A stretch of DNA of 61,787 nucleotides from Lachnospiraceae bacterium (GTDB lineage: Bacteria; Bacillota; Clostridia; Lachnospirales; Lachnospiraceae): the NCBI GenBank assembly GCA_021199235.1, contig JAJQIL010000100.1:1-61787 (forward strand), in the 5' to 3' direction. Below, in pieces: positions 1-61,787 of the stretch (the first letter of the stretch is position 1; every line of letters starts with the position of its first letter). A program made the position numbers and the translations under genes. The notes under the pieces are model-generated. The model saw nothing but the letters and a program-made list of their open reading frames with translations, was not told the DNA's origin and searched no databases.

Positions 1-38
1 CGATAGAAGAGGGATCAGAACTTATTACAAAAATCAGC

Positions 39-67
39 TTGCATTTATGAATCTATTATGATAAGAT
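39..67 (+). promoter_or_regulatory. Probable promoter of tRNA-Leu
   Basis: TTGCAT at 39-44 and TAAGAT at 62-67 are separated by 17 bp and lie about 47 bp upstream of the tRNA. GATAAT at 65-70 is an alternative -10. The rest of 1-113 shows no gene. Confidence 0.4.
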
Positions 68-113
68 AATCGGCGTGCGATGGGCATTTATCAGATGGTT
101 TGTCGCATGGCAG

Positions 114-195
114 GCCGCTGTGGCGGAATTGGCAGACGCACTTGACTCAAAATCAAGCGGGTAACACCGTGCCGGTTCGAGTCCGGCCAGCGGCA
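114..195 (+). tRNA. tRNA-Leu (anticodon CAA)
   Basis: The acceptor stem pairs GCCGCTG (114-120) with CAGCGGC (188-194), with discriminator A195. The anticodon stem CTTGA/TCAAG encloses loop CTCAAAA, giving anticodon CAA, which reads UUG. A long variable arm (GCGGGTAACACCGT) and the T-arm GGTTCGAGTCC identify a class II leucine tRNA. CCA is not encoded. A T-rich terminator follows immediately, so it looks like a single-gene transcript. Confidence 0.97.
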
Positions 196-202
196 TTACA
201 GA

Positions 203-245
203 AGCCTACTTTTGTAACGATAAACGTTGCAATGGTGGGCTTTTT
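203..245 (+). terminator. Terminator after tRNA-Leu
   Basis: AGCCTAC (203-209) pairs with GTGGGCT (235-241), with one U-G pair. A small inner AACG/CGTT stem lies in the loop, and a T-run follows at 241-245. Confidence 0.55.
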
Positions 246-346
246 CATTTGTAAAACATATCATATTGTTTTTGACTTTCGCTTGATTCTTTGGCATTTT
301 ACAACCTGATCAAATACACGAAGAAGAGAGGACAAAAGCGCTGATG

Positions 347-378
347 AAAAAAAGGCAGATAACCGAAGTTATCTGCCT
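347..378 (-). terminator. Rho-independent terminator of a small leftward transcript
   Basis: A perfect 11-bp stem (353-363 with 368-378) has a 4-nt loop, read as TTCG on the minus strand, and is followed on the minus strand by seven T (complement of 347-353). It closes the transcript predicted to start near 495. Confidence 0.75.
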
Positions 379-413
379 GAAACAACGAAATGGAATAGGT
401 AGGGTGACATTTC

Positions 414-473
414 CTACATCTCTTTAAAGACCACATGGGCGTGACGGCTGCCTGTTCCGTCCTCAGATTCCAT
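414..473 (-). CDS. Possible 19-aa micro-ORF
   Basis: ATG at 473 opens a frame reading MESEDGTGSRHAHVVFKEM and ending in TAG. It sits centrally in the small transcript. The upstream ACGGGTAAAC is at best a weak ribosome site, so translation is uncertain. No homologue was recognised. Confidence 0.25.
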   Translation of the reverse strand: MESEDGTGSRHAHVVFKEM

Positions 474-501
474 TTGTTTAGTTTACCCGTTTCGTATTTT
501 T

Positions 502-529
502 ATTATACTTTATTTATTTGAGATGTCAA
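502..529 (-). promoter_or_regulatory. Consensus sigma-A promoter, leftward
   Basis: On the minus strand TTGACA (524-529) and TATAAT (502-507) are both exact consensus, with a 16-bp spacer. The -35 overlaps the TGA stop (526-528) of the PBECR gene, so this promoter serves a separate downstream transcript. Confidence 0.7.
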
Positions 530-1017
530 TGCTTTTCTTCTCTTAGATTGTTTGATGAAGTATCTGATTTATTCCATGTCCAGGCATGTCCTTTGTCTAT
601 ATAATTTGTTAATTGCGCATCCATTAACGGATACATTGTTCTGTAAGCGAGCTTTCCATCGGCAGATATATGCACTGCAACAGAAACATGAGAGGAAAAT
701 TCTTTTATAAATGAAATACTACTGCTTTTTTTATGTACACTTATATAGTCAGGTTCTTGTATGATGGAGGGTATAGATTCAATGCAATTATAAAATTCAT
801 TATCAGACATGAAATCTTTTTTATGCCGCTCCGTATGCGCAATTCTGTCTTTCCAAAATAATATTTCCGTGTTGGATGATAATATTGGGGAAAGTGAAGG
901 TACTTTCGAAATAAGAAAATCGACGATATCTGGGGGAATGCGTCCAAGCGAGACACATTTTTTACCGTTTTCAAAATCCTTTAGAGAAAAGCCGGTAACA
1001 TCGTAGTCTGCTTGCAA
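526..1017 (-). CDS. PBECR-type (barnase/EndoU/colicin/RelE-like) nuclease domain protein
   Basis: The 163-aa product has no signal peptide or membrane segment. Its middle (about residues 50-130) resembles the phage-Barnase-EndoU-ColicinE5/D-RelE-like nuclease families: FWKDRIAHTERHKKDF, then IESIPSIIQEPDYISV, a beta-rich stretch, and YRTMYPL. Such domains are usually toxins or phage/conjugative effectors cutting RNA; activity here is inferred. The start is TTG at 1015-1017, supported by AGGAGG (1027-1032) with 9-nt spacing. The gene is clearly more AT-rich than its neighbours and close to a tRNA, suggesting transfer. No immunity gene is obvious nearby. The exact family number is not certain. 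Confidence 0.6.
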   Translation of the reverse strand: MQADYDVTGFSLKDFENGKKCVSLGRIPPDIVDFLISKVPSLSPILSSNTEILFWKDRIAHTERHKKDFMSDNEFYNCIESIPSIIQEPDYISVHKKSSSISFIKEFSSHVSVAVHISADGKLAYRTMYPLMDAQLTNYIDKGHAWTWNKSDTSSNNLREEKH

Positions 1018-1182
1018 TGAATGAATCCTCCTGTTTTTTGAAATCCTTTTTGCTTAAAGATATTAACACAAGATTTATAATAAATCAATATAGAAAATCA
1101 AAAAAATGAAGAGGAGGAGAGCAGAATATATAGGATTTCAGTGTCTTGAGGCTTTTTATGATGTAGATTTCCTTTTTTATTA

Positions 1183-1217
1183 GAAGGGTCTTGGAATACA
1201 ATATTCCAAGACCTTTC
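1183..1217. terminator. Long hairpin between two leftward genes
   Basis: GGTCTTGGAATA (1187-1198) pairs perfectly with TATTCCAAGACC (1202-1213), and flanking bases extend the stem to 1183-1217. Neither side has a clean T-run, so it may be a weak terminator for the TPM-like gene ending at 1237, or a processing hairpin. The rest of 1018-1236 shows nothing else. Confidence 0.4.
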
Positions 1218-1236
1218 AGAGTTTTTCACTTGCATT

Positions 1237-2154
1237 TTACATAATCTCATCCGCCGTAGCGTTGAAAATCTCCGTGATCGCATCTCCAGTGTCGGATTCA
1301 GAATACCAGTATTCATCTAGGTAATCCCAGAAAATATCAATGGCGTCTTCATCCATGACGGATTCGATATCATAGCCGCATACATAAGAGAAATAATCCT
1401 GGCTTTCGGTCCGTCCCTCAAAGTAGATGAGAAGGAACGTGCCTTCGTTATCAATGTTATCCTCATACCAGTCCTGTGCGTAATCATCCATTTTGGACTC
1501 AGTGGTGAGAGAGGAGTCGTACGATTTTAAGTAAACGTAAGGCTGCACTCCTGTCGCGTCAAAGAAATCCTCAAGGCTTTCACCGACGGCTTCCGCATCA
1601 TCTACCAGACCTGTTTCATCAAGTACGCAGTTGCTGACGAATATGAGGTCGGTGTCCAGCTTCTCACGTGAGGATTCGGAATGATGCGAACTGTCATGGC
1701 TGTCGTAATCATCCGAAATATTATCCTCATATACGGTTGCAGTATTCGTGTCGTTGCCGTAACGATAAACGATGTTTCCAATCAACCCAAAAACAAGGAT
1801 GATCAGTATAATAAATACCGTCACCAGTGTGCCACAGCCTCCTCCGCGGTAATATCCGCCGCCCCAGTACGGAATAAAACGGAAAAAACCGCGCCGCGGT
1901 CTGCGTGGAGGCGGAGGATTCATCCCTCTGCGCCCTGGACCGCCCATACCACCGGGGCCATTCATGCCTCCACGGCTGCTGCCCATCCCCATACCGCTGC
2001 CGGAGCGGCTGCTTCCTCCAAAGCCTGTGCGGCTTCCGCCGGAGCGGCTGCTCCCTCCGAAGCTGGAATGTCCTCCGCCGGAACGGCTGCCTCCGCCGGA
2101 ATGACCTCCGCCGGAATGACCTCCACCGGAATGTCCGCCACCTGATCTTGCCAT
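1237..2154 (-). CDS. Gly/Ser-rich single-pass membrane protein with TPM-like domain
   Basis: Residues 1-100 are extremely rich in Gly, Ser, Arg and Pro, beginning with repeated SGGGH units. One membrane helix follows at about 107-130 (LVTVFIILIILVFGLIGNIV). An acidic domain at about 165-305 resembles TPM-type domains (VDDAEAVGESLEDFFDATG, DNEGTFLLIYFEGR). TPM-containing proteins are often envelope proteins with unclear or phosphatase/chaperone-like roles; the function here is unknown. Usually the TPM domain precedes the helix and the Gly-rich tail is C-terminal, so this order is reversed. ATG at 2154 has AGGAGGG upstream. It appears to be a one-gene unit. Confidence 0.65.
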   Translation of the reverse strand: MARSGGGHSGGGHSGGGHSGGGSRSGGGHSSFGGSSRSGGSRTGFGGSSRSGSGMGMGSSRGGMNGPGGMGGPGRRGMNPPPPRRPRRGFFRFIPYWGGGYYRGGGCGTLVTVFIILIILVFGLIGNIVYRYGNDTNTATVYEDNISDDYDSHDSSHHSESSREKLDTDLIFVSNCVLDETGLVDDAEAVGESLEDFFDATGVQPYVYLKSYDSSLTTESKMDDYAQDWYEDNIDNEGTFLLIYFEGRTESQDYFSYVCGYDIESVMDEDAIDIFWDYLDEYWYSESDTGDAITEIFNATADEIM

Positions 2155-2311
2155 ATCTTTACCCTCCTGATGAAGTTTTATTATTCTTTTGCCATTAAGA
2201 TCATGAGATTGATCCTGTCATGCATATTTGTATGCAGACCGATGTTTTCCTGCCTGAATTTGTTCAGACTATATTCCCGGAAATATGCCGGAATGCATTT
2301 ACGTATCGCTG

Positions 2312-3076
2312 CTATTTCGCTTTATACGGCGCGTCGATCGGATAGCCGCCGCGCAGCTTCTGCATGCCGCGTGTGAGCGCATCTTTTGAATTCTTCCAGT
2401 CGGCATCGCGGTTGCGGTAGTCGAATTTGTCGACGAGCCAGGAGATGTCCTCCTCAATGCGCGCAAAATTCTTTTCCATCACTTCAAACACGGCCGGGTA
2501 AAATTCGTTTCGCTCTTTTTCGTTCAGATACCGGTCGGCTGCCTCGCAGAGGATGCCGAAATGGTGCAGGCAGAAGCCCTTGCCGTTCAGAATTTTTTCC
2601 TTAAAAGCGGTGTCCTGACGGTAGAGATAGAAAAAGGTCTCTATGTAGCGCTCGAAAGTCGGCTTTATCGTATTACAGATGTAACAGCTGCAGTCTTTTT
2701 GGGCCGTCCATCCGGCAATGGAGTTTTTCTCTCCGCCTGAGCTCTGACGGCGGATCAGGCTGAATTTCTGTGACTTGCCGGGAGTAAAGGAGGCAAACTG
2801 CTCGTGCATTTCTTTCATGAGGCGCTGATAGTGCGTTTTCATGATCAGGGAATTTCCCAGTGTGTTGCCGTAGTCATACATTTTTTTCAGATGCTCCCGG
2901 CAGAAACCGATCTGATCTGTCTGCTCACGGATGTCGCTCTCCATATAGGAGGAACCGCTTCCGATGGTAAAATCAAGCGCGTCCTGTTCCAGCTTGCGCT
3001 CGATAAAGCAGAACGGGCATTCGTCGTTTTCATTGACCGCGTCGTTAAGCGGGATGGTATAGAGCTTTTCTTTCAT
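2312..3076 (-). CDS. DUF6062 family protein
   Basis: This 254-aa soluble protein carries four Cys/His clusters: CPFC near residue 20, CREH near 60, CYIC near 130 and CLHH near 170. Their spacing suggests structural zinc binding. The pattern fits the DUF6062 family, common in Lachnospiraceae and without an assigned function. It is transcribed away from the VanX-like gene, with a 232-bp divergent gap. ATG at 3076 follows AGAGGTACCGTC on the minus strand, a modest ribosome site. Confidence 0.75.
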   Translation of the reverse strand: MKEKLYTIPLNDAVNENDECPFCFIERKLEQDALDFTIGSGSSYMESDIREQTDQIGFCREHLKKMYDYGNTLGNSLIMKTHYQRLMKEMHEQFASFTPGKSQKFSLIRRQSSGGEKNSIAGWTAQKDCSCYICNTIKPTFERYIETFFYLYRQDTAFKEKILNGKGFCLHHFGILCEAADRYLNEKERNEFYPAVFEVMEKNFARIEEDISWLVDKFDYRNRDADWKNSKDALTRGMQKLRGGYPIDAPYKAK

Positions 3077-3200
3077 GACGGTACCTCTTTTCCTTTTGCA
3101 ATCAGTTTACCATTTTTTTCGCCTGCCGTACAGCTGAAAATTGCTGCACAGCCAAAATATTAAGCCGAAAAATTTAAAATCCGACTTGCGTTTATTACAA

Positions 3201-3229
3201 TTGAAAAACAAAATAGATTCTGCTATACT
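3201..3229 (+). promoter_or_regulatory. Promoter of the first SH3-VanX-like gene
   Basis: TTGAAA (3201-3206) and TATACT (3224-3229) have a 17-bp spacer. Transcription from about 3237 would place the 19-bp repeat at 3253-3271 in the untranslated leader. Confidence 0.6.
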
Positions 3230-3252
3230 CGAACTTAAATAAAAATGGGTAT

Positions 3253-3271
3253 CTGTGAAGGTACTGAACAG
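3253..3271 (+). repeat. 19-bp repeat module in 5' leader
   Basis: CTGTGAAGGTACTGAACAG here is an exact reverse complement of 18330-18348, part of the hairpin array upstream of another secreted-protein gene. CTGT/ACAG can pair across an 11-nt loop. Confidence 0.7.
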
Positions 3272-3308
3272 CTACGGGAAATGGAAAAGAAGGGAGGCGG
3301 TGAGCATC

Positions 3309-4736
3309 ATGAAAAAGTTTTTTTGCTTTTGTTCATTGATTATTCTTCTTTTTGTGCTCTGCATCCGGATTTCGCCGGACGATTATATTCTTTCGATTGA
3401 AAATGCCGATGGCACGGTAAGAAACTATACGGAGCTGGAATACTTTGGCTCATCCGGCTCCGGGGTACAGGATACGGATTCCACCGAAGAAGGTATTTCG
3501 GCAAATGCGGATGAGGGCTCCGGAACCGGTGAGGATGCCGCAGGAGCGAACGCGGGAGAAGACAACGGAAGCGGTGCAGATTCTTCTGTAACAGGATCAG
3601 ACGGAACGGGAACAGATTCCGATGATGAGGATACAGACGGGCAGCTTTCGGCTGACGCGGAGGACGGAGTAAACAGCGAAGAGACAGAAAACACCGATAC
3701 TCCTGTGGATGGCTTTGAATCCTACATAACGGCAGACTTTTTTGAAATGGATGTGCCCGGATCGACGGGGTGGACGAGCACCAGCCTGACACTGCGCCAG
3801 GAGGCGGACGTCTCTTCCGCTTCGGTTCAGACACTGGCGGCGGGCACGGCTTTCCGGATTGAGGAGGAGACCGGAGACTGGTGGTATGTGACGCTGCAGG
3901 ACGGGACGGCCGGGTATGTGCAGCACAGCTACTGCATGATCAACCTTCCGGACGTTCTGCCTTTGATGGAATATGATATTACAAACTCGTATGATTCGAT
4001 CTTCAAGTCCTCCGGGTATGAGATTGAAGGTGTGACAGGGCAGAAGCTGTATTCTGCCGGTTCTTTGGAGACGGAAGGAAAAGTGTGGAATGAGAGACTC
4101 GGCAGATATGAGTATCTGGCTCCGGCCATGTATTCATTTGCAAAAAAGATTGCCGCTGCACAATACAACGCATATACGTCTACAGGCGGCAGATATACGC
4201 TGAAGGTTTATGATTCCTACCGGCCGCATTCCATCACCATCAAGGTGGCTTCCGCACTGGAATCTCTGTATAACAGTAATTCTGTCGTACGGGAGAATAT
4301 TGATTACAGTACGACGATTGCCGGAAGTGTGTATACCTGGGGAACAGGGTGGTTTCTGGCGCAGTCGCTTTCCACGCACAACACCGGCTCTGCAATTGAT
4401 GTAACGCTCTGTGAGTATGATGATGACAGCGGAGAGTATAAAGAGCTTTATATGCAGACAGATATGCACGAACTCAGCACAGCGGCAGTCAAGTATTATT
4501 CTCCGAATAGTGAGAAGATTCCGAATAATTACGATGCCGGAATGAATGAGAATTCGATCCTGCTGGATACTGTATTTATCGGCGGCGACTATGGATCGTA
4601 TTCGTTTATCGATACCGGTCTGACCACGCTCGCCAGTGAGTGGTGGCATTTTCAGGACAATGATACACACAGCCGGGTAAGGTCCTATGCTTCTTCCGGG
4701 TGTGATTTTCAGGTCACAGAGTGCTTAAGCAGATAG
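3309..4736 (+). CDS. Secreted SH3-domain, VanX-like (M15) D,D-dipeptidase/carboxypeptidase
   Basis: A signal/anchor helix (FCFCSLIILLFVLCI) is followed by a long acidic Ser/Thr/Gly linker to about residue 130. A bacterial SH3 domain follows at about 140-205, then a VanX/VanY-type M15 peptidase domain. The expected zinc ligands H357 and D364 lie in STHNTGSAID, and E444/H447 in EWWHF; DSYRP is also present. Such enzymes cleave D-Ala-containing muropeptides. With no vanH/vanA/vanRS nearby, wall remodelling is likelier than glycopeptide resistance. I chose ATG 3309 after GGGAGG; GTG 3255 would add 18 residues but lacks a well-placed ribosome site. A paralogue lies at 8585. Confidence 0.85.
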   Translation: MKKFFCFCSLIILLFVLCIRISPDDYILSIENADGTVRNYTELEYFGSSGSGVQDTDSTEEGISANADEGSGTGEDAAGANAGEDNGSGADSSVTGSDGTGTDSDDEDTDGQLSADAEDGVNSEETENTDTPVDGFESYITADFFEMDVPGSTGWTSTSLTLRQEADVSSASVQTLAAGTAFRIEEETGDWWYVTLQDGTAGYVQHSYCMINLPDVLPLMEYDITNSYDSIFKSSGYEIEGVTGQKLYSAGSLETEGKVWNERLGRYEYLAPAMYSFAKKIAAAQYNAYTSTGGRYTLKVYDSYRPHSITIKVASALESLYNSNSVVRENIDYSTTIAGSVYTWGTGWFLAQSLSTHNTGSAIDVTLCEYDDDSGEYKELYMQTDMHELSTAAVKYYSPNSEKIPNNYDAGMNENSILLDTVFIGGDYGSYSFIDTGLTTLASEWWHFQDNDTHSRVRSYASSGCDFQVTECLSR

Positions 4737-4750
4737 AGAGAAGGTGTGCG

Positions 4751-5248
4751 ATGAAGTGCAATGAAGCCAGGCGCATGGTAGTGCCTTTTGTAAAAAAAGA
4801 ACTGTCAGAGCGGGAGATGGAGCGCTTTCTTGCACACGTGGAATCCTGTCCGGACTGCATGGATGAACTGGATTTTTATTTTATGGTTTACAATGCCCTG
4901 GACGTCATGGATTCCGGGGAGCGCCATGAATATGATTTCAAAAAAATGCTGGAAGAGGAGATGCGTGCCTCCCGACATGCCGTCTGGAAAAGAAAAGCGG
5001 CGAATGCCTCACGCTTTGTGCTGCTGTTTTCTGCTGAAGTGCTGCTGCTTTTGTGTCTGTTTGTTGGGGTGCGGATGAAACAGGGGGCGGTCGGAGACAA
5101 CATTTTTGAGCGGGCGCTTCTGCGCATGCACATAGAGCAGATGTATTCCGCGGAGGATGCTTTGTCGGAAACGGAGACTACAGCAGGAAATGCGCTTAGT
5201 GAGACGGATACAGGCGTGACAGGAGGAGAACAGAATGCCGGAGAATAA
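4751..5248 (+). CDS. Zinc-finger anti-sigma-like membrane protein
   Basis: This 165-aa protein starts with a putative zf-HC2 zinc finger (C3, H29, C33, C36; HVESCPDC). A cytoplasmic segment, one membrane helix at about 89-108 (LLFSAEVLLLLCLFVGV) and a short Ser/Thr-rich outer tail follow. This is the architecture of anti-sigma factors that hold ECF sigma factors at the membrane. No sigma factor gene is adjacent, so the partner is unknown. ATG 4751 follows AGAAGG, 14 bp after the VanX-like gene, and the end overlaps polA by 14 nt, so the three are probably cotranscribed. Confidence 0.65.
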   Translation: MKCNEARRMVVPFVKKELSEREMERFLAHVESCPDCMDELDFYFMVYNALDVMDSGERHEYDFKKMLEEEMRASRHAVWKRKAANASRFVLLFSAEVLLLLCLFVGVRMKQGAVGDNIFERALLRMHIEQMYSAEDALSETETTAGNALSETDTGVTGGEQNAGE

Positions 5249-7892
5249 AGAAAAGATTGTACTGATTGACGGCCACAGCATTTTGAACCGGGCTTTTTAC
5301 GGACTGCCGGATCTGACGAACAGTGAGGGGCTGCATACGAATGCGGTCTATGGATTTCTGAATATCGTGCTGAAGGTATTTGAGGAGGAACAGGCTTCTT
5401 ATGCGGCGGTGGCGTTTGACCGGAAGGAGCCGACGTTCCGCCATAAAATGTATGCGGAGTATAAGGGCACGCGCAAGCCGATGCCGCAGGAGCTTCATGA
5501 GCAGGTGCCGCTGATGAAGGACATGCTGCGGGCGATGGGGGTTCCGGTGCTGGAGCTTCCGGGATACGAGGCAGACGATATTCTGGGAACCGTGTCCAGA
5601 CAGATGGAGGAACAGGGGCTTTCTGTGACGATCCTTTCCGGCGACCGTGACCTGCTGCAGCTTGCGACGGATGCAATCCTCGTCCGGATTCCGAAGACGC
5701 GCATGACCGGCACGGAGATCGAGGATTATTACGCAAAGGACGTAAAGGAGCGCTATCAGGTCACACCAACGGAGTTCATTGATGTGAAAGCACTGATGGG
5801 CGACGCTTCGGATAATATTCCAGGCGTACCGTCGATCGGAGAAAAAACGGCGACGAAGATCATTACGGAGTTTGGCTCGATTGAAAATGCTTTTGCGCAT
5901 CTCGATGAGGTGACGCCGACCCGTGCGCGCAATGCACTGAAGGAGCATTATGATCTGGCGCAGATGAGCAAGACGCTTGCTACAATTGACCTTCATGCTC
6001 CGGTGGAGCTGAAAAAAGAGGATGCCGCGCCTGGCAACCTGTACACGGCGGAGGCACTGCAGCTCTGCCGCAGGCTGGAGTTCAAAAATCTGCTTGGCCG
6101 TTTCCATGTGGAAGAGGAACAGAAGCCGCAGGAGGAGTCGCATCAGATCATCCGGGAGTTTATCGATGCCGAGGAACTGTTTGCCCGGCTTTCCGGTGAT
6201 GTGATCGCGTTTTATATTCCGGCCGATGCATTGAGGGAAGGTATTTTTCCGGGCATCGTCCTGTGCGGCTCCGATGATACCGCATATTTTCTGGAATGTC
6301 AGGGCTTTCTGACACAGGAATACCTGTGTGATAAGCTCTCGGAACTGATCGGGGAGAGTGCGCGTGCAGTCACGCTGCATCTGAAAGAACAGCTGCCATT
6401 CCTGTCGGTTCCCATGGAGCATCAGGGACGTCTATTTGACACTGCGATCGCTGCTTATCTTGTGAATCCGCTGAAGGACAGCTATGACAGTCAGGACATT
6501 GCAAAAGAATATCTGGACAGGATCATCCCATCCCGCGCGGAGCTTTTTGGAAAGGATTCTCCGGCAAAAGCATTTGCGGAAAAACCGGATGAATTTGTAT
6601 CCTTTGTCTGCCGCCTTGCGCTGGTCCTTAAGCAGGCATATCCTGTGATGGCGGAAAAGCTGGAAAACATGGGCATGAAATCCCTGTTTGAAGAGATCGA
6701 GATGCCTCTTGCATTCACCCTGGCCGATATGGAACGGGAGGGCATTCGCGTACAGGCACAGGAACTGAAAAACTACGGCGAGCAGCTGGTCGGACGCATC
6801 GGGGAGCTGGAAGCCTCCATCTATGAACAGGCCGGGGAGGCATTTAATATCAATTCGCCCAAACAGCTCGGCACGATTTTATTTGAAAAGCTGCAGCTTC
6901 CGCACGGTAAAAAGACGAAGACCGGCTATTCCACAGCCGCCAATGTACTGGAAGGGCTGGCAGAGGAATACCCGATCGTCTCGGATATTCTCGAATACCG
7001 TCAGCTGACGAAGCTCAAATCGACCTATGCGGACGGGCTGGCGAATTTTATAGCGGACGATGGCCGGATCCACGGGAAATTCCATCAGACGATCACGGCG
7101 ACCGGCCGCATCAGCAGTACGGATCCGAACCTTCAGAATATCCCGATCCGCATGGAGCTTGGGCGGCTGATCCGCAAGGTGTTCGTGCCGGACGACGGGT
7201 ACGTATTTCTTGACGCGGATTATTCGCAGATTGAGCTCCGCGTGCTGGCTCATTTTTCCAATGACGAGGATCTGATCCAGGCTTACAGGGAAGCGCAGGA
7301 TATTCATACCGCCACGGCCTCAAAGGTCTTCCATGTTGCGCCGGAGGATGTGACGCCGCAGCTTCGCCGCAACGCCAAGGCGGTGAACTTTGGTATTGTT
7401 TATGGCATCAGCTCCTTCGGACTGAGCCAGAACTTAAGCATCACGCGCAGGGAAGCGCAGGAATATATCGAACAGTATTTTAAGACCTATCCGGGCATCA
7501 AACGGTTCCTGGATCAGGCCGTGGAGGACGCGAAGAAAAATGGTTATGTGACGACGATGTTTGGCCGCCGCCGTCCGATGCCGGAGCTGCAGTCGTCGAA
7601 TTTCATGCAGCGCTCTTTCGGCGAACGTGTAGCCATGAACGCGCCGATCCAGGGCACAGCAGCAGATATCATCAAGATCGCGATGAACCGCGTCAATACC
7701 TCTTTGCGCAGCCGCAATATGAAGTCCCGCCTGATCCTGCAGGTGCATGATGAGCTGCTGGTCGAGACCGCCATCGAAGAACTCGATGAAGTGCGCGATC
7801 TCATGGTGAAGGAAATGCAGAATGCCGCGTCGCTTCGTGTGAAGCTGGAGGTGGACATCCATGACGGAAAGAACTGGTATGAGGCAAAGTGA
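5235..7892 (+). CDS. polA: DNA polymerase I
   Basis: The 885-aa product carries an N-terminal 5'-3' exonuclease domain (IVLIDGHSILNRAFYG; GYEADDILGT; LMGDASDNIPGVPSIG). A central region (about 300-480) follows in which the acidic 3'-5' exonuclease residues are not recognisable, so proofreading is probably absent. The C-terminal polymerase domain has motif A DADYSQIELRVLAHFS, motif B RRNAKAVNFGIVYG and motif C QVHDELLVE. It acts in Okazaki fragment maturation and repair synthesis. ATG 5235 follows AGGAGGAGAACAG. The 3' end overlaps coaE by 32 nt, implying coupled expression. Confidence 0.97.
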   Translation: MPENKEKIVLIDGHSILNRAFYGLPDLTNSEGLHTNAVYGFLNIVLKVFEEEQASYAAVAFDRKEPTFRHKMYAEYKGTRKPMPQELHEQVPLMKDMLRAMGVPVLELPGYEADDILGTVSRQMEEQGLSVTILSGDRDLLQLATDAILVRIPKTRMTGTEIEDYYAKDVKERYQVTPTEFIDVKALMGDASDNIPGVPSIGEKTATKIITEFGSIENAFAHLDEVTPTRARNALKEHYDLAQMSKTLATIDLHAPVELKKEDAAPGNLYTAEALQLCRRLEFKNLLGRFHVEEEQKPQEESHQIIREFIDAEELFARLSGDVIAFYIPADALREGIFPGIVLCGSDDTAYFLECQGFLTQEYLCDKLSELIGESARAVTLHLKEQLPFLSVPMEHQGRLFDTAIAAYLVNPLKDSYDSQDIAKEYLDRIIPSRAELFGKDSPAKAFAEKPDEFVSFVCRLALVLKQAYPVMAEKLENMGMKSLFEEIEMPLAFTLADMEREGIRVQAQELKNYGEQLVGRIGELEASIYEQAGEAFNINSPKQLGTILFEKLQLPHGKKTKTGYSTAANVLEGLAEEYPIVSDILEYRQLTKLKSTYADGLANFIADDGRIHGKFHQTITATGRISSTDPNLQNIPIRMELGRLIRKVFVPDDGYVFLDADYSQIELRVLAHFSNDEDLIQAYREAQDIHTATASKVFHVAPEDVTPQLRRNAKAVNFGIVYGISSFGLSQNLSITRREAQEYIEQYFKTYPGIKRFLDQAVEDAKKNGYVTTMFGRRRPMPELQSSNFMQRSFGERVAMNAPIQGTAADIIKIAMNRVNTSLRSRNMKSRLILQVHDELLVETAIEELDEVRDLMVKEMQNAASLRVKLEVDIHDGKNWYEAK

Positions 7893-8568
7893 TCAGATGT
7901 TCGCCTTCAAAGCAGGCATACAGAATATAGAATCAATGAAAAAGAAATGGAAAACTGCCGGTGTGAAAATCCTCGGCATCACCGGCGGCGTCGGAGCGGG
8001 CAAGAGTACTGTCCTTACTTATCTGAAGGAAAATTACGGTGCAAAGGTCCTGGAGGCGGACGCGGTCGGACATCTTGTGCAGAAGCCGGATACGTCCTGC
8101 TGGAAACGGATCGTCGATGTGTTTGGACCTGATATTTTGCGGGAGAACCGGACGATTGACCGCGGAAGGCTGGGGGCCATTGTTTACGCTGACCGGGATA
8201 AGCTCGATGAACTGAATGCCATCGTACATCCGGCGGTAAAAGAGTATATCTGCCAGGAGATCGACAGATGCCGCAGAACAAAGCAGGGTCTGTTCATCGT
8301 CATCGAGGCGGCCCTGCTTCTTGAAGATCATTACGACGAAATCTGTGACGAGATCTGGTATATCTACGCGGATGAGAAAGTGCGCGAGGAGCGTCTGATG
8401 CGCTCCAGAGGCTATTCTCAGATAAAAGTGCGGCAGATTATGGAAAATCAGCTGAGCGAAGAGGAATTCCGCCGCCGATGCCGGACTGTAATCGATAACA
8501 GCGGAAATCCTGAAAATACATATGTTCAGATCGACGCAGCGTTGCAGTTATTTCAAACTTTTTGCTGA
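7861..8568 (+). CDS. coaE: Dephospho-CoA kinase
   Basis: CoaE phosphorylates the 3'-hydroxyl of dephospho-CoA, the last step of coenzyme A synthesis. The P-loop GGVGAGKST lies near residues 41-49, followed by EADAVGHLV, IVHPAV, and VIEAALLLE of the acceptor side. The 235-aa product is longer than typical (about 200 aa) because of a roughly 35-residue N-terminal leader. ATG 7861 lies inside polA and follows GGAGG with 9-nt spacing. ATG 7936 would give a more usual length but has no ribosome site. The polA-coaE order is common in Clostridia. Confidence 0.93.
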   Translation: MTERTGMRQSDQMFAFKAGIQNIESMKKKWKTAGVKILGITGGVGAGKSTVLTYLKENYGAKVLEADAVGHLVQKPDTSCWKRIVDVFGPDILRENRTIDRGRLGAIVYADRDKLDELNAIVHPAVKEYICQEIDRCRRTKQGLFIVIEAALLLEDHYDEICDEIWYIYADEKVREERLMRSRGYSQIKVRQIMENQLSEEEFRRRCRTVIDNSGNPENTYVQIDAALQLFQTFC

Positions 8569-8584
8569 TACAAGGGGAAAACAA

Positions 8585-10060
8585 ATGAATAAACGGCCAA
8601 AACGTAGGATTTTTCTATTTTTATTCCTGCTGTGCCTGCCTGTTCTGATCTGCCATGCCGCATCGAAAGAAGATACGCTCATGGACGATTTCGGGCAAAG
8701 CCTGGGGCGTCAGTTTATCGAGGGCGAACTGTTTGGCGGCTCTTATTATGAGACGGAGAGCGGTTCGCAGCAGACGGAATCCGGTACGGCGTCAGATGAT
8801 GGCACCGGGGGAGAATCGGAGGAGCTCCAGACAGAAGCAGCTGAGCCGGAGAGCGAATCAGAAATCAGCCAGACAGAAACCGACCGGGCGGAAAGTGAAT
8901 CAGAGGAGCTTCAGACTGAATCTGCTGAATCAGAATCAGAGTTGCAGGAGGAAGAAACAGAAGCTGCAGCAGAAGAGACAGAGACCGAAGAAGAGACAGA
9001 GGAGCAGGAAGAAAGCGAGACGGAGCGGGAAATCGTATCTGTGATCGCAGCCGGAGACAGCTATTTTGAACGGGAAGTGGCCGGCTCGACCGGCTGGTGT
9101 ACGACAAGCCTGACGCTGCGGGCAGAGGCTTCTTCATCGGCTTCGTCCGTCGGCAGCCTGTCTGCGGGGACGGCATTTCGAATCTTGTCGGAGACAGGAG
9201 ACTGGTGGCAGGTGACTGTGTCAGACGGTACGACGGGCTATGTGGAGCACAGCTACTGTATGATCAATTTGCCGGATGTACTGCCGGAGATGGAGTATGC
9301 GATCACGAATGCGTATTATTCCATCTATGTTTCCAGCGGTTATGAGATACCAGGCGTGACGGGGACAAAGCTGTATTCTGCCGGTACTTCTGAGACGGAA
9401 GGAAAAGTATGGAATGAGCGGCTGGGGCGATATGAATATCTGGTGCCGGTCATGTACTCGGCGGCAAAAAAGATATCCATTGCCCAGTACAATGCCTATA
9501 ATCTGACAGACGGTCAGTTTACCCTGAAAATATATGATTCCTATCGGCCGCATTCCGTCACGACGAAGATTGCCTCTGCGCTGACTTCTTTGTATAACAG
9601 CAACTCGACGGTACAGAAGAATATTGATACCAGCACAGAACCGTCGGGAGCTACATACAGCTGGGGGTACAGCTGGTTCCTGGCACAGAGCCTTTCCACA
9701 CACAATACGGGTTCGGCGATTGACGTGACGCTGTGCAAATACAGTGAGGAAAGTGCTTCCTGGAAGGAACTGGATATGCCGACAGATGTGCATGAGCTGA
9801 GCAGTGCCGCGATCAAGTATTATTCCGGTTCGGTGAGTAAGTCGCCATCCAACTATTCCGGAATGATGAATGATAACGCGAAGCTTCTGGACTATATTTT
9901 TATCGGCGGAACCTATAACGGCTACACCTTCCAGAGTACAGGAATGGACACTCTGGCCAGCGAATGGTGGCATTTTCAGGATAATGACTCACACCGGCGT
10001 GTGAGAAGCTACGCGTCGACCGGCTGTGATTTTCAGGTGACGGAGTGCCTGTCGATGTAA
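8585..10060 (+). CDS. Secreted SH3-domain, VanX-like (M15) peptidase, second copy
   Basis: This is a paralogue of the 3309 gene with the same plan: signal peptide (IFLFLFLLCLPVLICHA), a Glu/Thr-rich linker at about 50-155, an SH3 domain (GSTGWCTTSLTLRAEAS... GDWWQVTVSDG) and an M15 domain. The ligands are H373 and D380 (STHNTGSAID) and E460/H463 (EWWHF). The catalytic halves are highly alike while the linkers differ in composition, as expected after duplication. Muropeptide trimming is inferred. ATG 8585 follows AGGGGAAAACAA, 16 bp after coaE, so it probably belongs to the polA-coaE transcript. The stop codon begins the hairpin element at 10058. Confidence 0.85.
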   Translation: MNKRPKRRIFLFLFLLCLPVLICHAASKEDTLMDDFGQSLGRQFIEGELFGGSYYETESGSQQTESGTASDDGTGGESEELQTEAAEPESESEISQTETDRAESESEELQTESAESESELQEEETEAAAEETETEEETEEQEESETEREIVSVIAAGDSYFEREVAGSTGWCTTSLTLRAEASSSASSVGSLSAGTAFRILSETGDWWQVTVSDGTTGYVEHSYCMINLPDVLPEMEYAITNAYYSIYVSSGYEIPGVTGTKLYSAGTSETEGKVWNERLGRYEYLVPVMYSAAKKISIAQYNAYNLTDGQFTLKIYDSYRPHSVTTKIASALTSLYNSNSTVQKNIDTSTEPSGATYSWGYSWFLAQSLSTHNTGSAIDVTLCKYSEESASWKELDMPTDVHELSSAAIKYYSGSVSKSPSNYSGMMNDNAKLLDYIFIGGTYNGYTFQSTGMDTLASEWWHFQDNDSHRRVRSYASTGCDFQVTECLSM

Positions 10061-10134
10061 TGATACAAGGGAAAAAGGTCAGGAATGGAACGCCTGCGTT
10101 CCTGTTCCTGACCTTGGGGATCGTGGTATCATTA
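10058..10134. repeat. Nested three-arm palindrome between genes
   Basis: Outer arms TAATGATAC (10058-10066) and GTATCATTA (10126-10134), middle arms AAGGTCAGGAA (10075-10085) and TTCCTGACCTT (10105-10115), and inner arms GGAACGC (10087-10093) and GCGTTCC (10096-10102) are coaxial. The outer arm includes the stop codon of the preceding gene. No T-run follows, so it may be a mobile palindromic repeat or a processing/termination structure. Confidence 0.6.
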
Positions 10135-10200
10135 CCCTTTTGTCGCTTGAATCATATAATAATGAAATGTACAACAAATGAAAAGGGAGAAGTGAGTGAG

Positions 10201-12045
10201 ATGAGAAACAGAAAACAACACTGTCCCGGAAAAGCCGTGCTGCTTTCGGCTGCGATGTGCATGGCTTTGTCCGGCGCCTGTACTGCGGCAGCGGCCGGAA
10301 GCGAGGATGAGGCGGCAGAGACCGTGTCGGCCCAGGAGATGGAATCCTTTTGCCTGGATACCCCGTCGCTGACTTCGGCGCATGCGGACGTCGACGGGAC
10401 GACGATCAGCTGGAAAAAGGTGGACCGCGCGGATGGCTATGCGGTCTTAAGAAAAGAGGAGGACGGGGAGTGGAAGCTGATTGCCCTTACGGAATCCTTA
10501 AGCTACACGGACAGTACGAGCTCTTCGGACGGCAGTACCCGCTGCTATACGGTGCGGGCTTTTTCCGGGAACAGGGCCAATGCGCTTCTTAACCGCTGGG
10601 ACGGCTCCTGCTGGAGTGACTGCGATCCGGAAGGCGTATCCGCTGTCAGCATCGGTGTGCCGGAGCTTCATACGCTTTATCAGACAGATACAGGGACGTG
10701 GGTCTCCTGGGGTGCGGCGGAAAATGCTTCCGGCTACGCGCTCTATCGGAAATCAGAATCCGGCGGCTGGAAGCTGGTCACCATCACGGATGAATTATAT
10801 TATCATGATCAGACGGAGCTGGCATCCGGGGTTACTTATATCTATACTGTGAGGGCATATACCGGTTCGCTTGCCGATGCCTGCGCGAATCTCAACGACG
10901 CGGCATACTGGGGCGGTTACGATCCGGAGGGAGCCGGATGTGTTTACCTGTCGGCACCGGATCTTGATATGGCCTATGCGGCAGCAACGGGTACGAGGAT
11001 CAGCTGGGACACGGTGGACGGCGCGGATGGCTACGCGATTTTTCGAAAAGCGGAAAACGGCAGCTGGATCTTGCTTGATATGACGGAGGAGACCCTTTAT
11101 ACGGATACGGCCGTGCTTGAGACCGGAACAACGTATTCCTATACGGTACGCGCGTTTAAAGGCGACGCTGACGCAGCCAAACGGGAGCGGGACAACCCCT
11201 CTTACTGGAGCGGCTATGATTCCACCGGCGTCAAAGCGACCTATCTGGGTACGCCTGTATTAAAAGAAGCAGCAGTTTCTTCTTCCCTGGTTTCCGTCAG
11301 CTGGGAGCCGGTAGACGGCGCGGACGGTTATGCCGTTTACCGCAGAGAGACCGACGGAGCATGGGAACTGCTTGGCACAACAGAACACACAAGATATATC
11401 GACACCTCGGCTCTGCCGACGGGCACGACCTGTTATTATACGGTACGCGCTTACGTGAACGGTACGGCCGGCAGCGCAGCTTCCGCGGAGGTGCGTACAG
11501 ATCAGTACAGCGCCCTGTACTGGAGCGGTTTTGAACCGGTTGGCCTGGATGTGGACTGCGGCTACAAGACCAACGCGCTGACACTTGCCGCGCAGTTTAT
11601 AGAAAATAATACGACGTCAGACATGACGCAGCGGCAGAAGCTGGATACCTGTTTTTCCGCTTTGCTGCGGCTATCCTATACAAGGACCTATGACACGGCG
11701 GACGCGTCGAACCTTTCCTCCTTTGCGGAGCAGCTGTTTGTGAACCGCACCGGCAACTGTTACCGCTATGCGGCCGGGTTCGCCTGCATCGCGGCTGTCC
11801 TTGGCTACGACGTGCGTGTGAATGTGGGGCAGATCACAGCAAGAGGCGGCGGTTTGACGCCGCACGGCTGGACGGAGGTCTGTGTGGACGGAGTCTGGTA
11901 TCTCTGCGATCCGGATATGCAGGCGTTCAACTCCAACTATTCCGGACAGTACTATATGACCAGCGCTTCCGCGATTGGCCTGACCTATGCCATTACCACA
12001 AGGTATACGCTTACCATTGTGAACGGCACGGCGGTGTGGAGTTAA
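10201..12045 (+). CDS. Secreted fibronectin-III-like repeat protein with transglutaminase-like domain
   Basis: A signal peptide (AVLLSAAMCMALSGACTA) leads into four related beta-sandwich repeats of roughly 100 residues. Each carries ISWxxVDGADGYAVxRK, YTDT and YTVRA signatures, like fibronectin type III modules. A C-terminal transglutaminase/protease core has a plausible triad C520 (NRTGNCYRYAAG), H555 (PHGWTEV) and D570 (CDPDM). Such proteins may crosslink or cleave surface proteins; the target is unknown. ATG 10201 follows GGGAG. TATAAT at 10155-10160 is a possible -10 with a poor -35. The terminator at 12078 ends the unit. Confidence 0.8.
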   Translation: MRNRKQHCPGKAVLLSAAMCMALSGACTAAAAGSEDEAAETVSAQEMESFCLDTPSLTSAHADVDGTTISWKKVDRADGYAVLRKEEDGEWKLIALTESLSYTDSTSSSDGSTRCYTVRAFSGNRANALLNRWDGSCWSDCDPEGVSAVSIGVPELHTLYQTDTGTWVSWGAAENASGYALYRKSESGGWKLVTITDELYYHDQTELASGVTYIYTVRAYTGSLADACANLNDAAYWGGYDPEGAGCVYLSAPDLDMAYAAATGTRISWDTVDGADGYAIFRKAENGSWILLDMTEETLYTDTAVLETGTTYSYTVRAFKGDADAAKRERDNPSYWSGYDSTGVKATYLGTPVLKEAAVSSSLVSVSWEPVDGADGYAVYRRETDGAWELLGTTEHTRYIDTSALPTGTTCYYTVRAYVNGTAGSAASAEVRTDQYSALYWSGFEPVGLDVDCGYKTNALTLAAQFIENNTTSDMTQRQKLDTCFSALLRLSYTRTYDTADASNLSSFAEQLFVNRTGNCYRYAAGFACIAAVLGYDVRVNVGQITARGGGLTPHGWTEVCVDGVWYLCDPDMQAFNSNYSGQYYMTSASAIGLTYAITTRYTLTIVNGTAVWS

Positions 12046-12077
12046 TTGTTTCGAATTGCATAAAATAATAATTGATT

Positions 12078-12121
12078 GCTCCTGCATTTTGTGTTAGTAT
12101 CCTGAATGCAGGAGCATATTT
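12078..12121 (+). terminator. Terminator after the transglutaminase gene
   Basis: GCTCCTGCATT (12078-12088) pairs perfectly with AATGCAGGAGC (12105-12115), followed by ATATTTTG. Confidence 0.65.
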
Positions 12122-12180
12122 TGTTATTCATAAGTTACTATTCAAACAGATAAAACAGACATAAGGATGGACATATTCAG

Positions 12181-12978
12181 ATGGATTTTTGCAGCATAGC
12201 GAGCGGCAGCAGCGGGAACTGTATTTTTGTCGGGACAGAGCAGACGGGCGTCCTGATTGATGCTGGTATCACCGGAAAAAAGGTAGTGGACGGCTTAAAC
12301 CAGATTGATCGGAAGCCGGAGGAACTGGATGCGATCCTGATCACACACGAGCATTCGGATCATATTCGGGGGCTGGGAGTGCTTGCCAGAAAATACGGCC
12401 TTCCGGTGTACTGCACACCCGGGACAAAAAAAGCGATGCTTTCCGGGACATCCCTTGGGAGCGTGGATGAATCTCTGTTTCATGAGATTACGCCGGATGA
12501 ACATTTTTCCATCCGTGATCTGGATGTACTTCCCTTTCGTGTTTCCCACGACGCGGCGGAGCCGGTGGCTTACCGGGTCAGCCACGGAGAGAAAAGTGTT
12601 GCCGTGGCGACGGACCTTGGATATTATGACGACTATGTGATCGATCATCTGCAGAAGCTGGACGCAGTGCTTCTGGAATCGAATCACGACATCCATATGC
12701 TTCAGGTCGGACATTATCCTTATTATCTGAAGCAGCGGATCCTGGGGCTGAAAGGCCATCTTTCCAATGATTCAGCCGGCCGGCTGCTGGGAGAGATCCT
12801 GCACGACGGCATGAAAAGCATCCTGCTCGGTCATTTAAGTCAGGAAAACAACCTGGAAGATCTGGCACTGATGACTGTGAGCGCTGAGGTCACCATGGGG
12901 GACAATCCGTTTCAGGGAAATGATTTCCCGATACATATCGCAAAGCGGGATCATCTGTCACAGATGATCGCAGTATAG
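12181..12978 (+). CDS. MBL-fold metallohydrolase, WalJ/YycJ family
   Basis: A 265-aa single-domain metallo-beta-lactamase-fold protein. The start MDFCSIASGSSGNCIFVG and the metal site ITHEHSDHIRGL are typical of YycJ/WalJ, a predicted 5'-3' exonuclease linked to replication and wall-stress signalling in Bacillus. Later ligands lie in SHDAAEPVAY and HLSQENN. No walRK genes are near. It sits 14 bp before the ACT gene, so the two are likely one operon. ATG 12181 has only a distant AAGGA upstream. Confidence 0.85.
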   Translation: MDFCSIASGSSGNCIFVGTEQTGVLIDAGITGKKVVDGLNQIDRKPEELDAILITHEHSDHIRGLGVLARKYGLPVYCTPGTKKAMLSGTSLGSVDESLFHEITPDEHFSIRDLDVLPFRVSHDAAEPVAYRVSHGEKSVAVATDLGYYDDYVIDHLQKLDAVLLESNHDIHMLQVGHYPYYLKQRILGLKGHLSNDSAGRLLGEILHDGMKSILLGHLSQENNLEDLALMTVSAEVTMGDNPFQGNDFPIHIAKRDHLSQMIAV

Positions 12979-12992
12979 TAAAGGAGAAGATT

Positions 12993-13265
12993 ATGAAAAA
13001 AACAATTATTACCGTAGTCGGCAAAGATACCGTCGGCATCATTGCGAAGGTGTGTACCTATCTGGCGGAAAACAATGTCAATATTCTCGATATTTCTCAG
13101 ACGATCGTACAGGGCTTTTTCAACATGATGATGGTGACGGACGCGACGCAGTCGCCGAAGAGCGCCGCGCAGATTGCGGAGGAACTGGAGAAGGTTGGCG
13201 AGGAGATCGGCGTGTCAATCCGCTGCCAGCATGAGGATATTTTTAATATGATGCACAGGGTGTGA
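12993..13265 (+). CDS. ACT domain protein (UPF0237 type)
   Basis: The 90-aa product is a lone ACT domain: IITVVGKDTVGIIAKVCTYL, then NILDISQTIVQGFFNMMMV. Such small ACT proteins are thought to bind amino acids and regulate. In many Firmicutes this gene directly precedes a UPF0210 (PFL) gene, as here, so they probably act together. ATG follows AAAGGAGAAGATT, a good ribosome site. Confidence 0.88.
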   Translation: MKKTIITVVGKDTVGIIAKVCTYLAENNVNILDISQTIVQGFFNMMMVTDATQSPKSAAQIAEELEKVGEEIGVSIRCQHEDIFNMMHRV

Positions 13266-13355
13266 AATAAAATATAGAAGAATCAACGTGGCTGCGGTGG
13301 ATGCTGAGACAAGATGTTTGATTCGGGTATTATTTGAGATAAGAAGGAAGACGGT

Positions 13356-14720
13356 ATGATAAATATATATGAAGTAAGCGAGACCAATGAGATGATCACG
13401 CAGGAAAACCTGGATGTCCGCACGATTACGCTGGGCATCAGCCTGCTGGACTGTATTACAGATGATCTTGACGCGCTCAATGACAATATTTACCGGAAGA
13501 TTACGACGGTCGCAAAAGATCTCGTGCCTGCCGGAATGGAGATTGAGCGCGAGTATGGGATTCCCATCGTAAATAAGCGGATTTCGGTGACGCCGATCGC
13601 GCTGGTGGGCGGCAGCGCCTGCCATTCTTCGGAGGATTTTGTGACGATCGCACGCACGCTTGACCGCGCGGCGAAAGAGGTCGGTGTCAATTTCCTTGGC
13701 GGCTATTCCGCGCTGGTCTCGAAAGGAATGACAAAAGCGGATGAATACCTGATCCGTTCGATCCCGCAGGCGCTTTCCGAGACGGAGCGCGTGTGCAGCT
13801 CCGTAAATGTCGGTTCCACCAGGTGCGGCATCGATATGGACGCGGTGCGCCTGCTAGGGGAAATGATCCTTCAGACAGCGGAATATACGAAAGAAGAGGA
13901 TTCTCTGGGGTGCGCCAAGCTGGTGGTGTTCTGCAATGCGCCGGATGACAATCCGTTTATGGCGGGAGCATTTCACGGTGTGACTGAGGGCGACGCGGTC
14001 ATCAATGTCGGCGTCAGCGGCCCCGGCGTGGTAAAGCATGCCCTTGAGGAAGTGCGAGGTGCGGATTTTGAGACGTTGTGTGAGACCATCAAAAAGACCG
14101 CTTTTAAGGTAACCCGTGTCGGTCAGCTGGTGGCGCAGGAGGCGTCCAGACGCCTGGGCATCCCGTTTGGTATCATCGACCTTTCCCTTGCTCCGACACC
14201 GGCCATCGGCGACAGCGTGGCAGATATCCTCTGCGAGATCGGGCTGGAGCACGCCGGAGCGCCTGGCACGACCGCCGCGCTGGCTCTTTTGAACGACCAG
14301 GTGAAAAAGGGCGGTGTGATGGCGTCCTCTTATGTCGGCGGCTTAAGCGGCGCGTTTATCCCTGTCAGCGAAGATCAGGGCATGATCAATGCGGTACAGG
14401 CAGGGGCACTCACGATCGAGAAGCTGGAAGCCATGACCTGCGTCTGCTCTGTCGGCCTTGACATGATTGCCATTCCCGGCAGCACGAGCGCATCGACCAT
14501 CTCCGGTATCATTGCGGATGAGATGGCGATCGGCATGATCAATCAGAAGACGACTGCCGTCCGCCTGATCCCCGTGATCGGCAAGGATGTCGGCGACATG
14601 GTAGAATTCGGCGGTCTTTTGGGCTATGCGCCGATTATGCCGGTCAATCAGTTCTCCTGCGAGGCGTTCATCAGCAGGAAGGGACGGATTCCCGCGCCGG
14701 TGCACAGCTTTAAAAATTAA
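13356..14720 (+). CDS. UPF0210 / DUF711 (PFL) family protein
   Basis: The 454-aa protein matches the UPF0210 family over its full usual length ([66 protein letters not shown]). The biochemical function is not established; some relation to pyruvate-formate-lyase-like folds has been proposed. It is 90 bp after the ACT gene and ends in a bidirectional terminator at 14750. ATG 13356 follows AAGGAAGACGGT. Confidence 0.9.
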
Positions 14721-14749
14721 TCGTTTTAAAAGAATGGAATTATTTCAAT

Positions 14750-14791
14750 AAAAAACCACCTGCATTATCAGAAAATGCAGATGGTTTTTTT
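14750..14791. terminator. Bidirectional terminator
   Basis: CCACCTGCATT (14756-14766) pairs with AATGCAGATGG, with one mismatch. A-runs precede it and T-runs follow it, so it can stop both the rightward UPF0210 transcript and the leftward small gene ending at 14812. Confidence 0.75.
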
Positions 14792-14811
14792 CTAAAGTAG
14801 TTTCTTCTGTT

Positions 14812-15024
14812 TTACTGTGCCAGAGCCACTCTCCAGGTTCCGGCTTTCTGTGAACCGGTTTCAGTAATTGCTTTACTGCTCTTGTATCCCTGCTCCGGCA
14901 GGTATGCGAAATCGCCATGGCATGCCTCATGAAAATTTGTGAGGGCACGCACTTCATATACAGACAGTGTCGCTGCATCCCGATGGTTCTGAACAAGCTT
15001 GTTCAAAATTGACTTTATATTCAT
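14812..15024 (-). CDS. Small protein of unknown function, 70 aa
   Basis: ATG 15024 (MNIKSILNKLVQNHRDAATL) is preceded by GAGGAG with 7-nt spacing; two upstream in-frame ATGs are too close to that site. The product is soluble, mildly basic at the start, and has no signal peptide, membrane helix or Gly-Gly leader. I do not recognise it. It has its own -10 box, a repeat-bearing upstream region and a terminator, so it is probably a real monocistronic gene. Confidence 0.55.
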   Translation of the reverse strand: MNIKSILNKLVQNHRDAATLSVYEVRALTNFHEACHGDFAYLPEQGYKSSKAITETGSQKAGTWRVALAQ

Positions 15025-15070
15025 AATCATACTCCTCACTTTCCGAGTGCTTTTTCTTCACTCTGGCCGT

Positions 15071-15134
15071 ATTATAAGGGCTTTTGCACGGGAAAGACAG
15101 GAGCAATATTGACCTTTTTTAAGGCGATATTGAC
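15071..15134 (-). promoter_or_regulatory. Leftward promoter with weak -35 and two direct repeats
   Basis: TATAAT lies at 15071-15076 on the minus strand, but the -35 position (15094-15099, TGTCTT) is poor. Just upstream, GTCAATAT occurs twice on the minus strand (15127-15134 and 15106-15113), with starts exactly 21 bp apart and matching T-rich flanks. Two direct repeats two helical turns apart beside a weak -35 are typical of activator sites, for example LytTR-type regulators. The rest of 15135-15266 shows no gene. Confidence 0.5.
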
Positions 15135-15266
15135 ATTTTGAAGGAAATATTTATACCTGTTTTGCAGTATTCATTCAGAAAAATGTTCTTATCTACATGA
15201 TTTTCCTTCAAAAAAGTGTAAAAAAACTGATTTGCTGCATAAAATGACGGCCTCGCGGCCGCCCTA

Positions 15267-16556
15267 TTATTCTCCGGTCATCATGCGGATGATCTCCTCA
15301 TTTGTCCCGCGCATACCGTCGCGCCCGAGGCGGCCGACGTTGCGGATGGTATTTTCTACGCCTTTGACGACAATGCCGTCGCCGCCGAGGAATTGCTGTC
15401 CGTTTTTGTACATCAGGTATCCGAAGATGCCTGCGTCCACGGCGGAGGCAATCTTTGCGGCGCAGGAGGCTTTCGCACCGTCGCAGATCATACCGGAGTC
15501 GATGGCGACCGCATTGACAATGGTGTGCGTGACTGCTTTATAGCCGCCGTCTGACAGATAAGCGATGGCGGCTCCCGCGGCCGCTCCGGCGCTGACTGCG
15601 CCGCAGTATGCGGAGAGGGTGCCGATACCGGTCTTTTCGTGGATGGCGATCAGGTTGGAGAGTGCGAGGGCACGGTATAATTTCTCCCGGGAAACGCCCA
15701 GCTCACGGGCACAGATGATGACCGGCACGGAACAGACGATGCCCTGATTGCCGCTGCCGGAATTGATATAGACGGGCAGCTCACAGCCGTCCATGCGCGC
15801 GTCGGAACCGGCGGCCGCGTATGCTTTTGCGCGGTTGTACATTCCGTCTCCGTAGGCATTCAGAAGAGTGCTGCCGACATTTGCCCCGTAGTTGCCCTGC
15901 AGTCCCTCTTCCGCGATGGCCATGTTGCAGGAGATGACGCGGTCGAAAAGCTCTGATACATCAAAGACATCCAATGCCTCGACAAATTCCCAGATGCCTT
16001 CTACATTCATCCAGCTGCGGTCCGCGGTCTGCGTGCAGCCCCCCGAAGCTGCCTGTGTGCAGTTCTTCGAAGCTGCCTGAAAGATGGTTTTGCCATTCTT
16101 TTCCATGAGCACAATCTGCGTATGGTGATCGGTGATCTGCACTTTTGCGCTTTCATCTTTGGCGTAAGCGCTGACGATCAGATTGAACACCGGTCCGTCC
16201 GTCAGGGCGCTGACGGTGATCGGTACGGATTCCATATAGTCCCGGATATCCGGTATCTGGTCCTCCCGGATGCCGGTGAGTACCTCAAGCGCGGCGTCCG
16301 CGTCTCCGGCAATCACGCCTGCTGCGCAGGCCGCTTCGGTCCCTTTCATATGGCCGGTATTCGGCACGATCACGCTTTTGACATTTTTGATAATGCTGCC
16401 GCTGGCCTGCACTTCAATGCGATCCGGGAGAGTCCCCAGTAGCTCCCGTGCTTTTGCGGCGGCGTAGGCTATGGCGATCGGCTCTGTGCAGCCAAACGCG
16501 GGAACCAGTTCCTCTTTAAGAGTAGTAAGATAGCGGTCGTAGTTTTCCGGTTTCAT
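15267..16556 (-). CDS. L-cysteine desulfidase / UPF0597 family (CyuA-like)
   Basis: The 429-aa protein matches the UPF0597/CyuA family, Fe-S enzymes related to serine dehydratase that split L-cysteine to pyruvate, ammonia and sulfide. Seen are FGCTEPIAIAYAAA near the start, SGNQGIVCSVPV, EKTGIGTLSAYCGAVSAGAAAG and SGMICDGAKASCA, the last with cluster-ligand candidate Cys residues. A short Cys/Gln/Ala insertion near residue 165 (NCTQAASGGCTQT) is unusual. ATG 16556 follows AGGAGAAAAAACTCAT. It appears monocistronic. Confidence 0.85.
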   Translation of the reverse strand: MKPENYDRYLTTLKEELVPAFGCTEPIAIAYAAAKARELLGTLPDRIEVQASGSIIKNVKSVIVPNTGHMKGTEAACAAGVIAGDADAALEVLTGIREDQIPDIRDYMESVPITVSALTDGPVFNLIVSAYAKDESAKVQITDHHTQIVLMEKNGKTIFQAASKNCTQAASGGCTQTADRSWMNVEGIWEFVEALDVFDVSELFDRVISCNMAIAEEGLQGNYGANVGSTLLNAYGDGMYNRAKAYAAAGSDARMDGCELPVYINSGSGNQGIVCSVPVIICARELGVSREKLYRALALSNLIAIHEKTGIGTLSAYCGAVSAGAAAGAAIAYLSDGGYKAVTHTIVNAVAIDSGMICDGAKASCAAKIASAVDAGIFGYLMYKNGQQFLGGDGIVVKGVENTIRNVGRLGRDGMRGTNEEIIRMMTGE

Positions 16557-16635
16557 ATGAGTTTTTTCTCCTTTGCTGTTTATGCTTCCGTTTATCTCAG
16601 ATCATATGATTTGAGCGACAAAAAAGGGTATGATA

Positions 16636-18048
16636 CTATATGTGTATGGGACTGATCTCATATTCCGACCGGAACGGCGTTCCGTAGCGCAGGGTGCGCA
16701 GGCTACGGTACAGATGAGAGGCTGCCGTATCCTGATTCCACATCTGCAGTCCCATATCGGAAAGAAGTCCGGGAGCGTGTGCCGCTTTTGAAATAAGCGG
16801 CAGGGCGCTTCTTATTTTAATTTCGTGAAGCAATGGTGCGGCATCCTGCCGGAACCCCAGAAGATGTGCGTAAAAAACTCCGCCATTTGTGCGCCAGGAG
16901 ACCATGTCAGCCTTGCGTATATCGAGAACAAGATGGAGCAGAGCGCGGCGTACATGCGTTTCCGTGATCTGCTTTGTCTTTATCAGCGCGACTGTCTCAT
17001 CAAAGCTTTTGCCCACACAGTTAAAGCGCAGCTTTTCCATCCGCGCGGACAGAGCGGGCGAAATATCATGAATATCATCAAAACGGTTCTCTGCAGGATG
17101 TCCGATGGATTTGCCGGTATAGCTGTCGGCAAAATTTTCAGCGGAAGGAAAATTTATGTTCCCGCAGAGCAGCTTCTGCGTCAGTACCGGAAGCAGTTCG
17201 TCCGGAAATACGGGTGTCCGGCTGGCATCCCAAAAGGATTCTGCGCAGGCAGCCGGGATGTAGCGGGAGAGTTCACTTCGCAGGGCCGGATCATAATCAG
17301 CTCCGGATGGAGCAGCGCCCTGCGTGGGTAAAAGCTGCCACTTCCCGCGAAGACAAGTGCGAATGGCCCCCGCCGAACAGTAGTCGCCTGCCAGATCCTG
17401 ATTCGAATAAAGACTTCCTTTTCGCAGAACAGGAACAGGTGTGATCGAGGAACTGATTCTCTGCAATGCCTTACAGTATTCTACACCAAGAATGTTATTC
17501 GGGGTGGAAAGGAGAGTTTCGGCTGATTCTGTGTCAGAGAGACAGTATGCGGCAGCTTTCGCACGCGCTTTCGGAAATGTCATTCCTCTTCGCAGCCCCT
17601 TTCGAAGCATCTCTTTATAGGGCTCCGGTTCCTCCAGAAGAAGTGCGGCGACACTGCGGAACGCGTCAACATACGCGGACTGCTGCTGCGCCGGGGCTTT
17701 GTTTATCCTTGCATTTGCCGCAGAGACATCCTCAGGCTCCGCCCCAAAACACAGCGCGTTCACGACACCGAGCGCGTCGAGCATCCGCACGGCACCTTCA
17801 GCAAAATATTCCGCGCTGCCTGTCGCGTAGCAGACGGGCAGTTCTACTACAAGATCCGCTCCGCACTGCAGAGCCATCCGGGCGCGCGTGTATTTGTCAA
17901 AAATTGCCGGTTCACCACGCTGCACAAAGTCCGGGCTCATTACGACGACCGCGTAGTCTGCGTCAGCAAGCTTCTTCGCTTCTTGTATGTGATATTTATG
18001 TCCGGTATGGAACGGATTGTATTCCGCGATAATGCCGACTGTGCGCAT
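16636..18048 (-). CDS. tmcAL: tRNA(Met) cytidine acetate ligase
   Basis: TmcAL makes N4-acetylcytidine at the wobble position of elongator tRNA-Met from acetate and ATP. The N-terminal nucleotidyltransferase fold shows GIIAEYNPFHTGHKYHI with the HxGH signature, and FVQRGEPAIFDKYTRARMAL. The C-terminal region (CVGKSFDE; RRALLHLVL) fits the family. Length 470 aa is slightly above the usual 400-430. ATG 18048 follows AAAGGAGACGACCGG on the minus strand; a longer reading from 18084 lacks a ribosome site. ackA nearby could link to acetate supply, but that is only proximity. Confidence 0.9.
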   Translation of the reverse strand: MRTVGIIAEYNPFHTGHKYHIQEAKKLADADYAVVVMSPDFVQRGEPAIFDKYTRARMALQCGADLVVELPVCYATGSAEYFAEGAVRMLDALGVVNALCFGAEPEDVSAANARINKAPAQQQSAYVDAFRSVAALLLEEPEPYKEMLRKGLRRGMTFPKARAKAAAYCLSDTESAETLLSTPNNILGVEYCKALQRISSSITPVPVLRKGSLYSNQDLAGDYCSAGAIRTCLRGKWQLLPTQGAAPSGADYDPALRSELSRYIPAACAESFWDASRTPVFPDELLPVLTQKLLCGNINFPSAENFADSYTGKSIGHPAENRFDDIHDISPALSARMEKLRFNCVGKSFDETVALIKTKQITETHVRRALLHLVLDIRKADMVSWRTNGGVFYAHLLGFRQDAAPLLHEIKIRSALPLISKAAHAPGLLSDMGLQMWNQDTAASHLYRSLRTLRYGTPFRSEYEISPIHI

Positions 18049-18264
18049 CCGGTCGTCTCCTTTCTGTTTCTGAACCTGATACATTTCTCAGGACATACTA
18101 CCAGAAATGTGCCTGATTTTCCAGATGCGTGCGCAGATTTATTATTTTTTTCGGATTTTATCGGAATTCAGAAAATTTTTTTCCGGATCTCATATGTGAA
18201 TCAGGAAACGTCGAAAACGGATCTGTGCCAGTCCCTGCAGCAGGAAATTTTACAAGGCGGATTC

Positions 18265-18293
18265 TTGCGTATATAAAGCAAACATGTTATACT
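18265..18293 (+). promoter_or_regulatory. Promoter of the transglutaminase gene at 18546
   Basis: TTGCGT (18265-18270) and TATACT (18288-18293) with a 17-bp spacer. Starting near 18300, the transcript would have a roughly 245-nt leader that contains the hairpin array. Confidence 0.5.
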
Positions 18294-18325
18294 TCTGACA
18301 AATTGCAGCACAAACGAAGAAAAGT

Positions 18326-18508
18326 GTAACTGTTCAGTACCTTCACAGTTACGGGAAAAAGTCCATTTAAAATCGCTGCGCGATGGGACTTTTTCCTGTA
18401 GAATGAACGTTTTCATACGTACCTCGCAGCGAGTGCGAGGTACTGTCCTGAATAGTTACAGAAAAGCAGCTTTATCGTTACATTCACAGCGCTGCTGTGA
18501 ATAGTAAC
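18326..18508. repeat. Intergenic array of four hairpins in a long 5' leader
   Basis: Four stems follow each other. GTAACTGT/ACAGTTAC spans 18326-18352. GGAAAAAGTCC/GGACTTTTTCC spans 18354-18396. GTACCTCGCA/TGCGAGGTAC spans 18419-18443. GTTAC-ATTCACAGC with GCTGTGAAT-GTAAC spans 18477-18508. The first stem includes the 19-bp module also at 3253, and 18408-18459 is a relative of 40309-40360 in the opposite orientation. Together with the promoter it fills the gap 18049-18545; the remaining part shows no gene. Confidence 0.75.
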
Positions 18509-18545
18509 AATGTATCAATACGGAGCAGTTATGAAGGGAGAAGTT

Positions 18546-19412
18546 ATGAAAACAGAAGTTACGGAAAGAAAGAGCCAAGATACAGGCTTTGGGGAATGGT
18601 CTGTCCGCATCCTGATGCTTTTGATGCTGAGTGTTCTGATCAGTTTCTGTGTGCCGTATGCTCAGACAGGCATGAGCACTGTTTCCGCGGAGGAGACGGT
18701 CACGACCGGCTGGAAGACAAAGAGCAAGAAGGTATATTATTATAAGAGCGACGGGAAAAAAGCAACCGGTCTGGTGACGATAGACGGCAAAAAATATTAT
18801 TTTAATTCCAAAGGCGTGCAGCGCACCGGCTGGCAGAAGATCGGCAGCAGCTATTACTATTTTAAACTCTCCAATGGCTCGGGCGGCTATATGGTCAAAA
18901 GCACGAAGATCAACGGCGTCACGATCAGCAAAAGCGGGAAAGCAACGTTTTCCGGCAAAAATAAGACGAAGCTGAAGAATAAGGTCAAGGTGATGGTCAA
19001 GGCAAACAAGCTGGTGGAGGCAGCCACGAAGCCGACCCAGACGAAGGCACAGAAGCTGAAGGCCTGCTTCCAGTATCTGATTAAAAATTATAAATATAAG
19101 GGCTCGCCGATCTTTAATAAAACGAACAACTGGGCTGTGGACAATGCGGCTTCCTTATTTGCCAATAAGCACGGCAGCTGCTATGAATTCGGCGCCGCAT
19201 TTGCGTTTATCGCAAACGCGGTCGGCTATAAAAACTGCTACGCCGTATCCAGCGGCGGGCATGGCTGGGCAGAGATCAATGGCAAGGTCTATGATCCGAC
19301 GTGGGAGATCACGGATACAAGGTACAGCTATTACGCGGTGCCTATGAGCCTGAGCGGCGTGGGCGGACGGCCGAACTATAAAAAATATGGCTATTACAAA
19401 GTGAAAATTTAA
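18546..19412 (+). CDS. Secreted wall-binding-repeat protein with transglutaminase-like domain
   Basis: A signal/anchor helix (ILMLLMLSVLISFCVPYA) is followed by short Trp/Tyr/Gly repeats like choline/glucan-binding motifs (TGWKTKSKKVYYY; GLVTIDGKKYYFNSKG; GWQKIGSSYYYF). A basic linker and a C-terminal transglutaminase core follow. Triad: C212 (HGSCYEFGAAF), H239 (GGHGWAEI), D250 (YDPTWE). The repeats likely hold it on wall polymers while the core acts on surface proteins; the substrate is unknown. ATG 18546 has GGGAG 5 nt upstream; ATG 18531 is an alternative. The catalytic fold is shared with the 10201 protein but the binding modules differ. Confidence 0.8.
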   Translation: MKTEVTERKSQDTGFGEWSVRILMLLMLSVLISFCVPYAQTGMSTVSAEETVTTGWKTKSKKVYYYKSDGKKATGLVTIDGKKYYFNSKGVQRTGWQKIGSSYYYFKLSNGSGGYMVKSTKINGVTISKSGKATFSGKNKTKLKNKVKVMVKANKLVEAATKPTQTKAQKLKACFQYLIKNYKYKGSPIFNKTNNWAVDNAASLFANKHGSCYEFGAAFAFIANAVGYKNCYAVSSGGHGWAEINGKVYDPTWEITDTRYSYYAVPMSLSGVGGRPNYKKYGYYKVKI

Positions 19413-19422
19413 CAAATTTGTC

Positions 19423-19451
19423 TTGTATGCATCCGCGATTTGGTTTATAAT
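19423..19451 (+). promoter_or_regulatory. Promoter of ackA
   Basis: TTGTAT (19423-19428) and exact TATAAT (19446-19451) with a 17-bp spacer, ending about 80 bp before the ackA start. Confidence 0.65.
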
Positions 19452-19532
19452 TCGAGATAAGTGTTTCCGGCAAAAATCGCGTTTTGAATCGTGCCGGAAA
19501 AGATTTTAACAATTATACCGGAGGATAGTAAA

Positions 19533-20726
19533 ATGAATGTACTGGTAATTAACTGCGGAAGCTCTTCACTGAAGTATCAGCTGATCAATTCAGATACAGA
19601 GCAGGTACTGGCAAAGGGTCTCTGCGAGAGAATCGGCATCGACGGAAGACTGACCTATCAGAAGGCCGGCTGCGACAAGGAGATCACGGAAGCTCCGATG
19701 CCGACGCACAAGGAAGCGATCCAGATGGTGCTGGATGCACTCGTAAATGAGAAGACCGGCGCAATTGCCAGCCTTACCGAGGTGAATGCGGTCGGCCACA
19801 GAATCCTGCATGGCGGCGAGAAGTTCGCGGGTTCCTTTATTATCAATGACGAAGTGATCAAGGCGGTTGAGGACTGCTGCGACTTAGGCCCTCTGCACAA
19901 CCCGGCGAACCTGATTGGTATTAATGCCTGCATGGAGCTGATGCCGAACGTACCGATGGTAGGCGTATTCGATACCGCATTCCATCAGACGATGCCGGAG
20001 AAGGCATATCTGTATGGCCTTCCGTATGAGTATTATGAGAAATACCGCATCCGTAAATACGGGTTCCACGGGACAAGCCACAGCTTTGTTTCCAAACGTA
20101 CGGCAGAGTTTTTAGAACTTGATCTTGAGAACAGCAAGATTATCGTAGCACATCTGGGCAACGGCGCATCCATTTCCGCTGTACAGGACGGCAAGTGTGT
20201 CGATACATCCATGGGTCTGACTCCTCTGGAGGGCCTTGTGATGGGCACCCGTTCCGGCGACATCGATCCGGCCGTGATGGAATACATTGCAAAGAAAGAG
20301 AACCTGGATATGGCCGGTGTGATGAACGTATTAAATAAGAAGTCCGGCGTATATGGCCTTTCCGGCGGTCTCTCCAGCGACTTCCGCGATCTTGAGGACG
20401 CGATGAATAAGGGCGATAAGAAAGCAAAGAACGCGATCGAGGTGTTCAGCTACCGCGTAGCGAAGTACATCGGTTCCTATGTAGCGGCCATGAACGGTGT
20501 GGACGCGATTGCATTTACGGCTGGTATCGGCGAGAACGCTCCGACTGTCCGCAAGATGGTCATGAGCTATCTCGGATATCTCGGCATCACGCTCGACGAG
20601 GAAGCGAACGCGAAGCGCGGCGAGGAGATGGTGATCTCCACAGCGGATTCCAAAGTGAAGGTAGCGGTCATCCCGACTAATGAGGAGCTGGCAATCTGCC
20701 GCGAGACTGTGGCGCTGGTGAAATAA
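19533..20726 (+). CDS. ackA: Acetate kinase
   Basis: AckA interconverts acetyl phosphate + ADP with acetate + ATP, the ATP-yielding end of acetate fermentation. It has NVLVINCGSSSLKYQ at the N-terminus, GHRILHGG, GVFDTAFHQTMPE, the signature KYGFHGTSH, HLGNGAS and TAGIGENAP. The 397-aa length is normal. ATG 19533 follows GGAGG with 8-nt spacing; a start at 19491 lacks one. The usual partner pta is not adjacent in this window. Confidence 0.97.
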   Translation: MNVLVINCGSSSLKYQLINSDTEQVLAKGLCERIGIDGRLTYQKAGCDKEITEAPMPTHKEAIQMVLDALVNEKTGAIASLTEVNAVGHRILHGGEKFAGSFIINDEVIKAVEDCCDLGPLHNPANLIGINACMELMPNVPMVGVFDTAFHQTMPEKAYLYGLPYEYYEKYRIRKYGFHGTSHSFVSKRTAEFLELDLENSKIIVAHLGNGASISAVQDGKCVDTSMGLTPLEGLVMGTRSGDIDPAVMEYIAKKENLDMAGVMNVLNKKSGVYGLSGGLSSDFRDLEDAMNKGDKKAKNAIEVFSYRVAKYIGSYVAAMNGVDAIAFTAGIGENAPTVRKMVMSYLGYLGITLDEEANAKRGEEMVISTADSKVKVAVIPTNEELAICRETVALVK

Positions 20727-20752
20727 CGAGCAGAATTTGTGTAAAATATTTA

Positions 20753-20781
20753 TTGACAAAACAATATCTGGCAGGTATAAT
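20753..20781 (+). promoter_or_regulatory. Consensus promoter of yceD-rpmF
   Basis: TTGACA (20753-20758), a 17-bp spacer, then TATAAT (20776-20781): exact consensus, as expected for a highly expressed ribosomal protein unit. Confidence 0.85.
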
Positions 20782-20809
20782 CTTTTGAGTGTGCACAGGA
20801 GGCCGCATT

Positions 20810-21304
20810 TTGATAGATCTGACCGATGTGATTTTAAATGATGGGAAAACAGCGGATTATGAGTTTCAAATCGCGCTCCCGGTTCTATCTTACCGGTTCG
20901 GCGATTTTCGGATCATCGACAGTTCAGCCGGTGTTCTGCAGATTGAGAATCAGGGTGAGCAGAAGATTTCCCTGACCGGCGAGATTGAACTGACGGTGGA
21001 ATTCCCGTGCGCGCGATGTCTGGAGAGCGTCAGCCACAGACTGATAGTCAGGCCTGAGCTGGAGCTTGATCTGAAAGAGAAAAATGATTATATTGATGGA
21101 TATTACCTGGATGTGGATCAGGTGATTCACGATGAGGCATTGCTGGTCTGGCCGGAGCGTGTGCTCTGCCGCAGTGACTGCAGGGGATTGTGTGTGAAGT
21201 GCGGACAGAATCTGAATCTCGGAAGCTGCTCCTGTGCGGATGCACCTTCTGATCCGAGAATGGCTAAGATCCTTGATATTTTCAGTAATTATAAGGAGGT
21301 GTGA
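20810..21304 (+). CDS. yceD: YceD / DUF177 family protein
   Basis: The 164-aa protein has the YceD hallmarks: beta-rich start, FPCARCLES, and a Cys-rich tail CRSDCRGLCVKCGQNLN with CSC. It lies directly before rpmF, an arrangement conserved across bacteria. YceD is implicated in 23S rRNA/50S biology and plant homologues aid 23S rRNA accumulation; the precise role is open. I place the start at TTG 20810 (MIDLTDV), 7 nt after AGGAGG (20797-20802), rather than at 20789. Confidence 0.88.
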   Translation: MIDLTDVILNDGKTADYEFQIALPVLSYRFGDFRIIDSSAGVLQIENQGEQKISLTGEIELTVEFPCARCLESVSHRLIVRPELELDLKEKNDYIDGYYLDVDQVIHDEALLVWPERVLCRSDCRGLCVKCGQNLNLGSCSCADAPSDPRMAKILDIFSNYKEV

Positions 21305-21307
21305 TCC

Positions 21308-21490
21308 GTGTCTATCTGTCCGAAAAATAAACATTCCAAGGCGAGAAGAGATAAGAGAAGGGCTACCTGGAAAATGTCCGCTCCAACTCTTGTAAAATGC
21401 AGCAAATGCGGCGAGCTGATGCTTCCGCACAGAGTCTGCAAGGCCTGCGGGACGTACAATAAAAAAGAGATTATCGCCATGGGCGAGTGA
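21308..21490 (+). CDS. rpmF: 50S ribosomal protein L32 (bL32)
   Basis: This 60-aa basic protein has SKARRDKRRATWK and a zinc ribbon (CSKCGELMLPHRVCKACG, four Cys intact), so it is the zinc-binding form. GTG 21308 follows AAGGAGGTGTGATCC, with only 3 nt between the yceD stop and this start. A strong terminator at 21514 separates it from plsX. Confidence 0.96.
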   Translation: MSICPKNKHSKARRDKRRATWKMSAPTLVKCSKCGELMLPHRVCKACGTYNKKEIIAMGE

Positions 21491-21513
21491 TTTCTGCTTC
21501 TGAATCGTTCGGG

Positions 21514-21562
21514 CCGCCGCAAAATGAGCCAGATAATGGCAGGGTTTTGCGGCGGTTCTTTT
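21514..21562 (+). terminator. Terminator after rpmF
   Basis: CCGCCGCAAAA (21514-21524) pairs perfectly with TTTTGCGGCGG (21545-21555), followed by TTCTTTTC. Confidence 0.85.
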
Positions 21563-21596
21563 CGTTTGTGTTTTTCGCATAAACAGATTTTTTGTG

Positions 21597-21625
21597 TTGC
21601 TTTTTTAAATAATGTCTAGTATGAT
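21597..21625 (+). promoter_or_regulatory. Promoter of the plsX operon
   Basis: TTGCTT (21597-21602) and TATGAT (21620-21625) with a 17-bp spacer. Transcription would begin at the edge of the structured leader. No FapR-like operator was recognised. Confidence 0.6.
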
Positions 21626-21632
21626 GTTTTCA

Positions 21633-21713
21633 GGATTCCGGGGTGCTGAGCGCCAGTGGCGCTCGTTTGGGACCGACCGAAGCATAGCGTAGATGCGCAG
21701 TACGGAGGAATCC
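21633..21713 (+). ncRNA. Candidate structured leader RNA upstream of plsX
   Basis: GGATTCC (21633-21639) pairs with GGAATCC (21707-21713), closing a domain that holds GAGCGCC/GGCGCTC (21648-21654 with 21658-21664) and a weaker GCAT/ATGC arm. This gives a three-way-junction-like fold at the 5' end of the plsX transcript. No known riboswitch class was recognised, and a cis-regulatory role is inference. Confidence 0.4.
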
Positions 21714-21759
21714 GCAGGTATCATACAGATGATATACGAACATATGGAGGCCAATATCG

Positions 21760-22767
21760 ATGAGTGAGACGATCCGTGTGGTAGTCGATGCCATGGGCGG
21801 CGACAATGCTCCGGGGGAGCTGGTAAAAGGCGCCGTACAGGCGGTTCAGGGACATGAGACGATTCATGTGATCCTGACCGGCGATCAGGATGTGATCAAT
21901 ACGGAACTGGCGAAGTACAGCTATCCGAAAGAACGGGTGGAGATTGTACACTGCAGTGAGGTGATCCAGACAGCGGAGCCGCCGGTCAACGCCATCCGTA
22001 CGAAAAAGGATTCTTCGCTTGTAGTCGGGCTGCAGATGGTCAAAAGGGGCGAAGCGGACGCGATCGTTTCCGCTGGTAATTCCGGCGCGATTCTGGTGGG
22101 CGGTCAGGCGATTGTCGGCCGTATCAAAGGGATTGAGCGTCCGGCACTGGCGCCTGTGATTCCTACTGAGAATGGTTGTTCTCTGCTGATCGACTGCGGC
22201 GCGAATGTAGATGCGAAGTCGCACCATCTGGTACAGTTTGCGCAGATGGGTTCTGCTTATATGGAGCATGTTCTCGGCGTGAAGAATCCGAGAGTGGGCA
22301 TTGTCAATATCGGCGCCGAGGAAGAGAAAGGGAATACGCTTGTGAAAGAGACATTTCCGCTTCTGAAGGAATGTCCGGGGATCAACTTCATCGGCAGTGT
22401 CGAAGCCCGGGATATTCCGGCAGGCGTATGCGACGTGATCGTCTGCGAGGCCTTTGTCGGCAATGTGATCTTAAAGCTTTATGAGGGTGTGGGCAGCACT
22501 CTGATCCATATGGTCAAGGGCAGCCTGATGAAGAATCTGAAGACAAAGATCGGCGGCGCTTTGATTTCATCCTCTCTGAAGGAGACACTGAAGGCTTTTG
22601 ACGGCAGCCAGTACGGCGGGGCGCCTCTTCTCGGACTGAAAGGCCTTGTCGTGAAGACACATGGCAGCTCCAAAGCACGCGAGGTGACCACCTCGATTTA
22701 TCAGTGCGAGACCTTTAAAAAGCAGAGGATCAATGAGATCATCAGAGAATATCTTGCCGCTGAATAA
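21760..22767 (+). CDS. plsX: Phosphate acyltransferase PlsX
   Basis: PlsX converts acyl-ACP to acyl-phosphate, the acyl donor for PlsY in phospholipid synthesis. The 335-aa protein has VVVDAMGGDNAPGELVKGA at the start, SAGNSGAILVGG, and HGSSKAREV near the end. ATG 21760 follows GGAGG with 9-nt spacing. It is followed by acpP, and the plsX-acpP-rnc-smc-ftsY order is a conserved Firmicutes block. Confidence 0.96.
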   Translation: MSETIRVVVDAMGGDNAPGELVKGAVQAVQGHETIHVILTGDQDVINTELAKYSYPKERVEIVHCSEVIQTAEPPVNAIRTKKDSSLVVGLQMVKRGEADAIVSAGNSGAILVGGQAIVGRIKGIERPALAPVIPTENGCSLLIDCGANVDAKSHHLVQFAQMGSAYMEHVLGVKNPRVGIVNIGAEEEKGNTLVKETFPLLKECPGINFIGSVEARDIPAGVCDVIVCEAFVGNVILKLYEGVGSTLIHMVKGSLMKNLKTKIGGALISSSLKETLKAFDGSQYGGAPLLGLKGLVVKTHGSSKAREVTTSIYQCETFKKQRINEIIREYLAAE

Positions 22768-22847
22768 ATGCTTTGCAATGATTAAATCTGCGTTTCATGC
22801 CGGCGACAGATCGTTTTTCTGTGCGAAAGGATAAAGGAGAGAACAGT

Positions 22848-23075
22848 ATGGAATTTGAGAAATTACAGAAGATTATTGCGGATGTACTGAATGTAGATTC
22901 GGATGAGATTACGATGGATACGACGTTTACAGATGATCTCGGTGCGGATTCTCTGGATGTATTCCAGATTATCATGGGGATTGAGGAAGAGTTTGATATT
23001 GAGATCCCGAACGAAAAGGCGGAGACGATCGTCACCGTTGGGGACGCAGTCGAAGCGATCCGCTCAGCCGTTTGA
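22848..23075 (+). CDS. acpP: Acyl carrier protein
   Basis: A 75-aa acidic four-helix protein. GADSLD supplies the serine that takes the 4'-phosphopantetheine arm; [12 protein letters not shown] and EEEFDIEIP are family signatures. It carries growing acyl chains in fatty acid synthesis and feeds PlsX upstream. ATG 22848 follows AAAGGAGAGAACAGT; a longer reading from 22797 is not supported. A terminator follows at 23121. Confidence 0.96.
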
Positions 23076-23120
23076 TCAACGAGGTGCGCGGCGCGGTGTT
23101 CTACTTCAGAATACACAGGA

Positions 23121-23145
23121 GGGAGGCTGCGCGGCCTCCCTTTTT
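23121..23145 (+). terminator. Terminator after acpP
   Basis: GGGAGGC (23121-23127) pairs with GCCTCCC (23134-23140), followed by TTTTT. It lies 36 bp before rnc, so rnc is read through or has its own weak promoter. Confidence 0.8.
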
Positions 23146-23181
23146 CCCGTTATAAAATGGTTTAGCAAAGGATGATATCAG

Positions 23182-23886
23182 ATGAATGAGACAAAATTCC
23201 ACGAACTGGAGGAAAAAATCGGCTACCGGTTTCATAACCGGAGACTGCTGGCGCAGGCGCTTTCTCACAGTTCGTTTGCGAATGAACACAGGGCGGAAGG
23301 GTTTAAGGACAATGAACGCCTGGAATTTTTAGGCGACGCTGTGCTGGAGCTTGTCAGCAGTGATTTCCTGTATCACGCCTATCCGGATATGCAGGAGGGG
23401 GCGATGACAAAGCTGCGTGCAAGTCTTGTCTGTGAACCAACGCTGGCGCTTTCCGCGAAAGAATTTGATCTGAGCCGTTATCTTATGCTCGGAAAGGGAG
23501 AAGAGCATACCGGTGGACGGCTGCGCGATTCCATTGTATCGGACGCGTTTGAAGCGCTGATCGGCGCGATGTATCTGGATGGGGGACTTATTCCAGCCAG
23601 GGCTTTTATCGAACGGTTCGCTCTGAAGGATATTGAGCATAAAAAGCTGTTTTATGACAGCAAGACGGTGCTGCAGGAAATCGTGCAGAGAGATCCTGAC
23701 CATGGAGAGATCCGCTACGTGATCGTAGGAGAAGACGGGCCGGATCACGCGAAGACCTTCCGCGCTGAGGCCTGGGTGGGCGAACGTAAAGTCGGTTCGG
23801 GCAGCGGCAGTACGAAAAAGGCAGCGGAACAGGAGGCCGCGTATCGGGCGATTCAGGCGATGAACGCGTCAGGGGAGAATGGGTAA
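23182..23886 (+). CDS. rnc: Ribonuclease III
   Basis: RNase III cuts double-stranded RNA in rRNA precursors and structured mRNAs. The catalytic signature NERLEFLGDAVLEL lies near residue 40 and SDAFEALIGAMYLDGG near 115. The C-terminal double-stranded RNA binding domain (about 158-230) ends with GSGSTKKAAEQEAA. The 234-aa length is normal. It is 3 nt upstream of smc, so the two are coupled. Confidence 0.96.
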   Translation: MNETKFHELEEKIGYRFHNRRLLAQALSHSSFANEHRAEGFKDNERLEFLGDAVLELVSSDFLYHAYPDMQEGAMTKLRASLVCEPTLALSAKEFDLSRYLMLGKGEEHTGGRLRDSIVSDAFEALIGAMYLDGGLIPARAFIERFALKDIEHKKLFYDSKTVLQEIVQRDPDHGEIRYVIVGEDGPDHAKTFRAEAWVGERKVGSGSGSTKKAAEQEAAYRAIQAMNASGENG

Positions 23887-23889
23887 AGT

Positions 23890-26800
23890 ATGTATCTGAA
23901 GAGTATTGAAGTACAGGGCTTTAAATCATTTGCCAATAAAATCGTTTTTCAGTTTCACAACGGCATTACGGCAATTGTTGGCCCGAATGGAAGCGGAAAG
24001 AGCAATGTAGCCGACGCAGTGCGCTGGGTGCTCGGTGAGCAGAGCGCGAAGTCTTTGCGCGGTTCGAGCATGCAGGACATCATTTTTGCCGGGACCGAGA
24101 CACGAAAGCCGCTTGGATTTGCTTCGGTATCAATCACACTGGACAATGCGGATCATCAGCTTGCCGTCTCATATGATGAGGTGACGGTGACACGGCGTGT
24201 GTATCGTTCCGGTGAGAGTGAGTATCTGATGAATGGGACGCAGGTGCGTCTGCGCGACATCAACGAGCTTTTCTACGACACGGGTATCGGTAAGGAAGGC
24301 TATTCCATTATCGGACAGGGCCAGATTGAGCGGATCATCAGCGGAAAGCCGGAGGAGCGCAGGGAGCTTTTTGATGAGGCTGCCGGCATTGTCAAGTTCA
24401 AACGCCGGAAAATGTCCGCGTTGAAAAAGCTGGATTCGGAACGTCAGAATCTGACGCGTGTCAATGATATCCTCTCCGAACTGACCCGTCAGCTGGGGCC
24501 GCTGGAAAAGCAGGCGGAAACGGCAAAGATCTACCTGCAGAAAAGAGATACCTTAAAGACCTGCGACGTCAATCTTTTTTTGCTGGAGACCGAAAAGATT
24601 CAGAAGGATATGGAATCTCTGTCAGAAAAACAGCAGGTGACCGAAGAACAGCTTGCATCCGCGAAAATGGAATATGACCGCACAAAGACAGAGTATGAAG
24701 CTGCTGAGCAGGAAATCGCCCGCATGGATGAAGCTTTGCAGAAAAAGCGCGATGAGGCTGCGGAAGGGCGGCTTCGCAAAGGACAGTTTGAGAACCAGAT
24801 CCAGCTGCTTAAGGAACAGATCCGTACCGCAGAGAACAGCGACGAGCATTTTCATTCCCGTATCACGGCGATTGACGGTCAGATCGCGGAGTATGAAGAG
24901 CAGGAAAGGCAGGCGGGGGAAGAACTGGACAGCCAGCGCGGTCAGCTGAAGCTTGCCAGTGCCGACGCCTCTGCGAAGCAGGAAATAATCGCAGTACTTG
25001 GCAGCGAATGCGCTTCCCTGGAGTCGGACATCGAGAAGGCCAAGGGTGCGATCATTGATCTTTTGAATCAGCGGGCTACGCTGAAAGCGCATATGCAGCG
25101 CTATGACACGATGGCGGAGCAGGCGCAGCTGCGGAAGACACAGCTTTCGCAGGAAGTGCTGCGGCTGAAAAGTGAGGAGGCCTCGCAGGACGATATCTGC
25201 CGCCAGACGCAGGCGGAATACGACGAGGTCACGGCACGCATTGAGGCGCTGAATGAGAGAAGCGACGCGGTCAATGAGTCGCTGGAGAAGACACAGCGGG
25301 AGCTGACCGGACAGAATCAGCGGATGGAGGAAGATCACACCCGTTATCACAGAGAGGTTTCGCGGCTGGAGTCGCTGAAAAATATTGCGGAGCGCTATGA
25401 CGGATACGGGAACAGCATCCGCCGCGTGATGGAGAGGAAGAACCAGGAACCCGGTATTCTGGGCGTGGTCGCGGATATTATTCGTGTGGATAAGGAATAT
25501 GAGACCGCGATCGAGACGGCTCTGGGCGGAAATATTCAGAACATCGTCACAGATACCGAGGAGACTGCAAAACGGCAGATTGAGTATTTAAAAAAGAATA
25601 AATACGGGCGCGCGACCTTTCTGCCATTGTCCGGTCTGACGAACCGCGGCGGCTTTTCCACACCGCAGGCACTGAAAGAGCCGGGCGTGATCGGACTTGC
25701 CTCCTCCCTTGCCCAGGCGGACGCAAAATACGGCACTCTGGTAGAGTCTCTGCTTGGACGAACGGTCGTGGCGGATCAGATCGATCATGCGATCGCTCTG
25801 GCAAAAAAATACCGGCATTCCCTGCGCATAGTAACACTCGACGGAGAGCTGTTGAATCCGGGCGGATCAATGAGCGGCGGCGCTTTCAAAAACGCCGGAA
25901 ATCTGCTGGGACGCCGCCGGGAAATCGACGATCTGGAAAAGCGCGTGAAGAAAAGCTGGGCAGCTCTGGATGAACTGCAGGGTCTGATTGACCGTACCCG
26001 CAGCGAGCGCAATCGCCTGCGGGAAGAGCTTGTCCGTCTGAATGAGGAATTGCAGAAGGAATATCTGGCCCAGAATACGGCAAAGCTGCGTCTGGATGAG
26101 ATCAGTGAAAAACAGAGCTCTACATCGGAGACCTGGCGGAAGCTGCAGGGTGAGCATGCCCAGATCGAGCAGCAGATGAAAGACATTCAGGACAGCCTTT
26201 CCGGGGAGCAGGATGAGCTGGATCGATCCGTACAGAAAGAAAAAGAGTACGAGACGAAAATCAGCGAACAGCAGGCGCTTCTGGAGCAAAAACGGCTTGA
26301 AGAGCGGGAAGCTTCCGCAAAAGTGCAGGAGACGCAGCTGCTTCTTTCCAGACTGGAACAGCAGGAACAGTTTATCCGGCAGAACCTGACCCGCATCCGT
26401 CAGGAAAAGGAACGCCTGCTTCAGGAAAAAGCGGAAGCCGAGGAAGAACAGAAGGGCGCGGCAGGAAATGTCCGCGAAAAGCAGGAGCAGATTGCGCAGA
26501 TTGAAGATGTGCTGATCCATGCCGAAGCATCAGAAAAGAATCTGCAGGAAGAAATAGAGAAGCTGCAGGCCCAACGGGAGGCGATCGGCGCCTCACATAA
26601 ACAGTTTTTTGCCGCACGGGAAGAACTGTCCGAGCAGATCAGCCTTCTGGATAAAGAGAGCTTCCGCCTGAATGCGCAGGCGGAGAAGATCACGGAGCAG
26701 AAGGACGCGCGGATTAACTATATGTGGGAAGAATATGCGCTGACCTGGACATCCGCACAGGAGCTTAAGGATGAGTCCTGTACGGCAGTGACGCCGCTCA

Positions 26801-27450
26801 AAAAGCAGATTGCGGAGCTGAAAAGTGAGATCAAAGCGCTCGGCAGCGTGAATGTGAACGCGATCGAGGATTTCAAAGAGCTTTCCGAGCGGCATACGTT
26901 CCTCTCCGGGCAGCATGAGGATCTGCAGAAGGCGGAAGCGGCTCTGGTGAAGATCATCGAGGAACTTGACGCGGGAATGCGTACGCAGTTTAAAGAACAG
27001 TTTTCCCGTATACAGGCCGAGTTTGATAAGACCTTCAAACAGCTGTTCGGCGGAGGCCGCGGCACGCTGGAGCTGATGGAGGACGAAGACATCCTTGAAG
27101 CAGGCATCCGCATCATCGCGCAGCCGCCCGGCAAGAAGCTGCAGAACATGATGCAGCTCTCCGGCGGAGAAAAATCGCTGACCGCGATCGCGCTGCTGTT
27201 CGCCATCCAGAATCTGAAACCCTCGCCGTTCTGCCTGCTGGATGAGATCGAGGCGGCGCTCGACGAGAGCAACGTAGACCGATTTGCAAATTATCTGCAC
27301 CGGTTGACAAAAAATACGCAATTTATTATCATAACTCACAGAAGAGGCGTGATGAACGCGGCGGATCGTCTGTACGGCATTACCATGCAGGAAAAAGGCG
27401 TTTCCACGCTTGTGTCAGTCAACCTGATCGAGGATGAACTGGACGCGTGA
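23890..27450 (+). CDS. smc: Chromosome segregation protein SMC
   Basis: The 1186-aa condensin subunit has Walker A GPNGSGKSN near residue 32, long coiled coils (about 165-500 and 675-1010), a hinge around 510-670 (GVVADIIRV; GGSMSGG) and the C-terminal head with LSGGEKSLTAIALLFAI and Walker B FCLLDEIEAALDE. It entraps DNA with ScpAB to organise and segregate the chromosome. Length matches the family. ATG 23890 has only a weak GGGTAAAGT site and may rely on coupling to rnc. Confidence 0.98.
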   Translation: MYLKSIEVQGFKSFANKIVFQFHNGITAIVGPNGSGKSNVADAVRWVLGEQSAKSLRGSSMQDIIFAGTETRKPLGFASVSITLDNADHQLAVSYDEVTVTRRVYRSGESEYLMNGTQVRLRDINELFYDTGIGKEGYSIIGQGQIERIISGKPEERRELFDEAAGIVKFKRRKMSALKKLDSERQNLTRVNDILSELTRQLGPLEKQAETAKIYLQKRDTLKTCDVNLFLLETEKIQKDMESLSEKQQVTEEQLASAKMEYDRTKTEYEAAEQEIARMDEALQKKRDEAAEGRLRKGQFENQIQLLKEQIRTAENSDEHFHSRITAIDGQIAEYEEQERQAGEELDSQRGQLKLASADASAKQEIIAVLGSECASLESDIEKAKGAIIDLLNQRATLKAHMQRYDTMAEQAQLRKTQLSQEVLRLKSEEASQDDICRQTQAEYDEVTARIEALNERSDAVNESLEKTQRELTGQNQRMEEDHTRYHREVSRLESLKNIAERYDGYGNSIRRVMERKNQEPGILGVVADIIRVDKEYETAIETALGGNIQNIVTDTEETAKRQIEYLKKNKYGRATFLPLSGLTNRGGFSTPQALKEPGVIGLASSLAQADAKYGTLVESLLGRTVVADQIDHAIALAKKYRHSLRIVTLDGELLNPGGSMSGGAFKNAGNLLGRRREIDDLEKRVKKSWAALDELQGLIDRTRSERNRLREELVRLNEELQKEYLAQNTAKLRLDEISEKQSSTSETWRKLQGEHAQIEQQMKDIQDSLSGEQDELDRSVQKEKEYETKISEQQALLEQKRLEEREASAKVQETQLLLSRLEQQEQFIRQNLTRIRQEKERLLQEKAEAEEEQKGAAGNVREKQEQIAQIEDVLIHAEASEKNLQEEIEKLQAQREAIGASHKQFFAAREELSEQISLLDKESFRLNAQAEKITEQKDARINYMWEEYALTWTSAQELKDESCTAVTPLKKQIAELKSEIKALGSVNVNAIEDFKELSERHTFLSGQHEDLQKAEAALVKIIEELDAGMRTQFKEQFSRIQAEFDKTFKQLFGGGRGTLELMEDEDILEAGIRIIAQPPGKKLQNMMQLSGGEKSLTAIALLFAIQNLKPSPFCLLDEIEAALDESNVDRFANYLHRLTKNTQFIIITHRRGVMNAADRLYGITMQEKGVSTLVSVNLIEDELDA

Positions 27451-27584
27451 TGCATGGCCGGAGAGAGCCTGTGGTGTCTGCCGGTAAAGCATCCAGGGGT
27501 CTTAGCCGGGAGATCATTTTGAACTGAGCAGGTAATCGGAGCACAGGGTTTGCTGCAGACAGGCATAGAAGAGGAGTGACGTGT

Positions 27585-28526
27585 ATGGAGGAGAAAAAAG
27601 GATTTTTCAGACGGCTGGCGGATGGGCTGGCGAAGACCCGGAACAACATTGTCTCCGGCGTCGACGCGATTTTCCGAGGGTTTTCCAGTATTGACGATGA
27701 TTTTTACGATGAGATCGAGGAAATCCTTGTGATGGGCGACCTTGGCATCAATGCGACGACGTCGATCATAGAAGATCTGAAAGCCAAAGTAAAGGAACGG
27801 AATATCAAGGACCCAGCCGCATGCAAGCAGCTGCTCATCGAGAGCATTAAGGATGAGATGAATGTCGGTGAGACTGCGTATGAGTTCGAAAACCGCAGAT
27901 CTGTAATCCTCGTGATCGGTGTCAACGGCGTCGGTAAGACCACCAGCATCGGCAAGCTTGCGGATATGCTGAAAAACCAGGGGAAAAAGGTCGTCCTCGC
28001 TGCTGCGGATACATTCCGCGCCGCTGCCGGAGAACAGCTGGTGGAATGGGGGCAGAGGGCTGGCGTAGACGTCATCAGCGGACAGGAGGGATCGGATCCC
28101 GCCTCTGTAGTCTATGACGCAATCGCTGCGGTGAAGGCCCGCAACGCGGATGTCCTGATCTGCGATACGGCGGGACGTCTGCACAATAAAAAGAATCTGA
28201 TGAATGAGCTCGGAAAGATCAACCGGATTCTGGAGCGGGAATATCCGGAGGCGTACAAAGAGACTCTGGTGGTACTGGACGGCACTACAGGGCAGAACGC
28301 GCTCGTGCAGGCCCGTGAATTCAAAGAAGCCGCGGACATTACGGGCATTATCCTTACGAAGCTGGACGGCACGGCAAAGGGCGGAATTGCGGTGGCCATC
28401 CACTCGGAGCTGGGTATTCCGGTGAAGTATATCGGTGTCGGCGAGAAGATCGATGATCTGCAGAAATTCAACCCGGATGATTTTGTGAACGCACTGTTTG
28501 ATTATGATCCGGCGGCCGCACGATGA
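27585..28526 (+). CDS. ftsY: Signal recognition particle receptor FtsY
   Basis: FtsY is the SRP receptor GTPase that docks ribosome-nascent chains at the membrane. The 313-aa protein has a short N-domain (GFFRRLADGLAKTRNNIVSG) and a G-domain with GVNGVGKTTSIGKLA, AADTFRAAA, CDTAGRLHNK and TKLDGTAKGG. There is no long acidic A domain, usual in Firmicutes. ATG 27585 follows GAGGAG with 8-nt spacing; GTG 27576 overlaps that site. Confidence 0.96.
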   Translation: MEEKKGFFRRLADGLAKTRNNIVSGVDAIFRGFSSIDDDFYDEIEEILVMGDLGINATTSIIEDLKAKVKERNIKDPAACKQLLIESIKDEMNVGETAYEFENRRSVILVIGVNGVGKTTSIGKLADMLKNQGKKVVLAAADTFRAAAGEQLVEWGQRAGVDVISGQEGSDPASVVYDAIAAVKARNADVLICDTAGRLHNKKNLMNELGKINRILEREYPEAYKETLVVLDGTTGQNALVQAREFKEAADITGIILTKLDGTAKGGIAVAIHSELGIPVKYIGVGEKIDDLQKFNPDDFVNALFDYDPAAAR

Positions 28527-28624
28527 TAAAAAGCGGTAAGCAGCAAAAGCCGGGGCAGTGACATAATCGCGGAAAAATGAATAATCGTGAAGATATGGAA
28601 CGGTTGCAATGAAGAAAGGAACGA

Positions 28625-29854
28625 ATGGTGACGGAAATGGAAATGCTGACATTGGAGAGTTTTGACGAGGCCTGTGAGTGCGTGAAACAGGTCGTTTCGG
28701 AGACCAAGCTGGTCTACAGTGATTATTTCAGCGCACAGACCGGCAATAAGGTCTATCTGAAGCCGGAAAATATGCAGAAGACGGGAGCATATAAGATTCG
28801 CGGGGCTTATTATAAGATCAGCACCCTCACCGATGAGGTGCGCGCGAAAGGCCTGATTACCGCGTCAGCCGGAAATCACGCGCAGGGCGTCGCCTACGCG
28901 GCGCAGGCGTATGGCTGTAAGGCAGTGATCGTGATGCCTGCCACGACGCCTCTGATGAAGATCAACCGCACAAAGAGCTACGGCGCGGAGGTGGTGCTGC
29001 ACGGCGAAGTGTACGATGAGGCCTGCGAGTACGCGCTTCAGCTTGCGGATGAAAAGGGCTATACCTTTATTCACCCGTTCGACGATCCGGCTGTGGCGAC
29101 CGGCCAGGGTACGATCGCGATGGAGATCATCAAGGACCTGCCGCTCGTGGATTATATTCTTGTGCCGATCGGCGGCGGCGGCCTGGCGACCGGCGTTTCT
29201 ACGCTGGCAAAGCTGCTGAATCCGAAGATCCAGGTCATTGGTGTGGAGCCGGAGGGCGCTGCCTGCATGAAGGCTTCTCTTGCGGCCGGGGAGGTCACGA
29301 CCCTTCCGGGTGTGAATACCATTGCAGACGGCACCGCGGTCAAGACTCCCGGTTCCGTTATTTTCCCGTATATTCAGAAAAATCTCGACGACATCATCAC
29401 CGTAAGCGATGATGAGCTGATCGTGGCTTTCCTTGATATGGTGGAAAACCATAAGATGATCGTTGAGAACTCCGGCCTTCTGACCGTGGCGGCGCTGAAA
29501 CATCTTGATTTTAAAAATAAGAGGGTCGTGTCGATCTTAAGCGGCGGCAACATGGACATCATCACCATGTCTTCCGTTGTGCAGCATGGTCTGATCCAGA
29601 GAGACCGGATCTTTACCATTTCGGTTCTGCTTCCGGACCGTCCGGGCGAGCTTGTGCGAGTGGCTTCCATCATCGCCGAGGAACAGGGCAATGTCATCCG
29701 TCTGGATCACAATCAGTTCGTCAGCACCAACCGCAACGCGGCCGTGGAGCTGCGGATCACGCTGGAGGCATTCGGAACGGATCACAAGAAACGTATTATT
29801 GACGCGCTGAAGAACCACGGATACAATCCGATCCAGAAGGCAGCGACGCTCTGA
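28625..29854 (+). CDS. ilvA: Threonine ammonia-lyase (threonine dehydratase)
   Basis: This PLP enzyme converts L-threonine to 2-oxobutanoate and ammonia. PLP lysine K57 is in TGAYKIRGAYYK, the phosphate-binding loop is GGGGLATGV, and SAGNHAQGVAYAA is typical. A C-terminal ACT-like domain (about 325-409; TISVLLPDRPGELVRVASI) suggests allosteric control. The 409-aa medium form could serve isoleucine synthesis or catabolism; no ilv genes adjoin. ATG 28625 follows AAAGGAACGA. Confidence 0.93.
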   Translation: MVTEMEMLTLESFDEACECVKQVVSETKLVYSDYFSAQTGNKVYLKPENMQKTGAYKIRGAYYKISTLTDEVRAKGLITASAGNHAQGVAYAAQAYGCKAVIVMPATTPLMKINRTKSYGAEVVLHGEVYDEACEYALQLADEKGYTFIHPFDDPAVATGQGTIAMEIIKDLPLVDYILVPIGGGGLATGVSTLAKLLNPKIQVIGVEPEGAACMKASLAAGEVTTLPGVNTIADGTAVKTPGSVIFPYIQKNLDDIITVSDDELIVAFLDMVENHKMIVENSGLLTVAALKHLDFKNKRVVSILSGGNMDIITMSSVVQHGLIQRDRIFTISVLLPDRPGELVRVASIIAEEQGNVIRLDHNQFVSTNRNAAVELRITLEAFGTDHKKRIIDALKNHGYNPIQKAATL

Positions 29855-29881
29855 TTACGTTTCAGGAAAGAGAATAATTAT

Positions 29882-30697
29882 ATGGACAGTGAATTAAGAT
29901 TTGCCATTTTAATCGATGCGGACAATATTTCAGACCGTTACGTGAAGATCATTCTGGATGAGGCCGCCAACAGCGGTGTCGCCACGTATAAGCGGATTTA
30001 CGGCGACTGGACAAGCCCGCGTCTGGCGTCATGGAAAAACGTTCTGCTGGAAAATTCCATTATCCCGATGCAGCAGTACAGCTATACCTTCGGGAAAAAC
30101 GCCACGGATTCCTCAATCATCATCGACGCGATGGACATCCTGTATTCGGGGAATGTCGACGGCTTCTGTCTGGTCTCCTCCGACAGCGACTTTACCAGGC
30201 TGGCTTCCAGACTGCGGGAATCCGGCATGCAGGTGATCGGCATGGGCGAGCAGAAGACGCCGAAACCGTTTATCTCCGCATGCAACCAGTTCAAATATCT
30301 GGATCTGATCTATTCCAACCAGCAGAAGGAGGAGGAAGAACAGGAAGTGCAGGAAACTCCAAAACAGAAAACGGGTGCTTCCGCCTCGAAACACAAAGAA
30401 TCTTCCGGTTCCTCCAAAAAGAAGTCTTCTGGTTCGAAGGACAGGGAGCTGAGGCAGGTCCGCAAGACGATCAACGCCATCATCGAAAAGTTTTCCGACG
30501 AGGACGGATGGCTGTTTTCGGGAAAGCTTGGCGACCAGCTTTCCAAGCGTATGCCGGAATTTGACGTGCGCAACTATGGATTTACAAAGTTTACGCCGTT
30601 TATCAATTCCCTCGGCAATTATGAGACGGACAAGCGCTCCGCGAGCGGGGGATCGCAGCAGATCTATTTCCGGATTAAAGACGGTAAAACAAAATAA
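29882..30697 (+). CDS. NYN domain RNase-like protein with OST-HTH/LOTUS domain
   Basis: The N-terminal half is a NYN/LabA-type PIN-like nuclease domain: FAILIDADNIS, an acidic SSSII IDAMDIL-like region, and VSSDSDFTRLASRLRESG with the conserved Asp residues. A Lys/Ser-rich linker (about 150-185) leads to a C-terminal OST-HTH/LOTUS-like domain that binds RNA in other proteins (FSDEDGWLFSGKLGDQLSKR; DVRNYGFTKFTPFI). RNA cleavage or binding is inferred. It lies 27 nt after ilvA and ends in its own terminator. Confidence 0.85.
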   Translation: MDSELRFAILIDADNISDRYVKIILDEAANSGVATYKRIYGDWTSPRLASWKNVLLENSIIPMQQYSYTFGKNATDSSIIIDAMDILYSGNVDGFCLVSSDSDFTRLASRLRESGMQVIGMGEQKTPKPFISACNQFKYLDLIYSNQQKEEEEQEVQETPKQKTGASASKHKESSGSSKKKSSGSKDRELRQVRKTINAIIEKFSDEDGWLFSGKLGDQLSKRMPEFDVRNYGFTKFTPFINSLGNYETDKRSASGGSQQIYFRIKDGKTK

Positions 30698-30706
30698 GAG
30701 TTCACG

Positions 30707-30733
30707 GGCAGGTTCTGGAAGGACCTGCCTTTT
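30707..30733 (+). terminator. Terminator after the NYN gene
   Basis: GGCAGGT (30707-30713) pairs with ACCTGCC (30723-30729), followed by TTTT. Confidence 0.7.
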
Positions 30734-30771
30734 ACATACAATGATAATACCAGGGTCAAAAAGGAGCTTCT

Positions 30772-31041
30772 ATGACAGGTTCACTTCAAAAAAATACACT
30801 GGCGCAATCCCTTCAGCTTCCGGAGGACTGCCGGCGGGGGTGTGCGCTTGCCACAATGACGGGACGGAAACGGCTCTGTATTGAGAATTTCAAGGGAATC
30901 TGTTCCTATACGCCTGAGAGCGTGCGGCTTAACGTAACGGGCGGCAGAATCTGCGTGAGCGGTCAATGTCTGCGGATTGACTGCTATTCAAAGGAGGAAA
31001 TCGAAATCTCCGGCCGGATTGCAAAGATTGAGTTCGAGTAA
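30772..31041 (+). CDS. yqfC: Sporulation protein YqfC (YabP/YqfC family)
   Basis: An 89-aa protein matching the YabP/YqfC family (LCIENFKGICSYTPESVRLN; CLRIDCYSKEEIEISGRI). In Bacillus yqfC-yqfD is expressed in the mother cell under SigE during sporulation; the molecular role is not settled. ATG 30772 follows AAAAGGAGCTTCT. It is 32 nt upstream of yqfD, the standard pair, and is evidence that the organism can sporulate. Confidence 0.88.
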   Translation: MTGSLQKNTLAQSLQLPEDCRRGCALATMTGRKRLCIENFKGICSYTPESVRLNVTGGRICVSGQCLRIDCYSKEEIEISGRIAKIEFE

Positions 31042-31073
31042 CAGTTCAGAATATTATAAAAGGAGCTTCCTGT

Positions 31074-32284
31074 ATGGAACAGCGTTTGCTCGATTTCTTC
31101 CGCGGTTATGTCCGTATCCGGATCACCGGTTCCTCCCGTGACCGTTTCCTGAATCTGTGTGCGCACCGGGGAATCCGGCTGTGGTGCCTGATGGCGGTCG
31201 AAGATGGTTTTGAAGCCTGTATTTCCAAAACGGATTTTTTCGTCTGAAAGAGATTGTCCGTAAAAGCCATACGGACATTCGGATCACAAGGCGGTATGGG
31301 TTTCCGTTTCTGATTCACAGATACCGGCAAAGAGGCGCCTGCCTTGCCGGCGCTTTCTGCGCTCTGCTGCTGCTGGCCTGGCTGTCCGCGCATATCTGGA
31401 GCATTACGATCGAAGGTAATGTTTCCCAGACAGACGACGTGATATTTGAATATCTGGGAAATGAAGGCGTGAGCCACGGCATGTGGAAAAATCAGGTGAA
31501 TACGCAGGAACTCTCGGACGGGATCCGGAATTATTTCAGCCGGTTCTCCTGGGTCTCCGCGGAGCTGAAAGGGACGCGGCTTTCCATCTATGTCAAAGAA
31601 GGACTTCCGGATGAGGAAGAACCCGATGAATCGGAAAACGGAACGCTTTCCGGCATTGCCGCGGCAAAATCCGGCGAAATCATCTCCATCTATGTGCGGA
31701 AAGGAATCGCAGCGGTGGCGGCAGGAGATGTGGTGGAGGCCGGAACCCTGCTTGTATCGGGACAAATTCCGATCTACAGTGACGACGGGGAAATTATTTC
31801 CTGGCAGGAGACAACCGCGGATGCGGATATTGTGATTAGAACAGAGACACCTTATTATGAGGAGCTGGAATATGAAACGGAGCTGAAATACTATACCGGT
31901 AAAGAAAAAGTGCGGCATATGCTGCGCGTAGGCGGGGCTTTCTTCTCACTTCCCGGAAATCTGACGCCGTATGATTCCGGTGATGTCACAGGAGAAATTA
32001 CCCAGATGAAAATATCTGAAAATTTTTATCTGCCGATATGGTTTTATAAATATACAATCCGTGAGTATGAAAATTTGAACTATATCATTTCAAAAGAGCA
32101 GGCGTGCGAAAACTTAGAAGATAATTTATATTCTTTCATTGAAAGTTTAAAGAAAAAAGGGGTTCAAATATTTCAAAATAATGTTACAATAGGAACGTAT
32201 GAAAAATCGGCAGTAGCGCAGGGGATCCTGATTACGGATGAGAGCGCGGTAACGCGGGTTGATGAGAGTGCACCGGACATATGA
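31074..32284 (+). CDS. yqfD: Sporulation protein YqfD, interrupted by a -1 frameshift
   Basis: ATG 31074 (after AGGAGCTTCCTGT) opens a 57-codon frame ending in TGA at 31245-31247. The -1 frame then stays open to 32284. Joining at TTTTTTC (31235-31241) gives TDFF-RLKEIVRKSHTDIRI-RYGFP, which is what YqfD proteins show at that point. A membrane helix (CLAGAFCALLLLAWLSAHIW) and the rest of the family domain follow, about 400 aa in all. Explanations are programmed -1 slippage, a lost T in a homopolymer (real mutation or sequencing error), or a pseudogene. No other lesion is visible, which argues against long decay. Confidence 0.8.
31235..31277 (+). promoter_or_regulatory. Slippery heptamer and downstream hairpin in yqfD
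   Basis: T-TTT-TTC at 31235-31241 is in the correct phase (GAT TTT TTC) for tandem -1 slippage. A perfect 8-bp stem TGTCCGTA/TACGGACA (31255-31262 with 31270-31277) starts 13 nt later, somewhat farther than the usual 5-9 nt. Its role as a stimulator is inference. Confidence 0.45.
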
Positions 32285-32365
32285 AAACACTTCGGATACG
32301 CGGACTGCCGGATCATACGCTTCGAGCGACAAAAGGGTAAATGATTTGGAGGAAGAGCTGCGGGA

Positions 32366-33397
32366 ATGAGCATGTCAGAGAAGACTCTTACCATATCGGC
32401 CGGACACGAGACGAATGTTTTCGGCCAGTTTGACAAAAATATCAAAAAGATAGAAAGGGCGCTTCATGTGACCGTGTTGAACCGCGACGACGGAATTCGT
32501 GTGATCGGAGGACCCGATAATATCGCACGGGCGGGCGAAATTTTTGAAAACCTCTCGGAGCTGTCCCGCCGCGGGAACCTTATCACAGAGCAGAATGTGG
32601 ATTACGCGATCGCGCTGGCGATGGATGGAAAGACTTCTTCTCTGGTAGAGATGGACAATGACTGCATCTGCCATACGATCAACGGCAAACCGATCAAGCC
32701 TAAGACGCTCGGACAGAAAAGCTACGTGGACGCTATCCGGCGGGATATGATCGTGTTCGGGATAGGTCCGGCCGGTACCGGCAAGACCTATCTGGCGATG
32801 GCCATGGCGATCGCGGCGTTCAAAAATGAGGAGGTCAGCCGTATCATCCTCACGCGTCCGGCGATTGAGGCGGGGGAGAAGCTTGGTTTCCTTCCGGGCG
32901 ACCTGCAGAGCAAGGTGGATCCGTACCTGCGTCCGCTTTATGACGCACTGTACCAGATCATGGGGGCAGAGAGCTTTTCCAGAAATATGGAAAAAGGCCT
33001 GATCGAAGTGGCGCCGCTCGCTTATATGCGCGGACGCACTCTCGACAATGCCTACATTATCCTGGATGAAGCACAGAATACGTCCCCGGCGCAGATGAAA
33101 ATGTTTCTGACGAGGATCGGCTTCGGTTCGAAAGTGATCGTGACCGGAGACCGTACGCAGAAGGATCTGCCGCCCGGCGCTCCATCCGGTCTGGATATCG
33201 CCATAAAAGTATTGTCAAAGGTAGAAGGCATCAGCTTCTGCACACTGACAAGTCAGGATGTCGTGCGTCATCCGCTGGTGCAGCGCATTGTGAACGCTTA
33301 TGAGGAATATGAGGAGCGGGAGCAGAGGCGAGCGGGCGCGAAAAAGCGCAGCGACGGCAAAGAAGTTCATGACGGCAGGGCACAACACCGGCAGTAA
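32366..33397 (+). CDS. phoH: PhoH family ATPase/ribonuclease
   Basis: The 343-aa protein has a KH-like N-terminal region (about 25-95) and a PhoH P-loop domain: GIGPAGTGKTYLAMAMA (Walker A), LTRPAIEAGEKLGFLPGD, AYIILDEAQNTSPAQMKMFL (Walker B) and GDRTQKDLP. PhoH/YbeZ proteins are RNA-associated ATPases that work with YbeY, the next gene. The tail is charged and low-complexity. ATG 32366 has a suboptimal GCGGGA upstream. The yqfCD-phoH-ybeY order is a conserved Clostridia cluster. Confidence 0.95.
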   Translation: MSMSEKTLTISAGHETNVFGQFDKNIKKIERALHVTVLNRDDGIRVIGGPDNIARAGEIFENLSELSRRGNLITEQNVDYAIALAMDGKTSSLVEMDNDCICHTINGKPIKPKTLGQKSYVDAIRRDMIVFGIGPAGTGKTYLAMAMAIAAFKNEEVSRIILTRPAIEAGEKLGFLPGDLQSKVDPYLRPLYDALYQIMGAESFSRNMEKGLIEVAPLAYMRGRTLDNAYIILDEAQNTSPAQMKMFLTRIGFGSKVIVTGDRTQKDLPPGAPSGLDIAIKVLSKVEGISFCTLTSQDVVRHPLVQRIVNAYEEYEEREQRRAGAKKRSDGKEVHDGRAQHRQ

Positions 33398-33423
33398 GGT
33401 GATACCGAAAGGAGAACGGCAGG

Positions 33424-33918
33424 ATGACCATAGATTTTCAGGATGAATCCGGGGGCAGGCTCGGTATCGATCTGTATGAGACTGCGCAGCGCGTGATCGA
33501 AGGGGCGATCGATCATATGGACTGTCCCTATGAAGTCTGCATCGGTCTGACGGTGACGGACAATGAGGAGATCCATCAGCTGAATCTGGAGCACAGGCAG
33601 ATTGACGCGCCGACGGATGTTCTTTCTTTCCCGATGATCGATTTTGAGACGCCGGGAGAGTTTGACTGGCTTGAGGACGAAGACGACTGCTTTGACCCGG
33701 AGAGCGGCGAACTCGTACTTGGTGATATTGTGATTTCCGCGGACAAGGTCCTGGAACAGGCAGACGCATACGGCCATTCGGTGACCAGAGAGTACGCGTT
33801 TTTGATCACACACAGTATACTGCACCTTCTTGGCTATGATCACATGACGGCGAGTGACGCAGCCGAGATGGAGCAGATCCAAAAGGATATACTGGAGACA
33901 CTGCACATAACAAGATAA
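33424..33918 (+). CDS. ybeY: Endoribonuclease YbeY (rRNA maturation)
   Basis: YbeY is a zinc-dependent single-strand RNase for 16S rRNA 3' maturation and 70S quality control. The metal motif THSILHLLGYDH (HxxxHxxxxxH) is near residues 124-135, with PTDVLSFPM upstream and LGDIVIS. An acidic insertion (DWLEDEDDCFDPE) is present near residue 80. Length 164 aa is normal. ATG 33424 follows AAAGGAGAACGGCAGG. Confidence 0.96.
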   Translation: MTIDFQDESGGRLGIDLYETAQRVIEGAIDHMDCPYEVCIGLTVTDNEEIHQLNLEHRQIDAPTDVLSFPMIDFETPGEFDWLEDEDDCFDPESGELVLGDIVISADKVLEQADAYGHSVTREYAFLITHSILHLLGYDHMTASDAAEMEQIQKDILETLHITR

Positions 33919-33934
33919 ACAGGAGGGTATAATT

Positions 33935-35203
33935 ATGATGAAAAAACAGTGGATGGCCGGTCTGGCCGCAGCGGCGGTCATGCTCGGCAGCATGGCTATG
34001 GGGGGATATGCGTTTGCTGAGGAAGCTGTGACGGACGATACGGTGGCGGCAGAGGAAGCCGCTGCTGACGATACTGCCGTGACGGATGATGCTGCAGAGG
34101 ATACGACCGAAAGTACGGAAGAGGAATGGGTCAGAAGCTACCTGACCGGCAAGCTTGTTCCGTCGACGATCGGTCGGACGATTCCCATCGCGATCATGAT
34201 CAATAATATTGAGAATGCGCTTCCGCAGTCTGGTATCAGCAATGCCGCGATTGTCTATGAGGCTCCGGTGGAGGGCGGTATCACACGTCTGCTCGCGATC
34301 ATGGAGGATTATCAGGATGTTGAGCGTATTGGTTCGGTACGGAGCTGCCGTGAGTATTTTGTGTATTTCGCACGCGAATTTGAAGCAATCTATATGCATT
34401 ACGGACATGCCGTATTTGCTACTCCGGTGCTGAATCTGGAGGATACGATCCGTTTGAGCGGTATGGCGGATTATGACCTGAATTATGAGGGGGAGGGAGA
34501 CGTCGTTTACTATCGTTCCGATGATTTCGAATCTCCGCACAACGTATTCACCAATTATGAGCTGATCCAGGCCGGTATTGAATATAAGGGAATTTCCACG
34601 GATTATTCTGATGAGTACATTGAGAACAACGGCCATTATCAGTTCGCGGGGGATGATGAAGTCATTACTCTGGATGATGGTGTGGATGCGCTTACGGTGG
34701 AGCCGGGGTATGTTTACAATTATCCGGAATTTGTGTATGACGAGGAGACTGGCCTGTACACAAGATATCAGCTTGGCGCTTTGCAGACGGACTATCTGAC
34801 CGGCAAGGGCCTGACCTATGACAATATTCTGATTCAGTACTGCTCCTATGAGGATCTGGGTGAAGGCTATCTGGATATTGATGTGTATTCCGGCGGGGAA
34901 GGCGTATATATCACCCGCGGCAAGGCTATTCCGATTACCTGGGCAAAAGACGATCCGGATCTGGAGAATGAGCTGGGAGACGGCAACTTCGGCGTGACGC
35001 ATTATTATGACACGGACGGAGAGGAGATCACACTGAATCAGGGCAAGACCTGGGTCTGCATCGTGCTGGATTCCAGCATGGACGATGTGATGATCGGCGA
35101 GATCACAGGTGAGGATCTTGCGGCGATGGCTGTATCGACAGAGTCAGCGGATACTGGGACGGTATCTGAAGAGACAGTATCTGAGGAGACGACTGCAGAG
35201 TAG
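33935..35203 (+). CDS. Secreted DUF3048 (YerB-like) protein
   Basis: A signal peptide (MAGLAAAAVMLGSMAMGGYAFA) and an acidic Ala/Asp/Thr linker (about 28-65) are followed by two DUF3048 modules: PIAIMINNIENALPQSGISNAAIVYEAPVEGG and the paired C-terminal domain (GGEGVYITRGKAIPITWAK; GKTWVCIV). Family members are extracytoplasmic proteins of unknown function; YerB associates with cell-wall enzymes in Bacillus. There is no lipobox Cys, so it is probably exported or cleaved. ATG 33935 follows AGGAGGGTATAATT. It ends in a Thr/Glu/Ser-rich tail. Confidence 0.85.
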   Translation: MMKKQWMAGLAAAAVMLGSMAMGGYAFAEEAVTDDTVAAEEAAADDTAVTDDAAEDTTESTEEEWVRSYLTGKLVPSTIGRTIPIAIMINNIENALPQSGISNAAIVYEAPVEGGITRLLAIMEDYQDVERIGSVRSCREYFVYFAREFEAIYMHYGHAVFATPVLNLEDTIRLSGMADYDLNYEGEGDVVYYRSDDFESPHNVFTNYELIQAGIEYKGISTDYSDEYIENNGHYQFAGDDEVITLDDGVDALTVEPGYVYNYPEFVYDEETGLYTRYQLGALQTDYLTGKGLTYDNILIQYCSYEDLGEGYLDIDVYSGGEGVYITRGKAIPITWAKDDPDLENELGDGNFGVTHYYDTDGEEITLNQGKTWVCIVLDSSMDDVMIGEITGEDLAAMAVSTESADTGTVSEETVSEETTAE

Positions 35204-35310
35204 TCCTGCGCTCATCTGCGGAATGCTTTTCGTTATGACGGAAGCCTGCGCAGAACAGCGGTCTGCAATTCAAATCATTATGATTTAAACTTACGATTGA
35301 AACATTCGAT

Positions 35311-35373
35311 AGCCGGGCAGCGCAACATGTACGGTCTTCCGGGGATTCCCGGACCGAAAAGCGCTGCCGGGCT
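35311..35373 (+). other. Large hairpin upstream of the flippase gene
   Basis: AGCCGGGCAGCGC (35311-35323) pairs with GCGCTGCCGGGCT (35361-35373) with one mismatch, enclosing a second arm (GGTC-CCGGG with CCCGG-ACC). It could be a terminator without a good T-run, or a leader structure. The rest of 35204-35396 shows no gene. Confidence 0.45.
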
Positions 35374-35396
35374 TTGGTCGTGTAAAGAGGTTGGCT

Positions 35397-37052
35397 GTGA
35401 AAAAGAACAAAAGCGGAAACAACTTTCTCGTGCAGGGGTCGATCCTTGCGGCGGCGGCGATCATCGCCAAGATCATCGGTATGCTTTATCGCGTGCCGCT
35501 TCAGAATATACTGGGAAATGAGGGCAGCGGGTACTATTCGACAGCGAATGAGATCTATGCAATCCTGCTGATGGTGTCCAGCTTTAATATGCCGCTGGCC
35601 GTGTCCAGACTGGTGTCAGCCAGAGTACAGAGAGGCGAGTATCGGAACGCGCACCGCGTATTTCTTTGCGCAGTGCGGTTTTCCATGCTGATCGGCGGCG
35701 TGATTGCACTGGTTACATATGTATGTGCCGGTCTGATCACGAAGTACCTGCTTTCATCGGAACTGGCTGTTTATGGGCTGCGTGTTCTTGCTCCGGCGAT
35801 TTTCATTTCTGCTATTCTTGGTACTTTCCGTGGTTATTTTCAGGGCTTTTCCAATATGGTGCCGACCGCGTTTTCACAGGTCATTGAACAGATCGTCAAC
35901 GCGGTGGTTTCTCTGGTCTGTGCGGATATCATGTTCCGTTACGGCACCTCGCTGGCAGCAAGTCAGGGCAATGATTCGCTGGCGGCTGCCTGGGGCGCAG
36001 CGGGCGGTACGTTCGGTACCGTCGCGAGTATCAGCGTGGCTCTGATCGTTGTCATGATCATTTATCTGGCACAGGCTAAGACGATGCGTCTGCGCATGAG
36101 GAAGGATCATACCGGCGTAAAGGAATCTCAGAGTGACATTTACCGGGAACTGATCGCGACAATCGTTCCGGTTGTCTTAAGTACGGTCGTGTATAATATC
36201 ACGAATGTTGTGGATCTGGGTGTGTTCAGTAATATTCTGCAGAAACAGGGTTTTTCAGAGGAGCAGACGATGACCATCTGGGGAATTTATTCCGGACAGT
36301 TCCGTGTGCTGATGAACGTTCCGCTGGCACTGGCATCCAGTCTGTCGCCGTCTGTGGTGCCAAGTCTGACCGCGGCCATGGAAAAGCATGACAAGGCGGA
36401 AGCCAGACGCAAGGTTCAGACATCCATCCGCTTTACCATGTTCCTTACCATCCCCTGCGCTGCCGGACTTGCCGCTCTGGCTGAGCCGATCATTACGATG
36501 CTGTTTACCAATGAGACTGGCACACCGCTTTCGGTCGGAATTATGCAGATTGGCTCACTGATGATCATTTTTTACGCGCTTTCGACCCTTTCAACAGGTA
36601 TTCTTCAGGGAATCGGCCGTATGCGTGAGCCCCTGATCCACTGCTGTATTTCGCTGGTTATCCACCTGATCGTGCTGTATGTGCTGCTGACTACGTTCAA
36701 TCTGAACATTTACGCGGTCGTGGGCGCGAATATTGTTTTCGCGATCCTCATCAGTATTATGAATGCCGTTTCGATTGCGCGGTATCTGCATTATCGTCAG
36801 GAGATTTACCGTACCTTTGTGGTGCCGGCGATTGTCTCTGTCATCATGGCGGCCGGTGCGTACATTGCTTACCTGGGATGCCATATGATTATGGGGAACA
36901 CGATCTCGACCGTGATTGCGGTGTGCGTGGGCGTTGTACTCTACGGGATCGGTATGGTCTCATTTCACGGGATTACGGAGGAGGAACTGGCCGGGATACC
37001 GAAGGGCGGCACGATCATCCGGGTGCTGCGGAAGATGGGGCTGCTCAGATAG
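35397..37052 (+). CDS. SpoVB/MurJ-like polysaccharide (lipid-linked) flippase
   Basis: A polytopic protein of about 551 aa with roughly 14 membrane helices, in the MVF/polysaccharide transporter group of the MATE-like superfamily. The N-terminus NFLVQGSILAAAAIIAKIIGMLYRVPLQNILGNEGSG-type signature resembles SpoVB and lipid II flippase candidates. It probably moves lipid-linked wall or cortex precursors; the exact substrate cannot be told. I chose GTG 35397 (MKKNKSGNN), 6 nt after AGAGG, over the TTG two codons earlier. Confidence 0.88.
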   Translation: MKKNKSGNNFLVQGSILAAAAIIAKIIGMLYRVPLQNILGNEGSGYYSTANEIYAILLMVSSFNMPLAVSRLVSARVQRGEYRNAHRVFLCAVRFSMLIGGVIALVTYVCAGLITKYLLSSELAVYGLRVLAPAIFISAILGTFRGYFQGFSNMVPTAFSQVIEQIVNAVVSLVCADIMFRYGTSLAASQGNDSLAAAWGAAGGTFGTVASISVALIVVMIIYLAQAKTMRLRMRKDHTGVKESQSDIYRELIATIVPVVLSTVVYNITNVVDLGVFSNILQKQGFSEEQTMTIWGIYSGQFRVLMNVPLALASSLSPSVVPSLTAAMEKHDKAEARRKVQTSIRFTMFLTIPCAAGLAALAEPIITMLFTNETGTPLSVGIMQIGSLMIIFYALSTLSTGILQGIGRMREPLIHCCISLVIHLIVLYVLLTTFNLNIYAVVGANIVFAILISIMNAVSIARYLHYRQEIYRTFVVPAIVSVIMAAGAYIAYLGCHMIMGNTISTVIAVCVGVVLYGIGMVSFHGITEEELAGIPKGGTIIRVLRKMGLLR

Positions 37053-37060
37053 ATGCGCTT

Positions 37061-37197
37061 GAACCGAACAGGCGGTCTCGGACACGCTCGCGCTTATAAA
37101 ACAGCGCAGCAGTACTAAATTCGATCTTCGCTTTACAGCTCGATCTCATTAAGGACTGGCGCTGTCTTTAATAGTCCTCGACCATCCTGTCCGGTTC
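37061..37197 (+). other. Paired structure in the gap before the ynzC-like gene
   Basis: GAACCGAACAGG (37061-37072) pairs with CCTGTCCGGTTC (37186-37197) with one mismatch, enclosing AGGACT/AGTCCT (37152-37157 with 37173-37178) and another G+C-rich arm. No known RNA family was recognised. The downstream 37198-37284 is AT-rich and probably holds a promoter that I cannot place with confidence. Confidence 0.35.
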
Positions 37198-37284
37198 TGT
37201 GCGAACCTGAGTGCTATGAAAATTTCATAATCGATATAGATTTTGTCATAGTTTAGTTTAATAAAATGAAAGGATAGTATCTAA

Positions 37285-37503
37285 ATGAATCAGTTGAAGT
37301 TACAGCGCATTAATGAGCTTGCGAGGCGGGCGAAGGCGGAAGGTCTGACGGAGGCGGAGCGTGAGGAGCAGGCGGCGCTTCGGCAGGAGTATATTGAGGC
37401 GGTGCGGATGAATCTGCGCGGACAGCTGAATAATATTGATATTGTGAACGCGGACGGTACGGTGGAGAACCTGGGAGAGAAGTATGGAAAAAAAGGACAT
37501 TAG
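37285..37503 (+). CDS. DUF896 / YnzC family small protein
   Basis: A 72-aa helical protein with the UPF0291 pattern (RINELARRAKAEGLTEAEREEQAALRQEYIEAVR). In Bacillus ynzC lies in an SOS operon; the function is unknown. ATG 37285 follows AAAGGATAG. The end overlaps the next gene by 20 nt, implying coupled translation. Confidence 0.92.
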   Translation: MNQLKLQRINELARRAKAEGLTEAEREEQAALRQEYIEAVRMNLRGQLNNIDIVNADGTVENLGEKYGKKGH

Positions 37504-38035
37504 GAAGATGGTGAAGGAGCGGCGCCGGGATCTGCCGGAGGATGCTCTTATGGAGAACAGCCGGAAAATCTGTGAGATGGTGATGGAGCTGGAGGAATTC
37601 CGGGATGCCGCGGAGATTTTTGTTTATATGGACTGTAAAGGCGAGGTTTCGACGAGGCCGCTGATCGAGGCGGCGTGGAGGCTTGGCAAGAAGGTAGCTG
37701 CCCCGAAGGTGGAGGGGGAGGATATGAGTTATTATTATATTTCTTCCTATGCTGATGTTGAGGACGGCTATTTTCATGTGCCGGAGCCGAGACCGGAGCA
37801 TCTGGCCTGCGGCGGGGCATCGGAGCATGCGCTGCTGATCGTGCCGGGCGTGGGATTTGACGCGAATCGGAACCGGTGCGGCTATGGAAAGGGCTTTTAT
37901 GACCGGTATCTGGCGGCGCATCCGCTTCATCCGACAGTGGCGCTGGCATTTGAGTTTCAGATCGTGGATGAGGTGCCGGTGCGGCCGGAGGATATCCGTC
38001 CGCGGAAAGTTGTTACGGAAGCAAGGATGTTGTAA
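37484..38035 (+). CDS. fthC: 5-formyltetrahydrofolate cyclo-ligase
   Basis: It converts 5-formyl-THF to 5,10-methenyl-THF using ATP, salvaging stored folate. The 183-aa protein has KERRRDLPEDA, YMDCKGEVSTRPLIEAAW, KVAAPKVEG and the ATP/phosphate site PGVGFDANRNRCGYGKGFYDRYL. ATG 37484 lies inside the ynzC-like gene and follows GGGAGAAGT. Confidence 0.94.
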   Translation: MEKKDIRKMVKERRRDLPEDALMENSRKICEMVMELEEFRDAAEIFVYMDCKGEVSTRPLIEAAWRLGKKVAAPKVEGEDMSYYYISSYADVEDGYFHVPEPRPEHLACGGASEHALLIVPGVGFDANRNRCGYGKGFYDRYLAAHPLHPTVALAFEFQIVDEVPVRPEDIRPRKVVTEARML

Positions 38036-38061
38036 TTTCAGTAGTCTTTAAGAAATACAGG

Positions 38062-38097
38062 TTTACATATGCTGCTGGAAATGTCGGAAAATGTAAA
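38062..38097. promoter_or_regulatory. Spaced inverted repeat upstream of beta-galactosidase
   Basis: TTTACAT (38062-38068) and ATGTAAA (38091-38097) are inverted with a 22-bp gap, ending 12 bp before the -35. This spacing could fit an activator dimer such as an AraC-type regulator. No regulator gene is adjacent. Confidence 0.35.
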
Positions 38098-38109
38098 TGC
38101 TACGTTACT

Positions 38110-38138
38110 TTGAAGAGACTGGACAGCTGCAATAATAT
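38110..38138 (+). promoter_or_regulatory. Promoter of the beta-galactosidase gene
   Basis: TTGAAG (38110-38115), a 17-bp spacer, TAATAT (38133-38138). The predicted start is about 18 nt before the ATG, leaving a short leader with AAGGAG. Confidence 0.55.
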
Positions 38139-38162
38139 AAGGGAAGAGATAAGGAGTCTGGT

Positions 38163-40307
38163 ATGATTAACGACAGCAGAATTCAGAAAATTCTTTATGG
38201 AGGCGACTATAACCCCGAACAGTGGCCGGAGGAGATCTGGGAGGAGGATATGCGCCTCTTTCATTTGGCCGGCATTGACGTAGTGACGCTCAATGTGTTT
38301 TCGTGGGCGGCGCTGCAGCCGTCTGAGGATGTCTATGATTTTTCAAAGCTGGATAAGATTATGGATCTGGTGGAGGCGAACGGCCTGAAGGTTTGTCTGG
38401 CGACCTCGACATCCGCGCATCCGGCCTGGATGGCGACCAGACATCCGGATATCCTGCGGGTGGAGTATGACGGCACGAAGCGTAAATTCGGCGCAAGGCA
38501 TAATTCCTGCCCGAACAGCCCGACTTATCAGAAGTATTCGGTGCGTCTGGCGGATAAGCTGGCTGAGCGGTACGGCGACCGTGAGTGTGTGGTGGCATGG
38601 CATGTATCGAATGAGTACAGCGGGGAATGCTACTGTGAGAATTGTGAAAAGGCGTTTCGTGTCTGGCTTAAGGAAAAATATGGGACGCTGGACGAGGTGA
38701 ACCGCGCCTGGGATACGGCGTTCTGGAGCCATACATTCTATGACTGGGATGAGATCGTGGTGCCGGATCTGCGCAGCGAGCATTTCTGGGGGAACCGGAC
38801 GAACTTTCAGGGGATTTCTCTGGACTATGCAAGGTTTAATTCCGAGAGCCTGCAGCGCTGCTATGAGCGGGAGGCGGAAGTCATCCATAAGAGGCTGCCG
38901 GACGCGAAGGTGACGACCAACCTGATGGGCGCCTATAAGGATCTGGATTATAAGAAATGGGCGAAGTCCATGGACTTCATCGCCTGGGACAGCTATCCGG
39001 AAAATACGGCTCCCTGGGCGTGGAACGCGATGAATCACGATATCATGTGTTCTTTAAAAGGCGGTATGCCGTATGCGCTGATGGAGCAGACGCCGAGCGT
39101 ATCTAACTGGCTTTCCTATTGCTCTCTGAAGCGTCCGGGCGTGATGCGCCTCTGGAGCTATCAGGCCGTGGCGCACGGTGCGGATACAGTGATGTTTTTC
39201 CAGATGCGCAGGAGCATCGGCGCGTGTGAAAAATATCACGGCGCAGTGATCGATCACGTTGGGAATGAGAATACGAGAGTGTTCCGCGAGATTTCTGCTC
39301 TCGGCGGGGAATTAAAGACGCTGGGTAATCATACGCTCGGTGGAAGAATGCAGGCGAAGGCGGCCATTTTCTTTGACTGGGATAACTGGTGGGCGCTGGA
39401 GCTTTCCGCGGGTCCGAGTACGGATTTCAAATATATGGATGAGATCTTTACGTATTACCGTGCACTGGCCGAGCAGAATTACCCGGTAGACTTTGTGGGC
39501 GTGGAGGATGATCTGGGTCAATATGAGATTTTGATCGCTCCGGCTTTTTATATGACGAAGACAGGGTATGATGAGAAAATCCGCTCGTTTGTGAAGAATG
39601 GCGGTACCTTTATCACGACCTTCTTTTCCGGCATCGTGGACGAGCATGATCTCGTTATCACGGGCGGATATCCCGGACGGCTGCGTGATATCCTCGGCAT
39701 CTGGGTCGAGGAGATCGACGCCCTGCCGCCGGATAAGCACAACCGGATTACATATGAAGGGGAGAAATACTCTGCACGGATGCTCTGTGACATCCTGCAT
39801 TCAGAGGGAGCCGAGGTGCTGTCCCTGTATGAGAAGGATTTCTATGCCGGGACGCCTGCCCTGACGGTGAACCATTTTGGGGAAGGCAAGGCGTATTATG
39901 TCGCGACACAGCTCACGGATGAATTTTACCGCACGTTTATGCGCGAGCGGATGGAAGAGAAAGGAATCCGTCCGGTGTTGCCGCTCTCAAAGGTGACTGT
40001 GCAGACGGAAAAGTGTGAGGGGAGCGGACCAGTAAAGGATCAGACGGAAGCTGAAATAAGCTGCGGACAGTCGGGAAATCTGACAGATAAGGATGCGGTA
40101 AATGCACAGGTGTGCGGCAAGGTCGAGGCGACAGAGCGCTTTGCGGATGGAAAACGCATCCTGTATGTGCTGAATCACAGTGAGGAGACGCTTGCTGTCA
40201 CGCTTGACAGAAATCGGACGGATCTGCTGGAAGGCGCAGAAAGAAAAGCGGGGGAGACGGTTTCGATAGCTCCGAAGGGTGTACTGATTCTGGAATGTGT
40301 GAACTGA
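38163..40307 (+). CDS. Beta-galactosidase, glycoside hydrolase family 42
   Basis: The 714-aa intracellular enzyme opens with ILYGGDYNPEQWPEEIWEEDMRLF, the GH42 start. Acid/base E151 lies in HVSNEYSG and nucleophile E307 in LMEQTPS. The GH42 zinc-cluster cysteines are in CYCENC. It probably hydrolyses beta-1,4/1,6-galactosides from plant or host glycans. A Lys/Glu/Gly-rich segment near residues 615-660 (EKCEGSGPVKDQTEAE) looks like a lineage insertion before the final beta domain. There is no signal peptide or neighbouring sugar transporter. ATG 38163 follows AAGGAG. Confidence 0.95.
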   Translation: MINDSRIQKILYGGDYNPEQWPEEIWEEDMRLFHLAGIDVVTLNVFSWAALQPSEDVYDFSKLDKIMDLVEANGLKVCLATSTSAHPAWMATRHPDILRVEYDGTKRKFGARHNSCPNSPTYQKYSVRLADKLAERYGDRECVVAWHVSNEYSGECYCENCEKAFRVWLKEKYGTLDEVNRAWDTAFWSHTFYDWDEIVVPDLRSEHFWGNRTNFQGISLDYARFNSESLQRCYEREAEVIHKRLPDAKVTTNLMGAYKDLDYKKWAKSMDFIAWDSYPENTAPWAWNAMNHDIMCSLKGGMPYALMEQTPSVSNWLSYCSLKRPGVMRLWSYQAVAHGADTVMFFQMRRSIGACEKYHGAVIDHVGNENTRVFREISALGGELKTLGNHTLGGRMQAKAAIFFDWDNWWALELSAGPSTDFKYMDEIFTYYRALAEQNYPVDFVGVEDDLGQYEILIAPAFYMTKTGYDEKIRSFVKNGGTFITTFFSGIVDEHDLVITGGYPGRLRDILGIWVEEIDALPPDKHNRITYEGEKYSARMLCDILHSEGAEVLSLYEKDFYAGTPALTVNHFGEGKAYYVATQLTDEFYRTFMRERMEEKGIRPVLPLSKVTVQTEKCEGSGPVKDQTEAEISCGQSGNLTDKDAVNAQVCGKVEATERFADGKRILYVLNHSEETLAVTLDRNRTDLLEGAERKAGETVSIAPKGVLILECVN

Positions 40308-40308
40308 T

Positions 40309-40360
40309 GTAATTATTCAGGAAAGTACTTCGCACTTGCTGCGAAGTACGTATGAAAACG
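40309..40360 (+). repeat. Dispersed hairpin repeat, second copy
   Basis: This 52-bp unit aligns over its full length with the reverse complement of 18408-18459 with five differences. Its stem GTACTTCGCA/TGCGAAGTAC (40325-40334 with 40340-40349) carries a paired C-G to T-A change relative to the other copy, so pairing is preserved. It lies between two convergent genes and may also act as a terminator. Confidence 0.8.
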
Positions 40361-40367
40361 TGTATTT

Positions 40368-41030
40368 TTATTTATTCTTTAGCGCATAAGCCGGAATCCA
40401 CTTTTTTGTGACCGGCAGCCAGAGCTGGGCACAGGGTCCTACCAGAAAGACAGCGACCAGTGTGCCAACTCCTACGACGCCGCCCAGAAGAAAGCCTGTA
40501 ATGAGGAAGCACAGGTCGCAGGCCATCCGCACCCAACGGAACTGGAAACGCTTCAGTTTGTCAGTGAGGATCATGGCGATCAGGTCGTTTGGTCCGGTGC
40601 CGGCCTCGCTGTTGATGACGATCGACATTCCAAGCGCCAGAATGACACATCCGAGTACCACGCCCAAAAGGCGCAGCGGCAGTGGTGACGATCCGGAGAG
40701 AACGGGTGCCAGCAGCCAGGAGAAAAAGTTGATGATTGGTCCGCCGCAAAAGGCGCAGATGACCGTTCCCGGCATAACATAGCCCTTCGTGGTGAAAAAC
40801 ATAATTATCATGAGCAGAGTGGAAATGATTACGTGGATGGTGCCTACGGTCACTCCGGCCGTGAGAGCGATGCCCTGCACCATGACGGTGAAGGGATCAG
40901 AGCCGAAGCTGGCGAGCAAAAAGAGACTGATCCCCAGGTGGGCTACCGTCAGTCCAGAAAATAACACGATCAGTGCTTCGCACCAGCCCAGCAGGCTGCG
41001 CCCGGAGGTATCCTTCGAAAAACCTGTCAT
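40368..41030 (-). CDS. YczE/YyaS/YitT family membrane protein
   Basis: A 220-aa protein with about five or six membrane helices. Motifs LGISLFLLASFGSDPFTVMVQGIA, GTIHVIISTLLMI and SEAGTGPNDLIAMILT fit the YczE family. Members are integral membrane proteins of uncertain function, proposed as transporters. ATG 41030 (MTGFSKDTSGR) has GAGGAG 7 nt upstream; the ATG five codons earlier has its purine tract too close. Confidence 0.8.
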   Translation of the reverse strand: MTGFSKDTSGRSLLGWCEALIVLFSGLTVAHLGISLFLLASFGSDPFTVMVQGIALTAGVTVGTIHVIISTLLMIIMFFTTKGYVMPGTVICAFCGGPIINFFSWLLAPVLSGSSPLPLRLLGVVLGCVILALGMSIVINSEAGTGPNDLIAMILTDKLKRFQFRWVRMACDLCFLITGFLLGGVVGVGTLVAVFLVGPCAQLWLPVTKKWIPAYALKNK

Positions 41031-41269
41031 AAAACGTCTCCTCTTCATTCCCTTTTTGCTGTTCAAATTATGAAAGCGAAATCCGCAGCTGTAAAAACAG
41101 GGAGCAGCTGCGGAAATTATAGCATGGAGCGGGTGTTTCTGTCTATCGGATTCTTGTTTGAGCCGGAAGATTATGTTATACTGAAACTCACGCAACTAAG
41201 AGGCGCAGGAATTGCTCAGGGCGATTCTATTTTACAAATTTTTGAAAGGATAATGACCAGGACAGAACC

Positions 41270-42820
41270 ATGAGTACAGCAAAAGAGAGAACATCCACCA
41301 AATCGACAGACGTAAACGCAGTCAATTTAAAAGCGATCGATTTGGATTCTATAGACACGGTAAATCCGGCGCCTGCCGAAGAACCGGCGCGCCAGTATTA
41401 TTTTATGAAAAAATGCCGGGAGATCATCAGAGAGCGCGAGCTGGAAGACGGCCGGCGTCAGACAGCCAATGTGACGACTTTTGGCTGCCAGATGAACGCG
41501 AAGGATTCTGAGAAGCTTCGCGGCATTCTCGATGTGATCGGTTTTGAGCGAACCGAGAGCGAGGAGGCAGATTTATGCCTTTACAACACCTGCACCGTCC
41601 GCGAGAACGCCAACCTGAAGGTCTACGGACATCTGGGCTATCTTTCCAATCTGAAGAAGAAAAATCCGCGGATGATCATCGGACTCTGCGGCTGCATGAT
41701 GCAGGAGCCGGATGTCGTTGAGAAGCTGAAAAAGAGCTATCGCTTTGTCAATCTGATCTTCGGGACGCACAATATCTTCAGGTTCGCGGAGCTGCTCTAC
41801 CAGGTGCTGGAGGGGCAGCAAATGATCATTGACATATGGCAGGATACGGATAAGATCGTCGAGGATCTGCCCGCGGACCGCACCTACTCCTTTAAGTGCG
41901 GCGTCAATATCATGTATGGCTGCAACAATTTCTGCACCTACTGCATTGTGCCATATGTGCGCGGACGCGAGCGCAGCCGCCGTCCGGAGGACATCCTTTG
42001 TGAAGTGGAGCGGCTGGCAACGGACGGCGTGATCGAGGTCATGCTGCTCGGACAGAACGTCAATTCCTATGGAAAGACGCTGGATGAGCCCATATCTTTT
42101 GCGGAGCTTTTGAAGATGGTGGAGCAGGTGCCCGGCATCGAGCGAATCCGTTTCATGACCTCCCATCCGAAGGATCTCTCGGATGAGCTGATCGCGGTGA
42201 TGAAGCAGTCCTCCAAAATCTGCTGTCACCTGCATCTGCCGCTGCAGTCCGGTTCAAGCCGCATCTTAAAAAAGATGAACCGCCGCTATACAAAGGAGCA
42301 GTATCTTGCCCTGGCGGACAGGCTGCGCCGCGAGATCCCCGATCTTTCTATCACGACCGATATCATCGTCGGCTTTCCGGGTGAGACCGAGGAAGATTTT
42401 CAGGAGACCCTCGATGTCGTCAGAAAAGTGCGCTTCGACAGCGCCTTCACCTTCATTTACTCCAAACGAACCGGCACACCCGCCGCGGCGATGGAGGATC
42501 AGGTGCCGGACGACATCGTGAAGGACCGTTTCAACCGCCTGCTTACTCTGGTGCAGACCATCTCGCAGGAGATGTCAAAGCGGGTGGAGGGGCAGACCCT
42601 TCCGGTACTGGTCGAATCCGTCAACGATCACGACGACAGTCTCGTCACCGGACGACTGTCCAACAACCTGCTCGTGCATTTTCCGGGCGGCAGGGACCTG
42701 ATAGGGAAGATCGTCGACGTTCACCTGACCGAATGCAAAGGGTTTTATTATATGGGGGAAATGAGCTGTGAAACTATGGAAGAAGATCTGGACGATCATC
42801 AATCAGGAATCGTCTTTTGA
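41270..42820 (+). CDS. miaB: tRNA-2-methylthio-N6-dimethylallyladenosine synthase MiaB
   Basis: This radical-SAM methylthiotransferase acts on i6A37 of tRNAs reading UNN codons. Seen are the UPF0004 domain (TTFGCQMNAKDSEK, three cluster Cys including LCGCM), the radical SAM motif CNNFCTYCIVPYVRGRERSR, and a C-terminal TRAM domain (about 430-500). The 516-aa length reflects a 40-50 residue N-terminal extension usual in Clostridia. ATG 41270 follows AGGACAGAACC. The GGDEF gene starts inside its 3' end. Confidence 0.96.
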   Translation: MSTAKERTSTKSTDVNAVNLKAIDLDSIDTVNPAPAEEPARQYYFMKKCREIIRERELEDGRRQTANVTTFGCQMNAKDSEKLRGILDVIGFERTESEEADLCLYNTCTVRENANLKVYGHLGYLSNLKKKNPRMIIGLCGCMMQEPDVVEKLKKSYRFVNLIFGTHNIFRFAELLYQVLEGQQMIIDIWQDTDKIVEDLPADRTYSFKCGVNIMYGCNNFCTYCIVPYVRGRERSRRPEDILCEVERLATDGVIEVMLLGQNVNSYGKTLDEPISFAELLKMVEQVPGIERIRFMTSHPKDLSDELIAVMKQSSKICCHLHLPLQSGSSRILKKMNRRYTKEQYLALADRLRREIPDLSITTDIIVGFPGETEEDFQETLDVVRKVRFDSAFTFIYSKRTGTPAAAMEDQVPDDIVKDRFNRLLTLVQTISQEMSKRVEGQTLPVLVESVNDHDDSLVTGRLSNNLLVHFPGGRDLIGKIVDVHLTECKGFYYMGEMSCETMEEDLDDHQSGIVF

Positions 42821-43865
42821 CAACGAATCAAAACGAACCGCTGTGGTACTGCGGTGCGTTTACCTTGTGATGATCGTTTATCACTTTATCTTTTTCTGCC
42901 TGATGGGATTTCGCGGACTGCTTCGTGAAGGAGGGTTTCATGTTTCCTGGCTGGCCGTGATCTCTGTTATCGCGACATTGATCCTGTTCCAGCTGTCTTT
43001 TCGGCAGAAGATCAGCACCAACCTGAAGCTGTTTATTGCCGCTGCCATTCTCTGGCTGGGCGGGTTTGTGTTTCTCTTTGGCTGGAGCTGCGGCGCACAG
43101 CAGATCATGTTTGTGATGGTGGTTCTGGTCTATTTTTCATTCTATGATGCGATAGCTCAAAAAGCTGTTTTTACTGTAGTATTGTTTTTGATACGTTTTG
43201 CAATGTTTTCCTATACGCAGAATTTTGAACCGTATACGGTTTTGCCTGACACACTGGAGCTTGTATTGCAGGTCTGGAGTTCGCTGTCGTTCTTTACGCT
43301 GATGGGAATCATCTGCGGATTTTACAGTTCTAATATTGAGACGGCGGATAAGCAGCTTGTCCTGTACAACCGGCGGCTTAAGGAAGAGGCGAGGACGGAT
43401 CCGCTGACCGGTCTCTGGAATCGCCGTGCCATGCGTGATTTTCTCAGCCTTAATATGCAGAATTATCCCCAGATGCCGTTTTCGATTGCCATGGGGGATA
43501 TTGATTTCTTCAAACGGGTGAATGATACTTATGGACATGACTGCGGGGACGCGGTACTGAAATGGCTCTCTTCGCATCTGACACAGATGATAGAAGGAAA
43601 AGGTCAGATCTGCCGCTATGGCGGCGAAGAATTTCTGCTCTATTTTCCGGATATGAATGGGGATGAAGCGGATGTAACGCTCAATGAGCTGCTTCTGCTG
43701 CTCGCCCGTACTCCGTTTGAGTGGAACGATAATCAGCTCCAGATCTCCATGACATTTGGGGTGGAGGAGTATGATTTCCATTCCAATCTGGAAGAGATGA
43801 TAAAAAAAGCCGATGAGAAGCTCTATGCAGGGAAAGGACAGGGGCGGAACCAGGTGGTGTTCTAA
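42768..43865 (+). CDS. Membrane diguanylate cyclase (GGDEF domain)
   Basis: The 365-aa protein has about six membrane helices (residues 25-190) and a C-terminal GGDEF domain. RTDPLTGLWNRRAMRDFL, MGDIDFFKRVNDTYGHDCGD and the active-site GGEEF (about 285-289) are intact, so it should make cyclic di-GMP. The RxxD product-inhibition site is not seen. It starts at GTG 42768, 53 nt inside miaB, behind GGGGGAAATGAGCT, implying translational coupling. The membrane part is a sensor of unknown ligand. Confidence 0.9.
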   Translation: MKLWKKIWTIINQESSFDNESKRTAVVLRCVYLVMIVYHFIFFCLMGFRGLLREGGFHVSWLAVISVIATLILFQLSFRQKISTNLKLFIAAAILWLGGFVFLFGWSCGAQQIMFVMVVLVYFSFYDAIAQKAVFTVVLFLIRFAMFSYTQNFEPYTVLPDTLELVLQVWSSLSFFTLMGIICGFYSSNIETADKQLVLYNRRLKEEARTDPLTGLWNRRAMRDFLSLNMQNYPQMPFSIAMGDIDFFKRVNDTYGHDCGDAVLKWLSSHLTQMIEGKGQICRYGGEEFLLYFPDMNGDEADVTLNELLLLLARTPFEWNDNQLQISMTFGVEEYDFHSNLEEMIKKADEKLYAGKGQGRNQVVF

Positions 43866-43875
43866 AAAGTAAAAA

Positions 43876-43901
43876 TGCCGGCATTAAGCCGGCACTTTTT
43901 T
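43876..43901. terminator. Bidirectional terminator between convergent genes
   Basis: TGCCGGC (43876-43882) pairs with GCCGGCA (43888-43894), followed by six T on the plus strand and TTTTTA on the minus strand. The stop codon of the leftward DUF4392 gene (43884-43886) is in the loop. Confidence 0.85.
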
Positions 43902-44801
43902 GTCTGCAGCATCCGTGATCTGATGAAGCAGCCCTATGATCTCCCGTTCGGTCTCCCGCGGGAAACCATCCACGCTGGGAACCTGCTTTTTGGTTACGCC
44001 ATCGACACAGCCTTCGGTGACAATGCGGTCAATATAATCCGCAATCTCCCTGTATTCGGGCATGATGTGTTCCTCCTGCAGAAGATCCAGATAGGCGACC
44101 AGCGCGTAGGCACCCCAGTTGGAGGTGGTGGCGATGATCAGTTCATCGACGGTTACGGTACAGGGGTTCAGAGACAGCTCTCTGGAGATTGCCTCTTTTA
44201 AATTCCCCATCCCAATCTCGTTGCCGCCGTCGCCGATGCCGATGGTCAGGATTTTCTCTTTTGAAGCAAGCTCGAACATCGTATCAATGTGTGCGGTCGC
44301 GTTGGAGATACTGACGCCCCGCATATTAGCGTAATCGTTATCGCAATTGTGCCCGCATCGCTCGATGGAGATCAGGCAGACCGGATGATAGCGGTCAAGA
44401 AGCTCCTGATACCAGGCTTTTCCTGTTTCCGGGCTCGCGTAGACCACGGAAATTCCTTCCGGCTCAAAAAGCCCGTCGCAGATGTGATCCGTGACGATCG
44501 TCGGCTCGAAGCCGAGCTTTTTCAGGGCAAGCGCTACGCTTAATGTACCGGGAGGCCCATCCGTCTCCGCATGTCCGGCCACGTAAAACCCGGTAGTGAG
44601 AAGCACATTCCCGCGCGGAAGAGAGAGCAGTCTCCTCGCTGCATGGAGGCAGTAGGCGCTTCTCAGATATTTCTGCAGCAGGGTCATACCGCGTCCGGAG
44701 TGGAGCAGTACGATGTCCTCGATGGAGGCGCATTGCTCATGGGCGTTATCCGTTACTTCTCTGCATGTCAATGTCGTATTTCCAGTATTTAAGTCTTTCA
44801 T
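43884..44801 (-). CDS. D-glutamate cyclase C-terminal-like protein (DUF4392)
   Basis: The 305-aa protein matches the DUF4392/glutamate cyclase-like family (LTTGFYVAGHAETDGPPGTL; GIGDGGNEIGMGN; TSNWGAYALVAYL). In animals this domain is the C-terminal part of mitochondrial DGLUCY, which cyclises D-glutamate to 5-oxo-D-proline. Here it stands alone, with the other DGLUCY-like domain (DUF1445) two genes upstream in the same direction. It is separated from pxpA by 127 bp with no obvious terminator. ATG 44801 follows GGGAGACGTGAATT. A joint role in D-glutamate/5-oxoproline metabolism is inferred. Confidence 0.82.
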   Translation of the reverse strand: MKDLNTGNTTLTCREVTDNAHEQCASIEDIVLLHSGRGMTLLQKYLRSAYCLHAARRLLSLPRGNVLLTTGFYVAGHAETDGPPGTLSVALALKKLGFEPTIVTDHICDGLFEPEGISVVYASPETGKAWYQELLDRYHPVCLISIERCGHNCDNDYANMRGVSISNATAHIDTMFELASKEKILTIGIGDGGNEIGMGNLKEAISRELSLNPCTVTVDELIIATTSNWGAYALVAYLDLLQEEHIMPEYREIADYIDRIVTEGCVDGVTKKQVPSVDGFPRETEREIIGLLHQITDAADKKVPA

Positions 44802-44928
44802 AATTCACGTCTCCCGGCTATGTATGCTGCATTTAAGAAATTCAATTTGCAATATCTTCACAGACATTTGTACATCTTCAAATAAACTGATCAGATGCAT
44901 ATCTATGTAATCGGTTGCCTGACTTTAT

Positions 44929-45711
44929 TCAATGAATCGCCTGGCTTATTACTTCATTCATCGGCGCGATCGTGATCCCCTCTGCAAGCAGCGCGGCATG
45001 GATTTTCTGCGCGAAGGCAAGCGCCGCCGGACTGTCGCCGTGGATGCAGACAGAGTCGGCTTCCACCTCGATTTCTTTGCCGGTGATGGCGGTCACGGTT
45101 CCTTTTTCTATCATCTGAATGACGCGGGCAATCGCCAGATCCTCGTCCGTGATCATTGCTCCAGGGCGGCTGCGCGGGACCAGAGAGCCGTCTTCTTCAT
45201 AGGCGCGGTCCGCAAAAACCTCCCGCGCGACGGGAAGCCCATACTTTTCTGCGGCTGCTATTAGCCTGCTTTTTGCCGGTCCAAGAAGGATCAGGTGCGT
45301 GTCGACTGCAGCAATCCCTTCACAGATCGCCTCTGCGATAGCCGAATCTTTGACCGCCATGTTGTAGAGAGCCCCGTGCGGCTTTACGTGCTGCAAAGAG
45401 ATACCGTTTGCGGTGCAAAAAGCGCCAAGTGCTCCAATCTGATATTCGACGATCGCGGTGATTTCAGCAGCTGGCAGACTCATGTTCCGGCGCCCGAAGC
45501 CAACCAGGTCCTGATAGCCGGGATGAGCCCCGACATGTACCTGATTTTCCTTTGCAATCCTTACGGTGTTCTGCATGACGAGCGGGTCGGACGCATGAAA
45601 TCCGCAGGCGACGTTTGCGGATGTGATGCAGGGGATGATCTCCTCATCCATGCCGCATTTATAATTTCCAAAGCTTTCTCCAAGATCACAGTTCAGATCG
45701 ATGGCTCGCAT
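44929..45711 (-). CDS. pxpA: 5-oxoprolinase subunit A (LamB/YcsF family)
   Basis: PxpA with PxpB and PxpC hydrolyses 5-oxoproline to glutamate at the cost of ATP. The 260-aa protein has AIDLNCDLGESFG, ITSANVACGFHASDP, GAHPGYQD and KPHGALYN, all family signatures. ATG 45711 follows AGGAGG with a 6-nt spacer; a longer reading from 45783 runs through the intergenic hairpins and is unlikely. Confidence 0.94.
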   Translation of the reverse strand: MRAIDLNCDLGESFGNYKCGMDEEIIPCITSANVACGFHASDPLVMQNTVRIAKENQVHVGAHPGYQDLVGFGRRNMSLPAAEITAIVEYQIGALGAFCTANGISLQHVKPHGALYNMAVKDSAIAEAICEGIAAVDTHLILLGPAKSRLIAAAEKYGLPVAREVFADRAYEEDGSLVPRSRPGAMITDEDLAIARVIQMIEKGTVTAITGKEIEVEADSVCIHGDSPAALAFAQKIHAALLAEGITIAPMNEVISQAIH

Positions 45712-45729
45712 AAAAAACCTCCTTAATTT

Positions 45730-45796
45730 GTCCTGCATTGCTCTTCTTGCAGGACGCCGCATCGCCCGAAGGCGATTTTGCATGCGGCGGCTCTCC
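45730..45796. repeat. Two intergenic hairpins and a 25-bp repeat
   Basis: GTCCTGCA/TGCAGGAC (45730-45737 with 45748-45755) and GCCGCAT/ATGCGGC (45756-45762 with 45782-45788), the latter with an inner ATCGCC-CGAA-GGCGAT arm. Bases 45772-45796 match 49245-49269 at 23 of 25 positions in the same orientation. They fill the gap between pxpA and the DUF1445 gene. Confidence 0.65.
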
Positions 45797-46585
45797 TCAG
45801 TATTTCAATTCCGTATTTTTGATATCTGTGATCAGCATATGGCCGGGCGCGTGGGTGATCGCGATCGGCGGGCGGGATTCCATCACGACATTCTGCGGTG
45901 TGACGCCGCAGGGCCAGAAGACAGGAACCTCCCCGGGACGGATGGTGACCATGTCGCCGAAATCCGGTTTACTGATATCGGTGATGCCAATGACCTCCGG
46001 GCTTCCGATGTGGATGGGAGCGCCGTGCACACGGGGCATCTCTCCGGTCACAAGGACCGCGCGCGGGATCAGCTCGTATGGAATCGGGCGCATACTGACG
46101 ACCATATTGCCGTGGAAAACGCCTGCCGGAGTACATGGAATATTCGTTTTATACATGGGAACATTGCAGCCTTCTTCGATATGGCGGACCGGCACGCCTG
46201 CCTCTAAAAGCTCAGCCTCAAAAGAGAAGCTGCAGCCGATCAGAAAACTGACGAAATCATCCTGCCAGAGAAAAGAAACATCGGTGAATTCTCCTGCCAG
46301 AATGCCATCCCGATAGAGACGGTAGCGCGGAATCTCCCGCGCAATGTCCGCTCCGGGAGCAATCTCCCGCAGGGTGCGGCTGCCTGTGTCGCTGACCTCC
46401 AGAAGAGGGCAGGAGCGCGGGTTGCGCTGGGTAAACAAAAGAAAATCATAGGCAAGTTCTTTCGGCAGTATGACCAGATTGGCCTGCGCGTAGCCTGCGC
46501 ACATACCCGAGGTCTGGCCGGTGATCGTCTGCTCGCGGATCAGAGCGCGCACATCGCGCGGTGACATGGTAGTATAGTCCTGCAT
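45797..46585 (-). CDS. DUF1445 (YcsI-like) protein, D-glutamate cyclase N-terminal-type domain
   Basis: The 262-aa protein belongs to the DUF1445/putative hydro-lyase family ([72 protein letters not shown]). The same domain forms the N-terminal part of DGLUCY. Its ATG overlaps the pxpC stop (TAATG), with GGGAGG upstream, so the two are translationally coupled. In Bacillus, ycsI also lies among the pxp/kip genes. Cyclase activity with the DUF4392 protein is inferred. Confidence 0.85.
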
Positions 46586-47538
46586 TATAATTCCTCCCTG
46601 TTTTTAAAACGTACGCGGTATCCCGGCCGCGCCTGCGCGAGCTTCGGCAGATCGTCACTGCATACCGTGGCGATCTTTGCGTAGCCACCGGTCGTCTGTC
46701 GGTCGGCAAGCAGGATGATCGGCAGTCCCGCTGGAGTGACCTGAATGGAGCCGAAGACGATGGCATCGGAAATGATATCCGTGCCGTTTTTGCTCTCGAT
46801 GGCGGGGCCGTTTAGGCGGCAGCCCATGCGGTCGCTATCCTGTGAGACAGTATAAGTACCGGAAAAAAAGGTCTCCAGTCCGCTGTCGGTAAAATAGTCG
46901 TCCTGCGGCCCCGGAATGACACGGATGAGGAGATCCTCCGGGTATTCGGGGGCTTCCATTTTTCGTGAAGGGATATCGTCTGTGCTTATCCTGGCAGCAG
47001 TCGCTGTGGAAGAGTTCCCCTTTTCTGTTGCGGCAGCAGCCGCTGTGATGAAATCCCTGACGCTGATTTCAGAGGCTCCCACCGGAAGCACATCCCCGGC
47101 GGCAAGCGCCCTTCCCATATATCCGCCAAGCGCGCATTTTATATTGGTTGAACGGCTGCCCATGACGACCGGTACATCGATACCTCCGGCGACGGCCAGA
47201 GTCGTCCGGCATCCTGTCACAGCGGTTCCCAGCATCAGAGTCTGCCCTTTGGCAACGGGAAAAGGACGGTACATCGGTACGGCAGTCCCGTCGAGCGTCG
47301 GCTGCATATCCGCGCCGGTCAGCGCACAGACGGCGTCGTCCTCAAACTGGTAGATACCGCCGAACAGCGTACATTCCAGCACCGCTTTACCGGATTCATT
47401 TCCGACCAGATAGTTAGCCACTTCATATGCCTGCCGGTCCATCACGCCGGAGCAGGGCATCCCCAGGGCCTGATATCCGAAACGCCCGATATCCTGTACG
47501 GTGGTCAGCGCACCGGGATGTATGACACGTATAGCCAT
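46585..47538 (-). CDS. pxpC: 5-oxoprolinase subunit C (biotin-dependent carboxyltransferase-like)
   Basis: The 317-aa KipA/PxpC-type protein starts [19 protein letters not shown] and contains [35 protein letters not shown] and [18 protein letters not shown]. It forms the 5-oxoprolinase complex with PxpB, encoded 25 nt upstream, and PxpA. A Ser/Ala/Thr-rich insertion near residue 170 ([16 protein letters not shown]) is not typical. Confidence 0.93.
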
Positions 47539-47563
47539 ATGCAGATCCCCTTTCTTACGATTT

Positions 47564-48292
47564 TCATATTACTTTCACTTCCGGCTTCCATTTTCCCTGT
47601 GCAGCCATGCGGTGAATATCATAATAGTCCGCGGAAGTGATCGGATAAAAGCGGATAAAATCTCCGGCGCGGCAGAGCACCGGTTCTTCCCGGCCGGGAT
47701 CATAAAAATCCACCGGAGTGCTGCCAATCAGCCGCCAGCCTCCCGGTGAGTCAAGCGGGTAAACGCCGGTCTGGTTTCCGCCGATGCCGACAGAGCCTTT
47801 GGGGATCCGCACACGCGGCGTAGAAAGGCGCGGCATGGCGATCCGCTCATCCAGTCCTCCCAGATAAACAAAGCCGGGCAGAAAGCCGAGCATATAGACC
47901 CGATAGTCCGTGCCGCTGTGGATGGCAATGATCTCCTCCCGGCTAAGTCCGGTATGCCGCTCCATGTCTGCAAGATCTGGGCCGAAATGAGACCCGTAGC
48001 AGCAGGGGATGAGAAGCGTGCGGCTCTCCTTCGCCTGCCCGATATCCAGATCCTTTGCAAGCTGTTCCACTGCCGCTTTCATCTGCTCATAAGATGTCAC
48101 GGAAGGGTCATAGCTGATCAGCAGGGAGCGAAACGTGGGAACAAGCTCGGTGACGCCCGGTACGCCGATTTCACGAATCTTCATTTCCAGAGCATGCACC
48201 CGGTCATTGATCCTGGGAGAAATCTCATTGCCAAACTCTGCTGTCAGCGCCTGATCACCCGATCGCAGGATGCGAACATTATATTCTGCCAT
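47564..48292 (-). CDS. pxpB: 5-oxoprolinase subunit B (KipI family)
   Basis: The 242-aa protein carries the PxpB/KipI pattern: RSGDQALTAEFGNEISPRIN, LLISYDP, GFLPGFVYLGGLDERIAMPRLSTPR, GSVGIGGNQTGVYPLDSPGGW. KipI also inhibits a sporulation kinase in Bacillus, but with pxpA and pxpC adjacent the enzymatic role is the likelier one. It lies 46 nt downstream of the transaminase gene in the same operon. Confidence 0.93.
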   Translation of the reverse strand: MAEYNVRILRSGDQALTAEFGNEISPRINDRVHALEMKIREIGVPGVTELVPTFRSLLISYDPSVTSYEQMKAAVEQLAKDLDIGQAKESRTLLIPCCYGSHFGPDLADMERHTGLSREEIIAIHSGTDYRVYMLGFLPGFVYLGGLDERIAMPRLSTPRVRIPKGSVGIGGNQTGVYPLDSPGGWRLIGSTPVDFYDPGREEPVLCRAGDFIRFYPITSADYYDIHRMAAQGKWKPEVKVI

Positions 48293-48338
48293 ACTGTCTT
48301 ATTCCCCTCTACGATTTTATAAACTGCTATATGGTATT

Positions 48339-49181
48339 TTATACCGGAGTCGCCTCATAAAACTCCTCCAGCAGATACGAGCGGATCTTCTCCAGAAGCT
48401 CCGGCTGCTTTCCGCCGACCGGTTTCCCATCAATCTCATTTGCATGCAGGCAGAGGTTGCTGGAGCTGGTCACCAGAACCTCTTCTGCGCTATAGAGCTC
48501 ATCCAGTGTGAATGCGGTCTCATTCACCGGGATGCCCAGCTGCTTGCAGGCGCGGATCAGATGGGCGCGGGCGATGCCCGGAAGGATCAGATTGTCTGTC
48601 GGAGCCGTGCGGAGCATACCGTCCTGTATGATATGCACGTTGCTGTGCGCGCACTCCGTGACACGTCCGCCCGGACGGTAGAAGACCGATTCCTGACATC
48701 CGGCTTCCTTTGCACGCTGGGAAGCCATGACAGAAGGGATCAGGTTCAGCGTCTTGATATTACAATGGAAGAAACGGGTATCCTCCGTCGTGATAAGGCG
48801 GATCGGCTCGATCCCGTCGGAAATCTCGGCCTCTGTAAGCGATACCCAGAGATTCCCGGCGCCTTCCGTAAACACATGATTACGGATGCCGGTGCCGCGC
48901 GTCACCTGATAGTAGACGAAGAGATTGCCGCTGTCCATCTTTTTGACCAGATCATTCAGCAGGTCTTTGAGCTCCTGCTTGCTCACCGGTATCTGGATTT
49001 TTAAAAGACCGGCGCTGTTAAAGAAACGGTCGATGTGCTCGTCAAGCGCAAAAATATGATAATTCCGACACGGACCCGCGTCATAGACGCCGTCGCCAAA
49101 CCAGCATACCCGGTCGTTCATCGGAATGCTCATGTCCTCCAGTTCCCCGTATTTGCCGTTGTAATACCCAAGTGTCTTCAT
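48339..49181 (-). CDS. dat: D-amino-acid transaminase (class IV PLP aminotransferase)
   Basis: The 280-aa fold-type IV enzyme has GYYNGKYGELEDMSIPMNDR, WFGDGVYDA, the PLP lysine in CNIKTLNLI, and RVTECAHSNVHII with LPGIAR. NIKTLNL is closer to D-alanine transaminases than to branched-chain enzymes. It would exchange D-glutamate and 2-oxoglutarate with D-alanine and pyruvate, which fits an operon for D-glutamate and 5-oxoproline. ATG 49181 follows GGGAGGCATGTTTT. It is the first gene after the leader attenuator at 49285. Confidence 0.88.
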   Translation of the reverse strand: MKTLGYYNGKYGELEDMSIPMNDRVCWFGDGVYDAGPCRNYHIFALDEHIDRFFNSAGLLKIQIPVSKQELKDLLNDLVKKMDSGNLFVYYQVTRGTGIRNHVFTEGAGNLWVSLTEAEISDGIEPIRLITTEDTRFFHCNIKTLNLIPSVMASQRAKEAGCQESVFYRPGGRVTECAHSNVHIIQDGMLRTAPTDNLILPGIARAHLIRACKQLGIPVNETAFTLDELYSAEEVLVTSSSNLCLHANEIDGKPVGGKQPELLEKIRSYLLEEFYEATPV

Positions 49182-49244
49182 AAAACATGCCTCCCTTACT
49201 TGTCATAGATTCGCCCGCAAATCTGTGATGCAGGCCGCCGCAGG

Positions 49245-49269
49245 GCGATTTTGCATACGGCGGCTTTCC
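49245..49269 (+). repeat. 25-bp repeat shared with 45772-45796
   Basis: GCGATTTTGCATACGGCGGC and the next five bases match the copy between pxpA and DUF1445, with two differences. Here it lies in the 5' leader of the leftward operon, forming GCCGCCG/CGGCGGC pairing with bases just upstream. Confidence 0.6.
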
Positions 49270-49284
49270 GCCTGATTTAAATAT

Positions 49285-49327
49285 AAAAAAACGACAGAAA
49301 ATCGGCATACGGCCGACTTCTCTGTCG
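49285..49327 (-). terminator. Leader terminator (attenuator) of the 5-oxoproline operon
   Basis: On the minus strand CGACAGA (49321-49327) pairs with TCTGTCG (49292-49298), with an inner TCGGC/GCCGA arm, then seven T (complement of 49285-49291). It begins only about 10 nt after the predicted start of transcription, so it should truncate most transcripts before the dat gene unless antiterminated. Confidence 0.7.
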
Positions 49328-49343
49328 CTCTTCTTATGCCCAG

Positions 49344-49372
49344 ATTCTAAGACGCTCCATAAGAAATGTCAA
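49344..49372 (-). promoter_or_regulatory. Promoter of the dat-pxp operon
   Basis: On the minus strand TTGACA (49367-49372), a 17-bp spacer, and TAGAAT (49344-49349). The 133-bp AT-rich tract between this and the divergent -35 at 49506 contains TTTTGAAAATT (49377-49387), a possible regulator half-site such as CodY; that is speculative. Confidence 0.8.
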
Positions 49373-49505
49373 TTGCTTTTGAAAATTCGAAAAATCTTTT
49401 TGAAGAATGACTTTTTCACGAAAAATATTTTTGCAAAAAAACAAAAATGCCAAATTTTTATTCGAATCCGGTCCGATTGGGAGCAAAAGAAATTGAAATT
49501 TTGAT

Positions 49506-49534
49506 TTGACAGATCAAAAAATCTGGCGTATAGT
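49506..49534 (+). promoter_or_regulatory. Promoter of the liv operon
   Basis: TTGACA (49506-49511), a 17-bp spacer, and TATAGT (49529-49534). Predicted start is near 49541, about 155 nt before the substrate-binding protein gene. Confidence 0.8.
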
Positions 49535-49558
49535 CACCCGCAAAGACAGGCAGACAAA

Positions 49559-49600
49559 GGCGTTTGATGAACAAAAGTCATCAGACGCCTTTTTTCTTTT
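49559..49600 (+). terminator. Leader terminator (attenuator) of the liv operon
   Basis: GGCGTTTGATGA (49559-49570) pairs perfectly with TCATCAGACGCC (49578-49589), then TTTTTTCTTTT. It lies about 18 nt after the predicted start. Between it and the ATG at 49696 a GCGGCTATAGCCGC palindrome is seen but no second promoter, so readthrough seems required. The gap 49182-49695 is fully regulatory. Confidence 0.8.
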
Positions 49601-49695
49601 TATGCGCACGGCCGGGCAAGGTGTACTGCGGCTATAGCCGCACCCGTTCGGCGCGGGCGATCTGCATGTCATAAAAAAAGAGGAGGACAATTATT

Positions 49696-50853
49696 ATGAA
49701 AACAAAAAAAATGCTGAGCATGACCATGGCACTGAGCGTAGCAGCCACATCCGCATTTGCAGGCGTGACGGCGTTCGCTGAGGAAGAAGAGGATTACGTC
49801 ATTAAAGTCGGCGTCATCTGCGCGATGACCGGCGGCTCCGCAATCTACGGCGAGGGCGCACAGAACGCGATCGATATGGCAGTGGAAGAGATCAATGCTT
49901 CCGGTTCGGAATATACCATTGAGATCCTGAATGGCGGTAACGTCGCCGACGACGCGAAGGACGCGACAGAGGCAGTCAACGCGTACAACTCCTTGATGGC
50001 GGAGAGCCCGGAAGCAGTTGTTGGTTCCTTCTTCTCCACACCGACCCTGGCCATGGCGGAGCTGGCAGCGGACGACGGTATGCTTCTGCTGGCGACCGGC
50101 GCGACCAACGTCGATGTAACGCTTAAGGGCGACACCATTTTCCGTAACTGCTTCATCGACCCGTTCCAGGGCGAGATGGCGGCACAGTTCGCAAGCGAGC
50201 AGGGATACACCTCCGCATATGTTATCTATGCAAAGGACGATGATTATTCGAACGGCCTGAAGGATGCGTTTGTAGAGAGTGCAGAAGCACTTGGCATCGA
50301 GGTGCTGGGCGTTGCGGAATGCACGACGACCGATACTGACTTCACGGCACAGGCGACCAACGCGGTAGCGTCCGGCGCGGACTTCGTATTCTATCCGTAC
50401 TTCCTGGATACCGTTCCGCTTCTGGTACAGTAGGTAAGAGACGCCGGATTTGAGGGCGCAATCATGGGCGGCGACGGCTGGGACGGCGCTGACACCACAG
50501 GATATGAAGACTACTTCGACAACTGCTATTTCACAAACCACTATTCATCGGAGGATACGTCGGAATCCGTACAGAACTTCGTGACCAAGTACACGGAAGC
50601 TTACGGCACAGACAGCCTGAACGCATGCGCGGCTCTGTATTACGATGCAATGTACATGCTGCTGCAGGCTGCGGAAGACGGCGGCGGATCTGACACGGCA
50701 TCTCTGGTGGCAGGCATGACCGAGATGGAATTCAGCGGCGTAGCCGGCGACATCTATCTGGATGAGAACGGCGACGCGATCAAGCCGGTGGTTGTAAACA
50801 CCTATGAAGACGGCCAGATCAAGTGGCTGGAGACCATTCAGCCGTCCGAATAA
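49696..50853 (+). pseudogene. livK: Branched-chain-type ABC substrate-binding protein with in-frame TAG
   Basis: A periplasmic-binding-fold protein (type I, LivK-like): signal peptide MLSMTMALSVAATSAFAGVTAFA, IKVGVICAMTGGSAIYGEGAQNAIDMA, and FRNCFIDPFQGEMAAQFA. Codon 246 (50431-50433) is TAG, yet the same frame continues without other damage to 50853 (VRDAGFEGAIMGGDGWDG to the end). Restoring it gives 385 codons, a normal length. A CAG-to-TAG change explains it, since the neighbouring codon is CAG. TAG ends several other genes here, so general recoding is unlikely. ATG 49696 follows AGAGGAGGACAATTATT. The lipobox Cys usual in Firmicutes is absent. Confidence 0.85.
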
Positions 50854-50892
50854 GCGAAACGGTTAAGGCTGTTCTGTCAGCATAGTTCACAG

Positions 50893-51005
50893 ATCCCGGA
50901 AACGAAAGAGAGAACAGGTTCTCATGTTTCCGGGATATCCTCAAGTTATTCTTATATGACAGAAATCCGGAAAGTGTGCGTTTCGTACACTTTCCACTTA
51001 TTTCA
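50893..51005 (+). other. Two hairpins between livK and livH
   Basis: ATCCCGGAAAC/GTTTCCGGGAT (50893-50903 with 50936-50946) encloses GAGAAC/GTTCTC; GGAAAGTGT/ACACTTTCC spans 50979-51005. Neither has a strong T-run. Hairpins here commonly protect the abundant binding-protein message and lower expression of the permease genes; that role is inferred. Confidence 0.6.
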
Positions 51006-51066
51006 CATCACGTTGCATATGTTATGTACGAGCGTGATATAAATCCCTGCAGGAGAGGTGAAAATC

Positions 51067-51954
51067 GTGTCGATATTCATACAAAGCTTAATCAACGGGC
51101 TGAATCAGGGCGCCATCTACGCACTGATCGCTCTCGGATATACCATGGTATACGGCATCCTGCGCATGATCAATTTCGCCCACGGCGATTTTATCATGGT
51201 AGGAGCTTATACATTATTCTATACGGTGCCGATGATGGTCAATCACGGTATGCCGGCGTGGCTTGCCGTAATCGCGGCGATTGCCGCCTGTGTCGTCGTC
51301 GGTGTTCTCGTGGAGCGCATTGCCTACAAGCCGGTACGGAATTCCGGTTCCATATCAGCGCTGATCACCGCTCTTGCCATGAGCCTGTTTCTGGAAAACC
51401 TGGCGATGGTGCTTTTTGGAGCGAACCCGAAAACAATCCCGAAAATCTTTGACCTGCCGATGATCGACATCCTGGGCGCGAAGATTCAGGTAAAATATCT
51501 TCTGACACTCGGTATCGGCCTGGCCATCATGATCTGCATGACATTGTTTGTACGGCTGACAAAGATCGGAAAAGCGATGCGTGCGGTGCCGCAGGATAAA
51601 GAAGCGGCGACAATTATCGGCATCAACGTAGACCGCATCATTACGATGACGTTCGCCATCGGTTCGGCTCTGGCAGCGGTCGCGGCGCTGATGTACTGCT
51701 CGACCTACCCGCGGGCGACCACAGATATGGGCACCATGATGGGCATAAAGGCCTTTATCGCCGCGGTACTCGGCGGCATCGGCGTCATTCCGGGCGCAAT
51801 GCTCGGAGGGATGATACTCGGCCTGATTGAGATCTTTGTCAAGGTCTACATTGCTCCCGGCTGGTATGAGGCAATTACATACGGCATTCTGATCGTGGTA
51901 CTTCTGATCAAGCCTTCAGGAATCCTGGGCAAGAATGTCGGCGAGAAGGTCTGA
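51067..51954 (+). CDS. livH: Branched-chain amino acid-type ABC permease LivH
   Basis: A 295-aa inner-membrane permease with about eight helices: LINGLNQGAIYALIALGYTMVYGILRMINFAHGD is the LivH signature, and AVLGGIGVIPGAMLGG lies near the C-terminus. It pairs with LivM to form the channel. GTG 51067 has GAGAGG at 8 nt; GTG 51058 overlaps the ribosome site. Substrate is uncertain: Leu/Ile/Val by family, but the divergent D-glutamate/5-oxoproline operon leaves other amino acids possible. Confidence 0.94.
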   Translation: MSIFIQSLINGLNQGAIYALIALGYTMVYGILRMINFAHGDFIMVGAYTLFYTVPMMVNHGMPAWLAVIAAIAACVVVGVLVERIAYKPVRNSGSISALITALAMSLFLENLAMVLFGANPKTIPKIFDLPMIDILGAKIQVKYLLTLGIGLAIMICMTLFVRLTKIGKAMRAVPQDKEAATIIGINVDRIITMTFAIGSALAAVAALMYCSTYPRATTDMGTMMGIKAFIAAVLGGIGVIPGAMLGGMILGLIEIFVKVYIAPGWYEAITYGILIVVLLIKPSGILGKNVGEKV

Positions 51955-51970
51955 GGGGAGGAGTATCCAA

Positions 51971-52978
51971 ATGCCGAAAAAAATGAAAACGAATTATCTG
52001 ATCAACCTGATCGGTCTGATCCTCCTGTTCCTGGTATTGTATGCCGCGTTTGAGTCCGGCATCTTCGGATCAAGGACGAATTATTTCATGGGAATTGCCA
52101 CCACGGCCTGCTATACGATCATCATGGTTACCTCGCTGAACCTTCTGGTCGGTATCATGGGAGAGTTCTCTCTGGGACACGCGGGCTTCATGTCTGTCGG
52201 TGCTTATGCTTCGGCAATCCTCACAAACGCGCTGAGCGACGCGGGAATCCCGGATCTGGCGCTGTTTCTGCTCGCACTCCTCATCGGAGGAATCGCGGCG
52301 GGCATTACCGGCGTGCTGGTCGGCATCCCGACACTGAAGCTGCGCGGCGATTATCTGGCAATCGTCACAGTGGCCTTTGCGGAAATCATCCGTGTGGCGT
52401 TTACCAACTTTTCAATCACCGGCGGCGGCCGCACAATGTCCGGCATCAAAAAGCTGTCCAATTTCTACTGGGTATTCTGGGTGACGGTGGTCTGCGTGGC
52501 TTTCATGTATATGTTTATCCGATCCCGTTTCGGGCGGACCGTGAAAGCCATCCGCGAGGATTACATAGCAGCGGCGGCTTCCGGCGTCAATGTGACCTTT
52601 TATAAGGTGCTGACCTTTACCATCTCCGCATTTTTTGCAGGAGTAGCGGGAGCCATCTACGCGCACTACATCACCGCCATGATCCCGACCACCTTCAACT
52701 TCAACTATTCCGCGGAATTTCTGACCGAGGTCATCATCGGCGGCACCGGTTCCATGACCGGCTCCATCATCGGCGCAACGTTCCTCTCGGCTTTGCCGGA
52801 AATGCTGCGTTCCTTCTCGAAATACCGTATGCTCGGCTACTCGGTAGTCCTGGTACTGATCATGATCTTCCGTCCGGGCGGAATCTTCGGCAGCTGGGAA
52901 TTTTCCCTTTCCAGAGCGCTTTCCAGATTTTCAATGAAGGCGAAGGCGGCTAATAAGAACGGGAAGGAGGACGAATAA
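51971..52978 (+). CDS. livM: Branched-chain amino acid-type ABC permease LivM
   Basis: The 335-aa permease has about nine to ten helices, with NLLVGIMGEFSLGHAGFMSVGAYASA, the cytoplasmic-loop motif GDYLAIVTVAFAEIIRV, and EVIIGGTGSMTGSIIGA. ATG 51971 follows GGAGGAGTATCCAA; a start at 51935 would overlap livH. The stop is directly adjacent to the livG start, so the genes are coupled. Confidence 0.94.
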   Translation: MPKKMKTNYLINLIGLILLFLVLYAAFESGIFGSRTNYFMGIATTACYTIIMVTSLNLLVGIMGEFSLGHAGFMSVGAYASAILTNALSDAGIPDLALFLLALLIGGIAAGITGVLVGIPTLKLRGDYLAIVTVAFAEIIRVAFTNFSITGGGRTMSGIKKLSNFYWVFWVTVVCVAFMYMFIRSRFGRTVKAIREDYIAAAASGVNVTFYKVLTFTISAFFAGVAGAIYAHYITAMIPTTFNFNYSAEFLTEVIIGGTGSMTGSIIGATFLSALPEMLRSFSKYRMLGYSVVLVLIMIFRPGGIFGSWEFSLSRALSRFSMKAKAANKNGKEDE

Positions 52979-53773
52979 ATGAGTACAGCTACAGCAGATG
53001 TACCCGTACTGCGGGCGTCCCATCTGGGGATACAGTTCGGCGGTCTGAAGGCCGTGGACGACTTTAATATGGAAATCGGACAATCCGAGCTGGTCGGCCT
53101 CATCGGTCCGAACGGCGCCGGAAAGACGACTGTTTTCAACCTCCTGACCGGCGTTTATCAGCCGACTGAGGGTGCGTATTACTTAAACGGCGTGAAGATG
53201 AACGGCAAAAAGACCCACCAGGTCGTGGAAGCCGGCATTGCCCGTACCTTCCAGAACATCCGTCTCTTTAAAAAGATGACCGTCCTCGAAAATGTCAAGG
53301 TCGCGATGAATAAGGATATGAAATACGCGCTTCCGACCGCCATTTTCCGTCTGGGCGCCTACTGGAAGGAAGAGCAGGAGACCGACGAAAAAGCGATGGA
53401 ACTGCTGAAAATTGTCCGGCTGGAAGACAAGGCGGACTTTGTGGCGGAAAACCTTCCTTACGGAGAACAGCGCCGACTGGAGATCGCCCGGGCGCTTGCG
53501 ACCGGCATGAAGCTGCTGCTTCTGGATGAGCCGGCCGCCGGTATGAACCCTGTGGAGACCTCCGAGCTTCTGGACATTATCAACAGCATCCGCTCGAAAT
53601 TCGGCATCTCGGTGCTTCTGATCGAGCACGATATGTCGCTTGTCATGCGGATTTGCGAACGCATCCAGGTGATCGATTACGGCGAGACCATCGCCAGCGG
53701 GACGCCGGAGGAGGTCGCCAACAATCCGCGTGTGATCGAGGCGTATCTGGGCAAGGAGGATGACGAATGTTAG
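52979..53773 (+). CDS. livG: Branched-chain amino acid-type ABC ATPase LivG
   Basis: The 264-aa ATPase has Walker A GPNGAGKTT, signature-region YGEQRRLEIARALATG, Walker B LLLLDEPAAGMNP and switch-H LIEHDMSLVM. The GMNPVETSEL segment is typical of the LivG subgroup. It drives import with LivF. Its 3' end overlaps livF by 7 nt. Confidence 0.95.
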   Translation: MSTATADVPVLRASHLGIQFGGLKAVDDFNMEIGQSELVGLIGPNGAGKTTVFNLLTGVYQPTEGAYYLNGVKMNGKKTHQVVEAGIARTFQNIRLFKKMTVLENVKVAMNKDMKYALPTAIFRLGAYWKEEQETDEKAMELLKIVRLEDKADFVAENLPYGEQRRLEIARALATGMKLLLLDEPAAGMNPVETSELLDIINSIRSKFGISVLLIEHDMSLVMRICERIQVIDYGETIASGTPEEVANNPRVIEAYLGKEDDEC

Positions 53774-54471
53774 AAGTGAAAGATTTGTATGTAAATTACG
53801 GTGCGGTCGAAGCCATCAAGGGCATCAGCTTTACCGTCAATTCCGGTGAGATCGTCACGCTGATCGGAGCGAACGGCGCCGGAAAAACGACCACGCTGCA
53901 TACGATATCCGGTCTGGTAAAGGCCAAAAGCGGCTCCATCACCTATGACGGCACCGACCTTTTAAAGACCGACCCATCAAAAATGATCACGCTCGGCATC
54001 GCGCATGTACCGGAAGGACGGCATGTCTTCCCGGAGATGACCGTAGAAGAAAATCTGCAGATGGGCGCCTACAGCAGCAAGGATAAGGACGCCGAGGCGG
54101 AGAGCATGAAAGACGTCTTTGAAAAATTTCCGCGGCTGAAAGAGCGCCGCAAACAGCTTGCCGGTACGCTTTCCGGCGGCGAACAGCAGATGCTGGCCGT
54201 AGGCCGCGCCCTGATGGGAAAACCGAGCATCATGCTGATGGATGAGCCGTCAATGGGACTTTCCCCGCTGCTGGTAAAGGAAGTATTTGCCATCATCCGC
54301 GAAATCCATCAGGCCGGGATCACCGTGCTTCTGAACGAGCAGAACGCTAAAATGGCGCTCTCCATTGCCGACCGCGCGTACGTGCTGGAGACCGGCACCA
54401 TCTCGATCAGCGGCCCGGCGAGCGAGCTGCTGCAGGATGAGCGCGTGAAGAAGGCATATCTGGGGCAGTAA
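53767..54471 (+). CDS. livF: Branched-chain amino acid-type ABC ATPase LivF
   Basis: The 234-aa ATPase has Walker A GANGAGKTT, PEGRHVFPEMTVEENLQMGAY (LivF-specific), LSGGEQQMLAVGRALM and Walker B IMLMDEPSMGLSP. The switch residue region reads LLNEQNAKMALS, so the usual switch His is replaced by Asn/Gln as in other LivF proteins. It is followed by the kinase-like gene after 17 nt. Confidence 0.95.
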   Translation: MLEVKDLYVNYGAVEAIKGISFTVNSGEIVTLIGANGAGKTTTLHTISGLVKAKSGSITYDGTDLLKTDPSKMITLGIAHVPEGRHVFPEMTVEENLQMGAYSSKDKDAEAESMKDVFEKFPRLKERRKQLAGTLSGGEQQMLAVGRALMGKPSIMLMDEPSMGLSPLLVKEVFAIIREIHQAGITVLLNEQNAKMALSIADRAYVLETGTISISGPASELLQDERVKKAYLGQ

Positions 54472-54488
54472 AAGAGAGGAGCGTTTAC

Positions 54489-55130
54489 ATGAGTAAAAAA
54501 AATTACGCAATCTGCATCACCCGGACCTGCGGCTCCGGCGGCACCGAGATCGGCAAGATGCTCTCTGCTCAGCTTGGCATTGACCTGTACGACCGCAAGC
54601 TTCTGCGGCTGGCATCGGATGATTCCGGCATCAACGAAACGCTGTTTGCCAAAGCCGATCAGGACATGAAAAAGACCGTATTATATAAGGTAAGTAAATC
54701 CATCTACAACGGCGAGAAGATCCCGCCGGAGAGCGGCAACTTCCTTTCCGACCGCAGCCTGTTCGACTTTCAGGCAAGAGTCCTGAAAGGACTGCTGAAA
54801 AAAGAAAGCTTCGTCGTGCTCGGCCGCGCCGCGGATTTTGTCCTGCGTGAGGAAAAGAATGCGGTCAGCATTTTTCTGACCGCCTCACCGGAAGCCTGTT
54901 TTAAGCGCGAGCAGGAGATCATGCAGCTGGATGAGCTGGGCGTCAACCGTCATATCAAGAGCATCAACAGCTACCGAAGCGATTACTACAAATATCACAC
55001 CGGCCGGAAATGGAAGAATGTCGAGAATTACGATCTGGTGCTGAAGACCGATGTGCTCGGCTACCAGGGATGCGTGGATATGATCATTGATTATGTAGAG
55101 AAACGGCTGGGAATGTCCATACACTCGTGA
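54489..55130 (+). CDS. Cytidylate kinase-like family protein
   Basis: The 213-aa protein fits the cytidylate-kinase-2 type (P-loop-like) family: ICITRTCGSGGTEIGKMLSAQLGIDLYDRKLL, VVLGRAADFVL, and an NRHIKSINSYRSDYYKYHTGRKW lid-like segment. The nucleoside kinase activity of this family is mostly unproven. It is the last gene of the liv transcript, behind AGAGGAGCGTTTAC. The functional link to amino acid uptake is unclear. Confidence 0.8.
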   Translation: MSKKNYAICITRTCGSGGTEIGKMLSAQLGIDLYDRKLLRLASDDSGINETLFAKADQDMKKTVLYKVSKSIYNGEKIPPESGNFLSDRSLFDFQARVLKGLLKKESFVVLGRAADFVLREEKNAVSIFLTASPEACFKREQEIMQLDELGVNRHIKSINSYRSDYYKYHTGRKWKNVENYDLVLKTDVLGYQGCVDMIIDYVEKRLGMSIHS

Positions 55131-55159
55131 TTGCATTCTCAGACAATCAGAATTTTACA

Positions 55160-55232
55160 GGCTGCACTTTATTTCGAAACAGGCAGGCGTACGGAAGCGC
55201 ATGTTTTGAGATGGGTGCAGCCTCTATTTTTT
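55160..55232 (+). terminator. Terminator of the liv operon
   Basis: GGCTGCAC (55160-55167) pairs with GTGCAGCC (55215-55222), followed by TCTATTTTTTC. The loop is long (47 nt) but the position fits. Confidence 0.6.
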
Positions 55233-55262
55233 CTCCCTAAGTACGGTACTCTGCCCATCTCG

Positions 55263-55318
55263 TAATAAATTCGTGGTCAGGCTCTGCGGCTGACATCCTG
55301 TAATAAATTAATGGTCAG
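55263..55318 (+). repeat. Pair of 18-bp direct repeats with TGGTCAG
   Basis: TAATAAATTCGTGGTCAG (55263-55280) and TAATAAATTAATGGTCAG (55301-55318) differ at two positions and start 38 bp apart. The core (T)CGTGGTCA recurs near the recombinase gene at 55741, 55818 (inverted) and 57249, so these may be recombinase arm-binding sites. Confidence 0.6.
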
Positions 55319-55440
55319 CTCCTGTCATCTCTATCACTTCAAGCAGAACATTGCAGAAATATTTTTCTGTTGCGGAAGGCCGTAAAAACAGATAAAATCA
55401 AGATTTGAACACTGACAATGGATTAGGCCTTTCAGTATAC

Positions 55441-55480
55441 GGAAAATAAAATAACGGGAAAATAAAATAACGGGAAAACA
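55441..55480 (+). repeat. 16-bp tandem repeat
   Basis: GGAAAATAAAATAACG occurs twice head to tail (55441-55456, 55457-55472), followed by a partial third unit. The surrounding 55233-55554 has no gene. GCCG-TTCC/GGAA-CGGC pairing just after it (about 55487-55513) makes a small hairpin. Confidence 0.75.
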
Positions 55481-55554
55481 AAAACAGCCGTTCCTGCAAA
55501 ATCGGAAGCGGCATTTAAAAAGAATATGATGTGGTTTTGGGCTTGTCAGCCTCT

Positions 55555-55576
55555 GGAATAGTCCGAAAGTATACTA
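55555..55576 (+). repeat. Left 22-bp inverted repeat
   Basis: Starts GGAATAGTCCGAAAG and ends TATACTA. The reverse complement is at 57334-57355 with a single G/A difference. The region from here to 55867 contains no gene, only repeats and a probable leader of the recombinase. Confidence 0.85.
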
Positions 55577-55740
55577 CTAAAGGATACGGCTTTCCGGACG
55601 AAAATCCATGCATCCAAGCCTATTTTGTTCCTCGACAGGCCAAATTCTACATCATAATGGGTTCTCTGTCAAGATAAACATAGAAAATCCCTTGATTTTC
55701 CGTCTGCCGGATGGGATAAAATCGGAAGAAAACTAATCAC

Positions 55741-55765
55741 CAGTGGTCAAATTCGTGGTCAGAAA
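55741..55765 (+). repeat. 25-bp direct repeat, left copy
   Basis: CAGTGGTCAAATTCGTGGTC followed by AGAAA contains two tandem GTGGTC units. The right copy at 57249 differs at two positions. A third, inverted copy of ATTCGTGGTCAAATATTA lies at 55818-55835, in the recombinase leader. Confidence 0.8.
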
Positions 55766-55867
55766 TTGGCCGCTTATTACTTTTCTGGAATCCTCATGTA
55801 CCGCCCGTGATTCTTCGTAATATTTGACCACGAATCATGACAGGTTATGGAAAGCGAGGATTTTCAC

Positions 55868-57115
55868 GTGGGTAGACTGGGAGAGAACATTCATAAAAGG
55901 AAAGATGGCCGCTGGGAAGCGCGGGTCGTATTTGGCGATCCGATCTGCGGCAGGACAAGGTATAAGTATCTATATGGGCGCAGTTATCAGGAAGCTAAAG
56001 CAAAGAAAAAAGCATTTCTCAGGGGTCTTGATGCCCTGCAGGCCGCTGCAGCGTGTAAAGAAACTGCAGTCATCTGTGATGCTGATCCGGCGTTCCTGAA
56101 TCATGTTGAGCCGCTGGATATTCCGGAGGAACCGGTTGTTTCTGCTGCATCCTCTGCTCCTGCTCCGCTCGCTCCAACTGTTTGTTTTTCCGATGTTGCG
56201 GAAAAATGGCTGGCTTCTAAGAAACTGGCGATCAAGGAGTCGTCCTATGCATTTTATTCCGTGATGATCACAAACCATCTTCTTCCACGGTTTGGAGGTT
56301 TTGACATTAAGGATGTAGATTACGATCAGATTGCGTCATTTCTGTCTGATGAAAAACAGCATGGACGTCTGAGAGACCAGGGTCCCCTTTCCGATAAAAC
56401 ACTGTCTGAGCTCAAATCCATTCTGTACCGGATTCTCCGGTTTGGAAAGTCCCGGCATTATATCAGTGAAGTCCCTGAATCCATACCAATTACCGTGAAG
56501 AAGACACCGATTCCGGTGTTTTCCGAGTCGGAGCAGGTCTGTATGGAAAAGCAGGGACGGCAGGAAGACACCGCTTTTTCTGTAGGTATTCTTTTTACTG
56601 CGTATACCGGGATTCGTGTGGGCGAGATCTGCGCCCTGAAATGGTCTGATTTTGACTGGGAAAACGGTACGGTCTCGATCAGTAAAACCGTGAACCGCGT
56701 CAGGGACACGGACAGCGAATCCGGAGCCCGGACTCATGTAGTGATCGGACCGCCAAAGACCGACAGTTCAAATCGTACCATACCAATCCCTGAAAGTGTT
56801 TTGCCCTATTTTAAGGCTCACGCCGGTGAATCTGCAAATTATGTACTTACTGGCAGTAAAAAATTCATGGAGCCGCGTGTCTGCCGCTCCCGTTTTGCCC
56901 GTTTTCTGAAGAGGGCGGGAATAAAACATCATACATTCCATACTTTGCGCCATACCTATGCGACAAACTGTGTTGCTGAGGGTATGGACATCAAATCACT
57001 CAGTGAGATTCTGGGGCATTCCGATGTGTCTATCACGCTTGCACGGTACGTACATCCATCTCTGGACACAAAAAAAGCGCAGGTAAACAAGCTGAAAACA
57101 TTCGCTAACCGTTAA
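55868..57115 (+). CDS. Tyrosine recombinase / phage-type integrase
   Basis: The 415-aa protein has an AP2-like/arm-binding N-terminus (GENIHKRKDGRWEARVVFG), a SAM-like core-binding domain (about 105-200) and a catalytic domain with R250 (TGIRVGE), H358 and R361 (HTLRHT), H384 (GHSD) and Y394 (ARYVHPS), all intact. It should cut and rejoin DNA through a 3'-phosphotyrosine. I chose GTG 55868 (MGRLGENIHKRK), 8 nt after GAGG; ATG 55847 would add 7 residues with a poor ribosome site. No excisionase, replication or conjugation genes are seen. The TGGTCA repeats around it are candidate arm sites. Confidence 0.9.
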   Translation: MGRLGENIHKRKDGRWEARVVFGDPICGRTRYKYLYGRSYQEAKAKKKAFLRGLDALQAAAACKETAVICDADPAFLNHVEPLDIPEEPVVSAASSAPAPLAPTVCFSDVAEKWLASKKLAIKESSYAFYSVMITNHLLPRFGGFDIKDVDYDQIASFLSDEKQHGRLRDQGPLSDKTLSELKSILYRILRFGKSRHYISEVPESIPITVKKTPIPVFSESEQVCMEKQGRQEDTAFSVGILFTAYTGIRVGEICALKWSDFDWENGTVSISKTVNRVRDTDSESGARTHVVIGPPKTDSSNRTIPIPESVLPYFKAHAGESANYVLTGSKKFMEPRVCRSRFARFLKRAGIKHHTFHTLRHTYATNCVAEGMDIKSLSEILGHSDVSITLARYVHPSLDTKKAQVNKLKTFANR

Positions 57116-57248
57116 GCGCTCTGCCTGCAGAGTTCTCATCTCTGTTCACAATCTCATAATTCATTCCTGTATTGCTGATGTTCTGCTGATGATTCCGACG
57201 GCGGAGCATGGGCTTTTTGTGCTGCTTACAAATAAAAAAGACCATCGT

Positions 57249-57273
57249 CAGTGGTCAAAATCGTGGTCGGAAA
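57249..57273 (+). repeat. 25-bp direct repeat, right copy
   Basis: CAGTGGTCAAAATCGTGGTC followed by GGAAA, downstream of the recombinase gene. It pairs in sequence with 55741-55765 in the same orientation. Confidence 0.8.
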
Positions 57274-57333
57274 AAACGGAATCCAGGCAAAAAGCCTGTA
57301 AATAAGGGAATCTCCGGCGGGGTTATCCGCAAT

Positions 57334-57355
57334 TAGTATACTTTCGGATTATTCC
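57334..57355 (-). repeat. Right 22-bp inverted repeat
   Basis: Reverse complement of 55555-55576 with one mismatch. It lies 350 bp upstream of the CapD-type gene. Confidence 0.85.
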
Positions 57356-57705
57356 GGCGCGTACCCCTTACAGGGTGTCCTCTGCCCTGACTTTCCGGCG
57401 CGGATGCCATATGCCCACTATTGTACATCAAAAAATCCTCGCTGCATAGGAGCAACTTCATATACACATGAACCTGTAACTGAATACCGGCTGGGGCGTA
57501 AGTCATCAGTTGGTTCTTCTTTTGTAAAAAATCCGGATGATGGAAGTGAGTCGCTCAGCCGCCGCGGACAGTCCGGACGTCATAGTGAAACCATGAACCG
57601 CGCGAAAGCAGGGCGGCATGGCGAAGCTATACCATAAATGCATTGCAGCAGTAACGAGAAAAAACGAAAGGGCCGGGACTTCATACCGGCTGGATAAAAC
57701 AGAGT
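57356..57705 (+). other. 350-bp gap upstream of the CapD-type gene
   Basis: No gene is supported. A 77-codon frame at 57404-57637 lacks a ribosome site and family resemblance. No clear sigma-A promoter for the downstream gene is seen, which leaves open that its promoter lies inside the recombinase segment. Confidence 0.4.
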
Positions 57706-59871
57706 ATGAAAATGAAATTTCATCATTGGAAAGTGATTGCCGTATGTCTGATGCTCTATGACATCGTTGCCATCATTTTTTCTTATTTCTTCGGGCTGTG
57801 GCTCCGGTTTGACTTTCAGTATTCAGGAATCCCAACGGAATACATGTCGGCATTCGTCCGCTTCCTTCCCTGGTATCTGATCCTGACGGTGGCTTTCTTC
57901 TGGTACATGCAGATGTACCGCAGCATCTGGCGCTTTGCCGGGGTGCATGAGCTGGTGCGGTACGGGGCGGCTTCCCTGATCGCGTCCATCGCCCACAGCA
58001 TACTGATCACAGTGATCTTCAGACGGATGCCCTTTTCCTATTATATCGTGGGCGCCGTCATGCAGCTGATTCTGGTCGTCGGTATCCGCTTTTCCTACCG
58101 TTTTTACACTGAGGCCTTCCCCAAAAAAGAAACCGCGGAGGGCAACACAGGCACCGAGCGGGTCATGATCATCGGCGCGGGCGCGGCCGGCAGGAACGTC
58201 GTGCGGGAGCTACTCCGCTCGGAGAAGATGAACTGCACGCCCTGCTGCATCATCGACGACAACTCGAACAAATGGAACCGTTTCATCGACGGTGTGCCGG
58301 TAGTCGGCGGCAGGGACAGCATCCTTGAAAACGCGGAGAAATACCACGTAAACCAGATCTACTTCTGCATCCCAACAGCCACCGCAAAGGACAAAAAGGC
58401 GATCCTCGATATCTGCAAGGAGACCGGCTGCCGCCTGAAGAGCCTGCCGGGTATCTACCAGCTTGCTAATGATGAGGTACTTGTCAGCAAGCTGAAATCC
58501 GTAGCAGTCGAAGACCTGCTCGGCCGGGAGCCGATCCGGGTCGATATGGAAGGCATCTACCAGTACATACAGGGCAAGACCATCCTCGTCACCGGGGGCG
58601 GCGGTTCCATCGGCAGCGAGCTTTGCCGTCAGATCGCCGGGCATCAGCCGAAAAAGCTCATCATCTTCGACATCTACGAGAACACCACCTACGCCATCGA
58701 GCTGGAGCTGCGGGAGAAATACCCCGACCTCGACCTGACCGTGCTGATCGGCTCCGTGCGCGACAGCCGCAGGATCAACCAGGTGTTTGAACTGTACTAC
58801 CCCGACATCGTCTACCATGCGGCAGCCCACAAGCACGTGCCGCTGATGGAATACAGCCCGAACGAGGCCATCAAGAACAACGTCATCGGCACCTACAAGA
58901 CCGCGTACGCCGCGCTTACGCACGGCACGCAGCGTTTCGTGCTGATCAGCACCGACAAGGCCGTCAACCCGACCAACATCATGGGCGCGTCCAAACGCCT
59001 CTGCGAGATGGTCATCCAGAGCATGGACGCCGTCAGCAAGAGCGGACGCATCGACCTGCTGCCCTTCGTGCACGCGCACAAGGACAAGGTGATCGACGGG
59101 CAGAAAGCGCTGGATCCGGTCGACCATATGGCAGTGTATGGCGGCGACAACAAGGATGGCTGTGTACAGGACAGCAGAGATGAACAGCAATGTGGGAATA
59201 CGCGGGCAGAAAGTTTCGCGCATGAAAACAGGAATGCGCTGGCGGAAAGTTTCGCGCACGAAAACAGGAATACGCGGGCGGAAAGCTCCTCGCATGAAAA
59301 GCTGAAGATCGAGAGCGTCAAGAATAAGGAGCGCACCGGCACCCAGTTCGTCGCGGTCCGTTTCGGCAACGTCCTCGGCAGCAATGGTTCCGTCATCCCG
59401 CGATTCCAGAAGCAGATTGAAGCGGGCGGGCCGGTCACCGTGACCCATCCGGATATCACAAGATATTTCATGACCATTCCCGAGGCGGTCAGCCTCGTCC
59501 TGCAGGCCGGCACCTATGCCTGGGGCGGCGAGATCTTCGTCCTCGACATGGGCGAGCCGGTCAAGATCGACACCCTCGCCAGAAATCTCATACAGCTTTC
59601 CGGCTACAAGCCTGATGAGGATATATCTGTGCAATATACAGGTTTGCGGCCTGGTGAGAAATTGTATGAGGAAAAATTAATGGCAGAGGAGGGCATCAAA
59701 AAGACCGACAACGAGCTCATCTACATTGGCAAGCCGATCCCCTTCGAGGTGGAAGAATTTTTAAAGCAGCTCGAAGAGCTGGCAAACGCAAGCTATGAAA
59801 ACGACGCCGATATCGTAAAGATGGTCGAAAAAATCGTGCCGACCTTCCATCCGGTGGGAGAGAAGCCGTAA
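57706..59871 (+). CDS. CapD-like nucleoside-diphosphate-sugar epimerase/dehydratase (membrane)
   Basis: Four N-terminal membrane helices (about residues 10-125) precede a CoA-binding/Rossmann-like region (VMIIGAGAAGRNVVRELL) and an extended SDR domain. The latter has ILVTGGGGSIGSELCRQI (near 292), HAAAHKHVPLMEYSP, and STDKAVNPTNIMGASKR. Such proteins modify UDP-GlcNAc-type sugars at the start of capsule or glycan synthesis. At 721 aa it is about 100 longer than usual because of an insertion at about 450-550 containing three 12-aa repeats. ATG 57706 has a weak ribosome site. It may open a polysaccharide locus, but no further glycan gene is in the window. Confidence 0.9.
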   Translation: MKMKFHHWKVIAVCLMLYDIVAIIFSYFFGLWLRFDFQYSGIPTEYMSAFVRFLPWYLILTVAFFWYMQMYRSIWRFAGVHELVRYGAASLIASIAHSILITVIFRRMPFSYYIVGAVMQLILVVGIRFSYRFYTEAFPKKETAEGNTGTERVMIIGAGAAGRNVVRELLRSEKMNCTPCCIIDDNSNKWNRFIDGVPVVGGRDSILENAEKYHVNQIYFCIPTATAKDKKAILDICKETGCRLKSLPGIYQLANDEVLVSKLKSVAVEDLLGREPIRVDMEGIYQYIQGKTILVTGGGGSIGSELCRQIAGHQPKKLIIFDIYENTTYAIELELREKYPDLDLTVLIGSVRDSRRINQVFELYYPDIVYHAAAHKHVPLMEYSPNEAIKNNVIGTYKTAYAALTHGTQRFVLISTDKAVNPTNIMGASKRLCEMVIQSMDAVSKSGRIDLLPFVHAHKDKVIDGQKALDPVDHMAVYGGDNKDGCVQDSRDEQQCGNTRAESFAHENRNALAESFAHENRNTRAESSSHEKLKIESVKNKERTGTQFVAVRFGNVLGSNGSVIPRFQKQIEAGGPVTVTHPDITRYFMTIPEAVSLVLQAGTYAWGGEIFVLDMGEPVKIDTLARNLIQLSGYKPDEDISVQYTGLRPGEKLYEEKLMAEEGIKKTDNELIYIGKPIPFEVEEFLKQLEELANASYENDADIVKMVEKIVPTFHPVGEKP
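59195..59302 (+). repeat. Three 36-bp in-frame repeats inside the CapD-type gene
   Basis: Units begin at 59195, 59231 and 59267, encoding GNTRAESFAHEN, RNALAESFAHEN and RNTRAESSSHEK (about residues 497-532). They fall between the NTP-sugar domain's MIQSMDAV and AVRFGNVLGS segments. Copy number could vary by slippage without shifting the frame. Confidence 0.85.
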
Positions 59872-59895
59872 GGCGCACATGAAATCATCATCTGC

Positions 59896-59924
59896 TTGAG
59901 AATAACGAAGAGATATGCTATATT
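59896..59924 (+). promoter_or_regulatory. Promoter of the AAA-ATPase/nuclease gene
   Basis: TTGAGA (59896-59901), a 17-bp spacer, TATATT (59919-59924). The 5' leader of about 115 nt contains GGCCG-CCG-CGGCC and repeated AAAAAGGCCG. Confidence 0.6.
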
Positions 59925-60045
59925 GTAAATCAAAAAGGCCGACGGAGCCGTATCAAAAAGGCCGCCGCGGCCGAAAGTCGTATACGTAAATCATCGTATA
60001 GAAAGACAGCATCTGACCGTTGTTCCGAAAGCAGAGGTGAGCAGT

Positions 60046-61776
60046 GTGACCAGTAAAAAACGAATGCCGATCGGCATAGACGATTTTGCGAAAATCCGAA
60101 CAAATGATTTTTATTACGTCGATAAGACAGGGATGATAAAAGACCTCCTGAGCAACTGGGGAGAAGTGAATCTCTTCACCCGGCCCCGCCGTTTCGGCAA
60201 AAGTCTCAACATGAGCATGCTGCGGCATTTTTTTGAGACAGGAGCCGACAGGAGCCTTTTTGACGGTCTGGAAATATCAAAAGAATCAGAACTGTGCGAA
60301 AAGCACCAGGGACAGTACCCCGTGATAGCGATCAGCTTAAAGACCGCGCACGCAAACAACTACGAGAGGGCCCTGTCCGAACTGAGTACGGTCATCGGAA
60401 AAGAAGCCCTTCGCTTCCGATTCCTTCTGGAAAGCACCCGCCTGAACGACGAAGAAAAAGGATTATATCGCCAGCTGATCCGATATGATCAGGAACAGCA
60501 GGGCGTCTTTTCCTTTCCGGAAGCCGTAATCACAGCAAGTCTGAACACACTGTCCATGCTCCTGCGAAAACATTACGGGAAAAAAGTGATCATCCTGATA
60601 GACGAATATGATGTGCCGCTTGCAAAAGCAAACGAAAACGGATACTACCAGGAGATGGTCAGCATGATCCGGGCAATGTTTGATTCCGCGCTCAAGAGCA
60701 ACGAAAATCTGCAGTTCGCAGTCATGACAGGCTGCCTTCGGGTGTCAAAAGAAAGCATTTTCACGGGGCTGAACAATCTGAAACTCTACACACTGCTTGA
60801 CGCGGAATGCGATGAATATTTTGGCTTTACAGACGAAGAGGTCCGGCAGATGCTGGCAGCATATGATCTGGAAGAGTATTATGAGATTACAAAAGAATGG
60901 TACGACGGCTATCAGGTCGCCCGGGCAAATGTCTATAACCCATGGGATGTGATCAACTGGTGCAACCAGCTGCTGTCCAGCCCGGACAAAACGCCGAAAA
61001 GCTACTGGGCGAACTCCAGCGGAAATCAGGAGCTGCGCAGGTTTATCAGCCGCCTGGGGGATGACGTGACCAGGTCTCAGATCGAGCGCCTGCTCGCCGG
61101 ACAGACGGTACAGAAAAAAATAGAAGAACAGCTCACATACAACAATATGTACAGCTCCATAGAAAACATGTGGAGCCTGCTGTTTTCGACCGGCTATCTC
61201 ACACAGAGCGGGACTCCGTCCGGGAACCTTGTGCGACTTGCCATCCCGAACGCCGAAGTCCGGTTCATATTCAGCGAGTTTATCCTGAAGCTCTTCGAAA
61301 AAGAAGTCGCAAAGGATGGCGAGGAGGCAGACGCATTCTGCCGGGCATTAAAAAACGGCGATATCACAGAAGTAGAACGGCTGTTTACCAGATTTATGGA
61401 TAAAACCGTCAGCATCCGTGATACAGCGGTCAAAAAAGAGTTTAAAGAAAACTTTTATCATGGAATCCTGCTGGGAATCCTCTTTTACAAGAGCGGATGG
61501 TCCGTAGAATCCAACCGGGAGTCCGGCGGCGGCTACTTCGACATTGCAATCGAGATAGAGGACGAATCCATCGGCATCCTCATCGAAGTAAAGTACGCAG
61601 AGAATGAAAAATACAGCGAAGCGTGCGAGGAGGCCCTGCAGCAGATCGACGACAACAACTATATCGCCGAGCTGAGAGAAGACGACATGCAGACCATTTT
61701 AAAATATGGAATCGCCTGCTATAAGAAAAAATGGTTCTTCAGGAAATCTCGGAAAGAAAACGCCCTGAGCCCTTGA
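60046..61776 (+). CDS. AAA-ATPase-like protein with PD-(D/E)XK nuclease-like domain
   Basis: The 576-aa protein matches the AAA-ATPase_like plus PDDEXK family, multicopy in many gut anaerobes. MPIGIDDFAKIRTNDFYYVDKTGMI leads to the P-loop region RPRRFGKSLNMSML, then IILIDEYDVPLAKA (Walker B). The C-terminal nuclease-like segment has GGGYFDIAIE and ILIEVKYAE (D...ExK). Function is unknown; mobile-element or defence roles have been suggested for the superfamily. I chose GTG 60046, 8 nt after AGAGG; GTG 60037 overlaps that site. It ends just before the window edge. Confidence 0.88.
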   Translation: MTSKKRMPIGIDDFAKIRTNDFYYVDKTGMIKDLLSNWGEVNLFTRPRRFGKSLNMSMLRHFFETGADRSLFDGLEISKESELCEKHQGQYPVIAISLKTAHANNYERALSELSTVIGKEALRFRFLLESTRLNDEEKGLYRQLIRYDQEQQGVFSFPEAVITASLNTLSMLLRKHYGKKVIILIDEYDVPLAKANENGYYQEMVSMIRAMFDSALKSNENLQFAVMTGCLRVSKESIFTGLNNLKLYTLLDAECDEYFGFTDEEVRQMLAAYDLEEYYEITKEWYDGYQVARANVYNPWDVINWCNQLLSSPDKTPKSYWANSSGNQELRRFISRLGDDVTRSQIERLLAGQTVQKKIEEQLTYNNMYSSIENMWSLLFSTGYLTQSGTPSGNLVRLAIPNAEVRFIFSEFILKLFEKEVAKDGEEADAFCRALKNGDITEVERLFTRFMDKTVSIRDTAVKKEFKENFYHGILLGILFYKSGWSVESNRESGGGYFDIAIEIEDESIGILIEVKYAENEKYSEACEEALQQIDDNNYIAELREDDMQTILKYGIACYKKKWFFRKSRKENALSP

Positions 61777-61787
61777 TTTTACTGTGT

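Follow-up and report, generated by a model that had tools for sequence, protein, structure and literature searches.

A probable self-inverting switch of the tyrosine-recombinase type ahead of a surface glycan gene in a Lachnospiraceae bacterium

Layout of the locus

The window, meaning the whole 61,787-nucleotide stretch of DNA analysed here (contig C146, part of a 3.47-Mb draft genome), contains a repeat-bounded unit of 1.8 kb that holds a recombinase gene and is followed by a putative operon leader and a CapD-type glycan gene. The features of this region are:

55555..55576, + strand: left 22-bp inverted repeat, as described in an earlier note on this sequence (repeat search)
55562..57348, no strand: putative invertible segment, core-to-core, with the recombinase gene and a putative outward promoter (layout common to relatives)
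55562..55584, + strand: left 23-bp core site, TCCGAAAGT-ATACT-ACTAAAGGA (9-5-9), spacer at 55571-55575 (site comparison)
55644..55674, - strand: putative promoter TTGACA-17-TAGAAT (11 of 12 consensus positions), directed outward to the left across the left core site
55736..55765, + strand: left member of a TGGTCA direct-repeat pair, probable arm-type binding sites (kept in relatives)
55868..57115, + strand: tyrosine recombinase gene, 415 aa from GTG (Pfam Phage_integrase, 1.1e-25; Phage_int_SAM_3, 6.7e-10)
57244..57273, + strand: TGGTCA-type repeat matching the left one (repeat search)
57326..57348, - strand: right core site, inverted, TCCGAAAGT-ATACT-AATTGCGGA on the minus strand, spacer at 57335-57339 (whole-site identity)
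57334..57355, - strand: right 22-bp inverted repeat, as described in the earlier note (repeat search)
57558..57630, + strand: conserved operon leader RNA ending in GCATGGCGAAGCTAT, sub-threshold match to RAGATH-28 (leader comparison, Rfam)
57706..59871, + strand: CapD-type nucleotide-sugar dehydratase gene (Polysacc_synt_2), the probable target (Pfam)

The earlier note had described inverted repeats on either side of the recombinase, and these were borne out, with 21 of 22 positions identical and a repeat-pair score (arms at least 1 kb apart) of 19, which none of 300 shuffles equalled, the shuffle maximum being 16. The open reading frame listing agrees with its statement that the unit contains only the recombinase, no other sizeable gene being present. 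The direct repeats that it placed on both sides of the gene are also real, measuring 30 nt at 87% (55736-55765 and 57244-57273), and the TGGTCA motifs that it saw nearby are enriched, with six copies in 2.2 kb, a density of 2.7 per kb compared with 0.47 per kb in the rest of the window. On sequence grounds, the 22-bp repeats are the outer parts of two predicted 23-bp crossover sites with a 9-5-9 layout, which carry the spacer ATACT in inverted orientation on both sides and agree at 19 of 23 positions, their inner arms being unequal. The right site was found by whole-site identity, its arms falling under the cut of the spacer-blind search described below.

The recombinase

The start of the recombinase gene is most likely the GTG at 55868 and not the longer open reading frame from 55847, because the homologues begin with MGR(R/L/P)GEN. 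Tyrosine recombinases share the catalytic set R-K-H-R-H/W-Y, to which R250, K297, H358, R361, H384 and Y394 were assigned, and these residues are invariant in all 18 sequences compared. By its Pfam matches and these residues the protein belongs to the tyrosine family, with a predicted intact active site, and is not of the serine type. Its best sequence matches among solved structures, at about 1e-13, are the Int proteins 6en0, 6emy and 6emz, which we take to be Int of Tn1549. The structure prediction is weak (mean pLDDT 65, pTM 0.39); in this weak model the N-terminal 66 residues form strands and a helix, and helices lie where a core-binding domain is expected.

A second, broken copy of the recombinase lies elsewhere in the window genome (G000:C110, L015), together with one core site and a promoter motif. 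Two open recombinase genes of the same group in other genomes, L052 (G018:C66) and L054 (G014:C103), have no core site or promoter motif that was found adjoining them, and are possibly stand-alone copies acting in trans.

Core sites and spacers in same-genus elements

Recombinase matches at E values up to 1e-30 were found in 29 of 47 same-genus genomes, the window genome included. Inverted repeats of varying sequence lie near many of these recombinases and form near-palindromes of 9-5-9 layout, roughly TCCYTTAGT-N5-ACTAARGGA. The spacers were examined blindly in 45 elements anchored on the promoter motif, the best left and right sites being chosen by their arms alone with a cut of 14 of 18 for each. 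In every one of the 26 elements passing the cut the two spacers were identical and inverted, and in none of these were they direct; the remaining 19 missed the cut or lacked a right side. The 26 elements carry 19 distinct spacers, and permutation gave a mean of 1.68 agreements, none of 20,000 permutations reaching 26. The rows are not independent, as L136 and L143 are close kin, as are L134, L135, L142 and L144. The window element and L049 have equal-spacer pairs under whole-site identity, bringing the paired elements to 28, of which 11 carry a recombinase gene and 17 do not; since that search demanded equal spacers, only the 26 spacer-blind elements count as a test. Directly repeated attachment sites, as expected of a phage or integrative and conjugative element, were sought among the same 26 site pairs and none shares its spacer in direct orientation. 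With tyrosine recombinases, inverted core sites yield inversion and not excision.

The imperfect match of the window sites raises the possibility that this is a former switch which has become fixed in the window genome, inversion being real in relatives only. The 19 of 23 agreement and the unequal inner arms would fit such a history, as would the nearest relative, G010, in which neither recombinase copy (L047, L048) has a partner site that was found. Against it, ATACT is identical on both sides of the window segment, although the nearest relative has AAAGT as the spacer of its left site; the recombinase is unbroken and has the catalytic residues; and other pairs agreeing at 18 to 20 of 23 positions in the spacer-blind search also keep equal spacers. 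A fixed switch is considered unlikely on balance, and is the most serious of the alternatives weighed here.

Outward promoter and mini-switches

The putative outward promoter belongs to a motif with 45 copies in 14 of 47 same-genus genomes, the reversed-pattern control giving none. Every listed match is 31 nt long, corresponding to a 17-bp spacer, though up to 21 bp was allowed; the pattern was derived from an alignment of relatives, so that conservation by descent contributes to this uniformity. Nineteen of the 45 copies adjoin a recombinase gene or fragment and 26 do not, and 17 of these 26 recombinase-free copies are mini-switches with paired sites 356-464 bp apart. The window genome has the motif in two places only, that in the window and that beside the broken recombinase copy. 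Counting against the switch reading, another genome, G009, contains three perfect mini-switches, although its sole detected recombinase copy is broken in two frames.

Glycan operons and the orientation of the promoter

The earlier note had remarked that the CapD gene lacks a visible promoter of its own. This holds in a consensus scan of 55100-57720, in which no + strand sigma-70-like promoter was found at 57161-57720, the scan as a whole being no richer than shuffles (3 sites against a mean of 3.9). In the orientation present in the window, the putative promoter points away from the CapD operon, which corresponds to an OFF state. The stretch from the recombinase stop to CapD gave no terminator-like site on the + strand, and the OFF state may therefore be leaky. 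CapD is the only downstream glycan gene visible, the contig ending soon after it.

Orientation in the relatives was scored against five markers, namely a helicase, a sugar transferase, CapD, UDP-glucose dehydrogenase and a protein that is presumably mannose-phosphate guanylyltransferase-like; the markers were picked after the neighbourhoods had been viewed, and the resulting ON/OFF table is thus not blind to gene choice. All marker matches listed, up to five or six per side, read away from the segment. The 28 paired-site elements comprise 22 OFF, 4 ON and 2 without a marker, and the 17 elements without paired sites comprise 10 ON, none OFF and 7 without a marker. Three of those 10 ON elements are cut by a contig end, leaving seven that are assessable, and the OFF:ON ratio of 22:4 among paired elements against 0:7 among assessable unpaired ones gives a Fisher p of 7.7e-5. 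With all seven assessable unpaired elements ON and the paired ones mostly OFF, it is in the elements apparently incapable of flipping that the promoter is directed at the operon.

The helicase is the nearest marker in 26 of 36 marker-bearing elements, and the copy tested has six HA domains (PF03457); Bac_transf, CapD or UDP-glucose dehydrogenase genes come after it or replace it. At the window locus the helicase gene is absent and CapD comes first. An example of the helicase is the open reading frame L151:6783-9533, similar ones occurring at many switch loci. Within the helicase gene at L143 an antisense match to GA-cis RNA was seen (5059-5141, minus strand, 39.8 bits against a cut-off of 34.7), perhaps by chance.

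The OFF assignment could be mistaken if the segment inverts and the window shows its ON state, with transcription of the recombinase gene running on across the right site to reach CapD, and with the outward promoter serving something else. The recombinase does point at CapD with no + strand terminator-like site found between them, and in 9 of the 11 paired elements that carry a recombinase the gene is likewise directed towards the operon. However, the 17 mini-switches, which are too small to hold a recombinase gene, retain the promoter, and 15 of the 17 adjoin a glycan marker gene; in all seven assessable unpaired elements with a marker the outward promoter faces that marker; and the promoter motif is conserved 45 times. 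An ON window is accordingly regarded as improbable.

Inversion between related species

The earlier note held that a single orientation in all relatives would speak against a switch. This is not what the relatives show: both orientations were found at two loci, each in two species and with the flanks swapped. One genome per species was used, so that these contrasts are between species, and the orientations were read from draft genomes, perhaps metagenome-assembled.

The first locus is shared by L053 (G018) and L055 (G014), whose flanks match with sides swapped and on the opposite strand. One flank matches at 93.5% over 4,672 bp, reaching the site. The other, compared over 5 kb, is broken into three matching stretches of 991 bp (95.6%), 164 bp (96.3%) and 61 bp (90.2%), with 3,583 bp at 95.6% farther out; its 164-bp piece abuts the site in L053 and lies about 120 bp from it in L055, making this breakpoint less clean. 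Comparison of same-side flanks gave no match, and the segment itself is collinear, with 97.0% identity over 1,445 bp plus 97.9% over 237 bp. The outer arm on the helicase side is TCCCTTAGT in both species and the opposite outer arm is TCCTTTAGT in both; that these arms stay with their flanks would be expected if exchange takes place within the sites. The second locus, L161 (G001) and L162 (G002), has a more distant recombinase, and its sides are swapped at 77.1% over 3,919 bp and 80.6% over 1,476 bp, the flank matches stopping no more than about 110 bp short of the sites; between them, the segment matches in the same sense at 74.9% over 1,507 bp.

Other syntenic pairs show a single orientation, on both flanks in L136/L143 and on the matching flank in L135/L142, L128/L151 and L048/L050. 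In L134/L144 one flank is swapped and the other resembles a different locus, a pattern that either inter-locus exchange or misassembly would give. Taken together, L134, L135, L142 and L144 represent two mini-switch loci in two species between which flanks have apparently been exchanged; three of them share the spacer AAGGC and the fourth has AAGAC.

It might be supposed that the orientation differences are assembly artefacts at repeats, given that the genomes are drafts and that the one-flank exchange of L134/L144 is what misjoining at a repeat could produce. This is highly improbable as a general account, since the flanks of L053/L055 and of L161/L162 match on both sides over kilobases, and the equality of spacers is independent of orientation. 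By its site-like inverted repeats, the occurrence of both orientations (between species) and a predicted internal outward promoter, the segment qualifies as a putative inverton.

Spread and origin

Enclosing inverted repeats (score at least 15) occur around 25 of 43 more distant relatives and around none of 10 weakly similar recombinases of the window genome, with 1 of 215 in the shuffle control. Of the 43 relatives, 14 are same-genus loci (34-38% identity); the remaining 29 (36-54%) come from other genera, in which 26 genomes are represented. An example of a site among the 43 is TGTCGTAGAGTACCATACTCTACGACA. Their neighbours, judged by eye, include glycan genes, genes for large surface proteins and pilus-like genes. 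In a scan of the family, 27 of 397 genomes, the window genome included, have a match at E values up to 1e-60. In the viral collection, repeats enclose 5 of 10 relatives of at least 32% identity and none of the 29 others, with which L216, a short 40% match, was grouped.

In the recombinase tree, all 42 rows labelled with enclosing repeats fall inside one 74-row set (99/92), which also holds 32 rows without the label, and the label needs 20 changes. Contig ends and the use of 1.5-kb flanks hide sites from this labelling, which accepts a weaker repeat (score 14) for L065 and treats L047 and L048, each having a single site, as lacking enclosing repeats. A phage origin was considered and rejected: 1,938 records of the phage collection match, all at under 60% identity, the best listed at about 35%. 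A plasmid origin was likewise rejected, the segment having no blastn match in 72,556 plasmid records.

The earlier note had offered, as its alternative to a switch, a minimal mobile element with terminal inverted repeats, in which the recombinase would move the segment and the repeats would be its ends, as in an insertion sequence. In keeping with this, the gene lies alone between inverted repeats and belongs to the integrase family, the relatives are found at various loci, and the nearest of them show no synteny with the window locus. For the gene upstream of the segment, homology with the three nearest relatives is lost at 55122-55160, so that the window glycan locus is not shared in place. 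This break, however, falls some 400 bp beyond the repeat, and G010, which has 55351-55839 in common with the window at a different locus, continues to match for about 200 bp after the left site; no precise empty site was found among the nearest relatives, in which the flanking synteny breaks before the segment. The inverted, identical spacers of all 26 spacer-blind elements further argue for inversion and not excision, two loci have been inverted in place, the plasmid records gave no match to the segment, and the outward promoter and the link to glycan operons would go unexplained. The inverted core sites and the position of the synteny break thus tell against the alternative, and a transposon is a very improbable explanation of the locus.

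Proposed operation of the switch

The segment at 55562-57348 is very probably a reversible, self-inverting phase switch of the tyrosine type for surface glycans, as judged from comparison of sequences. The suggestion of the earlier note that inversion of the whole segment controls the glycan operon is supported by the 26 of 26 inverted spacers and the two species pairs with swapped flanks, and also by the conserved outward promoter through one site and the orientation tied to glycan operons. The recombinase would bind both inverted core sites through its core-binding and catalytic domains, its N-terminal domain probably binding the TGGTCA repeats. Strand exchange at the identical 5-nt spacers would then flip the segment, with the recombinase gene included. 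The predicted sigma-70-type promoter near the left end would fire out of the segment across the left site. In the present orientation of the window this leads away from the CapD operon (OFF); after inversion it would lead into the leader RNA and the CapD operon (ON), presumably with both states arising within one population.

This type of recombinase probably also acts in trans on the small switch copies ahead of other glycan operons in relatives, as the site arms and promoter that they have in common suggest. A broader proposal would have a genus-wide network in which many small invertible promoters, lying ahead of separate glycan operons, are controlled in trans by a single self-inverting tyrosine recombinase or by a few of them, each switch being insulated from most others by its own 5-nt spacer and the identity of spacers within a pair being kept by recombination; the chances of this proposal being right appear evenly balanced. 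If such a network exists, switches sharing a spacer could exchange between loci, swapping operons between promoters.

Operon leader RNA

A motif near GGCATGGCGAAGCTAT, with up to 3 mismatches, was found in 31 of 38 operon leaders between the site and the first gene, and in the window leader it appears as GCATGGCGAAGCTAT at 57616-57630. In the form GNATGGCGAAGCTAT it occurs at 47 places in 16 of 47 same-genus genomes, the reversed control giving one match. The motif ends a hairpin, in which, counted on a motif-centred alignment, one inner-stem pair shows compensatory change (T-A in 12, C-G in 10 and T-G in 6 of 31 leaders); the weak spots are one inner position that pairs in 8 of 31 and two outer ones that pair in 19 of 31. 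Assignment to RAGATH-28 as a named family was rejected, the match being full-length yet scoring 24.4 bits in the window and at best 36.4 in the genus, against a cut-off of 45.3. The leader would tie the RAGATH-28 RNA family to phase-variable glycan operons.

The window genome encodes one protein (L153, G000:C128:3181-3669) that scores over the curated cut-off for the LoaP antiterminator; in the control, 13 of 14 genomes gave matches below the cut-off and none above it. In Bacillus velezensis, LoaP works via a leader hairpin, according to passages of PMC12691694. It may be speculated that LoaP serves the leader-bearing operons, which would make L153 a candidate partner of the leader RNA.

Comparison with known systems

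In the Salmonella flagellar switch, a promoter on the H-segment drives genes outside the segment. The hin gene lies inside its own invertible segment (in passages of PMC5903667) and Hin is a serine recombinase (in passages of PMC11868660). The window locus resembles this system in having the recombinase gene within its own segment and a putative segment promoter driving outside genes, and differs in that Hin is of the serine type and switches flagellin genes, whereas the window has a tyrosine recombinase of the phage-integrase type, glycan operons and, in relatives, gene-free copies of the switch.

Phase-variable capsules are best known in Bacteroides. There, the serine-type Mpi of Bacteroides fragilis inverts at least thirteen regions, with seven polysaccharide loci, as passages of PMC5903667 describe. 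The likeness lies in many dispersed invertible promoters ahead of polysaccharide operons, which here are found in the relatives, the window genome having only two motif places; in contrast to the serine-type Mpi, the window recombinase is of the tyrosine type and lies inside one switch, in another phylum, and its action in trans is putative.

The same source in part describes RecV of Clostridioides difficile, a tyrosine recombinase that inverts several dispersed switches, and states that in strain R20291 Cdi7 alone among the switches adjoins a recombinase gene, Cdi7 being unaffected by RecV (PMC5903667). RecV shares with the window family the tyrosine type, multiple dispersed switches and membership of the Clostridia, and differs in this respect and in its named targets, which are flagella, cwpV and others in place of helicase-led glycan operons. 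In Providencia stuartii, a putative 844-bp invertible segment encloses a recombinase gene in a fimbrial context (passages of PMC5903667), which is similar in enclosing the gene and different in being a single putative locus for fimbriae.

Possible kin are inverton group 139 with invertase group 35 of gut Clostridia, which passages of PMC11892184 give as 33 invertons, 32 of them from the class Clostridia, linked to tyrosine-type recombinase genes that intersect them or lie within 5 kb; two examples have about 206 and 228 bp between the repeats. These passages mention neither a helicase nor a recombinase gene located inside a segment. Kinship of group 139 with the window switch, compared by description only, could lower the novelty of the present finding. 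Its predicted sites, orientation and promoter would make the window switch an inverton that is Hin-like in holding its recombinase, Mpi-like in the dispersed glycan operons of its relatives, and of the tyrosine type; no printed description of such a combination was found in the open-licence PMC literature.

A genus of Clostridiales seems to have built capsule-switch logic from a phage-type integrase inside its own switch. Given the many copies in relatives, a whole wardrobe of surface coats may be under such switches, and the enclosing repeats around relatives in other genera of the family indicate that they may be a main source of surface variation there. With core sites, spacers and promoter defined to the base, switch states should be readable from any long-read metagenome, and the 5-nt spacers would offer a natural set of insulated recombination sites.

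Further observations in the window

The CapD gene contains three tandem 36-nt repeats of 12 codons each (59195-59302) between its two dehydratase-domain matches. Farther upstream, at 49696-50853, a gene is apparently split into two open reading frames in different frames; it precedes what appears by eye to be a branched-chain amino-acid transporter operon.
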